This document shows positions 1-41,333 of a DNA stretch of 41,333 bases, piece by piece. The translations under genes and the position numbers were made by a program. The notes beneath the pieces were generated by a model. That model was not told where the DNA came from and ran no database searches. It saw nothing but the letters and a program-made list of their open reading frames with translations. Location of the stretch: positions 1 through 41,333 of the forward strand of contig NEXD01000008.1 of the NCBI GenBank assembly GCA_003019595.1, given 5' to 3'. Numbering within the stretch: position 1 is the stretch's first letter; each line of letters starts with the position of its first letter. This DNA is from Candidatus Marsarchaeota G1 archaeon BE_D. Its GTDB lineage: Archaea > Thermoproteota > Thermoprotei_A > Marsarchaeales > Marsarchaeaceae.

Positions 1-1
1 T

Positions 2-307
2 GTTTCACTCACACGGACCACACAGAACGCCCTCAGGTTTCTTCGTAGGTTGAGAAAAAGATGCCTGGGTGACCCTGTGATCCTAACGGATCGGGGACCA
101 TGGTACCGTGATGCTGTGAGCAGAGCTGGTTTTAGAAACCACGTTCACCAGACGTTTGGGTTGCGTAGCTCTGTTGAGCGATTCTTCGGGTACCTCAAGG
201 ATAGAACAAGGGTTTTCTACAACAACATAAACCCGAAGAAAACACCCTTCACACCTCTTCTCGACTTCCTAGAACTATTCATGCACTGGTACACTGAGTG
301 GAGGTGA
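2..307 (+). mobile_element. DDE transposase, C-terminal part (IS6/IS240-like), cut by window edge
   Basis: The reading frame is open from the left edge to the TGA at 305-307, so this is the C-terminal ~100 residues of a longer transposase. It shows the TDRGPWY block, with the second catalytic Asp, and then VERFFGYLKDRTRVFYNN, where the Glu of VERFF is the likely third catalytic residue. That arrangement is typical of IS6/IS240-type DDE transposases in archaea. An internal TTG at 50 could be called as a start but would leave out in-frame coding sequence before it. The first catalytic Asp lies outside the window, so I cannot tell whether the element is intact. The family assignment rests on motif recognition, not alignment. 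Confidence 0.75.
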
Positions 308-333
308 CACGGATGAAGTCTTATCCGGACACC
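303..333. repeat. Imperfect palindrome at the transposase end (candidate IS right-end repeat)
   Basis: The arm GGTGACACGGAT (303-314) faces ATCCGGACACC (323-333) across a short spacer. The cores CGGAT (310-314) and ATCCG (323-327) are perfect. The repeat overlaps the transposase stop codon. Read inwards, the right arm begins GGTGTCCGGAT, and IS6-type ends commonly begin with GG. It could be the element's terminal inverted repeat or a hairpin terminator. The other end of the element is not in the window, so this cannot be settled here. Confidence 0.45.
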
Positions 334-382
334 ATCTTGTGGATCGCAAATAGCTTATAGGTTTGTTCAAGTCCCCAAATTT

Positions 383-1936
383 GTGCCCAAACTTATAGTT
401 GGTAAAAAGCGTGCGGAGTTTCCCTACCTTACGCCTTTAGATGTCGCGCTGTATTCACTTGGCGAAAGAGCGCTTTATTCCAGTGTAAAGTTTGGAAGAG
501 CAAGAGGAATAATGGACGATTCTATGCGTTATGGTCACAACAAAAGAGTGTATGTTGAGGGACGCGGTTTAGTCGACCCAACCTGTTTTTTGCTTGAAAA
601 AGACACGAGTGTCAAGCTAGAAAAAGGCGCGACAATTGGATCGCAAATCGCGAAGCGCTTTTCTGAACACTTTGGTGCTGGTTTTCAAAATTCATTTCTT
701 TTGAGAATTGCATGGAAACTCGCGCAAAATCTTGTTGCATCTTCCGCCAATCTTCCACTTGCGTCGACTTTTTCTTCGAAAAACTTTCGAGTTTCTAGTA
801 TTAGCACAAAAGTGTTGATCGTTGGAGGAGGGCTTGCGGGTTTGGGTGCGGCTCTTTCTTTAAACGAATGTGGAGTAGATTGCGTTGTCGTTGATGCGCA
901 CAACGATTTTGGTGGTCGTACAAGATACGCCACTTATCCATTCTTAAACGGTGTCACATACTCTGATTTTATCAAGGAAACTGTAAAAAACTTGACAATA
1001 AGGGGTGTTCGCACTTTAAGTGGTGTTTTTTGTGGAGTTTACGAAGAAGGCGCTGGTGTAATTCTGGGTCACGATGTGGTTTATAAGTGTTCTTTCGAAA
1101 AAATCATCTTTGCAACCGGTTCAAGAAGCGTGGTGCCGCTACTTACTGGTAATGACCTCCCTGGCGTGATATCATGTGATTACGCCCTCACACTTGCACA
1201 TCACGACGCTTTAAAAGGAAAAGCGTTGCTTTACAGTGAAGACCCTTGGGCAGATGTTGTGGAACAAATTTTAGCGCGTAAAGAAGGCTTAGAAATCACA
1301 AAGGTACACCCAACTGAAGTCAAAGCGATTTTAGGAAAAAACGAAGTTCAAGGCGTTCTACTTAATAATGGGAAAAGATTACGCGTAAATCATTTTATCT
1401 ATTGCACAAAAAGGCAACCCAGTTTTGAACTACCGTCGCAAGCTGGCGTGGAATATTCTTATCAAAGAGGAATTTTGATGGCAAACATTTTCGATGACGG
1501 TTCAACCAGAGTAAAAAACGTATGGATTGCTGGCTCAGCAACCGGTTTGTTTGAGCTTGAGTCGTCGTTTTACCACGGAAGGGCAGTGGGTTACGCACTC
1601 GCTGAAAATAAGGAAGAAGCAAAAAAGTTTCTTGAAAAGCTTAAAAAAAGAAATCTTGTTGTAACTCAGCAAAAGGCACAGGAAGAAGCGTTTGTGTGCT
1701 TTTGTGAGGATATAAGAGTGTCCGATTTGTTCAAGGCGCTCAAGACGGGTTTTTCTACTCCCGAGAAAGCAAAAAGGTTCACGGGCTGGGGAACTGGCGC
1801 CTGTCAAGGAAAACTTTGTGTGTATAACGGTCTGTTTGTGCTTTGTCGTGAAGGCAAATGTTTTCCGTACACCCAAAGGCTACCAGTCGAACCACTACCA
1901 TTTGGTGCGTTAATTGGGGTGGACGAAGTTGAGTGA
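383..1936 (+). CDS. FAD/NAD(P)-binding dehydrogenase subunit with BFD-like 2Fe-2S domain (SoxA/HcnB/proline dehydrogenase alpha-like)
   Basis: Probably the electron-transfer subunit of a dye-linked amine or imino-acid dehydrogenase related to sarcosine oxidase alpha, hydrogen cyanide synthase HcnB and L-proline dehydrogenase. Residues ~20-80 resemble the N-terminal Fer2_4-type fold: KFGRARGI corresponds to the KYHRPRGI block of sarcosine oxidase alpha. This part has no Cys cluster, so it should not bind iron-sulfur. A dinucleotide-binding loop GGGLAG lies at 148-153 after strand VLIV. The C-terminal BFD-like domain has C439-x-C441-x32-C474-x4-C479, a 2Fe-2S ligand set. The start is GTG at 383. 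The gene overlaps the next one, the putative catalytic FAD subunit, by 8 nt, which implies co-translation. The substrate cannot be read from the sequence. Confidence 0.8.
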   Translation: MPKLIVGKKRAEFPYLTPLDVALYSLGERALYSSVKFGRARGIMDDSMRYGHNKRVYVEGRGLVDPTCFLLEKDTSVKLEKGATIGSQIAKRFSEHFGAGFQNSFLLRIAWKLAQNLVASSANLPLASTFSSKNFRVSSISTKVLIVGGGLAGLGAALSLNECGVDCVVVDAHNDFGGRTRYATYPFLNGVTYSDFIKETVKNLTIRGVRTLSGVFCGVYEEGAGVILGHDVVYKCSFEKIIFATGSRSVVPLLTGNDLPGVISCDYALTLAHHDALKGKALLYSEDPWADVVEQILARKEGLEITKVHPTEVKAILGKNEVQGVLLNNGKRLRVNHFIYCTKRQPSFELPSQAGVEYSYQRGILMANIFDDGSTRVKNVWIAGSATGLFELESSFYHGRAVGYALAENKEEAKKFLEKLKKRNLVVTQQKAQEEAFVCFCEDIRVSDLFKALKTGFSTPEKAKRFTGWGTGACQGKLCVYNGLFVLCREGKCFPYTQRLPVEPLPFGALIGVDEVE

Positions 1937-3071
1937 ATTCGACGTTGCGGTGATAGGAGGCGGAGCGGTTGGACTTTCCACAGCTTATTGGCTTGCAAAA
2001 AAAGGACTAAAAGTTGCGCTTTTTGAAAAAAACTATCTAGGAAGTGGTTCGAGCACAAGAAATGCCTCAGGGTTTCGGGTTCACTTCAAATCGGAGCAGA
2101 ATGTGAAGTTTATGATCGAAGGCAAAAAAAGGTTGCTCAGGCTAAGCAAAGAATTAAAGTACAATCCACTTGTGTCTGAGTGTGGTTATTTATGGCTTCT
2201 TGCAACAGAAGAGCAAATCAACGAGTTCAAGAAAACAAACAACCAAGTTTGGTCAAAACACAGTGTTTCAGGGAAGTTTCTTGATACTCATGAGTTAAAG
2301 CAAATTCTTCCAAATGCAAAAACTGAAGGTGTGACGCTTGCGTTTTTTGGGCCTCAAGACGGCACTTTTCATCACGATTTTGTGCTTTTTGCTCTGCAAA
2401 GCGCGCTCAAAAGGTCTAGGGTGTCTGTTTTCGAGTGCTCGGAAGTCACAGAAATTTGTGTAAAATCGAACAAAGTTTCTGGATTAAGCATAGGCGCGCG
2501 TGAACATACGTGCGAAAAGCTTGTGGTGTGTGCTGGTGCATGGAGCGCAAGCGTGTGTAAACTTGCTGGTGTTAGCGTGCCAATAGAGCCTGAAAGAAGA
2601 GAATTGGGCGTCACAGAGCCAATCAGGCGTTTTGTTGACACGTTTGTCATCGACCTTTCTAGATCCATTTATCTTACGCAAGGAATTAGGGGGGATATTA
2701 GAGGTGGACCAACCGACTTGGCGACACGTGGTTTTGCACCTCTTTTGTCAACGTTTAAATGGACTGTGGAGTTTTCAAAAAGAATTTGTGCGCTTTTTCC
2801 AGACCTAAAAGGTGTGGGCTTGAATAGGCAGTGGAGCGGTTATTACGAAGTGACACCTGATCACTCCCAAATCATGGGCAGAGGTGAAAACTGGCCTGAA
2901 AACTTCTATGTCGCTGCGGGTTTTAGCGGTCATGGAATGATGATGTCACTCTTAGCTGGTGAATTGATGGCCGAACACGTGGCCGACGGCTTTACACCAG
3001 AGCTTATGAAACCTTACTCGCCAGATAGGTTTGCCAAAGGTAATACGCTTGATGAGTCGATGATTTTTTAG
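1929..3071 (+). CDS. FAD-dependent oxidoreductase, DAO family (sarcosine oxidase beta/HcnC-like)
   Basis: Putative catalytic subunit that oxidises a small amino or imino acid with FAD. The N-terminus has the Rossmann FAD motif VAVIGGGAVGLSTAYWLA, followed by FEKNYLGSGSSTRNASG, the DAO-family region where FAD or substrate is contacted. The C-terminus has YYEVTPDHSQIMG and the FSGHGMMMS block, both typical of this family. I prefer TTG 1929 (MSEFDVAVIG) because it places the Rossmann strand close to the N-terminus and overlaps the upstream stop; TTG 1914 would add five residues. The TAG stop ends at 3071, directly against the 3' end of the convergent tRNA-Arg. Together with the upstream gene it forms a two-subunit dehydrogenase. 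A GcvT-like sarcosine oxidase domain and a delta subunit are missing, which argues against a true heterotetrameric sarcosine oxidase. Confidence 0.82.
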   Translation: MSEFDVAVIGGGAVGLSTAYWLAKKGLKVALFEKNYLGSGSSTRNASGFRVHFKSEQNVKFMIEGKKRLLRLSKELKYNPLVSECGYLWLLATEEQINEFKKTNNQVWSKHSVSGKFLDTHELKQILPNAKTEGVTLAFFGPQDGTFHHDFVLFALQSALKRSRVSVFECSEVTEICVKSNKVSGLSIGAREHTCEKLVVCAGAWSASVCKLAGVSVPIEPERRELGVTEPIRRFVDTFVIDLSRSIYLTQGIRGDIRGGPTDLATRGFAPLLSTFKWTVEFSKRICALFPDLKGVGLNRQWSGYYEVTPDHSQIMGRGENWPENFYVAAGFSGHGMMMSLLAGELMAEHVADGFTPELMKPYSPDRFAKGNTLDESMIF

Positions 3072-3146
3072 CGGCCCCGGAGGGATTTGAACCCTCGACC
3101 GTCGGCTTAGAAAGCCGCCGCTCTGTCCATGCTGAGCTACGGGGCC
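3072..3146 (-). tRNA. tRNA-Arg(TCT)
   Basis: Read on the minus strand, a 7-bp acceptor GGCCCCG/CGGGGCC closes a cloverleaf. The D stem is GCTC/GAGC and the anticodon loop TTTCTAA gives anticodon TCT. The T arm is GAGGG-TTCAAAT-CCCTC and the discriminator is G. The top anticodon-stem pair is a G-A mismatch. No CCA is encoded and there is no intron. It is 75 nt long. Its 3' end touches the stop codon of the convergent FAD oxidoreductase gene. Confidence 0.95.
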
Positions 3147-3262
3147 AGTTTGTTGTAACTCGGACTAATGAATAAGCGTTTTGCATATTCTTGTGACGTG
3201 TGTGTATTACGCGTTAGTGGATGCGTCAAGCGTAGAAGTCGGTTGAACGTTGTTTTAAGCCG

Positions 3263-4468
3263 TCAAAGTCTAAAGTTTGTTATCTCTTTTACAAATGGTG
3301 CTGTTGATGGGTAAAGAAAGATGGGAATAAGCACGCCAGAAATTGAAAGCGCGATAAAAAGCAGTGCGTAACCAATCCACTTCCAACTTTTGCTTTTCAG
3401 CAATGCTTCAAGCAAAAAGGCGTCTAATAGTATCATCGAAGGTGCGGCGTCCTCTAAGTAAAAAGAATAGATCGGTCTAATTACAGAGGCGGCAAGGATC
3501 AAACCGAAGCTTCCTATGTAAAAACCCGCTAGCACCAACGCGTTGATGTTTCTGAGCTTAAAAAGCGAATAAACAAACGCTGGAATTGAAAGTAGCGTAA
3601 CAACAGGGTTGTTCATGAAGATCGTGGGATTGAATGAAGTTGAAAACTGAACGAGCCAACTGAAAAACTGCGCAAGACCCGTGGGAGTGCCGTAATACTG
3701 TTGAACCAAAAACATGTAAGCTTGGTCGAGTATCACCGCTTCTACACCAAAGTAGTAACCCAATGGTATAAACGCACAAAGGTAAACCAAAAAAGCAAGC
3801 GCCAAAAGCTTGAGCAACTGCTTTAAACCACGTTTGAAAGATTCCCTGTTTTTTGCAAGCACGTAATACACAAAGGGAAGTGCCACGGTCAATCCTGGTA
3901 ATTTGGACGCGACACTAAGCCCAAGGAAGACAGAAGCGAGCTTGGGCTTTTCGTAAACCATCGAAAGAACCGTAAGTATCGAAAAGCAAACCATAGGCGC
4001 ATCGAGCATACCAATTTGGCTCATAGAGACGTCTAAAGGATACAGCGCGTAAAGCGCGGCCGCAAAAAGCGCGCTTTTCGGGCAAAGTCTTTTTGAAGTG
4101 AAGTACAACGCCGGTGTAGAAATCGACCCAAAAAGCGTTGAAAAGAACCTCCAACCTAGTGGGTTATTGCCAAACATCAAAACGCCAAGCGCGATGAGAA
4201 GCTTAACTAAAGGCGGGTGTTCTGGGTTTACATAGAAGTAAACACTTCTATCTTCAGTAAAAAGAGAAGACACTTGATTCAAATGGGTCGACAGAGGATG
4301 CAAATAGTGTAGAGCCGCTGGCACATAATAAACTTCGTCCACCATAAAACCCGTGGCAGGGTTTACCATCCATGACGCTCTAAGAGCTGCACCAAGCGCT
4401 GTTAGTGCCAAAAGAAGGAAAAATTCATTTGTGAAAAGCTTGTTTTCTGTCCCCATTAGTTTCACCAT
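3263..4468 (-). CDS. GT-C fold glycosyltransferase, dolichyl-phosphate-mannose mannosyltransferase (PMT/GT39)-like
   Basis: A polytopic membrane protein of 401 aa with about ten hydrophobic segments. It probably transfers a sugar from a lipid-phosphate donor on the outer face of the membrane. After the first membrane segment comes the acidic motif MVDEVYYVPAAL (Asp-Glu at ~43-44), the DE-type catalytic region of GT-C enzymes. It is followed by NPEHPPLVKLLIAL and GWRFFS, which are characteristic of the PMT_2 group. The ATG at 4468 lies one base after the 3' end of tRNA-Lys, so the two may be co-transcribed. ATG 4456 (MGTENK) is an alternative start. The acceptor and the sugar are unknown. S-layer or lipid glycosylation is a guess from the family. 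Confidence 0.75.
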   Translation of the reverse strand: MVKLMGTENKLFTNEFFLLLALTALGAALRASWMVNPATGFMVDEVYYVPAALHYLHPLSTHLNQVSSLFTEDRSVYFYVNPEHPPLVKLLIALGVLMFGNNPLGWRFFSTLFGSISTPALYFTSKRLCPKSALFAAALYALYPLDVSMSQIGMLDAPMVCFSILTVLSMVYEKPKLASVFLGLSVASKLPGLTVALPFVYYVLAKNRESFKRGLKQLLKLLALAFLVYLCAFIPLGYYFGVEAVILDQAYMFLVQQYYGTPTGLAQFFSWLVQFSTSFNPTIFMNNPVVTLLSIPAFVYSLFKLRNINALVLAGFYIGSFGLILAASVIRPIYSFYLEDAAPSMILLDAFLLEALLKSKSWKWIGYALLFIALSISGVLIPIFLYPSTAPFVKEITNFRL

Positions 4469-4469
4469 A

Positions 4470-4558
4470 CGGGCCCGGGGGGATTTGAACCCCCGACCTT
4501 CGCCTTACCTCACCCCGCGCTAAAAGGGCGCCGCTCTACCATGCTGAGCTACGGGCCC
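4470..4558 (-). tRNA. tRNA-Lys(TTT) with 15-nt intron
   Basis: On the minus strand the acceptor GGGCCCG/CGGGCCC, D arm, and T arm GGGGG-TTCAAAT-CCCCC are all clear, with discriminator G. The anticodon stem closes only when 15 nt are removed after position 37, leaving loop CTTTTAA with anticodon TTT. The mature length is 74 nt without CCA. The divergent rpoH gene lies 163 nt away. The downstream gene begins one base after the tRNA. Confidence 0.93.
4506..4520 (-). other. Archaeal tRNA intron (bulge-helix-bulge) in tRNA-Lys
   Basis: The 15-nt insert GCGCGGGGTGAGGTA sits at the canonical 37/38 site. A bulge-helix-bulge can be drawn: 3-nt bulges UAG and UAA, each cut after its second base, are separated by a 4-bp helix CUUU/GAGG that includes two G-U pairs. 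The inner hairpin is only an 8-nt loop without a clear stem, so this is a relaxed hBH form. A splicing endonuclease would be needed to make functional tRNA. Confidence 0.85.
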
Positions 4559-4689
4559 ATAACGCGCGGTATCATGAGCGTTTCTGTTATCCTATCTATA
4601 AGTTTTGCCTTCACATATTAATCTTTTTTGGCATGGTCTAAGTAACGCTTTTCGAAAAATTTTTAAGTAACAAAGTGAATTAAAATAAT

Positions 4690-4700
4690 CAGTTAAATCC
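4690..4700 (+). promoter_or_regulatory. Putative TATA box for the rpoH operon
   Basis: CAGTTAAATCC is centred ~26-27 nt before the GTG at 4722, as expected for a leaderless transcript. A second AT-rich candidate (ATTAAAATAA) lies ~10 nt further upstream. No experimental support. Confidence 0.4.
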
Positions 4701-4721
4701 GATTGGATTTTCTCAAATACA

Positions 4722-5258
4722 GTGAAGAATTTGGTCTTTACAAGTAAAGCTTATGGGTCAGTTTTGACAAAAAGGTTGTGCGTTTTGGTTGGAGTGTTGA
4801 GTTTGTTGGGGGAGGATGGAGGACTAAACCATATTTTAGTTCCCAAGCACGAGTTGTTGAGCAAGGAAGATTCCGAAAAAGTTCTCAAAGAGCTTGGAGT
4901 AAAGCTGTGGCAACTGCCACGGATTTATCAAGACGATCCTGCAATTCGGCATTTAAATCCAGAAGTGGGACAGCTTGTTAAAATAACAAGAAGTAGCGAA
5001 CTTGCTGGTGAGTATGTGGTGTACAGGGTAGTGGTTTCTTCCTTAACCGCAAAATCTACCACAACTGAAAAGAAAGAGGAAAAAGCCGAAAAAAGAAAAA
5101 CCAAAGAAAAGAGTGCGACAAAGTCACGAACAACATCAAAGTCAAGAAAAAGAAAGCGGGCAAGTCGACATCCAAATCTAAACGTTCTAGAACGCGCGAA
5201 GGGTGATGGGTTTTGTCAGACAACAAAAACAACAATAATGACACTGCAGTCACATTGA
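4722..5258 (+). CDS. rpoH: DNA-directed RNA polymerase subunit H (Rpb5 C-terminal homologue) with long basic tail
   Basis: RpoH forms part of the lower jaw of archaeal RNA polymerase. The conserved core is at residues ~36-104: NHILVPKHELL, QLPRIYQDDP and GEYVVYRVVV are the family signatures. Family members are usually about 80 aa. This ORF adds ~35 residues before the core and ~70 Lys/Ser/Arg-rich residues after it. GTG 4722 is kept because a TATA-like box lies 26 nt upstream, but GTG 4794 would give a conventional N-terminus. The annotated end overlaps rpoB by 46 nt. In another frame the basic tail runs to a TGA at 5204-5206 inside the rpoB ribosome binding site, so the true C-terminus is uncertain. 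Confidence 0.85.
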   Translation: MKNLVFTSKAYGSVLTKRLCVLVGVLSLLGEDGGLNHILVPKHELLSKEDSEKVLKELGVKLWQLPRIYQDDPAIRHLNPEVGQLVKITRSSELAGEYVVYRVVVSSLTAKSTTTEKKEEKAEKRKTKEKSATKSRTTSKSRKRKRASRHPNLNVLERAKGDGFCQTTKTTIMTLQSH

Positions 5259-8200
5259 TTAAGTCGTTTATTGAAGAAAGGGGGCTTGTGCGGCTTCACT
5301 TAGACTCTTACAACAGATTCATACAGAACGAGTTTAAAAAGATAATAGAAGAAGTTGGCGTTGTCGAATCGACAAAGGGAGACTTAAAGATAAAAGCGGT
5401 GAATCCAACGCTTGGCAAGCCTCTTTATGATGAGTTTTTGAACAAACAAAGAATCATGCCCGAAATAACGGAACCAGATTTTGTTACGCGAGCGATAACG
5501 CCACTTGAGGCTAGAACGCGCGGTCTAACGTATTCCGTACCAATTTACTGTGATTTTGTGATAAGCGACGGTCAAGAAACATATGACGAGAAAAGCGTGC
5601 TAATAGGCGAACTTCCTGTGATGTTGAAATCAAATCTTTGTAGGACAAATGGCCTTTCGGAAGAACAGCTTATCCGAATTGGCGAAGATCCAAAAGACCC
5701 AGGCGGTTATTTCATAATTAACGGTTCAGAAAGAATTATCGTTTCGCAGGAAGACCTTGCGACGAATCACATATTTGTTGAGGAGGGACCTAGCGGTTCA
5801 ACTGTTTTGTACGTCGCCAAAGTGAGCTCTGTTACACGTACCGCAAATCGAACGAACGTTTCCGTCGAGCTCACAAAAGAAGGAAAGATATACGTGTACA
5901 TACTAAGACACAAACTTCCCATGGCCGTTGTGTTCAGAGCGCTAGGTGTTGAAACCGATAGAGACATTGCGCTACTCATATCCGACGACGAAAAGATTCA
6001 GGAGCTTCTTACACCTTCGTTCATAGAAGCGGAAACTCTTGCGTCAAGCGCCGAAGAAGCGCTAAGATACATAGGAAATAGAATAATGGTAGGCTTTTCG
6101 CGTTCTCCTGATCCCAAAAAACGCGCCGAAGAAATCATAGCAACAAGATTTTTACCACATTTAGGAACCGCAAACTCAAAGGAAGTGAAATCAAGAAAAG
6201 CGGCTTTTCTTGCAAGAATGGTAGAGCAAGTTCTTGAGGCGTATTTGAATAGGCGACTACCTACAGACAAGGATCACTACGGAAATAAGAGGCTTAGGCT
6301 TGCTGGAGACCTCATGGCAACGGTGCTTAGAAACGCCATGCAAAACTTTGTGAAAGATCTAAGGCACAACATCGACAAAAGTAGAGGAAGGAAAGGTAGA
6401 ATAGTTGTAAAAGCATTGGTGAGCGCAAACCTTCTTACTGACAAGATTATTCACGCATTGGCCACAGGAAACTGGCCTGATGGAAAGACTGGTGTAAGCC
6501 AAATTCTTGATCGCACAAACTACCTGTCAACGCTCAGCCACTTAAGGAGAGTCGTTTCGCCATTAAATCGTTTACACGCGAATCCAGAAGCAAGAGAGTT
6601 GCACATGACTCAGTGGGGAAGAATCTGTCCTAGCGAGACTCCTGAGGGTGTGAACTGCGGTTTGGTAAAGAACTTGGCGCTCACCGCGATTGTCTCCGTT
6701 GGCCTTTCGGAATCCGAAGTTTCCAAGCTTGAAGACTTGTTGCTCAGAAAAGAGGGTGTTCAACCTTTTGCTGGGCGCATAGAAGACTCAAAGGGTGAAA
6801 GGGTGTATATCGATGGACGACTTCTTGGTTATCACCCAGATGTGGTACAGCTTGCGCAAGACCTTAGAATTAAAAGAAGGTCGGGTGTAATATCACCCGA
6901 AGTTAGTATATCCATCATGAACCAAGGGGGACGTAGAGAGTTACACATCAACACCGACTCAGGCAGAGTGCTAAGACCGCTTATCATTGTAAAAGACGGA
7001 CAACCGCTACTTACTGAGTCGCTCGTAAGAGATGTCGAAGCGAAAAAGATCAAGTGGAGCGATTTGGTAAAAATGGGTGTAATAGAGTATGTTGACGCAC
7101 TAGAAGAAGAAAACTGCCTAATTGCCGTGGACTTGGAAACTCTAAGAAACTCGCGTAATCCAGAAAAGTACACTCATATGGAGATCGCTCCTTGGGCGAT
7201 AATGGGCGTTGTAGCTTCTATAATTCCTTACAGCAACCACAATCAATCACCAAGAAACACCTATGAGTCAGCGATGGCAAAGCAAGCGTTGGGTCTTTTT
7301 GCGTCGAATTACCGAATAAGAAGTGATAGCCGTGGTCATATCTTACACTATCCGCAAAAGCCAATCGTTACAACAAGTGGTGCAAAAGTTGTAGGATTTG
7401 AAACAAGACCAGCTGGTCAAAACGTAATTTTGGCGGTGGCAACCTTTGAAGGGTACAACATCGAAGACGCGATAATCATAAACAAAGCGAGCGTTGAAAG
7501 GGGACTTGGTCGTTCAACCTTCTTTAGGATGTATGAGGCAGTTGAAAAGAAGTACCCAGGCGGTCTGATTGACAAGATTACCATTCCTGAGCAAACAGTG
7601 AGAGGCTATCGTGGTTCAAAAGCCTACGAAAAGCTTGATGAAGATGGTATTGTTCCACCTGAGATTGAAGTGTTCGGTGATGAAGTAATAATAGGAAGAG
7701 TAAGCCCACCGAGATTTGGGCAGCAAATACGCGAAGTGGAAATTGGTGGAGTTGTGCAGCAAGACACGTCGGTATCACTCAAACACAGTGAAAAGGGCAG
7801 GGTTGACAGAGTGGTTGTGACTATTGACAAAGACGGTAACAAACTGGTTAAGATTCGCGTAAGGGATTTAAGAGTGCCAGAGCTTGGTGACAAGTTCGCC
7901 TCAAGACATGGGCAAAAGGGAGTTGTAGCGTACGTCGTGCCACAAGAAGACATGCCGTTCACCGAACAAGGAATTGTTCCGGATATCATCATCAATCCTC
8001 ACGCATTTCCATCCAGAATGACCGTCGGTCAGCTCATCGAACTACTTGGTGGTAAAGTGGGCGCACTAGCCGCAACGCAAGTGGACGGCACACCCTTTGT
8101 CGGAGAAGATCCTTCTGATCTAAAGGCGAAGCTAAAAGCGCTAGGCTTTAACCCCACTGGAGTTGAGTCGATGATCGACGGAAGAACTGGTCAAAGAATA

Positions 8201-8626
8201 AATGCGGAGATATTCATAGGTGTGGTGTACTACCAGAAGCTTCATCACATGGTCGCTGACAAAATCCACGCGCGCGCAAGGGGTAACGTGCAAATAACTA
8301 CGCGTCAGCCTACTGAGGGAAGAGCTAGGGAGGGTGGGCTGAGATTTGGTGAAATGGAACGAGACGTCCTTATAGGCCACGGAGCTGCGGCTCTCCTCAA
8401 AGACCGGCTTCTAGACAACTCAGACAAGACGCTTGTCGGCGTTTGTGACATCTGTGGGCTTGTGGTTTATTACGACTTTAGAAAGGGTGAGTATGTTTGT
8501 CCGCTGGACGGTGAAAAGACAAAAGTGAGCACGGTTTACACACCTTATGCTTTCAAGCTCCTTATTCAGGAGCTTATGAGTATGGGAATTTCCCCAAGAC
8601 TCAAAGTGAGCGAGCTTGGTGATTAG
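5213..8626 (+). CDS. rpoB: DNA-directed RNA polymerase subunit B, undivided
   Basis: Second-largest polymerase subunit, 1137 aa in one chain, unlike the split B'/B'' of many methanogens and halophiles. Conserved blocks include WGRICPSETPEGVNCGL, GYNIEDAIIINK, and ELGDKFASRHGQKG from ~890, followed by PDIIINPHAFPSRMT. These build the hybrid-binding and active-centre region. Near the C-terminus a Zn-ribbon remnant has C1078-x2-C1081 and C1096, but the expected fourth Cys is Asp1099 (CPLDGE). The TTG start at 5213 is supported by GGTGAT five nt upstream. The stop precedes rpoA' by 2 nt. It belongs to a tight transcription/translation operon. Confidence 0.97.
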   Translation: MSDNKNNNNDTAVTLIKSFIEERGLVRLHLDSYNRFIQNEFKKIIEEVGVVESTKGDLKIKAVNPTLGKPLYDEFLNKQRIMPEITEPDFVTRAITPLEARTRGLTYSVPIYCDFVISDGQETYDEKSVLIGELPVMLKSNLCRTNGLSEEQLIRIGEDPKDPGGYFIINGSERIIVSQEDLATNHIFVEEGPSGSTVLYVAKVSSVTRTANRTNVSVELTKEGKIYVYILRHKLPMAVVFRALGVETDRDIALLISDDEKIQELLTPSFIEAETLASSAEEALRYIGNRIMVGFSRSPDPKKRAEEIIATRFLPHLGTANSKEVKSRKAAFLARMVEQVLEAYLNRRLPTDKDHYGNKRLRLAGDLMATVLRNAMQNFVKDLRHNIDKSRGRKGRIVVKALVSANLLTDKIIHALATGNWPDGKTGVSQILDRTNYLSTLSHLRRVVSPLNRLHANPEARELHMTQWGRICPSETPEGVNCGLVKNLALTAIVSVGLSESEVSKLEDLLLRKEGVQPFAGRIEDSKGERVYIDGRLLGYHPDVVQLAQDLRIKRRSGVISPEVSISIMNQGGRRELHINTDSGRVLRPLIIVKDGQPLLTESLVRDVEAKKIKWSDLVKMGVIEYVDALEEENCLIAVDLETLRNSRNPEKYTHMEIAPWAIMGVVASIIPYSNHNQSPRNTYESAMAKQALGLFASNYRIRSDSRGHILHYPQKPIVTTSGAKVVGFETRPAGQNVILAVATFEGYNIEDAIIINKASVERGLGRSTFFRMYEAVEKKYPGGLIDKITIPEQTVRGYRGSKAYEKLDEDGIVPPEIEVFGDEVIIGRVSPPRFGQQIREVEIGGVVQQDTSVSLKHSEKGRVDRVVVTIDKDGNKLVKIRVRDLRVPELGDKFASRHGQKGVVAYVVPQEDMPFTEQGIVPDIIINPHAFPSRMTVGQLIELLGGKVGALAATQVDGTPFVGEDPSDLKAKLKALGFNPTGVESMIDGRTGQRINAEIFIGVVYYQKLHHMVADKIHARARGNVQITTRQPTEGRAREGGLRFGEMERDVLIGHGAAALLKDRLLDNSDKTLVGVCDICGLVVYYDFRKGEYVCPLDGEKTKVSTVYTPYAFKLLIQELMSMGISPRLKVSELGD

Positions 8627-8628
8627 CC

Positions 8629-11298
8629 TTGACCGCGACTTTTAAACAGATTAGAGGAATTAAGTTCGGGCTTCTTTCGCCCGATATGATTAGAAAAATT
8701 TCGGTTTTAGAAATTAAAACAGAGGATCTTTACGATAGAGACGGTTTACCAGTCAAAGATGGATTGATGGATAGAAGAATGGGCACATTAGAGCCAAATC
8801 AGCGCTGTCAAACGTGTGGAGGTTTGTGGAATCAGTGTCCTGGGCATTTTGGACATATAGAGCTTGCCAAACCAGTTTTTCATGTGGGGCACATGAAAAA
8901 AATCGTCGAAGTTTTAAAGGCGGTTTGCCATCAGTGCCACAGGTTAATGTTACCTGAAGAAGAAATCCAAGAGCTTTACGCTCGTTTCGAAAAGCTTGAA
9001 GTGAGAAGACCAGAACAGGCCCGTCTCTTCGTAAAGAAGGTGATAGCAAAGGCCACAGGATCAAGAAGCGGTGAGAGAGCGCTTCCCAAGTGCCCACATT
9101 GTGGGACTCCTAGAAGAAAAATAAGGCTTGAAAAGCCTGTCACGATAATTGAAGAAAAGGAAGAAGGCGATGTCAAAATTTATCCAGACCAAGTGTTAAT
9201 GGAACTTTCGCTGATAGAAGACAGGCGCGATATAAAGCTACTTGGTATGGACCCGGATTACGCAAGACCAGAATGGATGGTCCTTACCGTTTTACCCGTC
9301 CCCCCACTCGTTGTAAGGCCTTCTATCATACTTGAGTCGGGTGACCGCTCAGAAGACGACCTTACTCACAAGCTTGTCGACATTGTAAGAACAAATAAGA
9401 AACTAAACGAGTGCATCGTAAACGGCTCAGCTAGGATTGTTATAGAGCACTGGTGGGACCTTCTACAGTTCCATGTGGCCACATTCTTCGATAACGAGGT
9501 TGCGGGCTATCCACCTGCAAAACACAGAAGTGGGAGGCCTTTAAGGACGATAGCACAAAGGCTCAAAGGAAAAGACGGGCTGTTCCGTGGAGGTTTGTCT
9601 GGTAAAAGGGTGGACTTTTCTGCAAGAACTGTGATTTCTCCAGACCCAAGTCTTAGCATCAACGAAGTGGGCGTTCCATACGAGGTGGCAAAAATACTAA
9701 CCATTCCAGAAAGGGTCACAAAATACAACTTGGAAAGACTAAGGCGCTCTGTGCTAGCTGGGGCTGATGCTTTGGAAGGCGCTAACTATGTAATAAGGCC
9801 TGATGGCAGAAGAATTGATCTAAGCAGAGTAAAGGATAGGAGCGAGCTTGCGCAGAACCTAGACCAAAACTATATCGTGGAGCGTCATCTGCGCGATGGT
9901 GACATCGTTCTTTTCAATAGACAGCCTTCGCTTCACAGAATGTCAATAATGGCGCACAAAGTAAAAGTGTTACCCGGAAGGACTTTCAGATTAAATCCGG
10001 CGGTTTGTCCGCCTTATAACGCGGATTTTGACGGCGACGAAATGAACCTTCATGTGCCCCAAAACGAAGAAGCAAGAGCTGAAGCGCTAGTTCTTATGCT
10101 CGTTCAAGAGCAAATTCTCTCACCCAGGTTTGGCGGCCCCATAATAGGAGGCATGCAGGATTACATAACTGGTGCGTACATGTTGACAAGAAAGACCACG
10201 CTTCTCACCCGCTCACAAGTGGAAGAGCTTTTGGCTGTCGCAGGAATTTCTGTCGATTCTCTTCCTGAACCAGTGGTTAAGAAGCCTGTGGAGTTATGGA
10301 GTGGTAAGCAGGTGTTCAGTCTGCTTTTGCCAAAAGGCATCAACTATATAGGGCGCACCAACCTTGCGCCAAAGCATAATTGTAAGTTTGAAGAGTGCGA
10401 ATTTGAAGACTATGTTTTGATAAAGGATGGCATTCTCATAAGTGGAGTGATCGACAAAAAAGCCTTGGGTCATAGCCAACCCGATAGTCTTTTACACAGA
10501 ATCGTAAAAGACTATGGCGCGCAAGTGGCAAAGGAGTTTATAGACAGAGCGTTTAAGGTTTTCACATACTACTTGGATCACTATGGTTTTACGATGACCT
10601 ACGATGATGTGAGCCTTCCGCAAAGCGTGCTTTCTGAAATAGACAATATGGTTGACCAAGCGGAAAAACAGGTTGAAAGGTTGATCGAAGCTTACAAACG
10701 GGGAGAGTTGGAGCCTCTTCCAGGAAAAACCATTGAAGAAACACTCGAACAAAAGATCATGCAAGTTTTAACCGATGTTCGCGATAAAATAGGAATGCTT
10801 GCAGCTGAACACACGGATCAAGAAAATGGCGCGCTCATCATGGCAAAAACTGGTTCAAGAGGTAACATGCTAAACCTTACCCAGATGGCCGCTGTAATTG
10901 GGCAAGTTTCTGTAAGAGGTAAAAGAATTTATCGTGGGTACACACAAAGGTCGCTTCCGCACTACGAGTGGGGAGACATGGGCGCTAAATCAAGAGGTTT
11001 TGTCACCTCAAGCTTTAGCAGGGGGCTTAGTCCCACTGAGTTCTTCTTCCATGCCGCTGGTGGTAGAGAAGGACTCGTGGACACCGCTGTTAGAACGTCA
11101 CAAAGTGGGTATATGCAGCGCAGGCTTATCAACGCACTCCAAGATTTGCGTGTTGAGTACGACTACACAGTAAGAACGCCGAATGGCATGATAATTCAGT
11201 TTGTTTACGGCGAAGACAACGTTGACCCAAGTAAAAGCGATGGTGGTAGATCGGTGAATGTTGAAAAACTTGTTGAAGAGGTGGTAAGGAGTGAGTAA
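8629..11298 (+). CDS. rpoA1: DNA-directed RNA polymerase subunit A' (A1)
   Basis: N-terminal two thirds of the largest polymerase subunit, 889 aa, carrying the catalytic magnesium site [10 protein letters not shown] at 464-473 (Asp466, Asp468, Asp470). The N-terminal zinc site is [18 protein letters not shown] second Cys pair, CHQC, is followed by [22 protein letters not shown] and [11 protein letters not shown] are further polymerase signatures. The bridge-helix region ([19 protein letters not shown]) is near the C-terminus. The TTG start at 8629 has GGTGAT exactly five nt upstream, the same spacing as rpoB. The gene overlaps rpoA'' by 8 nt. Confidence 0.97.
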
Positions 11299-12535
11299 GA
11301 AAGACGAGTCTTCAACGTTGCAATTGTTAAAGAAAAAACAAGAAGAGTTAAAAAAGATCATTGAACAAATTCCTTCATCATCGATTCTTCCAAGACCAGT
11401 TGTAGAAAAGATTATCGAAGTTTGCGCTTCAAAGGGCTTGACCCATAAGCAGTTTGAAAAAGTGGTAAAGAAAGCGGTAGAAAAGTACGAAGCCGCAATG
11501 GTTGAACCAGGGGAGCCTGTTGGTGTTGTTGCGGCGCAGTCTATTGGTGAACCTGGTACTCAAATGACTTTGCGAACTTTCCACTACGCGGGTGTAAGGG
11601 AGTACAACGTAACGCTTGGTCTTCCAAGGCTTATAGAAATAGTCGACGCAAGAAAAACGCCTTCAACGCCCATGATGACCATTTATCTTGAGGAAGGGTA
11701 CAGAAACTCGCGCGAAAAGGCGTATGAAGTGGCTAAAAAGATACTTCAAGTTACTATCGATGATATAGCAGACAATATAAGCATAGGGGATGGTTACATT
11801 TCGTTCACGCTAAACGCCGAGCAAATGGAAAAGCACGAAATAAAGCTCGACGAGGTTATAGAAGCGGTAAAGGGCGCTCTTGGGAAGGCGAGGTCAGAAA
11901 AGGCTGAGATTGTAAAGGAAGGAAACAACGCTTTTACAGTGATGAACGAGGAGATGAATAGCGCCTTGTTGTACAAGCTCAGAGGTAAGCTCGCATCCGT
12001 AGTGCTAAGGGGTATTAAGGGCATCACAAAAGTGTACTTAGAAAAAACGCGTAACACACAAGGTGAAGAAGAGTGGTACATAATTACTCAAGGTAGCGAC
12101 CTTGCAAAGGTGATAAAGTTTGAAGGTGTGGACAAGACAAGAACCGTGACAAACAACATTTACGAAATATACGAAGTTTTGGGAATAGAAGCCGCAAGGA
12201 ACGCGATAATTCGCGAAGTGATCTCGACACTCAAAGAACAAGGTCTTGAAGTCGACTATAGACACATAGCGCTTCTTGCAGACTGGATGACCGAGTCTGG
12301 TCAGATTAAGCCGGTGAGCAGAGCTGGTATAACGCTTGGCAAGTCGAGCGTGCTTGCGAAAGCCGCATTCGAGGTCACAGTGAATCACCTAATTGGCGCC
12401 GCAGAATCTGCAGAGCTTGACACGCTTGAGGGCGTAACAGAAAGCGTTATAGTTGGGAACTACATACCTATGGGAACGGGAATGGTGGAATTACTCGTAA
12501 AACTGAGGTCTTTGGGAAATGTCGGAAACAATTAA
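11291..12535 (+). CDS. rpoA2: DNA-directed RNA polymerase subunit A'' (A2)
   Basis: C-terminal third of the largest polymerase subunit, 414 aa. The trigger-loop region [28 protein letters not shown] is conserved; only part of it is needed to recognise the family. Near the C-terminus [20 protein letters not shown] and [15 protein letters not shown] match the jaw/cleft region of archaeal A''. The GTG start at 11291 overlaps the end of rpoA'. The first ~45 residues are Lys/Glu-rich. The gene overlaps the L30e gene downstream by 17 nt, indicating translational coupling. Confidence 0.97.
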
Positions 12536-12815
12536 TTCTCTTAAAGTCGCAGTAAAAAGCGGTAAAGTGGTGTTTGGACTAAAGCAGACGCTTCAAGGGA
12601 TCGAAAGAGGCTCCGTGAAACTTGTGGTGATTTCTGCAAACGCTCCAAAGGAACACGAGCAAAAAGTAGAGCAAGCCTTAAAGAAAGGCGGGGTAAAAAT
12701 TTACCGATTTCCTGGAAGTGGCTGGGATCTTGCATCAGTGTGTTCGCGTAGCCACATCATTTCGGTTATGGGAGTGATAGACCCAGGTGAATCTGACTTG
12801 TTCGAAAGGGTTTAG
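12519..12815 (+). CDS. rpl30e: Ribosomal protein L30e
   Basis: A 98-aa protein of the L7Ae/L30e/S12e RNA-binding family. [23 protein letters not shown] followed by [15 protein letters not shown] is the L30e pattern; the position between the A'' subunit and NusA genes is the usual archaeal site. It is part of the large ribosomal subunit. The ATG lies inside the end of rpoA''. The TAG stop is followed by GGGGTGAT, the ribosome binding site of nusA. Confidence 0.93.
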
Positions 12816-12830
12816 GGGTGATTCAAGATA
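12815..12830 (+). promoter_or_regulatory. Ribosome binding site that points to an ATA start for nusA
   Basis: GGGGTGAT is followed by TCAAG and then ATA at 12828-12830. The same GGTGAT-N5-start arrangement precedes TTG in rpoB and rpoA', and GGTGAG-N5-TTG precedes rps10. No ATG, GTG or TTG exists in frame between the preceding TGA (12819-12821) and ATG 12858, which lies ~30 nt past this site. Confidence 0.6.
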
Positions 12831-13274
12831 GGCGAAATAAAGCTTAGCCTTGAACAGATGAGATATATCGGCCTATTTGAATCACTCACTGGTGCGTCGG
12901 TAAAGGACTGCGTTCAACACGGTGAATCTTTGCTTTTTGTGGTCAATCCCGGAAACGCTGGTAAAGCCATAGGCAAACGAGGAAGTAACATAGAAAGAGT
13001 ATCAAAAGTCTTACAAAAAAAGGTTGAAGTGGTGGAATGGGCGGACACGCTTGAAGATTTTGTAAAGTCGATTTTCGCCCCTGCGCGCATTCTTTCGGTC
13101 AACTTGATTACCAACACCGATGGTTCAAAAAGGTTGATCGTCGTGCCACACGAAGAAGACCAGGGCCTTGCGATCGGTAAAAACGGAAGAAACATTCAAA
13201 AGGCGCGACTTCTTCTTAAGCGCTATTATGATATAGAGCACGTTGAAATAAAAAGTGCCAAAACTTTAACTTAG
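12828..13274 (+). CDS. nusA: Archaeal NusA-like transcription factor, two KH domains
   Basis: An RNA-binding protein of the archaeal NusA family, linked to transcription elongation or termination. Two KH domains are visible with loops AIGKRGSNIERV and AIGKNGRNIQKA. Conserved N-terminal residues IKLSLEQMRYIGLFE lie in frame before the first ATG (12858), so translation very probably begins upstream. The best candidate is ATA 12828, five nt after GGTGAT. Starting there gives 148 aa; starting at 12858 gives 138 aa and removes the first conserved strand. The gene sits between L30e and S12, its usual archaeal position. Confidence 0.9.
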   Translation: MGEIKLSLEQMRYIGLFESLTGASVKDCVQHGESLLFVVNPGNAGKAIGKRGSNIERVSKVLQKKVEVVEWADTLEDFVKSIFAPARILSVNLITNTDGSKRLIVVPHEEDQGLAIGKNGRNIQKARLLLKRYYDIEHVEIKSAKTLT

Positions 13275-13318
13275 ACTTATAAGGCACCTTGGTTGTATTT
13301 ATGAAAACGGTGAGTTGA

Positions 13319-13762
13319 TTGGCGGATTCAAAAAGCCCACGGGGCGCGTTTGCCGCAAGAAAGCTTTACAGAAAAAGACAGAAGTTTCGTTGGTCAGACA
13401 GAAAGTATCTTATAAGAAAGCTACAGCTAAAAAAGAAAGTCGATCCTTTGATGGGCGCCCCCCAAGCGCGTGGAATTGTTCTTGAAAAGGTTGGCGTGGA
13501 ATCACGTCAGCCCAATTCCGCGGTAAGAAAGTGTGTGCGCGTTCAGCTCATCAAAAACGGTAAACAGGTCACGGCGTTTCTTCCAGGAGACGGTTCTCTC
13601 AACTATGTTGATGAGCACGATGAAGTTATAATCGAAGGAATAGGCGGAACCCTTGGAAGGTCGATGGGCGACCTTCCTGGCGTAAGATATAAAGTTGTTA
13701 AAGTGAACGGCGTTCCGTTGAATTTGTTGATAACAGGCAAAAGGCAAAAGCCTGTTAGGTGA
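13319..13762 (+). CDS. rps12: Ribosomal protein S12 (uS12)
   Basis: 147 aa, decoding-centre protein of the small subunit. Conserved blocks are [20 protein letters not shown], which includes the PNSA loop at the decoding site, VTAFLPGDG and [15 protein letters not shown]. The TTG start at 13319 follows GGTGAG by four nt. The stop TGA is embedded in the GGTGAT ribosome binding site of rps7, so the two genes are translationally coupled. Confidence 0.97.
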
Positions 13763-13767
13763 TGTTT

Positions 13768-14331
13768 TTGATACCAAAACTCTTTGGTAAATGGGACTTT
13801 TCGGAAGTCGAAGTAAAAGACCCAGGACTCAAAAGGTACATTTGTCTGAGGCCTCTGTTTTATCCCTATTCTGCTGGAAGACACGAAAGACGTGCATTCG
13901 GAAAGGGCGAAGTGATGGTCGTCGAAAGGCTTGCCAACATGCTCATGCGACCTGGCAAAAACGGTGGAAAAAAAGCGCACGCAATTTCCATTGTGCGTCA
14001 CGCGTTTGAAATAATACACGTAAGAACTGGAAAGAACCCCATACAAGTGTTGGTAGACGCGATTCACAATAGCTCCCCAAAAGAAGAGACTACAAGGGTT
14101 GCGTATGGTGGAATCGTTTACCGCGTTTCTGTGGATGTGTCGCCGTTAAGGAGGGTTGATCTAGCGCTTAGATTTCTTGCGGAAGGCGCAAGAACTAGAA
14201 ACAAAAACTCCACAAAGCCTTTGGCCGAGTCGCTTGCGGAAGAGCTTATTGCGGCGGCTTCGGGTGATAGCAGAAGCTACGCCATCGCCAAAAAGGACGA
14301 AATCGAAAGAATCGCGCTATCCTCAAGATGA
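13768..14331 (+). CDS. rps7: Ribosomal protein S7 (uS7)
   Basis: Small-subunit assembly protein that binds the 16S 3' domain. Motifs include [20 protein letters not shown] and [32 protein letters not shown] and [14 protein letters not shown] follow, as in archaeal S7. I chose TTG 13768 ([11 protein letters not shown]) because it is four nt after GGTGAT; GTG 13759 or ATG 13762 would overlap the ribosome binding site itself. The length of 187 aa is normal for archaea. It ends the polymerase/S12/S7 operon before a 92-nt spacer. Confidence 0.95.
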
Positions 14332-14375
14332 GCGATTTGGTGGCAGATATCCTAACACCAAATTCACCAGCAAAA

Positions 14376-14384
14376 CTTAATATG
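14376..14384 (+). promoter_or_regulatory. Putative TATA box for EF-1A
   Basis: CTTAATATG lies ~45 nt before the ATG at 14424 in the 92-nt spacer after rps7. Transcription would begin near 14406 and leave a short leader holding the site AAGGTGTG. This suggests EF-1A and S10 also have their own promoter. Confidence 0.4.
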
Positions 14385-14423
14385 CGGTTGAACTAATTGT
14401 GATATTACAAAAAGGTGTGAAAA

Positions 14424-15731
14424 ATGTCAGCTAAGCCACACTTGAATCTGGTGGTTATTGGTCATATTGACCATGGTAAAAGCACTTTGGTAGGCCACAT
14501 TTTGTATCTTACGGGTTTTGTGGACAAAAGAGAGTTCCAAGAGATAGAAGAAGAGGCCAAAAGAAAAGGACAAGAAGATAACAAGTTTGCATGGGTTTTG
14601 GACAAGTTGAAAGAAGAAAGGGAAAGAGGTATAACGATAGACCTTACGTTTTGGAAGTTTGAGACCAAAAAGTATTTCTTCACGTTCATCGACGCACCTG
14701 GTCACAGAGACTTCGTGAAAAACATGGTGACTGGCGCAAGTCAAGCGGACGCGGCGATACTCGTAGTTTCCGCGAAAAAGGGCGAATATGAGGCTGGTAT
14801 AGGCGCAACGGGTCAGACTAGGGAGCACGCGTTTCTCGCAAAAACGATGGGCGTAAACCAGCTTATCGTCGCCGTGAACAAGATGGACGACCCGAGCGTC
14901 AACTGGAGTGAGGCAAGGTACAAAGAAGTTGTAGACGGTCTGAGCAAGCTACTTAGGCAAATAGGCTATAAGGTGGAGGAGATACCTTTTGTTCCTATAT
15001 CCTCTTGGAGAGGTGACAACCTTCTTGAACGCTCACCCAACACGCCTTGGTACAAAGGCCCAACCATAATTGAAGCGCTGGACTTGCTAAAGGTGCCGCC
15101 CAAGCTCAACGACAAACCACTTAGAATTCCAATCCAAGATGTGTACTCGATTCAGGGTGTTGGCACAGTACCTGTGGGTCGAGTTGAAACTGGTATTCTA
15201 AAGGTCGGAGACGTTTTGGTTTTCATGCCGTCAAATAAGACGGGTGAAGTCAAGTCCATAGAAACGCACCACACGCCAATACAACAAGCAGAAAGCGGTG
15301 ACAACATAGGTTTCAACGTAAAAGGCATAAGCAAAGACGACATAAAAAGAGGTGACGTGGCTGGCAGAGTGAACAACCCTCCCACAGTGGTTGACGAGTT
15401 CACCGCAAGGATATTCGTTCTTTCACACCCCACCGCGATATCAGCTGGATACACCCCAGTTCTACACATTCACACGGCTACAGTTGCGTGTAAGATGATT
15501 TCGATAGAAAAGAAGCTAGACCCCAAAACTGGTCAACCCTTACCCGAAACTCCACAATTTCTTAAAACTGGTGATGCTGCAATAGTAAAGTTCAAGCCGA
15601 TAAAGCCGCTTTCTGCCGAAAAGTACAGCGAATTTCCGCCACTTGGAAGGTTTGCGATAAGAGACATGGGTAGGACAATAGCAGCGGGTGTGATCATAGA
15701 CCTCGTGCCCGCCCAGGTCACCAAAAAGTGA
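14424..15731 (+). CDS. tuf: Translation elongation factor 1-alpha
   Basis: A GTPase that delivers aminoacyl-tRNA to the ribosome, 435 aa. The G1 loop is GHIDHGKST at 13-21, with G3 DAPGH at 90-94 and G4 NKMD at 152-155. Domain II has VPVGRVETGILKVGD and FNVKGIS; domain III has RFAIRDMGRTIAAGVI. The lengths and insertions match archaeal EF-1A. The ATG at 14424 is preceded by a GGTG site. The spacing to rps10 is 17 nt. Confidence 0.98.
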   Translation: MSAKPHLNLVVIGHIDHGKSTLVGHILYLTGFVDKREFQEIEEEAKRKGQEDNKFAWVLDKLKEERERGITIDLTFWKFETKKYFFTFIDAPGHRDFVKNMVTGASQADAAILVVSAKKGEYEAGIGATGQTREHAFLAKTMGVNQLIVAVNKMDDPSVNWSEARYKEVVDGLSKLLRQIGYKVEEIPFVPISSWRGDNLLERSPNTPWYKGPTIIEALDLLKVPPKLNDKPLRIPIQDVYSIQGVGTVPVGRVETGILKVGDVLVFMPSNKTGEVKSIETHHTPIQQAESGDNIGFNVKGISKDDIKRGDVAGRVNNPPTVVDEFTARIFVLSHPTAISAGYTPVLHIHTATVACKMISIEKKLDPKTGQPLPETPQFLKTGDAAIVKFKPIKPLSAEKYSEFPPLGRFAIRDMGRTIAAGVIIDLVPAQVTKK

Positions 15732-15748
15732 TCTTTGGGTGAGCCATA

Positions 15749-16057
15749 TTGCCTCAAAAAGCGCGAATAAGACTCTGGAGCACCGATATTCAAAAACTAA
15801 ACATGGTTTGCTCTCAAATCGTGGAACTTGGTAAAAAAAGCGGGGTAAAGGTTTCAGGGCCCATACCTTTACCCACAAAGAAGCTCAAGGTTGTCACAAG
15901 AAGGTCTCCTTGCGGTGAAGGAACGGACACCTACGACAAATGGGTCATGAAAATTCACAAACGAATAATAGACCTACCAGCTGAAGAAAGAACGATGCGC
16001 CAACTTATGCGTATAAGCGTTCCAGAAGGAGTAAAAATAGAGCTGGAACTGGTTTAA
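15749..16057 (+). CDS. rps10: Ribosomal protein S10 (uS10)
   Basis: 102 aa, small-subunit protein. KARIRLWSTD, SGPIPLPTKKLKVVTRRSPCGEG and KRIIDLPAEERTMRQL are family blocks (only short parts of each are quoted). The TTG start at 15749 has GGTGAG five nt upstream. The gene directly follows EF-1A, the common archaeal order. Its TAA overlaps the stop of the convergent aldolase gene in the four bases TTAA. Confidence 0.96.
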   Translation: MPQKARIRLWSTDIQKLNMVCSQIVELGKKSGVKVSGPIPLPTKKLKVVTRRSPCGEGTDTYDKWVMKIHKRIIDLPAEERTMRQLMRISVPEGVKIELELV

Positions 16058-16818
16058 GGCGGAACAAGTATTTTGTTTTCTATTACTATTTCTTTTAATT
16101 TTCTTGCGGTTCTAAGCGGATCGTCACTTTGCCAAACATTTCTCCCAACCGCAAGACCGACTGCACCCGCTTGTATCGCACCTTGAACCTGTCTAAGAAA
16201 GTCCTCCTCGGTTGGCGCTTTTGGTCCACCAGACATGTAAACTTTTACTTTGCCTGCATTTTTAACCGCCCAACTAAAGGTGTTAGGGCTTCCAGTGTAC
16301 TTGATTTTTATCGCATCAGCCCCTAGCTCTAAACCAGCGCGTGCGGCATAAGCCACGATTTCAGGCGCTGTGTCGTCTTTTATCGCGGCACCTCGTGGAT
16401 AAATCCACGCTATAACAGGCAAGCCGTACTTGTGAGCTTCTTCGTGTAGTCTTCCAAATTCTTGAAACATTATGTGTTCGTGTTCGCTACCTAGGTAAAT
16501 TGTGTAACCAACCGCTTTTGCGCCAAGGCTAATCGCCTCTTCAACAGAACAAATCTGTCTTGATATGGGCTCACCTTTGAAAAGGTTTGTCTTTCCGTTC
16601 ACTTTTAGAATTAGCGGTACCCTGCCATCATAATACTTTTCGGCGATCCCTTTTTGTAAAATAATACCGTTGAATCCGCCTTTCGCTGCGATGTCAAGTA
16701 TGTAAGATGGGTCGTAGTTCAGTTCATTAAAATCGGTAGGACCGTGTTCCAAACCCTGATCATACGCCAAAAGCAGACTTCTTCCGTTGGTCATAAAAGC
16801 GTCGAGCGAAATGCGCAT
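16054..16818 (-). CDS. fba: Fructose-bisphosphate aldolase class I (archaeal DhnA/FbaB type)
   Basis: Cleaves or forms fructose 1,6-bisphosphate from dihydroxyacetone phosphate and glyceraldehyde 3-phosphate. LLLAYDQGLEHGP near residue 16 is the family N-terminus. The Schiff-base Lys is predicted in AIKIKYTG (Lys173). YMSGGPKAPTEEDF and GAVGLAVGRNVWQ form the phosphate-binding end of the barrel. I chose ATG 16818 because TTTTTAA lies 26 nt upstream; ATG 16833 is a close alternative. A longer open frame reaching 16989 adds residues unlike the family. The predicted length of 254 aa is normal. It shares TTAA with the convergent S10 gene. Its partner FBPase lies 1 kb away. Confidence 0.93.
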   Translation of the reverse strand: MRISLDAFMTNGRSLLLAYDQGLEHGPTDFNELNYDPSYILDIAAKGGFNGIILQKGIAEKYYDGRVPLILKVNGKTNLFKGEPISRQICSVEEAISLGAKAVGYTIYLGSEHEHIMFQEFGRLHEEAHKYGLPVIAWIYPRGAAIKDDTAPEIVAYAARAGLELGADAIKIKYTGSPNTFSWAVKNAGKVKVYMSGGPKAPTEEDFLRQVQGAIQAGAVGLAVGRNVWQSDDPLRTARKLKEIVIENKILVPP

Positions 16819-16839
16819 AATTAGTGTTTGCATTGGTTG

Positions 16840-16848
16840 ATTAAAAAG
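16840..16848 (-). promoter_or_regulatory. Putative TATA box for the aldolase gene
   Basis: On the minus strand GCTTTTTAA is centred ~26 nt before the ATG at 16818, the distance for a leaderless transcript. It argues for the shorter start. Confidence 0.45.
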
Positions 16849-17149
16849 CTTATTGTAAAAGCGTAGGATAACTGAAATCTGTAGATTCCAAAACGCTTGC
16901 GAGGGTTGAAAAGCCATACGCGTGTGAGAGCTTTGAGATTCAGACGCACAAAGAGTTGAAAGCCTGAAAAAGCTTTGCGCACAGAACACGAAAAAGATTA
17001 AAAACAGCTCGCTTTACAACCACTCATAAGTAGCGGATTTTACTAAACGCGTCATGATGGGTTTACAAGTCTTGCAAGTTTTTGTGCTTGATTTACCCTT
17101 AGAGTGATTGGAAGCTTGTGTAAGTCTTAAAACACGAAGAGGTCAGTCT

Positions 17150-17805
17150 TTACCGAGCAAAATCGGGTTTTTCGCATTATACCACAGGGAGTTTACAGAA
17201 AACCAATGGTGCCAAGTGTAAAACTCTACCCCTCTGGTAGAATCTGCGTCGTGCTTTTGGTAGAACTTGAAGCGCATAACAACCGCAGGAACCAAGAAAG
17301 CTGTGAGTGTTGACTTGGGGATAACGAAGCTTTTGACACTTTCCGATAGGCGCTTCTTAAAACCGCTTGAGCGCGCTTTGGGAAAAAATCAGGGTGCTAC
17401 AAAGAGCGCTTTCCAAAAAGCTTCCTTCCAAGGTTTAAAGCAAAGACGAAACTCGCTAAGGAGCACTTTAGCGAGACTTCAAGCTTGGTTTTCTTGCACA
17501 GGAGTACGACCTCTTGGTTTTGGAGGGTTTGAATATTCAATCCAAAAAGACGGTAAGAAAAACACTGAGGCTTTACAACTTCCCGCTTTTCAAGCTAAGA
17601 TACCAGAGTGTTTGTAAAGCGTGGAAACACGTTTTACCCGTTCTCTCTTACAACAGCTTGCGCGAGTGTTTGCTGGAAAATCAACCACTGTTCGACGCTA
17701 AAACACCGAGTGTTCCACTGTGTCTTCTACGGACTTCGCGACCTCAACACTTTTAAAAGCGCTCCACCACAGTAGGCTGTGAAGCCCGCCCGGCGGGTAG
17801 CCAAT
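17150..17805 (+). pseudogene. Decayed TnpB (IS200/IS605 OrfB) gene
   Basis: Three frames each hold a piece of a TnpB nuclease. 17191-17275 reads PSVKLYPSGRICVVLL, as in the domain before RuvC-I. 17300-17400 reads VSVDLGITKLLTLSD with KPLERALGK, where DLGI is RuvC-I. 17494 onwards reads YDLLVLEGLNI with RuvC-II Glu, then TLRLYNFPLFKLRYQ. Frame 0 then meets TAA at 17754-17756 and resumes as KRSTTVGCEA, a typical TnpB C-terminus. So there are at least two frameshifts and one stop, and the gene is dead. Boundaries are approximate. The stretch 16990-17150 upstream shows no clear gene. No TnpA was found. Confidence 0.8.
17781..17800 (+). repeat. Right-end hairpin of the decayed IS200/IS605-type element
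   Basis: GAAGC, then hairpin CCCGC-CCG-GCGGG (17785-17797), then TAG, lies at the TnpB C-terminus. Such subterminal hairpins mark IS605 right ends and the 3' part of the associated omega RNA. A second GAAGC...GGTAGC pattern is at 35821-35850. Confidence 0.55.
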
Positions 17806-17815
17806 TGATTGGAAA

Positions 17816-17826
17816 GAGATATATCT
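17816..17826 (+). promoter_or_regulatory. Putative TATA box for fructose-1,6-bisphosphatase
   Basis: GAGATATATCT has its ATATAT core at 17819-17824, centred ~26 nt before ATG 17848. It lies only ~20 bp beyond the hairpin of the dead TnpB element, so the insertion probably ended just short of the promoter or rewrote the sequence upstream of it. Confidence 0.5.
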
Positions 17827-17847
17827 TTGGTGTGTGACTTTAGTTTG

Positions 17848-18750
17848 ATGCGAACTTTAGTTGATATAGCAAAACAACTTGGGCCTGAGATGAGTGGCCT
17901 TTTGGACGCGTTCACTCAAGCGGTAGTCACACTTTTGGATGAAATACCAAACGTGCAAGGAACTAGTAGCTCATTCAATATTTACGGTGAAGAGCAAAAA
18001 CAGCTCGACCTACTCGCAAACGATCTTTTGCTCAATGCACTAGAAAACAGCGGATGTGTTTCGACTATAGCCACCGAAGAGCTTGACAAACCCAAAAAAA
18101 TCGCTGAGCGCGGGTTTTCCGTGGTCATAGACCCATTGGATGGCAGCTCAAACATTGAAAGTAACAACTTGATGGGCACGATAATGGGGATTTACCAAGA
18201 CGCCTTAAACTTTCCTGTAAAACCAAGCGATCAAATCTGTGCGCTTTATACAGTATATGGTCCTTCAACCACTTTGGTTTTTGCCACACGCTCTACCGCT
18301 TATGAATTAGTGCTTGTAAGAAAGGGTGAATACAAAGGTAAGTTCGTCGAAAAGAAGGCGAACCTCATAATTCCAGAAAAACCTTCTGTTTACGGTGTGG
18401 GTGGCTCAAAAAAGAGCTGGCTTCCAGCGGTTTCCAAATTTGTCGAAGAATTAGAGCAAAAGGGCCTTAAACTGAGATATGGCGGGTCGCTCGTAGGAGA
18501 CTTCAATCAAGTTTTACACAATGGCGGAGTATTCGCTTATCCCGCTACACTCGATAGACCGGAGGGAAAGCTCAGACACCTCTATGAAGCAGGCCCGATA
18601 GCTTTTATAGCGCACGCCGCAAAGGGGTACGCGTCTGATGGCAAGTCGTCGATTCTTGAAAAGCCAATCACAAGGCACGATCAGTGCACCCCGCTTTACG
18701 TCGGAACGACTGCCGTGGTAAAAAGACTAGAAGAGTTGATGCGCTCTTAA
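17848..18750 (+). CDS. fbp: Fructose-1,6-bisphosphatase, class I
   Basis: Removes the C1 phosphate of fructose 1,6-bisphosphate in gluconeogenesis. Metal-binding ATEE (76-79) and DPLDGSS (95-101) are the class I FBPase/inositol monophosphatase-fold signatures. GGSLVGDFNQVL and GGVFAYPATLDRPEGKLRHLYE follow, matching the substrate pocket of class I enzymes. ATG 17848 is preferred because of the TATA box 26 nt upstream; a TTG at 17809 would add 13 residues lying over that box. The length of 300 aa is slightly under the usual 320-340. Many archaea use the bifunctional type V enzyme instead, so a class I enzyme beside a DhnA aldolase is notable. Confidence 0.93.
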   Translation: MRTLVDIAKQLGPEMSGLLDAFTQAVVTLLDEIPNVQGTSSSFNIYGEEQKQLDLLANDLLLNALENSGCVSTIATEELDKPKKIAERGFSVVIDPLDGSSNIESNNLMGTIMGIYQDALNFPVKPSDQICALYTVYGPSTTLVFATRSTAYELVLVRKGEYKGKFVEKKANLIIPEKPSVYGVGGSKKSWLPAVSKFVEELEQKGLKLRYGGSLVGDFNQVLHNGGVFAYPATLDRPEGKLRHLYEAGPIAFIAHAAKGYASDGKSSILEKPITRHDQCTPLYVGTTAVVKRLEELMRS

Positions 18751-19517
18751 ACGCAATTTCTTGCTGAAACCACATAACCAGTGTGCGTTATTCCAAGCGT
18801 TTTTGGACGAGTGGCGTCAGGTTTTACGTCGAACTCCCTAAGAATAGTCTCAAAAGCCTCAATTCTGACATAATTTGCCTCCTTCAACGCAAGCACGGTC
18901 TTTTCAACTTGGTTTATAGTAGGCGAAAAGCTAACAAAGTGTGCATCAGTGGTCAAACACTTTTTGAGAGGTTTTACGGCAAGCCAAGGCGTTGGCAAAT
19001 CGAGTACCACAGTGTCTATGTTGTCCAAGTCAACCCCTTGTGTGACATCACCAACCTTAAGCTCAACGTTAGAAAGCAGATTCAGCCTTTCAAGGTTCTT
19101 TTTTGTGATCTTTATAGAATCTTCGTTTACGTCATAACCGTAAACCTTGCCGTCTTTTCCGACGATTTGCGCTATGTACGCGGTGAGCGCTCCGCTACCA
19201 GTTCCGGCTTCAAGAACTCTCTGGCCAGGTTTTATATCGCCCCATAGCAACATCGAACAGGCGTCTTTGGGATAGATTATCTGCGTCCTTCTTGCAAACT
19301 TTGACACATAGTCTCTTAGTGATGGTCTTAATGCAACAAAGCTGTGACCAGTGCTCGTCTTAAAGTAGGAGCCAAAGGGTTTGCCTATCAGCTGCGAACA
19401 ATCGATATAGCCTTTGTGCGTGTGAAACTTCTGCCCTTCTACAATTTTTATCACAAACTGTTTATCGCCTAAAAGTATGAGAACATCAGAGCCATCTTGG
19501 ATTGTCATTTGTGACAT
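18747..19517 (-). CDS. trmI: tRNA (adenine-N1)-methyltransferase, TrmI family
   Basis: SAM-dependent enzyme that methylates A57/A58 in the T loop of tRNA. The N-terminal part is a small beta domain. DACSMLLWGDIKPGQRVLEAG leads into the SAM loop VLEAGTGSGALTAYIA. The acidic residue after motif II is in YGYDVNED, and DTVVLDLPTPW is the catalytic motif IV region. 256 aa is the normal archaeal length. ATG 19517 is the start. It converges on the fbp gene, sharing the four bases TTAA. Confidence 0.93.
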   Translation of the reverse strand: MSQMTIQDGSDVLILLGDKQFVIKIVEGQKFHTHKGYIDCSQLIGKPFGSYFKTSTGHSFVALRPSLRDYVSKFARRTQIIYPKDACSMLLWGDIKPGQRVLEAGTGSGALTAYIAQIVGKDGKVYGYDVNEDSIKITKKNLERLNLLSNVELKVGDVTQGVDLDNIDTVVLDLPTPWLAVKPLKKCLTTDAHFVSFSPTINQVEKTVLALKEANYVRIEAFETILREFDVKPDATRPKTLGITHTGYVVSARNCV

Positions 19518-19694
19518 GAGAGTTTAAGAGAAACTTAGGTTCTGCTTTGGACGCTTGCGCAGTAAACACCAAATTCACGTTTGCGGATAGCTCTTTCAGT
19601 AGTGTGCTATCTCAGCGCGAAGTGTTTTATCGAACATCCTTCACCACATTGCGTAAGGGTTATATTTTGACGACAAAAAGTTTTCTGGATCGCT
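19518..19694. other. Divergent spacer between trmI and inositol-1-phosphate synthase
   Basis: A 177-nt spacer. The only distinct element is GGTTATATTTT (19658-19668), a TATA-like box ~32 nt before the TTG at 19695. A 61-codon frame at 19547-19732 looks fortuitous. Confidence 0.4.
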
Positions 19695-20756
19695 TTGGGA
19701 AGAATACGAGTGGCAATAGCGGGTGTTGGTAACTGCGCTTCCGCATTGGTTCAAGGCGTTCTAAAGCAAGAAGATGGCCAGTTTTTAGAAGGTCTGAGTT
19801 TTCCTGAGCTTGGTGGATACAAACCTAGCGACATCGAGTTCGTTGCCGCGTTTGACGTGAACAAAAACAAAGTAGGAAAGGACTTGGGTGAAGCTATTTT
19901 CGCGCCTCCTAATAACACACTCAAGATAATTGAACCGAGAAAGCTCGGAGTCGAGGTCATGCGAGCTCCTATACTCGACGGGCTCGGAAAGTATTTGCAA
20001 CAAATGATTCCTTTAGATGATGGTAAACCCGTTGATGTTTCTGAAGTTCTCAAACGGTGTTCTGCTGACATTCTCATAAACTACGTTCCTGTGGGAAGCG
20101 AAAAGGCTGCAAGGTTTTACGCGGAACAAGCGCTGAATGCGCGCGTGGCCTTCATTAACGCAATGCCAACATTTATTGCGTCCGATCCTTCTTGGGAAAA
20201 AAGGTTTTGCGAGTCAAAAGTGCCCATTGTCGGCGATGATGTGATGAGTCAGCTTGGCGCAACTGTTTTACACAAGACGCTCGCAAAACTCTTGGTCGAA
20301 AGGGGTGTGAAAATAAAGAACACGTACCAGCTTAACGTTGGAGGAGACGCGGACTTTGCCAACATGCTCGAAGAGTCAAGGCTTAGGACGAAAAGAATAA
20401 GCAAGACGTCTGCGGTTCAAGCTATGATTCCTTACGACGTGCCAACAAGAATAGGCCCCTCAGATTTCATCGACTTTTTGGAAAACAGAAAGTACGCGTA
20501 CATTATGCTTGAAGGTGTTTATTTTGGTGGTGCACCTATAAGAATCGAGCTAAAGCTTGAGGTGTGGGATGCGTTTAACAGCGCTGGTGTTATCGTGGAC
20601 GCGATTAGAGTCGCAAAAATAGCAAAAGACAGAGGTTTGGGAGGGGCGATAATTTCGGCGTGCGCATGGACGATGAAACATCCACCAGTTCAGATGTCCT
20701 ATGAAGAAGCGAAAAAGGCGTTACTCGAATTCGTAGAGGGAAAAAGAGAGCGTTAA
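19695..20756 (+). CDS. ino1: Myo-inositol-1-phosphate synthase
   Basis: Converts glucose 6-phosphate to 1L-myo-inositol 1-phosphate using NAD. IAGVGNCASALVQGV is the N-terminal NAD-binding motif. NYVPVGSEKAARFYA and YQLNVGGDADFANM are conserved core blocks with substrate Lys and Asp residues. The 353 aa length fits the compact prokaryotic form. The start TTG 19695 is accepted because the Rossmann strand follows immediately. The product feeds inositol lipids or, in hot-adapted archaea, di-myo-inositol phosphate; which one applies is not visible here. It converges with the TrmB regulator and shares TTAA. Confidence 0.95.
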   Translation: MGRIRVAIAGVGNCASALVQGVLKQEDGQFLEGLSFPELGGYKPSDIEFVAAFDVNKNKVGKDLGEAIFAPPNNTLKIIEPRKLGVEVMRAPILDGLGKYLQQMIPLDDGKPVDVSEVLKRCSADILINYVPVGSEKAARFYAEQALNARVAFINAMPTFIASDPSWEKRFCESKVPIVGDDVMSQLGATVLHKTLAKLLVERGVKIKNTYQLNVGGDADFANMLEESRLRTKRISKTSAVQAMIPYDVPTRIGPSDFIDFLENRKYAYIMLEGVYFGGAPIRIELKLEVWDAFNSAGVIVDAIRVAKIAKDRGLGGAIISACAWTMKHPPVQMSYEEAKKALLEFVEGKRER

Positions 20757-21511
20757 TTTGTGTCAAGAGGTTTAGCGCTTTTCCAAATGTAGTCAAAGTA
20801 TGTGTGAGCTATTTCCGCAAGCGCTGAATGTTTCGCCCAAACGGCGATTGGATTCTTTTCGATGCTCAAAAGGATCATCGCCTCAGATTTGTCGGAAACA
20901 ATCCCACCACCAAACATGCTCTCCACAAGGCGTATTTCAACATCGTAGCTATTATAGAGCGGAAGAGAGCGAACAACGTCAGGCGAGCCCAAAATTTTTA
21001 TTTTTAACGACGAATATCCGAGTTTGCTCTTGAAAACCGCAAGCACTTCCTCCAAACCAGGAAATAACATGGGAATTGCCACCTCTATTTCCCTTTCAGC
21101 ATCTAGGATCATCGAGCAAGCCCTTGCTGTCACCTTGTCAAATCCCGTAATAAGCCAAACCTGAGGTTTTTCGGTTTGGTCCTTAGCCTCAAAAAGTGGC
21201 TCCAGTTCTTCGACCACCGCTTTTTCCGCTTCAGCGAATTTCGACTCTAAAAAGTTTCTGTGAATTTTGACTGCTTCTTTGGGTGAACGAGGTAGGTATC
21301 TTTTTGGAAATCCCTCGACTTCAATAAGCCAACCCTTTTCGACAAGTCTTTTTAGCGCTGTGTAAACTTTGCCGTAAGGCACACCGCTTGTTTGCGATAG
21401 ACTCTTCGCGTCCCCCCCTCCTCTTGTTAGTGCGGCTAGGTAAAGCTCAGCTTCTGATTGCGACAAACCCAGCGCGCGTAAATGCCTTATAGTGGGTCTT
21501 GCTTCTTCCAT
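20753..21511 (-). CDS. TrmB-family transcriptional regulator
   Basis: A 252-aa regulator. Residues ~5-75 form a winged helix-turn-helix of the TrmB type: LGLSQSEAELYLAAL, then SGVPYGKVYTALKRLVEKGW, then the wing EGFPKRYLP. A short coiled segment (FLESKFAEAEKAVVEELE) follows. The C-terminal domain from ~115 (TGFDKVTARACSMILDAE) resembles the PLD-like effector domain of TrmB relatives. Known TrmB proteins sense sugars and control sugar transport or glycolysis. Its position among sugar-phosphate genes fits that role, but the targets are unknown. The ATG start is at 21511. Confidence 0.88.
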   Translation of the reverse strand: MEEARPTIRHLRALGLSQSEAELYLAALTRGGGDAKSLSQTSGVPYGKVYTALKRLVEKGWLIEVEGFPKRYLPRSPKEAVKIHRNFLESKFAEAEKAVVEELEPLFEAKDQTEKPQVWLITGFDKVTARACSMILDAEREIEVAIPMLFPGLEEVLAVFKSKLGYSSLKIKILGSPDVVRSLPLYNSYDVEIRLVESMFGGGIVSDKSEAMILLSIEKNPIAVWAKHSALAEIAHTYFDYIWKSAKPLDTN

Positions 21512-21519
21512 TTACCTTC

Positions 21520-22995
21520 TTAAAGGCGTGGTGAAATATAAGCGGTTTCACTCGACACTCTTTTTTTGAATCTTGGGAAAACGTAAAACGCGTGGTACAC
21601 TAGCACGGCAAACAGCGCGCTAATTATCGAATAACCAATGGTTTCAAGCTGTAGGTTCTTAAGTGTAGCTTGTTCGTTGAGCGCAAATTTGTCCAATGGA
21701 GACTGAATTTGTGTGGAATTAGCAAGAGAAAATTGGTACATTTTTTCTGAGCTTATTTGCCAAAGATTTTCCATATAAGTAAGATTCAAAGACAAGTTGA
21801 ATGTTCGTGGGATATAATAAAAGTCGTTCATCGAAGTGTTGAGCAATTGCGCGTTTGCGCGCACAAAAGAGTCGTCGCCAAAAGTGAGCACGTCGAGTTT
21901 GTACGTCTGTTCGGCTTGAATCAAACCGTCCCATGCGCTTTTGAGCGCCCCAAAATTTTCAAAAATTAATGCGGAATAAAGCGTAAGCGCAAGACGCAAA
22001 TATTTTGTTTCGAAAGTTTGGTTGTACACGCTTAAAATTTGTTGCGTTTGAGTGTCCAAAACTCCCAAGTTTTCAAGTTGATACGCTATCAAAAACTGTG
22101 TGCTAACTGGTATACTGAGAGGCGAGTAAAAGGTTTTGGCTGTGGCAATTAAGTTTTGAGCCTCATCAGAAAAAACAAACTGCACGAACTTCGTGGCAAG
22201 AGGGTTTGCGCTCGAATAGTTGAGCGCGGCCACGTACGCCAGTGTCTCGTAAACTTCGTTCTTGGGATAGACGAAACCAATTGGCAATCCTAGCGCTCTA
22301 TAATACAGAGCGTAAGATGCGTAAGTCACGGTCGCACCAAACTTAGCCTGAGCGACGTAGTCAGTTGCGTCTTGAAATGTTTGAGCAACCACCACGGCGT
22401 TTGCGGTGATGTTTTTTATCAACTGCCACCCTTTAACCCAACCGTATTTGTTAAGCACGCCAAGCAAAAACTGCGCCGCACCGTCACTAGTCAACGGATT
22501 TGTGACGATAATATGGTTATTAAAAATCGCGCTCCCCAACTGGTTGTAGCTCACTGGCACAGGAAGCCCGTACTCATTTAAGTAATCATAGTTCACCATG
22601 ATTCCTATTTGTGTTCCTGCAAACGCGTAAAATGTGCCATTATCGCAAGACGTGCACTCCCCTCCCACACTTTGTGGAAAGTATTCGGTGTAATTTGGTA
22701 CGTTTTCTTTTAAAAGAAAGCCGCTCTTACTCAGATTAAGTAGAAAAAGGTAAGAGTCTGTGAGCACTATATCGAAGCCACGCGGATTGAAATTGGCACT
22801 TGGGTTAAAATAAGAGTAAATCACAGATCCACGAGACAAGTTTAGCGTTTTTACAAAATCGTCCACAACTGTGACCGTTAAATTCGGTGGAAGAGAAGAC
22901 GCGATTCTCAAAACTTGTGGTTGTGATGCGTGGGTCAACGAAAAATGAGCTTGCGCAAAAAGTAGTAGCAAAAAGAACAAAAAAGTGTAACGCAT
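21520..22995 (-). CDS. Membrane-anchored extracellular solute-binding protein (type 2 periplasmic-binding fold)
   Basis: A 491-aa secreted protein. ATG 22995 opens with a signal peptide (MRYTFLFFLLLLFAQAHF...) probably cut near residue 23. The frame extends upstream to 23196 but that part is antisense to the S25e gene. The core resembles iron/thiamine-type ABC binding proteins: FDIVLTDSYLFLLNL, TNPLTSDGAAQFLLGVLNKYG and LATKFVQFVFSDEAQNLIA. The last ~40 residues hold a membrane segment (ISALFAVLVYHAFYVF) followed by a basic stop-transfer tail. Many N-x-S/T sites suggest glycosylation. No ABC permease or ATPase is adjacent. The ligand is unknown. Confidence 0.75.
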   Translation of the reverse strand: MRYTFLFFLLLLFAQAHFSLTHASQPQVLRIASSLPPNLTVTVVDDFVKTLNLSRGSVIYSYFNPSANFNPRGFDIVLTDSYLFLLNLSKSGFLLKENVPNYTEYFPQSVGGECTSCDNGTFYAFAGTQIGIMVNYDYLNEYGLPVPVSYNQLGSAIFNNHIIVTNPLTSDGAAQFLLGVLNKYGWVKGWQLIKNITANAVVVAQTFQDATDYVAQAKFGATVTYASYALYYRALGLPIGFVYPKNEVYETLAYVAALNYSSANPLATKFVQFVFSDEAQNLIATAKTFYSPLSIPVSTQFLIAYQLENLGVLDTQTQQILSVYNQTFETKYLRLALTLYSALIFENFGALKSAWDGLIQAEQTYKLDVLTFGDDSFVRANAQLLNTSMNDFYYIPRTFNLSLNLTYMENLWQISSEKMYQFSLANSTQIQSPLDKFALNEQATLKNLQLETIGYSIISALFAVLVYHAFYVFPRFKKRVSSETAYISPRL

Positions 22996-23015
22996 AATTT
23001 TGGCACTGCTTCCCT

Positions 23016-23045
23016 CTTTTAAAGTGTTAGCCCAAAATTTATAAT
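23016..23045. promoter_or_regulatory. Back-to-back TATA boxes between solute-binding protein and S25e genes
   Basis: CTTTTAAAG (23016-23024) is centred 25 nt before the minus-strand ATG at 22995. ATTTATAAT (23037-23045) is ~34 nt before the plus-strand TTG at 23075. The 79-nt spacer therefore seems to hold two divergent promoters. Confidence 0.45.
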
Positions 23046-23074
23046 GGGGTAAAAACATCAACAGTTGAGGAACC

Positions 23075-23392
23075 TTGGGCGGTAAAGGCAAAAAGAGTTT
23101 AGCCGCAATGGAAAAGCAACAGCTAAGAATGAAAGAAGAGGAGGAGAGAAAGAAAAAGAAGGCAAAGAAAGAAGAAAAAAGGGAGCAAAAGCCCATCTAT
23201 GTTTCCGCAGAGGCGTATCAGGAATTGCTCAAGCTTCTTAAGCCCAACTCTTACTACACGCTGTACGAACTAGCAACAAGACTAAACGTTCCACTAGGAA
23301 TGGCGAGAAGAGCCATTAGACAACTAGAAAAAGACGGTAAACTCGTGCAAATATCTAAAGCAGGAAATTCAAGGTTATTTGTTGTAAAGTGA
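23075..23392 (+). CDS. rps25e: Ribosomal protein S25e
   Basis: 105 aa with a Lys/Glu-rich N-terminal tail (to ~40) and a winged-helix core: YVSAEAYQELLKLLKPNSYY, then TLYELATRLNVPLGMARRAI and a final strand NSRLFVV. This matches archaeal/eukaryotic S25e, a small-subunit protein known mainly from TACK-type archaea. TTG 23075 starts the gene. The stop TGA overlaps the next gene's GTG as GTGA, so the two are translationally coupled. Confidence 0.92.
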   Translation: MGGKGKKSLAAMEKQQLRMKEEEERKKKKAKKEEKREQKPIYVSAEAYQELLKLLKPNSYYTLYELATRLNVPLGMARRAIRQLEKDGKLVQISKAGNSRLFVVK

Positions 23393-23781
23393 TAAAGCGG
23401 TTAAAGCGTTCAAAAACTCCAGTAGCGCTTTTGGTTGAACAGTCTGCGCTGGATACACACTTTGTTGAGCAACTCAAGAGAAAAAGGCTTGCACTTTTTG
23501 TGATAAAAGACTTGTGGAAAGAAGGCACAAGTTTGATCGTGCAAAAATTGAAGCATTACGCTGTAATAGGAGTGGTTGAAGCAAAAACTTTAGAAGGCAG
23601 GGCTTGGGGTTCGAGTTTCGAATTTATCGCGACCTGTTTTTACATAACAGGTTTTAGGCCATTACTCATTGAGTTTGTTGGAAAAGCCCACCCCAAACAT
23701 CTTAAAACAATACTCGAAGTGTTGAAGAAGGCTTATTTATTGGGCGAAGTGAGACAGTCTTCAGTAACTTTGATCGATTAA
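23389..23781 (+). CDS. Conserved-looking hypothetical protein coupled to S25e
   Basis: A 130-aa protein I do not recognise. It starts at GTG 23389 inside the S25e stop codon (GTGA overlap), so it should be made together with S25e. It is basic at the N-terminus (MIKRLKRSK) and alternates hydrophobic strands (PVALLVEQ, LALFVIKDLW, YAVIGVVEAK) with helices. This suggests a small alpha/beta fold with no signal peptide or clear membrane segment. FIATCFYITGFRPLLIEFVG is the most hydrophobic stretch. There are no metal-binding clusters and no nucleotide-binding loop. The coupling hints at a ribosome- or RNA-linked role, which is inference only. Confidence 0.65.
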   Translation: MIKRLKRSKTPVALLVEQSALDTHFVEQLKRKRLALFVIKDLWKEGTSLIVQKLKHYAVIGVVEAKTLEGRAWGSSFEFIATCFYITGFRPLLIEFVGKAHPKHLKTILEVLKKAYLLGEVRQSSVTLID

Positions 23782-23784
23782 CAC

Positions 23785-23795
23785 ATTAAAATATG
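23785..23795 (+). promoter_or_regulatory. Putative TATA box for phosphoglycerate mutase
   Basis: ATTAAAATATG is centred ~27 nt before ATG 23816, consistent with a leaderless transcript. Confidence 0.45.
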
Positions 23796-23815
23796 AGCGC
23801 ACAATAGGTTGAGCT

Positions 23816-25051
23816 ATGTTAGAAAGAAAGATCATTCTTGTACTGGCAGATGGACTTGGCGATAGGCCGACAAAGAAGCTTGACCGAAAGACTCCCTTAG
23901 AGGTGGCGTTGACGCCAAACTTCGATGAACTTGCCCAAAATTCCGCGCTTGGCTTGCTTTATCCTATTGCCCCAGGAGTGACTCCTGGAAGTGACACTTC
24001 ACACCTTTCGATATTCGGATACGATCCTTACGTGTACTACAAAGGCAGGGGACCTTTTGAGGCGCTGGGCGTCGGAATTGAGCTAGCTCCTAACGATGTG
24101 GCATTTCGGGGAAACTTCGCGACGCTAAATGAAAGCGGAATTGTTGTGGATAGAAGAGCGGGAAGAGAACTACCAGAAGCCAAAGAGTTAATCAGCGCGT
24201 TAAACGAAGAGCTAAAGCTAGACAACGCTCAAGTTATATTCAAACACGCAACAGAACACAGGTTTGCGCTTGTTCTCCGTGGAGAAATGCTAAGCGCTGA
24301 TGTCACAGACACAGATCCTCACAAAGTGGGTGAGAGGATTCTTAAGTGTGAACCGAAGAGTGGCAAAAGAGAGGCGATGCGCACCGCACAGCTCGTAAAC
24401 GAAATCACGCAAAAGGCACACGAAATTTTGGACAAGCACCCGCTAAATATTCAACGGCAAAAGAGAGGGTTGCCAAAAGCGAACGCGATATTGCTACGTG
24501 GTGCGGGTTCGCTTGCGAACATCCCAAGCTTTCAAGCGCTTTATCGCATTAAGGGATTTGCGGTTAGTGGAACTGCGATGATAAGAGGTTTTTGTAAAGC
24601 AATCGGATTAGAAGCTCCTGTGATACCAGGTGCCACTGGTGATTTCAAAACAGATGTAAAGGCAAAAGCGAAAGCCGCTTTAGATGCGCTAGAAGAGCAC
24701 GATTTTGTGTACGTTCACTTTAAAGCCACAGATGCGGCTGGACACGACAAAAACGCTGAGCTTAAGGTAAAAATGGTTGAAAAATTTGACCAGCTGGTTG
24801 GCGAGCTTATGAACGGATTAAAAGGAGAAGAAGTCGTTTGCGTCACTGGAGACCATTCCACACCCGTAGATTTGGGCGAACACTCTGCAGACCCAGTTCC
24901 GCTTTTAATAAGCGCACCAGATGTTCACGCTGATGGTGGCAGGTTCACAGAGGCAGCGTGCGCTTTTGGCTCACTTGGAAGGCTTTATGGTCGTGACCTT
25001 ATTCGTGTTCTGTTAAACCAAGCGAACCGAATAGCAAAGTTTGGTGAATGA
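23816..25051 (+). CDS. apgM: 2,3-bisphosphoglycerate-independent phosphoglycerate mutase, archaeal type
   Basis: Interconverts 3- and 2-phosphoglycerate. It belongs to the alkaline-phosphatase superfamily. The N-terminus ILVLADGLGDRP carries a metal-binding Asp; TPGSDTSHLSIFGYDP contains the nucleophile Ser region. YVHFKATDAAGHDKN and VTGDHSTP supply more metal ligands. 411 aa is the usual ApgM length. ATG 23816 has a TATA box 27 nt upstream. The tmcA gene starts 3 nt after its stop, so they are probably co-transcribed. Confidence 0.95.
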   Translation: MLERKIILVLADGLGDRPTKKLDRKTPLEVALTPNFDELAQNSALGLLYPIAPGVTPGSDTSHLSIFGYDPYVYYKGRGPFEALGVGIELAPNDVAFRGNFATLNESGIVVDRRAGRELPEAKELISALNEELKLDNAQVIFKHATEHRFALVLRGEMLSADVTDTDPHKVGERILKCEPKSGKREAMRTAQLVNEITQKAHEILDKHPLNIQRQKRGLPKANAILLRGAGSLANIPSFQALYRIKGFAVSGTAMIRGFCKAIGLEAPVIPGATGDFKTDVKAKAKAALDALEEHDFVYVHFKATDAAGHDKNAELKVKMVEKFDQLVGELMNGLKGEEVVCVTGDHSTPVDLGEHSADPVPLLISAPDVHADGGRFTEAACAFGSLGRLYGRDLIRVLLNQANRIAKFGE

Positions 25052-25054
25052 TTT

Positions 25055-27079
25055 TTGGAGTTGAAAGAGCTTCATCGCTTGATGGAACAAGCATCAATTC
25101 TTTACCATCGCGCAACTTTTGTGTGCCATCCAGACAGGTTTCAAGAAGTGGAATCGTTGCTCAGTTTAAAAGGCTATTTCGTGTTTCACGAAAGGCCTTG
25201 CGTAAAACTTCCGAACACCGCGCAACCGCTCGAAGCCGTCCACTACGAAAAGCTTCTTGGTGACACTGTAAACTTTGTGGTTTATGATGCCACACTTTTT
25301 TACGATCCAAACGCGCTTTCAGCGGCGACTTACTGCGTTAAGGGTGGAGGAGCCTTTGTGTTACTCTTTGACGAGGAAAATCCACCATACTATCCACCCA
25401 TTGGAAAATCAGAGTTGAGCGGCGTGTTACTAAAAAGATTTGTTGAGTTTGTAAGACAAAATGGACTTTGCGCTTTTCTCACAAAAACACAATCAGAGTT
25501 TAAGTTTGCGAGCGAACTTGCGCAGTACAAACAATCTCAGGGAAAATTCAAAACAGAGGACCAAGAAAGGGCGTTTAACGAAATCACAAACTGGCTTCTT
25601 CTTGGTAAAGAAAGAGTGTTTGTGCTATCATCAAAACGAGGAAGAGGAAAATCGTCAACACTTGGAATGGCTCTTGCCGAAATTCTTGACACCTTTAGCG
25701 GAAAAATTTGTGTGACTTCATCAAAACGTAGCGCGTTGGACGCACTTGTTTTTCACTTTAAACAAGAAACAAAAAGGCAAGGCTTAAAATTTGATGATGA
25801 TCTCTGGGGTAAGCGTGTCACTTACGGTAATTGCACCCTGCTTTTCTGTGGGTGGAACAAAGTTCCTTGGGGTTGGATTACGATTGTGGACGAAGCGTCT
25901 ACGCTTTCCATGAGCGCAATTCTTAATATAGCAAAGAGGTCGAAAAGGGTGCTACTTTCTACTACAATTTACGGATACGAAGGTAGTGGGAAAAGCTTTG
26001 CGATGCGTGTTCTTTCTACACTTTCAAAACTAGGGTTTGAAATAAAGAGCTTTGAAATGTCTCGACCCATTCGCTTTTCTGAAGGCGATCCGCTTGAAAG
26101 GGCGGTCGACAGGACCTTCGTTTTTGAGCCTTCTGGTATACACATCGCAAAAAACGTCGTAAATCCAAAGCTTGAAAGTTTTGGGGCGAAGGAGCTACTA
26201 AAGCTGGGAAGCGAAAATTTGGAAAGCTTGTACTCCATTCTTACTGAAGCTCACTACAGAAATGAGCCAAGGGATTTGGCGCATATTTTGGAAAACCCAA
26301 ATTCTACGCTGTTTGGTTTAAAGGCGGACGATTGTTATTGCGCTGTCGCTCACACACAGCCTGACGGACCGCTTGAACCCACAAAGCTAGAGGCTGTGCT
26401 AAAAGGAGCAAGCTTTCCTGGTAACCTGATCACAGAAAGGCTAATAGCAAGAACTGGCGACACGCTTTTTTCCACGCTTTCTGGATTAAGAGTTGTTCGA
26501 ATAGCGGTTCATCCAGAGTTACAGGGAAAGGGACTTGGTTCGATTCTTTTGAAAGCGATAGAAGAACACGCGAAAGCAAAGCGCTTTCACTGGGTTGGCG
26601 CATCTTTTGTAGCGGATTTAGAAGTCGTCAAGTTTTGGTTTAGAAATGGTTATACCTTTGTCTCCCTTTCTTGGTCAAAGCCGGCTTATGCCGAAGCACC
26701 TTCTGTAATATGTGTGAAACCTCTTTCAGAGTGCGCAAGCGAATATCTCCTCAGAAACAAAGCGCTTCTACAAGAAGCTTTTTTGAGCCTTTTACCGTAC
26801 GAGCTAGTTGACTTAGAAACTTACGCTTATATAGTAAAAAGTTTGGGTGATAAAATCCGACTTTCAAAAAACGTAGAAAGGCTTCGCCTTTTTTGTGAAT
26901 GGAACTTGCCGTTAGAACTTGTTTTGCCAGAGCTCAGGCAAACAGTTTTTGCGCTCGCCCAAGCGCTAGAAGTGTCCGAGCTTAAGTTGGTCCTTCAAGC
27001 GCTTATTAGACCTCTTTCCCGCTCTAAAAAGCGCGTGTTAAGGCTTGTGATTTCAAACGCTTTGGAAAGACTTTATTAG
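25055..27079 (+). CDS. tmcA: tRNA/rRNA cytidine acetyltransferase TmcA (NAT10/Kre33 family)
   Basis: Uses ATP and acetyl-CoA to make N4-acetylcytidine in RNA. It has an N-terminal DUF1726-like domain, then a RecA-like helicase core with Walker A SSKRGRGKSS (192-201) and Walker B TIVDEAS. It ends with a GNAT domain holding the acetyl-CoA loop HPELQGKGLGS (~490-500) and a C-terminal helical part. Length 674 aa is near normal. TTG 25055 lies just after the apgM stop; GGTGA at the apgM end serves as its ribosome binding site. In hot-adapted archaea ac4C stabilises rRNA and tRNA. Confidence 0.92.
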   Translation: MELKELHRLMEQASILYHRATFVCHPDRFQEVESLLSLKGYFVFHERPCVKLPNTAQPLEAVHYEKLLGDTVNFVVYDATLFYDPNALSAATYCVKGGGAFVLLFDEENPPYYPPIGKSELSGVLLKRFVEFVRQNGLCAFLTKTQSEFKFASELAQYKQSQGKFKTEDQERAFNEITNWLLLGKERVFVLSSKRGRGKSSTLGMALAEILDTFSGKICVTSSKRSALDALVFHFKQETKRQGLKFDDDLWGKRVTYGNCTLLFCGWNKVPWGWITIVDEASTLSMSAILNIAKRSKRVLLSTTIYGYEGSGKSFAMRVLSTLSKLGFEIKSFEMSRPIRFSEGDPLERAVDRTFVFEPSGIHIAKNVVNPKLESFGAKELLKLGSENLESLYSILTEAHYRNEPRDLAHILENPNSTLFGLKADDCYCAVAHTQPDGPLEPTKLEAVLKGASFPGNLITERLIARTGDTLFSTLSGLRVVRIAVHPELQGKGLGSILLKAIEEHAKAKRFHWVGASFVADLEVVKFWFRNGYTFVSLSWSKPAYAEAPSVICVKPLSECASEYLLRNKALLQEAFLSLLPYELVDLETYAYIVKSLGDKIRLSKNVERLRLFCEWNLPLELVLPELRQTVFALAQALEVSELKLVLQALIRPLSRSKKRVLRLVISNALERLY

Positions 27080-27102
27080 AAGTTCCAACTCAAAAAGCAC
27101 GA

Positions 27103-28128
27103 GTGAGTATGCCCAAAGTAAGAGTTGGGCTTGTGGGTTACGGAACAATTGGAAAAAGGGTTGTGGAAGCGGTAAACAAGCAACCGGATATGCAAGTGGT
27201 TGGTGTCGTAAAAACCAAACCAGACTTCTTTGCGCAAATACTTCTTTCAAAAGGGTTTGAGCTTTACGCGGCTTCACGCGAATCTTTTGAAAGCATGTCA
27301 AAAGCTGGCCTTGAAGTAAAGGGTGTGCTCGAAGAGCTTTTAACAAAGTGTGATGTTGTAGTAGACTGCACGCCTGAAGGCACGGGCGCCAAAAACAAAC
27401 CACTGTACGAAAGGGCGCGTGTTAAGGCGATTTTTCAAGGAGGAGAAAAGCGCGACGTTGCAGAGGCGTCGTTTGTAGCAGAAGTGAACTATCAAGAAGC
27501 GCTTGACAAAACGTTCGTGAGAGTCGTTTCGTGTAACACTACGGGTCTATCTAGAACGCTTGGACGCTTGAACGCAGAATTTGAAATCAAAAAGGTTCGA
27601 GCCACGATAATAAGAAGAGGCGCTGATCCCGTTGAAACAAAAAGAGGCCCGATAAACGCGCTTATTCCCAATCCACCTCATATACCGAGCCATCACGGAC
27701 CTGATGTTCAAACCGTGATTCACGATTTGCCAATCGTGACTTCTGCAGTGATAGCACCAACAACTCTTATGCATCTACATGTTGTGAACGTCGAATTTGC
27801 TCAAAAGGTCACAAAAGACGGGGTTATAGACGCGTTGTCACGCTCTAAAAGAATAAGATTCGTGGATTCTTCAAACGGCTTTGACTCAACCGCTTCGATC
27901 ATAGAGTTTGCAAGAGATTTGGGGAGAGCTAGGGGAGATGTGCCAGAAGTGGTTGTTTGGAGGGATTCTTTGACAGTCATGGACAACGAGCTATACTACA
28001 TGCAGGCGGTGCACCAAGAGTCCATTGTCGTACCTGAAAACGTGGACGCAATAAGGGCGGTGACTGGTCTTGAAAGAGAAGCTGCGCGCTCAATTTCTCT
28101 TACAAACAAGACACTAGGCCTTGAGTAG
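27103..28128 (+). CDS. gap: Glyceraldehyde-3-phosphate dehydrogenase, archaeal type II
   Basis: Phosphorylating GAPDH of the archaeal family, 341 aa. The Rossmann N-terminus VGLVGYGTIGKRVVEAV binds NAD(P). The catalytic Cys144 lies in VVSCNTTGLSR. TIIRRGADPVETKRGPINAL and HHGPDVQTV are archaeal GAPDH signatures. GTG 27103 is used, although ATG 27109 would remove two residues. The 24-nt spacing to tmcA and the 8-nt overlap with the next kinase gene suggest one operon. Confidence 0.96.
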   Translation: MSMPKVRVGLVGYGTIGKRVVEAVNKQPDMQVVGVVKTKPDFFAQILLSKGFELYAASRESFESMSKAGLEVKGVLEELLTKCDVVVDCTPEGTGAKNKPLYERARVKAIFQGGEKRDVAEASFVAEVNYQEALDKTFVRVVSCNTTGLSRTLGRLNAEFEIKKVRATIIRRGADPVETKRGPINALIPNPPHIPSHHGPDVQTVIHDLPIVTSAVIAPTTLMHLHVVNVEFAQKVTKDGVIDALSRSKRIRFVDSSNGFDSTASIIEFARDLGRARGDVPEVVVWRDSLTVMDNELYYMQAVHQESIVVPENVDAIRAVTGLEREAARSISLTNKTLGLE

Positions 28129-29056
28129 TGGGAAGTCCCAATTGTTTAAAGTTGCGTCAATAGGAAACGCCAACGTGGACATAACTTATAAGCTGAGCAG
28201 ACTTCCAGAAATGGACGAAATAGTGCTAGCCGATTCCTACGAAATCACCACTGGAGGATCTGCATCGAACTACTCATATGCGATCGCCAAACTTGGTGCA
28301 AAATCTCACTTCATAGGGGCGATTGGCAAAGATTTGCTAGGAGAGTTCTTTCTAAAAGAGTTGAAACAAATGGGCGTAGACGTTTCAATGGTTCAACAAG
28401 TGGACGCAAACACTGGTTGCGTCAGCATTCTAATAGACCAAACTGGAGAAAAAAGAGGTGTGGCGTGGAGAGGCGCAAACCTAAACCTAAAACCCACTGA
28501 AGCTTGGCTTACACTTAAGAGCTTTGACCTTGTTCATCTTGCTGGGTGCACACCAGATGTGTCCAATTGGGTTGTGCAAAACATCCCAGTAAAAAAGAGC
28601 TTTGACCCAGGTTCGTCATCCGAGAAGTATTCCGAAAAAGAGTTGTTATCAACGGTTTCTTCTTGTGAAGTGTCTTACCTGTCAACGAGGCAAGTCAGAC
28701 TTGTGGAGCAAAAAAGCGGTGTTGCCATAGCTGAGTTCGCACGCCTAAAACAAGTCGTGCTTATTGAGAAAAGAGGAAGTAATGGCGTTAGCGTGTACTC
28801 GCCCACAATTTGCTTTTCAATCGCGCCTGTTAAAGCGAACGTCGTTGACACGACGGGTGCTGGTGACGTTTTTTCTGCGTGTTTTGATTACATCTACTTT
28901 ACAGAACACGACTTGGTAAAGGCGGCAAAATGGGCAACCGTAGCCGCTTCACTTAAAGTCACCAAGTTGGGAGCAAAGGCGGGCGTTCCTACGTATCACG
29001 AACTATCTGAAGTTGTCGCCAATTTTGAACAAAGCGTAATGCCTTTGCCGATTTAA
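28121..29056 (+). CDS. PfkB-family sugar or nucleoside kinase
   Basis: 311 aa ribokinase-fold kinase. GNANVDITYKLSRLPEMDE and TTGGSASNYSYAIAKLGAKS give the N-terminal substrate region with the GG motif. DTTGAGDVFSACF (~244-256) is the PfkB signature 2 with the catalytic base Asp. The substrate cannot be told from sequence; fructose 6-phosphate, 2-keto-3-deoxygluconate and nucleosides are all possible in this family. Its place between GAPDH (8-nt overlap) and enolase makes a central-carbon sugar more likely than a nucleoside. Confidence 0.85.
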   Translation: MSSGKSQLFKVASIGNANVDITYKLSRLPEMDEIVLADSYEITTGGSASNYSYAIAKLGAKSHFIGAIGKDLLGEFFLKELKQMGVDVSMVQQVDANTGCVSILIDQTGEKRGVAWRGANLNLKPTEAWLTLKSFDLVHLAGCTPDVSNWVVQNIPVKKSFDPGSSSEKYSEKELLSTVSSCEVSYLSTRQVRLVEQKSGVAIAEFARLKQVVLIEKRGSNGVSVYSPTICFSIAPVKANVVDTTGAGDVFSACFDYIYFTEHDLVKAAKWATVAASLKVTKLGAKAGVPTYHELSEVVANFEQSVMPLPI

Positions 29057-29068
29057 GAGTACGAAAGG

Positions 29069-29077
29069 ATTAAATCT
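29069..29077 (+). promoter_or_regulatory. Putative TATA box for enolase
   Basis: ATTAAATCT is centred ~29 nt before TTG 29102 within the 45-nt spacer after the kinase gene. Confidence 0.4.
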
Positions 29078-29101
29078 TTTTACAAAATAGAACGAGCTAA
29101 G

Positions 29102-30358
29102 TTGGGCGTTATAAAAAACATTCAGGGCTACGAGCTTCTTGATTCTCGTGGAAACCCCACGGTTTACGTGGAAGTTGAGACGAGTTCGGGCGCAAAGGGT
29201 TTTGGTTACGCGCCAAGCGGCGCGTCCACTGGTAAAAGAGAAGCGGTGGAATTAAGAGATGGCGGAAAAAGGTATGGCGGAATGGGTGTGCTAAAGTGCC
29301 TCGAAGCGTTAAACAACCGAGTAAAACCTGCGCTTTTAGGTCAAGAGCTCGAACCCGCTTTAATCGACTCAATTCTTGAGCAAGTAGACGGAACTCGCAA
29401 TTTTTCATCGATCGGCGCAAACACGTCTACGGCGGTTTCTATTGCGTGCCACAGAGCAAAAGCGCAAGAAGAAGGAATCGAGCTTTATCAGCTTTTTCTT
29501 AAAGAAAAACTTGTACTTCCAACGCCCATGTTCAACATTATAAACGGTGGAAAACACGCAGGCAATGCGCTTGCGATTCAAGAATTCATGATCGTTCCTC
29601 ATGCGTCGAGCTTTTCTGAAGCGTTAAGAATTGGTGTTGAAGTGTACCACACTCTTAAAAACTTGTTAAAGGAGACCAAAGGCGCTTTCTCGATCAACGT
29701 GGGTGATGAAGGAGGTTTCGCGCCCCCGTTTACAAAAACCAGAGAGGCGCTTGACGTACTAAGGTTGGCGGTAAAAAGAAGCGGTTACACAGAAAGTGAG
29801 GTGATGTTTGCAATCGATTGCGCTGCATCAAGCTTTTATCGTAACGGTTTTTACGAAATTGACCAAGAAAAGAAGAACGCGGATGAGCTTTTGGAGTACT
29901 ATGAAAGGCTTGCTTCGGAATATCCCTTAATTTCGATCGAAGACCCGTTTTATGAAGATGATTGGGAGTCCTTTTGTGCTATCACAAAGGCTCTTAGAAA
30001 AACTAGGATAGTGGGCGACGACCTTCTTGTTAGCGACAGCTCAAACCTGAAAAAAGCAAGCGAAATTGGCGCGTGTAACGGCGTGATCGTAAAAGTGAAT
30101 CAGGTTGGAACTGTTTCAAGAGCGCTAAACACAGTGAAAAGCGCAAAAAATCTGGGATATCTTGCGATCATAAGTCACAGAAGCGGTGAAAGCGTAGACG
30201 ACTTTATTTCTCACTTTGCGTCTGGACTTTCAACAGGCGCCATCAAAAGTGGCGCACCGGCGCGTGGGGAAAGAGTTTGCAAATACAATCGTTTGTTGTT
30301 AATTGAAGCAAGAGAGAAGGGTGCGCTTTTCAATGGGATAAACTCGATTAAGGTGTGA
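29102..30358 (+). CDS. eno: Enolase
   Basis: Converts 2-phosphoglycerate to phosphoenolpyruvate. 418 aa. The N-terminus has LLDSRGNPTVYVEVE and APSGASTGKREAVELRD. The magnesium ligands lie in FAIDCAAS, SIEDPFYEDDW and VGDDLLVS. NVGDEGGFAP and SHRSGES complete the active site. TTG 29102 is the start, with an upstream TATA-like box. Three nt separate its stop from the ABC ATPase gene, so an operon with unrelated downstream genes is possible. Confidence 0.97.
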   Translation: MGVIKNIQGYELLDSRGNPTVYVEVETSSGAKGFGYAPSGASTGKREAVELRDGGKRYGGMGVLKCLEALNNRVKPALLGQELEPALIDSILEQVDGTRNFSSIGANTSTAVSIACHRAKAQEEGIELYQLFLKEKLVLPTPMFNIINGGKHAGNALAIQEFMIVPHASSFSEALRIGVEVYHTLKNLLKETKGAFSINVGDEGGFAPPFTKTREALDVLRLAVKRSGYTESEVMFAIDCAASSFYRNGFYEIDQEKKNADELLEYYERLASEYPLISIEDPFYEDDWESFCAITKALRKTRIVGDDLLVSDSSNLKKASEIGACNGVIVKVNQVGTVSRALNTVKSAKNLGYLAIISHRSGESVDDFISHFASGLSTGAIKSGAPARGERVCKYNRLLLIEAREKGALFNGINSIKV

Positions 30359-30361
30359 CGC

Positions 30362-31087
30362 GTGTCCGCGGTAGTTTTGCAAAACGTGAGCAAACGTTTT
30401 GGAAGTTTTTTGGCAATAAACGAAGTGAGTTTTTCTATCGAAAAGGGGGAGTCTTTCGCGCTAATTGGTCCAAATGGCGCAGGAAAAACCACCACACTCA
30501 GAATAGTTTGTGGGCTTGTTAAACCCTCGTCAGGATTGGTTAAAGTGTTTGGCGAAGACCCTTCTAATTCGCGCATAAGGTCGCAAATTAGCATTTTACC
30601 AGAAGACGCCGGTGTTTACGAAAAGCTAACCGCTTGGGAAAGCATATACTACTACGCGCTACTTCGTGGTCTTGACAAGAGTAGTGCTGAGCAGAAAGCG
30701 GAAGAGCTCATTCGCGTTCTCGATTTGCAGCAAAAAAGGAACGAATATGGAGTAAAGCTGAGCAAAGGTCTAAAAAGAAAAGTGTTGATAGGCATGTGTC
30801 TTGTGAACGACCCAAAACTTCTTGTGCTCGACGAACCCACTGACGGTTTAGATGTAAGGTCTGCAAGGAATGTAAGGGAGCTTCTTAAGGCTTTGGTGAG
30901 CGAAGGAAAAACGCTCATCGTGTCTTCACACAACATGCTTGAAATACAAGATGTTGCCCAAAAAATAGCGATAATCAACAAGGGAAAACTCGTGGCAGAA
31001 GGGGAGCCAGATCGTCTGCTCGCGAATTACGGCGCGCGTTCTCTTGAAGAGCTTTTCCTTGGTTTGACAGAGGAGGGTGTCACTTAG
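30362..31087 (+). CDS. ABC transporter ATP-binding protein (NatA/CcmA-like)
   Basis: 241 aa ATPase. Walker A is GPNGAGKTT (36-44), the Q-loop region is ISILPEDAGVYEKLT, and Walker B is LLVLDEPTDGLD with an H-loop in IVSSHNM. The signature motif reads LSKGLKRK rather than LSGGQ, as in many ABC-2 exporters. The GTG start at 30362 lies next to the enolase stop. The stop overlaps the permease start by one base. It should energise the ABC-2 permease encoded next. The substrate is unknown. Confidence 0.92.
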   Translation: MSAVVLQNVSKRFGSFLAINEVSFSIEKGESFALIGPNGAGKTTTLRIVCGLVKPSSGLVKVFGEDPSNSRIRSQISILPEDAGVYEKLTAWESIYYYALLRGLDKSSAEQKAEELIRVLDLQQKRNEYGVKLSKGLKRKVLIGMCLVNDPKLLVLDEPTDGLDVRSARNVRELLKALVSEGKTLIVSSHNMLEIQDVAQKIAIINKGKLVAEGEPDRLLANYGARSLEELFLGLTEEGVT

Positions 31088-32595
31088 TGTCCACATGGCT
31101 TGTGGTTTTCAAAAAAGACTTAAAGGAGCTATTTAGAAACAGAAAGGCGCTGCTTATGGTCACTGTACTACCACTTCTACTTTTTTCAGCGATGGGCGTG
31201 CTCAGCAACTACTCTCTTACGAAGACCCCAACGGTTATTGCGGTTGTGAATGAAGACACGGGTTATGCGAACACGAACTACGGTGCTAAGCTAATATCCT
31301 TAATTCAAAACTTAGGTTCAAGTGTGGACGTGCTGATATTAAACGAACCGAACTTTTCTTTGGCCACAAAGCTTGTTCAAAACGGTGAAGCGAATCTTGC
31401 GCTCGAAATACCAAGCAATTTTTCGCTAGCGCTCAACCACACAGCGTTGACCACGTCCATCGTTCTATTTGTAAAGCCGGGTGACGCAAAGTCTCAAGTG
31501 GCGAACCAAATCGTGTCCACCGCGCTTAGCCAAATTTCCTCGCAAGTCGCTTACGAAAGGGTGAAAAGGCTTGCAGGACAAAACGCTACGAACATTATAA
31601 ATCCGATTAGAGTTTTGGTTTACGTGCCAAAACCTACCGGCTTTTTTGGAACAACTGCTTCATCACCGTATTCTGGGTTGCTCCCTGCGCTAATAGTTCT
31701 TCTTTCCGTGGAAACCAATATCGGGCTTATCGTTGACAGCTTGGTCGGTGAAAAGGAAAGAAAGACTCTGGAAATGCTACTTCTTGCAACGCCAAGTAGA
31801 CTTGGGCTTATCACCGGAAAAACTCTCGCGGTTTCAGTTGTGTCAGTTCTTTCCGCTATTGCGACGATTGTCGGACTGTTTCTCGAAGTGAGTCTTACAT
31901 TTAGCGGACTAGCGGCGAGCATCACGCCACAAAGCCTCAGAGTAAGCCCGCTTGCAGCGCTTTTGATCGTTTTAGTTCTTGCGCTCACGGTTGGCACGAC
32001 TCAGCTTATAACGGCGGTGCTAAGCGCTTACGCCACAAACACCAAAGAAGCGAACGCGAGTATTGGCATAGTGATGAGCCTTCCATTGATTTCCATGTAT
32101 CCGCTTCTGTTTTCTTCTCTATACTCCCTTCCTCAAGCCGCTCAGTACTTTATGTACTTACTCCCATTTACGTATAGCTACCTTCTGTTGTACGGTATTC
32201 TGATAGGTCCCGTCTCTTTGTTTGATTTGATTTACGCTATTGCGCTTATAGCCTATCTGTTTTTCTTGCTATGGCTTACCGTAAAGCTATACGGAAGAGA
32301 GAGTGTGATCACGGGTGGCGGTTCCACTTTTTGGTTTAAGAGACCTCGGCTACCCCAGAGTTCGCATCACAACTCAGAGGACATGACTTTCGTCACTGGT
32401 CAAAAAAGAAACGCAAAAGCACACTTTTTAATTTTATTAGCGCGCATGAATTTCGATCACGTCACCATCCGCAAGCTCGTGATCAAGCCCAACCTTTGCC
32501 CCTCCAAACTTTACAGAGCTTCCCCAAACTCTTGCGTATTCAAAGGTTTCAAGAAGTTTAGAGTGAACGCTTTTTACGACGTCCATCACGGTTGA
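31087..32595 (+). CDS. ABC-2 type transporter permease (NatB-like)
   Basis: 502 aa. One N-terminal membrane segment (~22-42) precedes a large external domain (~45-190) with several N-x-T/S sites. About five to six C-terminal segments follow, with ERKTLEMLLLATPSRLGLITGK, the conserved cytosolic EKE/TLE region of the NatB/ABC-2 family, before them. Such pairs export sodium ions, drugs or lipids. The membrane part ends near residue 411. The remaining ~90 residues are polar, and their last 159 nt lie antisense to the DRG GTPase gene. A shorter product through frameshift or read-through error cannot be excluded. Confidence 0.85.
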   Translation: MSTWLVVFKKDLKELFRNRKALLMVTVLPLLLFSAMGVLSNYSLTKTPTVIAVVNEDTGYANTNYGAKLISLIQNLGSSVDVLILNEPNFSLATKLVQNGEANLALEIPSNFSLALNHTALTTSIVLFVKPGDAKSQVANQIVSTALSQISSQVAYERVKRLAGQNATNIINPIRVLVYVPKPTGFFGTTASSPYSGLLPALIVLLSVETNIGLIVDSLVGEKERKTLEMLLLATPSRLGLITGKTLAVSVVSVLSAIATIVGLFLEVSLTFSGLAASITPQSLRVSPLAALLIVLVLALTVGTTQLITAVLSAYATNTKEANASIGIVMSLPLISMYPLLFSSLYSLPQAAQYFMYLLPFTYSYLLLYGILIGPVSLFDLIYAIALIAYLFFLLWLTVKLYGRESVITGGGSTFWFKRPRLPQSSHHNSEDMTFVTGQKRNAKAHFLILLARMNFDHVTIRKLVIKPNLCPSKLYRASPNSCVFKGFKKFRVNAFYDVHHG

Positions 32596-33585
32596 ACCTT
32601 TTTTTAAAATCAAAGGACGTGCCGATCTGCTCTTTTCGTTTAAGGGTTTCGTGTAAATTCTGATGATCTGAGCAAGAGAGAAAACGGTTTCGCCAAACTT
32701 CTGTTTAAACTCGTTAGTTGAAAAGTTGAGCACAGGAGAATATGGAAGAAGCTTTTCGAGTTTTTGAATCGCGTTTTGTGAACTTAAAGAATCCGATTTT
32801 GTAAGCACAACAACGCTTGGCTTTACGAGCGAACCCTGTAGCACAGCGGCTTCTACATCGTCCAAATCCGCGGGTCCGTTGATGACAACCAGCGCGTTCG
32901 TAATTCCGTACTGTCTGAGTAGCTCCGCCACTTCTTTATTCGTGCACTTAGGATTGCCCGTCGCCATGACGTTAACCCCTCCAGTCGCTCTTTTTATTAT
33001 CTTGACTTGAGCCTTGAGTGGTCTTAGAAAAACATGGTTACGCTCTAAAACGCTAGTAAGAAGCGCCACTTGGGCTTCAATAGCTTGAGTTGAGTCGATC
33101 ACAAGCGCGATAACGTCCGCGTTCCTTGCAGTGGTTGTAGCAAGAGACGTGAACCTGTTTTGTCCTTCGAAAATGGAAGGTGTGTCCACAATTTGGAACA
33201 TCAAATCTAGGTAAACCATCATGCCAGGTGTTGGCCTTTGTGTTTCAAAGTTGACACTTGTTGAAGGATGGTTCAAACCTGTGAGCGTGTTAAAAACGAG
33301 CGTTTTTCCGCTATCTGGCACTCCGATAAGCGCGATTTGCGCCGCGCCTTCTTTTTCTACAAGATAGCTCACGCCTTTGCCCTTGCGCCGCATTCGCTCT
33401 TCTTCTAGTTCTTCCTTTAAGACCGCAATTTGGTGTCTAATTTGGTGTCTGAGCTTTTCTGTGCCTTTGTGGTCTGGAATGGCAGACAAAAACTGTTCTA
33501 GTAACTCAAGTTTCTCTTGTTTGGTCTTTGCTTCTTGAGCTTTTACCCAAAGCGCTTGAGCCTGTGGCGGAAGGTTGGTGGGCAA
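32437..33585 (-). CDS. drg: DRG/Obg-type GTPase with C-terminal TGS domain
   Basis: Ribosome-associated GTPase of the DRG branch. The N-terminal helical part has EKLELLEQFLSAIPDHKGTEKL, typical of DRG proteins. G1 is GVPDSGKT (88-95), G3 is DTPSIFEG, and G4 is TKSD instead of the usual NKxD. The TGS domain closes the protein (VWGSSVKF then HELADGDVIEI). TTG 33585 is favoured because ATATATT lies 24-28 nt upstream and the family start NLPPQAQ follows; TTG 33624 would add 13 basic residues. Its 3' end overlaps the permease gene by 159 nt. Confidence 0.92.
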   Translation of the reverse strand: MPTNLPPQAQALWVKAQEAKTKQEKLELLEQFLSAIPDHKGTEKLRHQIRHQIAVLKEELEEERMRRKGKGVSYLVEKEGAAQIALIGVPDSGKTLVFNTLTGLNHPSTSVNFETQRPTPGMMVYLDLMFQIVDTPSIFEGQNRFTSLATTTARNADVIALVIDSTQAIEAQVALLTSVLERNHVFLRPLKAQVKIIKRATGGVNVMATGNPKCTNKEVAELLRQYGITNALVVINGPADLDDVEAAVLQGSLVKPSVVVLTKSDSLSSQNAIQKLEKLLPYSPVLNFSTNEFKQKFGETVFSLAQIIRIYTKPLNEKSRSARPLILKKGSTVMDVVKSVHSKLLETFEYARVWGSSVKFGGAKVGLDHELADGDVIEIHAR

Positions 33586-33604
33586 TGGCGATCGCCTTCG
33601 GTAA

Positions 33605-33613
33605 AAATATATT
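33605..33613 (-). promoter_or_regulatory. Putative TATA box for the DRG GTPase
   Basis: On the minus strand AATATATTT is centred ~24-26 nt before TTG 33585, supporting a leaderless mRNA and the shorter start. Confidence 0.45.
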
Positions 33614-33744
33614 GTGCGAGACAATTCTTAACCTTAACTCAGGCGATGATGAACCCAGATTCACGCTGAAGCTCGTGTCGAAGAAGAGCCGAGCTGAGCC
33701 ACTTTTTTGAAAGTCGCAAGTTTAATATTTTTATTTATTGAGCT

Positions 33745-34608
33745 ATGAACAAATTGTATTACCAAATCATTTCCGTGTTACTCGTTTTAGTTTCCGCCCC
33801 CGTTGCCTATAAAGCGCGCTTTCTTGACGCATCAGGTACGCTTGCAGCAAGCTTACTCGGAGTGATAGTTGGAGTTACACAAGGACCAGTTTTTCTTTTA
33901 CTTTTGATGTTATTTCTAGGAACAAATAGTGTTTTTACAAAAATAGGATATGTGAAAAAGGCGCTAGCTGGCGCTGCTGAGCCAAAAGGAGGTGCAAGAA
34001 CGTGGAGGAGTGTTGTGGCAAATGGCCTTGTTGCGACGATCTTTGCAGTATTAGGAGTGTTTTCGCACTCTCTCTTTGTCATAGTTGGAATGCTAGCCGC
34101 GCTTTCAGCTGCTTCTGCTGACACCACAGCAACCGAGATAGGTTTGCTTAGCAATTCAAAGCCTAGGCTTATCACAGACTGGTCGGAGGTCGCTGCGGGA
34201 ACATCGGGTGGCGTCACCCCACTAGGCTTTTTTGGCGCGTTCCTTGGGGCGGCGATAATGGCATTAACGAGCGTGATTCTTGTGTTTTTCATTTGGCCTA
34301 GGCTTCCAAATGCGCTTTTTTCCTTCGACCCTGTTAAAGGAAGTGTTACGAAACCTTGGAGTTACGCTTTCTCTGTTCTAATCGGCGGCTTTTGTGGTTC
34401 GATTTTTGATAGTGTTTTAGGGGCAACGGTGCAAGCAAAGTACAAATGCGTAAGTTGTTCAGCTTTAACCGAAAAGAGAAAAGTTCACTGTAACAAACCT
34501 GTGCGTTTCTACTCAGGAGTAAGGTGGATCGACAATGACTTTGTGAACTTAATCTCGTGCTTTGCTGGCTCAGCAGTGGGTTTGCTTTCCTTTTTACTCC
34601 TACGCTGA
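33745..34608 (+). CDS. DUF92 / TMEM19-like integral membrane protein
   Basis: 287 aa with about seven membrane segments. The family motifs are clear: FLDASGTLAASLLGV near the N-terminus, GGARTWRSVVANG, SADTTATEIGLLS, and AAGTSGGVTPLG. The C-terminal part has an oddity for a membrane protein, a Cys-rich loop CVSCSALTEKRKVHC facing one side. The plant relative VTE6 phosphorylates phytyl phosphate, so a polyprenyl-phosphate kinase role is possible but not shown. The ATG is preceded by an AT-rich TTTAATATT ~20 nt upstream. Confidence 0.85.
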   Translation: MNKLYYQIISVLLVLVSAPVAYKARFLDASGTLAASLLGVIVGVTQGPVFLLLLMLFLGTNSVFTKIGYVKKALAGAAEPKGGARTWRSVVANGLVATIFAVLGVFSHSLFVIVGMLAALSAASADTTATEIGLLSNSKPRLITDWSEVAAGTSGGVTPLGFFGAFLGAAIMALTSVILVFFIWPRLPNALFSFDPVKGSVTKPWSYAFSVLIGGFCGSIFDSVLGATVQAKYKCVSCSALTEKRKVHCNKPVRFYSGVRWIDNDFVNLISCFAGSAVGLLSFLLLR

Positions 34609-34654
34609 CACAAAACGAAAGACTTTTAGCTAAATCGCTTTTAGAATAATTAAA

Positions 34655-34729
34655 GCCCACGTCGTCTAGTCCGGTCTAGGATAGGGGACTGTCACTCCCC
34701 TGACCCGGGTTCAAATCCCGGCGTGGGCG
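34655..34729 (+). tRNA. tRNA-Asp(GTC)
   Basis: Acceptor GCCCACG/CGTGGGC, anticodon stem GGGGA/TCCCC with loop CTGTCAC (anticodon GTC), and T arm CCGGG-TTCAAAT-CCCGG. Discriminator G, no CCA encoded, no intron, 75 nt. It lies 47 nt before tRNA-Pro on the same strand. Confidence 0.95.
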
Positions 34730-34776
34730 TTGAGTTTCCAAAAGCTTAATTTGTAAGGTTAAGCTTAAGAAGAATA

Positions 34777-34849
34777 GGGGCCGTCTGCTAGCCTGGTAGG
34801 CGAGGTGCTTCGGGCGCACCTGACTGGAGTTCAAATCTCCACGGCCCCA
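34777..34849 (+). tRNA. tRNA-Pro(CGG)
   Basis: Acceptor GGGGCCG/CGGCCCC, anticodon stem GGTGC/GCACC with loop TTCGGGC (anticodon CGG), and T arm GGAG-TTCAAAT-CTCC. Discriminator A, no CCA, no intron, 73 nt. Confidence 0.95.
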
Positions 34850-35640
34850 TAATTTTTCGCATAAAAACTTTCTAAAACATCGAATTCTCAATACTCTTTT
34901 GACTTTAGTTCTTTTTGAGTTTACAGCTTGTGTCACCATAATATTCATAAAGTCTAAACAAACATTTGCTTATTGTTAATAAAATTTCCCCTAGCTGGTG
35001 TGTAGCAATCTTTGGGTCGTATTTTCCTACAACTCTTACAGTGTTACACTTATTTCTCTAAGGATGAGCAATATGAGTCAATCCGCAATATTGGCGAAGG
35101 TTCTATAAAGTCAAACAAACATGCCAAAGTCACTACCAACAAAAGTGTGGTGTACAAACCGATTTTTAATTAGGCAGTGAAAGTAAAAAGCTGTTTTCAA
35201 AGGAAGCTGAAGTTTAAGTGAATACGTAATAAGTGCCACGAAAAATGAATGCGCGTTCAAGCGGCCTTATGTTTCTAGGGGTCAAAAAAATCGCAAATTT
35301 CACGATAGCGCCCATAACTTGGGCCTTTTGTAGAGCTATTTTTTGATATCAACGTGAAAATAGTGGTAAGCGTTCACCTAATCTCATATAACAAACTGCG
35401 TAGTACAAGCTTCAAACCATTTTTGGAAAGCTCCTAACTTTCAGAGTACATAAATTGTGAGCTTAGCTGAAAAACACTTGTTCCGCAAAACTTTCAGCCA
35501 TTGTGTTAGAGTTCAGTGCATCACTGAGACTCAAAGTTTTCGTCTTTTGCGATATATTTTGTGCTTTAAAGCGTACGCGCTAAGCCGTTTTTCTTAAAAC
35601 GTTCGAACTCACCAGATCCCATACGCTCTTCCAGGCGCGT
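34850..35640. other. Gene-free AT-rich spacer after tRNA-Pro
   Basis: No frame here shows a recognisable domain, and I see no tandem repeat or tRNA. It may be decayed mobile DNA, since the following segment looks like the 3' end of a TnpB element, but no TnpB core motif can be read in it. Confidence 0.5.
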
Positions 35641-35676
35641 TCGGTTTAACCTTCGTTGTTTATAAAGCTTCCAAAA

Positions 35677-35860
35677 CCTCGCCCAAGCGGGGATTCCGAA
35701 AGCTCTAAAGGTGACCATGCGAAAACACTCACAAGTACGCGCGGAGCGCGGGGACGCCTGGTGTAGACCAAGGCCTTCGTAACCCTCGAAGGAAGGGATC
35801 GAGTTTGGTCGTGGAAGCAGGAAGCTCCAGCCTTCAAGCTAAGGTAGCTCACTTCTTTTC
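35677..35860 (+). ncRNA. GC-rich structured island resembling a TnpB/omega-RNA 3' end
   Basis: Several hairpins are packed together: CCTCGC-ccaa-GCGGGG (35677-35692), CGCGC-gga-GCGCG (35738-35750), and GACCAA (35766-35771) pairing with TTGGTC (35805-35810) around an inner perfect stem CCTTCG/CGAAGG (35774-35792). It ends GTGGAAGCAGGAAGCTCC...GGTAGCTCAC, the pattern at archaeal TnpB gene ends; in frames it reads VVEAGSSSLQ or WKQEAPAFKLR, both TnpB-like C-termini. The GAAGC...GGTAGC end resembles that of the dead TnpB at 17781-17800. Alternatives are an independent thermostable ncRNA or a decayed IS605 relic. The minus-strand 72-codon frame here is probably a shadow. Confidence 0.5.
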
Positions 35861-35957
35861 TCACCCAAGAGGTTTGAAAAGTTTATATTTCTTAAATCTA
35901 TAATTTTTCTAAAATATTGTTAGATACACTTATTTTTTGATGCTAAGCAACTAAAAT

Positions 35958-36818
35958 GTGAATCTTAATTCGCACATCTTATTTGCAATGGCAGTAGGAA
36001 TGGCCGTGTTTCATGACGTTAAAATTTGTGTGCTTTTAGGAATTGGCGCGGCTTTACCAGATTTGGACCGGGAATACATATTAACAAATAAACTCAGCTT
36101 GGCCAAACATCAGCTTCATCGCGCGCTTTTTCATAACATCTTTTTTGCGTTTGGCATGTACCTTTTCAACCCGTTTCTGGGGTTAGGTGTAATTCTACAT
36201 ATAATGCTGGATATGCTAACGTCACCAACAGATCGGGGGGTTGAGGTGCTATTTCCACTTGATAGGATCATTCAAGATTTTCACTTGGATTACGATGGGA
36301 TATTAAAGGAAAAACGTAGGATCCTGTGGTATTTAGAAGACCCACTCAGAGTGATCACCCGAACCACAGAAAAAGAGCTTGCGCCAACAAGCAAATCTCC
36401 TTGGGTCAGAGTATACGGGCCGTTTAAAAATAGTAGAATTGCAGACTGGACGGTTTTTTACTCTTCGATAATATTCCTTATTCTTTTCGACTCGCAAGAC
36501 TTGGTCGCTTGGACGCTACAACTGTTATTGGCTTTGAAACAATATTTTCCTTTGATCACTGGAATAGTGCTTTTTTACATGGGAGGCGAAATATGGAGAA
36601 GAAAACTTCAATCTTCTGGTAAGGGCAGAACAATTATCGCTGTATTAATGCTTAGTGGCGTTGCCGTTTTGGTCTACGGCTGTTTTAGAATATTTTCTCC
36701 GCCTAGCTTTATCTTTGACGAGATCAAAACCATTGTCTTTGCGATTTTGTCGTTTTTAACAGGCGTTGTTATAGCTTTTGTTCATGTTAAAAAAAGGCAT
36801 AAAATTGCAACACTTTGA
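35958..36818 (+). CDS. YdjM/DUF457-like membrane-bound metal-dependent hydrolase
   Basis: 286 aa membrane protein with His/Asp motifs typical of the LexA-regulated YdjM (DUF457) group: NSHILFA at the start, ALPDLDRE, LHRALFHN and HIMLDMLTSPTDRGVEVLFP (~85-105). These form a putative metal centre at the membrane. A polar loop (~115-160) separates it from four C-terminal membrane segments. The GTG start at 35958 puts NSHILFA at the N-terminus as in relatives. The substrate is unknown; some relatives act on membrane phospholipids. Confidence 0.8.
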   Translation: MNLNSHILFAMAVGMAVFHDVKICVLLGIGAALPDLDREYILTNKLSLAKHQLHRALFHNIFFAFGMYLFNPFLGLGVILHIMLDMLTSPTDRGVEVLFPLDRIIQDFHLDYDGILKEKRRILWYLEDPLRVITRTTEKELAPTSKSPWVRVYGPFKNSRIADWTVFYSSIIFLILFDSQDLVAWTLQLLLALKQYFPLITGIVLFYMGGEIWRRKLQSSGKGRTIIAVLMLSGVAVLVYGCFRIFSPPSFIFDEIKTIVFAILSFLTGVVIAFVHVKKRHKIATL

Positions 36819-36862
36819 ATTACGCTAATCCTTTATGAATGTCACAAGTTTAAAGCTCAAGA

Positions 36863-37207
36863 ATGTTACATCTTAAAAAAATTTCGTCAAACGTATTTCT
36901 TGCGCTTTTTGTTTTTTGTTTTTTTGGGTATGGTTTTGTAAGTAAAAGGGTATTTGACTACCTCGCTTATATCAGTGCTGTGTGTTTAATTCTTTCTTCT
37001 ATTGAGCGAAATTTCACAGAAACTCTGAGAAAAGTCGGGATTGCGCTTATAGAAATTGGGCTTCTTTCCCTTGTGTTTAGCATCATCGGATGGAATGCGC
37101 TTGGACTATACTCTCAAACGTACTTTTGGATTGCGCTTTTAGGCTTTGTGATCGTGGTTTCGCTACCACTTTTGACTAAAAGGAATCAAGCCCTCCCTTT
37201 AGGCTAA
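36863..37207 (+). CDS. Small four-helix membrane protein, unknown
   Basis: 114 aa. Four hydrophobic segments can be seen: ~10-27, ~31-46, ~57-75 and ~82-102, with short basic loops (SKRVFDY, ERNFTETLRK). There is no recognisable family motif. ATG 36863 lies 44 nt after the upstream membrane gene, so the two may be co-expressed. Its last 32 nt overlap the end of the convergent PLP-enzyme gene. Confidence 0.6.
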   Translation: MLHLKKISSNVFLALFVFCFFGYGFVSKRVFDYLAYISAVCLILSSIERNFTETLRKVGIALIEIGLLSLVFSIIGWNALGLYSQTYFWIALLGFVIVVSLPLLTKRNQALPLG

Positions 37208-38702
37208 AAACGTTTTCGTAGCCTAAACTTCTCATTTTTGATGCCAAGATTTTGGACGTCCCACCGTGTGGACAAACGAACACTATGGGTTTTGAAGGCG
37301 CAACTTGTGCGATCAAAGACAGAAATTCCTCTTTGAACTTTGCTTCCTTTAAAGATCTTTCGTCAATTTGTATCACTTCCTCGATATTTTTGATTTGCCA
37401 GCTTTCCAAAGTGACACCAAAACGCGATCGAATTTTCTCACACACCGTTGCTTTTACTTCTTTGGGTGTAAAAGAAGGAATAGGGTCAACAAACAGAAGA
37501 CGCGCCCCTTTTTCAGCAATCAATTTTTCAACCTTCGTTTCGTCCACCGTGACGCTTTCGTCAATTTCAAAAGCGGCTGTCTCAGTTGGCTTATCATACC
37601 TTTTTGAAGAGTCGTGAAAAAGCAAAACGCACACTGCGTTGTTCAATTGTTTTTGTTCGATATACTCAAGTGCACACCACAGCACTAGCATGCTACTATG
37701 ACCGCCAGTGAGATCCAAATCTTTATTTTTTGAAAATTCTTCGTTGATTTTCCACATGAACGACACCTTTTCAAGTGGCTTATCTATTTCCACTATTTCT
37801 ACTAAATCGCTTTTTGCGTTTTTTTGTAAAAGAGAAAACAGTTCTTGGTAGAACCTTCTTCTTTTTGCGTTATCAAGGTCAACTATACCAAACACGTCTT
37901 CCCCACGCGGTAATGCGATCACAAGTTTTACACGAATGTCTTTTTCTATAAAGAACTGCGTAAGACCAAGCGCAGTTCCAAACGTTCCCCCAGATAGAAA
38001 AACAAAGAGCTTTTTTCCGTTTTTTAGGTATTCATCAACGCCCTTTATGATGGATGGTGCAGTTACAGTTTTGTGAATTTCTGGATTTGCGGAATTTGTG
38101 TACTGGTCGAGCATCAAAATTTTGCCTTTTCCACGTTCAACAAGCCTTTTAGAATACGCTATTGCGCCAGTTGGCTCGTCTGTAGGACAGTAATTAATCG
38201 GTAGCTTTACTAGTAATACAAAGGGTGTACGATTATGTGTCTCGATAAATTGTAGTACGGAATCAGTGTCTGAAGGGTCTTCGAGCTCCAAAGTTTTTGC
38301 GTTAAAGCGTCTTACAAGCTCCATTTCAAAGTGCGAAGAAATCTTTCTTGAAACCACCATAACAAATGAGTGTCCAAGAGAGTTCAGGATTTCCGCAAGC
38401 GCTAAACCGGTGTTACCAGAGGTGGGTTCGACCACGATTTTTTCGGGTTTCAGTTTTCCTTCTTTTATCGCCCTTTCGACCATTGCGAAGGCGGGTAGAG
38501 ACTTAGCCGTACCATAAAACGGCAATGAACTGAAAGGTAGGGCAAACAAAACTGTGTCGTTGGAGCGTAGACTTTTCGCAAACGTTTTTTCTACCTCGTT
38601 TGTTATTTCGTATAACGGTAGATATATACCCCTGCGTAAAGATTTTTGAAATTCATGAAAGGTCTGAAATCGTTCGCTTCTTAAAGAAGCAAACTGAATC
38701 AC
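37176..38702 (-). CDS. PLP-dependent cysteine-synthase-like enzyme fused to a rhodanese domain
   Basis: 508 aa. Residues ~25-370 are a fold-type II PLP enzyme: PLP Lys67 in YGTAKSLPAFAM, the substrate loop PTSGNTGLALAE (93-104), NSANPEIH, and the phosphate loop SGGTFGT (237-243). Residues ~385-508 resemble a rhodanese domain, with active-site loop CPHGGTS (Cys477) and the ending LGYENVFSLKGGL. The fusion suggests sulfur from a persulfide is handed to or taken from an amino-acid intermediate, which is inference. The linker (~370-470) is longer than usual. ATG 38702 is the start. The 3' end overlaps the small membrane gene by 32 nt. Confidence 0.8.
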   Translation of the reverse strand: MIQFASLRSERFQTFHEFQKSLRRGIYLPLYEITNEVEKTFAKSLRSNDTVLFALPFSSLPFYGTAKSLPAFAMVERAIKEGKLKPEKIVVEPTSGNTGLALAEILNSLGHSFVMVVSRKISSHFEMELVRRFNAKTLELEDPSDTDSVLQFIETHNRTPFVLLVKLPINYCPTDEPTGAIAYSKRLVERGKGKILMLDQYTNSANPEIHKTVTAPSIIKGVDEYLKNGKKLFVFLSGGTFGTALGLTQFFIEKDIRVKLVIALPRGEDVFGIVDLDNAKRRRFYQELFSLLQKNAKSDLVEIVEIDKPLEKVSFMWKINEEFSKNKDLDLTGGHSSMLVLWCALEYIEQKQLNNAVCVLLFHDSSKRYDKPTETAAFEIDESVTVDETKVEKLIAEKGARLLFVDPIPSFTPKEVKATVCEKIRSRFGVTLESWQIKNIEEVIQIDERSLKEAKFKEEFLSLIAQVAPSKPIVFVCPHGGTSKILASKMRSLGYENVFSLKGGLDSF

Positions 38703-39029
38703 CGCACACTTTTATTCACATGTCTTTATACAATTTGGCAATTTATGAGCTTTGTGCCGTGTGTAGGTAGACATTTTGAAATAAAGTTCAGTGTTTAGTG
38801 TAGCAGTTTTGTGTAAGTGACAAAATATGACATGAGCCAAAAACAAATGAATGTATAAATTTTGTTCGGAATAAATTATTAAATCTGTACATTATCTATA
38901 AAAACTATACAAAGATTTTTGTATAGTTTTTTGCTATAAGTTAAGTATAATAAAGAAATCATTATGTTTTCTTTTTATTTTTCTATCGAAAACTTTATTA
39001 TCTAGAAAATAATACTAATTAAATTGAGC
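38703..39029. other. AT-rich divergent spacer before the APC permease
   Basis: A 327-nt region between the minus-strand PLP-enzyme gene and the permease. It holds no gene. Its clearest element is the perfect hairpin at 38900-38931. Several TATA-like runs (TATAAG, TTTATTATC, AATTAAATT) make exact promoter placement uncertain. Confidence 0.5.
38900..38931. repeat. Perfect 14-bp inverted repeat (operator or hairpin) upstream of the permease
   Basis: AAAAACTATACAAA (38900-38913) is followed by GATT and its exact reverse complement TTTGTATAGTTTTT (38918-38931). It lies ~99 nt before ATG 39030. The palindrome could be a dimeric regulator's operator, as its half site ACTATACAAA contains a TATA-like core, or an RNA hairpin with a U-rich tail that ends transcription. 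No second copy is seen in the window. Confidence 0.7.
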
Positions 39030-40973
39030 ATGTCTAGCGCAGAATCACCTCAAACTGAACAAAAACAGACGCTTGCGATTACAAAAGTAGTAGAAGCGGA
39101 TAGAAAACTTAAGAGAGAACTTGGATTTCTTGACCTTTTAGGCCTCTCAATGGGTGGGATAATCGGCTCAGGATGGCTTTTTGCGGTGAACGCCGCAGCC
39201 GCTGTTGCTGGACCATCTGTGATTCTTTCTTGGATAATTGGTGGCATTCTTATTCTTTTTGTTGCGCTTGTGTACGCCGAAGTTTCAGGCATGCTTCCCA
39301 GAACTGGTGCAATAGTGAGATATCCACATCTTACACATGGTAGTTACACTGGATATATTATGGGTTGGGCATACCTACTATCTGCCGTAACCGTTCCTAC
39401 AATAGAAGCTGAAGCCGTAGTGGGTTACGCCGCTTCTTATATTCCTTCTCTTACACAAACTGTGAAAACAGTTTTTGGACCAGTTAGTGTTTTAACACCT
39501 CCTGGAATAGCATTTGCGTTCGTTTTACTTGTAGTGTTCTTCTTTCTTAATTATGCTGGGATTAAGATTTTGGGAAAGACAAACACTTATGTAACAGTCT
39601 GGAAAATTGTCATACCGGTTCTCACTTTCATCCTTTTGTTTGCCGCTTTTAACTCAAGTAACATCACCTCATTACCTGGCGGTTTCTTCCCTTATGGAGT
39701 TTCTTCAATGTTTCTTGCAATTCCTACCGCTGGTATAGTTTTTGCCTATCTCGGATTTAGACAAGCGCTTGAATACGGTGGTGAGGCCAAGAATCCACAA
39801 AAAGATGTTCCCAGAGCTACCGTGAGCTCAATACTCATTGCGCTGGTGATATACACTTTGTTACAAATCGCGTACATAGGAGCATTGAAATGGAACGTTG
39901 CTGGCTTAAGTCCAGGGGATTGGGGCGATTTAACCAAAAGTTCAGTACCTTATAGTAGTGGACCACTTTACGTTGCACTTTCAAAAAGTGGAATTGCGGC
40001 ACTCGCCGCTTTTTCTTATGTACTACTGTTTGACGCATATGTGTCGCCATCGGGCACGGGTTGGATTTACACCGGTACAGGCACAAGAACTTTTTATGGG
40101 CTTGCAACAGACGGTTATCTTCCTGAGGCATTCATCAGGGTAAATAAAAGAGGTGTTCCTTTGATATCGCTCATTGCAGCTTTTATCGTTGGGATGTTCT
40201 TCTTATTACCTTTCCCCTCTTGGTACCTTTTAGTGGGGTTCATTAGCTCAGCAACTGTTTTTACATATATGATGGGCGGTGCCGGAATTTCTGTATTTCG
40301 AAAGACAGCGTCTCAGCTTCCAAGACCGTATAAGCTTCCTGCAGTGAGCGTTTTAGCACCAATAGCCTTTATTGCAGCCTCAATGATTGTTTATTGGTCA
40401 GGTTTTACTGTGCTATTCTTTGTGTTTACAGGAATACTCGTAGGTCTTCCATTATACTATATATTCTACGCACCAAAAGGGCTAGGCGTATCAAGAGCTC
40501 TTAGCGTAGTTCTTGGTGTGGTCTTTTGGGCTATTATCGGATATCTTAGCTATTACGCTTATCAAAACATTGTTTACTATTTTGCTTCTCATGTGACTTC
40601 TAGCGGGACTATCACTGCCTCACAAGGTTCTTATATTTTATCGCACTTCTTGGTTTACTTTCCAGCGCTTTCTGCCCTTACGATAGTGTATACGCTGATC
40701 TTCCAATTCTTAAGCAAACCAGAGAAAAGAAGGCAAGTCGTAGGAGGCTGGTGGCTCATTGTGTATTCACTTGCTACGATGGCTCTGTCCTTCTTTGGTG
40801 CCTTTGGCCTTCTTCCTGTAAATGGTGTGACTCCAATTGGCTTTCCGTTTGACACGCTTATCATGGTTGGGTTGTCTCTAGCATTTTACTTTGGTGCTTA
40901 TTACAGTGGCTACTTTACTGAAGACCTTAAACAACTTCTTTTGGTTGAAGGAGTTCAGCAACAAAAACCGTAA
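39030..40973 (+). CDS. APC-superfamily amino acid permease
   Basis: About 647 aa from ATG 39030; TTG 39024 would add two residues. After a polar N-terminal tail (~35 aa), LGFLDLLGLSMGGIIGSGWL is the first-helix signature with the GIIGSG substrate-binding break. YAEVSGMLPRTGAIVRYPHL then marks the helix 2-3 loop. About 14 hydrophobic segments follow. The C-terminus is longer than the core 12-helix family. It should import an amino acid or amine with a proton or sodium ion; the substrate is not readable. The 327-nt upstream spacer with a perfect hairpin suggests it is regulated. It stands alone before tRNA-Arg(CCT). Confidence 0.9.
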   Translation: MSSAESPQTEQKQTLAITKVVEADRKLKRELGFLDLLGLSMGGIIGSGWLFAVNAAAAVAGPSVILSWIIGGILILFVALVYAEVSGMLPRTGAIVRYPHLTHGSYTGYIMGWAYLLSAVTVPTIEAEAVVGYAASYIPSLTQTVKTVFGPVSVLTPPGIAFAFVLLVVFFFLNYAGIKILGKTNTYVTVWKIVIPVLTFILLFAAFNSSNITSLPGGFFPYGVSSMFLAIPTAGIVFAYLGFRQALEYGGEAKNPQKDVPRATVSSILIALVIYTLLQIAYIGALKWNVAGLSPGDWGDLTKSSVPYSSGPLYVALSKSGIAALAAFSYVLLFDAYVSPSGTGWIYTGTGTRTFYGLATDGYLPEAFIRVNKRGVPLISLIAAFIVGMFFLLPFPSWYLLVGFISSATVFTYMMGGAGISVFRKTASQLPRPYKLPAVSVLAPIAFIAASMIVYWSGFTVLFFVFTGILVGLPLYYIFYAPKGLGVSRALSVVLGVVFWAIIGYLSYYAYQNIVYYFASHVTSSGTITASQGSYILSHFLVYFPALSALTIVYTLIFQFLSKPEKRRQVVGGWWLIVYSLATMALSFFGAFGLLPVNGVTPIGFPFDTLIMVGLSLAFYFGAYYSGYFTEDLKQLLLVEGVQQQKP

Positions 40974-40988
40974 TACAGTTGTTTTAAA

Positions 40989-41333
<345 letters not shown>

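Follow-up and report, generated by a model that had tools for sequence, protein, structure and literature searches.

The nusA gene of the window, i.e., the whole 41,333-nt stretch of DNA analyzed here (genome G000, from a poorly studied hot-spring archaeon), very probably starts at the ATA codon at position 12828, placed by a Shine–Dalgarno (SD) sequence and initiated with Met-tRNA. This reading, which is based on sequence comparison, is supported because no canonical codon (ATG, GTG or TTG) is available, the SD spacing is the one preferred in the family, and the start position is aligned in six genomes.

Start Site of nusA in the RNA Polymerase Operon

The operon in the window has the order rpoB, rpoA′, rpoA″, rpl30e, nusA, rps12, rps7, tuf, rps10, in which nusA is located between rpl30e and rps12 (Table 1). 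Downstream of the TAG of rpl30e, the sequence reads GGGTGATTCAAG and then ATA GGC GAA ATA AAG CTT AGC CTT GAA CAG ATG. A sequence-only reading of this region had proposed ATA as the probable start, stating that no ATG, GTG or TTG lies between an in-frame TGA and the conserved N-terminus, that GGTGAT is positioned exactly 5 nt upstream of the ATA, and that the same spacing precedes the TTG starts of neighboring genes; all three statements were confirmed. The nusA frame is closed upstream by TGA 12819–12821, from which it continues as TTC AAG and ATA, and it contains no ATG, GTG or TTG from this TGA to ATG 12858. A 5-nt spacer, TCAAG (12823–12827), separates GGTGAT from the ATA, and GGTGAT-N5-TTG is likewise found at rpoB (5213) and rpoA′ (8629), with GGTGAG-N5-TTG at rps10 (15749). 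Conserved coding begins at this ATA, with no canonical codon available there. The in-frame TGA at −9 to −7 arises because a GGTGA-N5-start spacing always creates one, and it therefore provides no independent evidence for the ATA start.

The 3′-end of archaeal 16S rRNA is AUCACC, to which GGTGAT is complementary. The nusA site carries GGTGAT-N5 at the spacing usual for this genome, as judged against the general archaeal 16S 3′-end, and the average upstream profile of 238 anchored ATG genes of the family prefers G-G-T-G-A-T at −11 to −6, i.e., N5. The RNA fold around the nusA start was unremarkable (z −1.07) and gave no sign of a regulatory structure.

Table 1. Features of the nusA start region in the window and near-cognate starts in related genomes (loci named by L numbers).
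Feature	Position	Strand	Remarks
rpl30e (50S ribosomal protein L30e)	12519..12815	+	Gene upstream of nusA; ATG start; TAG stop 12813-12815
Shine–Dalgarno sequence GGGGTGAT	12815..12822	+	Core GGTGAT 12817-12822; first base is the last of the rpl30e TAG
Proposed nusA start codon, ATA	12828..12830	+	N5 from SD; aligned codons in the family ATT, TTG, TTG, ACG, ACG
nusA (archaeal NusA with two KH domains)	12828..13274	+	148 codons and stop; TIGR01952, KH_5, KH_2
First in-frame ATG of nusA (alternative start)	12858..12860	+	ATC in G001, thus not kept as Met
rps12 (downstream control gene)	13319..13762	+	TTG start
rpoA′ (RNA polymerase subunit A′) with ACG start	L114 5160-7832; L186	minus (L114)	Relatives ATG
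rpl30e of G001, ATC start	L085 3126-3419	minus	Orthologue matches NF002172 L30e

Identity and N-Terminus of the Protein

The predicted product matched the TIGR01952 profile over residues 3–141 of 148 with 142.2 bits (cut-off 74.35), and KH_5, KH_2 and KH_KhpA-B domain matches were also obtained; archaeal NusA proteins bind RNA and carry two KH domains, and their function is unclear (PMC8116511). A protein initiated at ATG 12858 would lack the ten N-terminal residues IGEIKLSLEQ. The sequence-only reading regarded residues in this stretch as conserved, and this view was borne out by alignment to the archaeal NusA chain of PDB 2CXC, in which residue 2 of the query is aligned to residue 3 of the chain, and by the pattern of codon change: compared with G002/G004, codons 2–10 comprise five identical, three synonymous (one of them Ser AGC/TCG) and one non-synonymous codon, and no synonymous pairs occur when the same codons are compared in shifted frames. 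Codons 2–10 are thus under protein-level constraint, which indicates that the stretch 5′ of the first ATG is translated.

Start Codons of nusA in Related Genomes

The family consists of six genomes in four genera, G000 (this window) to G005, which were placed by genome comparison, and the group is given as Marsarchaeota G2. The codon at the aligned nusA start is ATA in G000, ATT in G001, TTG in G002 and G004, and ACG in G003 and G005; three of the four genera therefore show different non-canonical codons, and within the family ATA occurs only in a single genome, which is metagenome-derived. The conservation of ATA or ATT that the sequence-only reading had proposed to look for was found in G001 and did not extend to the TTG and ACG genomes; the codons of the relatives, together with the upstream constraint, nonetheless strongly support its proposal of an ATA start. 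The open frame of G001 has the ATT as its fourth codon, reads ATC where ATG 12858 is aligned (ATG in G002–G005), and reaches its first canonical codon at codon 41, inside the KH core. The SD sequences are weaker at the ACG orthologues (GGTG-N8) and at the TTG orthologues, and the gap between rpl30e and nusA measures 20 nt in G001, compared with 12 nt in the window.

Across the class, 93 distinct nusA loci were compared, and five had no canonical codon before the core, namely four family members and one locus with CTG in another family; the nusA genes of G038 and G032/G053 (ATA and CTG candidates) were excluded from the counts because a canonical codon also lies nearby. A canonical start is thus absent from nusA in 4/6 family genomes vs. 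1/~87 other loci of the class (p=2.5e-5). In G035, a member of another family, nusA shows CTG after AGAGGTGA with no canonical codon (L160 / L226), and its genus-mate G080 (L209) retains CTG at the same place with an additional GTG two codons upstream. Outside the family, the near-cognate rate is that of nusA, rpl30e and rps12 only. In a 60-genome set, the aligned start of the rps12 control was canonical wherever this gene was found, and two genomes, G001 (ATC) and G041, had an rpl30e without a canonical start. The latter, which belongs to another family, reads GGTGAA-N5-ATA and offers no canonical codon in the vicinity of the aligned position (L019).

Probable Near-Cognate Starts and Other Irregularities in the Family

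Near-cognate starts in this family are not confined to nusA, which is the most recurrent case. The rpoA′ gene begins with ACG in both G003 and G005, immediately after the rpoB stop, and G002/G004 have ATG at the same SD spacing. In G001, the ATC of rpl30e is preceded by GAGGTG at N5-type spacing and followed by TCG GAA ACA ATT, codons that match those of the ATG-started rpl30e in the window. The start of SRP54 in G003 is ATT, that of galT in G004 is ACG, and CTG is found at rrp4 and carS in G000 and at a RadB-like gene in G001.

A systematic comparison of reciprocal best ORFs was performed on ~2.4 Mb of family genomes sampled in stretches. No canonical codon was present near the conserved start in 103/1402 ORFs, many of which are frameshifts, rRNA-region or boundary artefacts. 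Among start-less ORFs with an SD (at least 5 nt at N4–N6 near the conserved start), a near-cognate codon was found in 16/41, an approximate count in which a few rows are sister genomes, vs. 13.3% expected (p=3.6e-5). This test was adopted because the TGA inherent in GGTGA-N5 distorts the in-frame background of a less strict, genome-wide count of SD-anchored codons (offsets −3 to 2), in which a clear excess was seen for ATG, TTG and GTG only. Codons aligned with SD-supported canonical starts showed no near-cognate excess (12 vs. 67, p=0.52), because most mismatches are shifted starts; the family-wide claim is therefore kept within moderate bounds. Start-codon selection in Marsarchaeota G2 may be generally relaxed, a tentative proposal under which ~1% of genes, including core ones such as rpoA′, SRP54 and rpl30e, would start at SD-chosen AUA, AUU, AUC, ACG or CUG, with nusA as a favored weak-start site.

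Two other family genes show breaks of a different type. Between REAAGM and TQHIGAS, the aIF5B gene is broken by a segment of 20–21 nt that holds a stop and an AUCCU..AGGAU hairpin (in G000, L057, minus strand, near ORF offset 10869; in G001, L097, minus strand, near 3069). A stop or frame break is present at this site in all six family genomes and in four genomes of a sister family, and is absent from five other genomes of the class; the insertion resembles a very small mRNA intron shared across the order, or a site of translational bypass. In G000, SRP54 shifts frame around NLLGGEKHNLTGPRK (L051, minus strand, near ORF offset 5961), which could represent an indel, an assembly error or another small insertion.

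Alternative Explanations

Initiation at ATG 12858, with the conserved residues upstream being untranslated or only ancestral, would use the first canonical codon of the frame, one that is shared by G002–G005. Such a start is improbable, since it would discard ten conserved residues, including the IKL(S/T) strand also present in 2CXC, and leave the synonymous constraint 5′ of the ATG unaccounted for; G001, which lacks a fallback Met codon ahead of the KH core, is decisive against it. A sequencing or consensus error that produced ATA from TTG, GTG or ATG might be suspected in a single metagenome-derived contig, all the more as TTG occupies the site in G002/G004, and the sequence-only reading had held that ATG or TTG in relatives would point to such an error. 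This is very improbable because the two ACG genomes, which are independent assemblies, agree with each other; moreover, TTG is restricted to one genus, the two other genera are also non-canonical, and the conversion of TTG to ATA requires two changes. It is barely conceivable that rpl30e and nusA, which share one frame in this genome, are joined as an L30e–NusA fusion by readthrough of TAG and TGA, that nusA has a spliced 5′ exon, as the presence of at least one small intron-like insertion in the order, in aIF5B, might suggest, or that RNA editing converts the start codon to AUG. Readthrough would have to pass two stops, and the genes are in different frames in G001; they are only 12 nt apart; and C-to-U editing could repair ACG, but not ATA, ATT or ATC.

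A further explanation, which is compatible with the ATA start and whose link to initiation-factor levels had been suggested by the sequence-only reading, regards the weak codon as a regulatory device through which NusA would follow the level of an initiation factor or of initiator tRNA, as IF3 does on AUU. The recurrence of weak codons at nusA in the family is consistent with this idea, as is the finding that aIF1 favors discrimination against non-canonical starts in Sulfolobus (PMC6237735). However, NusA is not an initiation factor, so that a feedback loop is not apparent; comparable codons are also found in rpoA′, SRP54, rpl30e and galT, and aIF1 is ordinary in sequence with an ATG start. 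A regulatory role is thus unlikely.

Possible Mechanism and Comparison With Known Systems

For the preferred ATA start, the sequence and spacing of the SD are observed, and the 30S subunit would be placed by pairing of GGGGUGAU with the 16S 3′-end. Initiator Met-tRNA would then pair imperfectly, and with reduced efficiency, with AUA, one mismatch from AUG, in the P site, and the protein would begin with Met. The likely effect is a low synthesis of NusA relative to its operon neighbors. Ribosomes finishing rpl30e may assist, as the SD overlaps the rpl30e stop, and termination coupling from rpl30e to nusA is possible. Since aIF1 is present with a normal sequence, the strong SD is likely a compensation for discrimination by aIF1 against ATA. 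Three different codons in three genera speak for a tolerance of, or a preference for, a weak nusA start; the weak codon could be selected for low NusA output or could reflect drift. Loss of aIF1 was considered as a cause of the odd starts and rejected, as the gene was found in 4/6 family genomes with an ordinary sequence, the other two assemblies being incomplete. A scan covering half of the genome revealed no unusual initiator tRNA and only tRNA-Met with a CAT anticodon.

In bacteria, IF3 itself proofreads the start codon, which provides feedback on infC. The AUU starts of infC (IF3) and pcnB lower translation in Escherichia coli (PMC9410913 and references therein) and resemble the nusA start in that a near-cognate AUN codon with an SD is found on a single conserved gene. 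The nusA gene differs from infC in that it encodes a KH protein of the NusA family and not an initiation factor such as aIF1, its start codon varies between genera, and no infC-type feedback is apparent. Archaeal start codons have been described as AUG, GUG and UUG (PMC7531240); the nusA site shares its SD and spacing with the TTG genes of the same operon, as in archaeal SD-led initiation, but its ATA falls outside this set. The adjacent co-directed genes and the SD over the upstream stop are also reminiscent of termination–reinitiation pairs (PMC6728339), but stop and start do not overlap as ATGA or TGATG and are 12 nt apart. No prior report of such near-cognate starts in archaea was found in a non-exhaustive literature search.

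Significance

Because common gene callers accept only ATG, GTG and TTG, annotations of this group would truncate or miss nusA, rpoA′, SRP54 and similar genes. Confirmation of these starts would place archaea alongside bacteria as users of AUN, ACG and CUG initiation in housekeeping genes, and the repeated occurrence of a weak start at nusA would then offer a way to test whether initiation sets the dosage of NusA.
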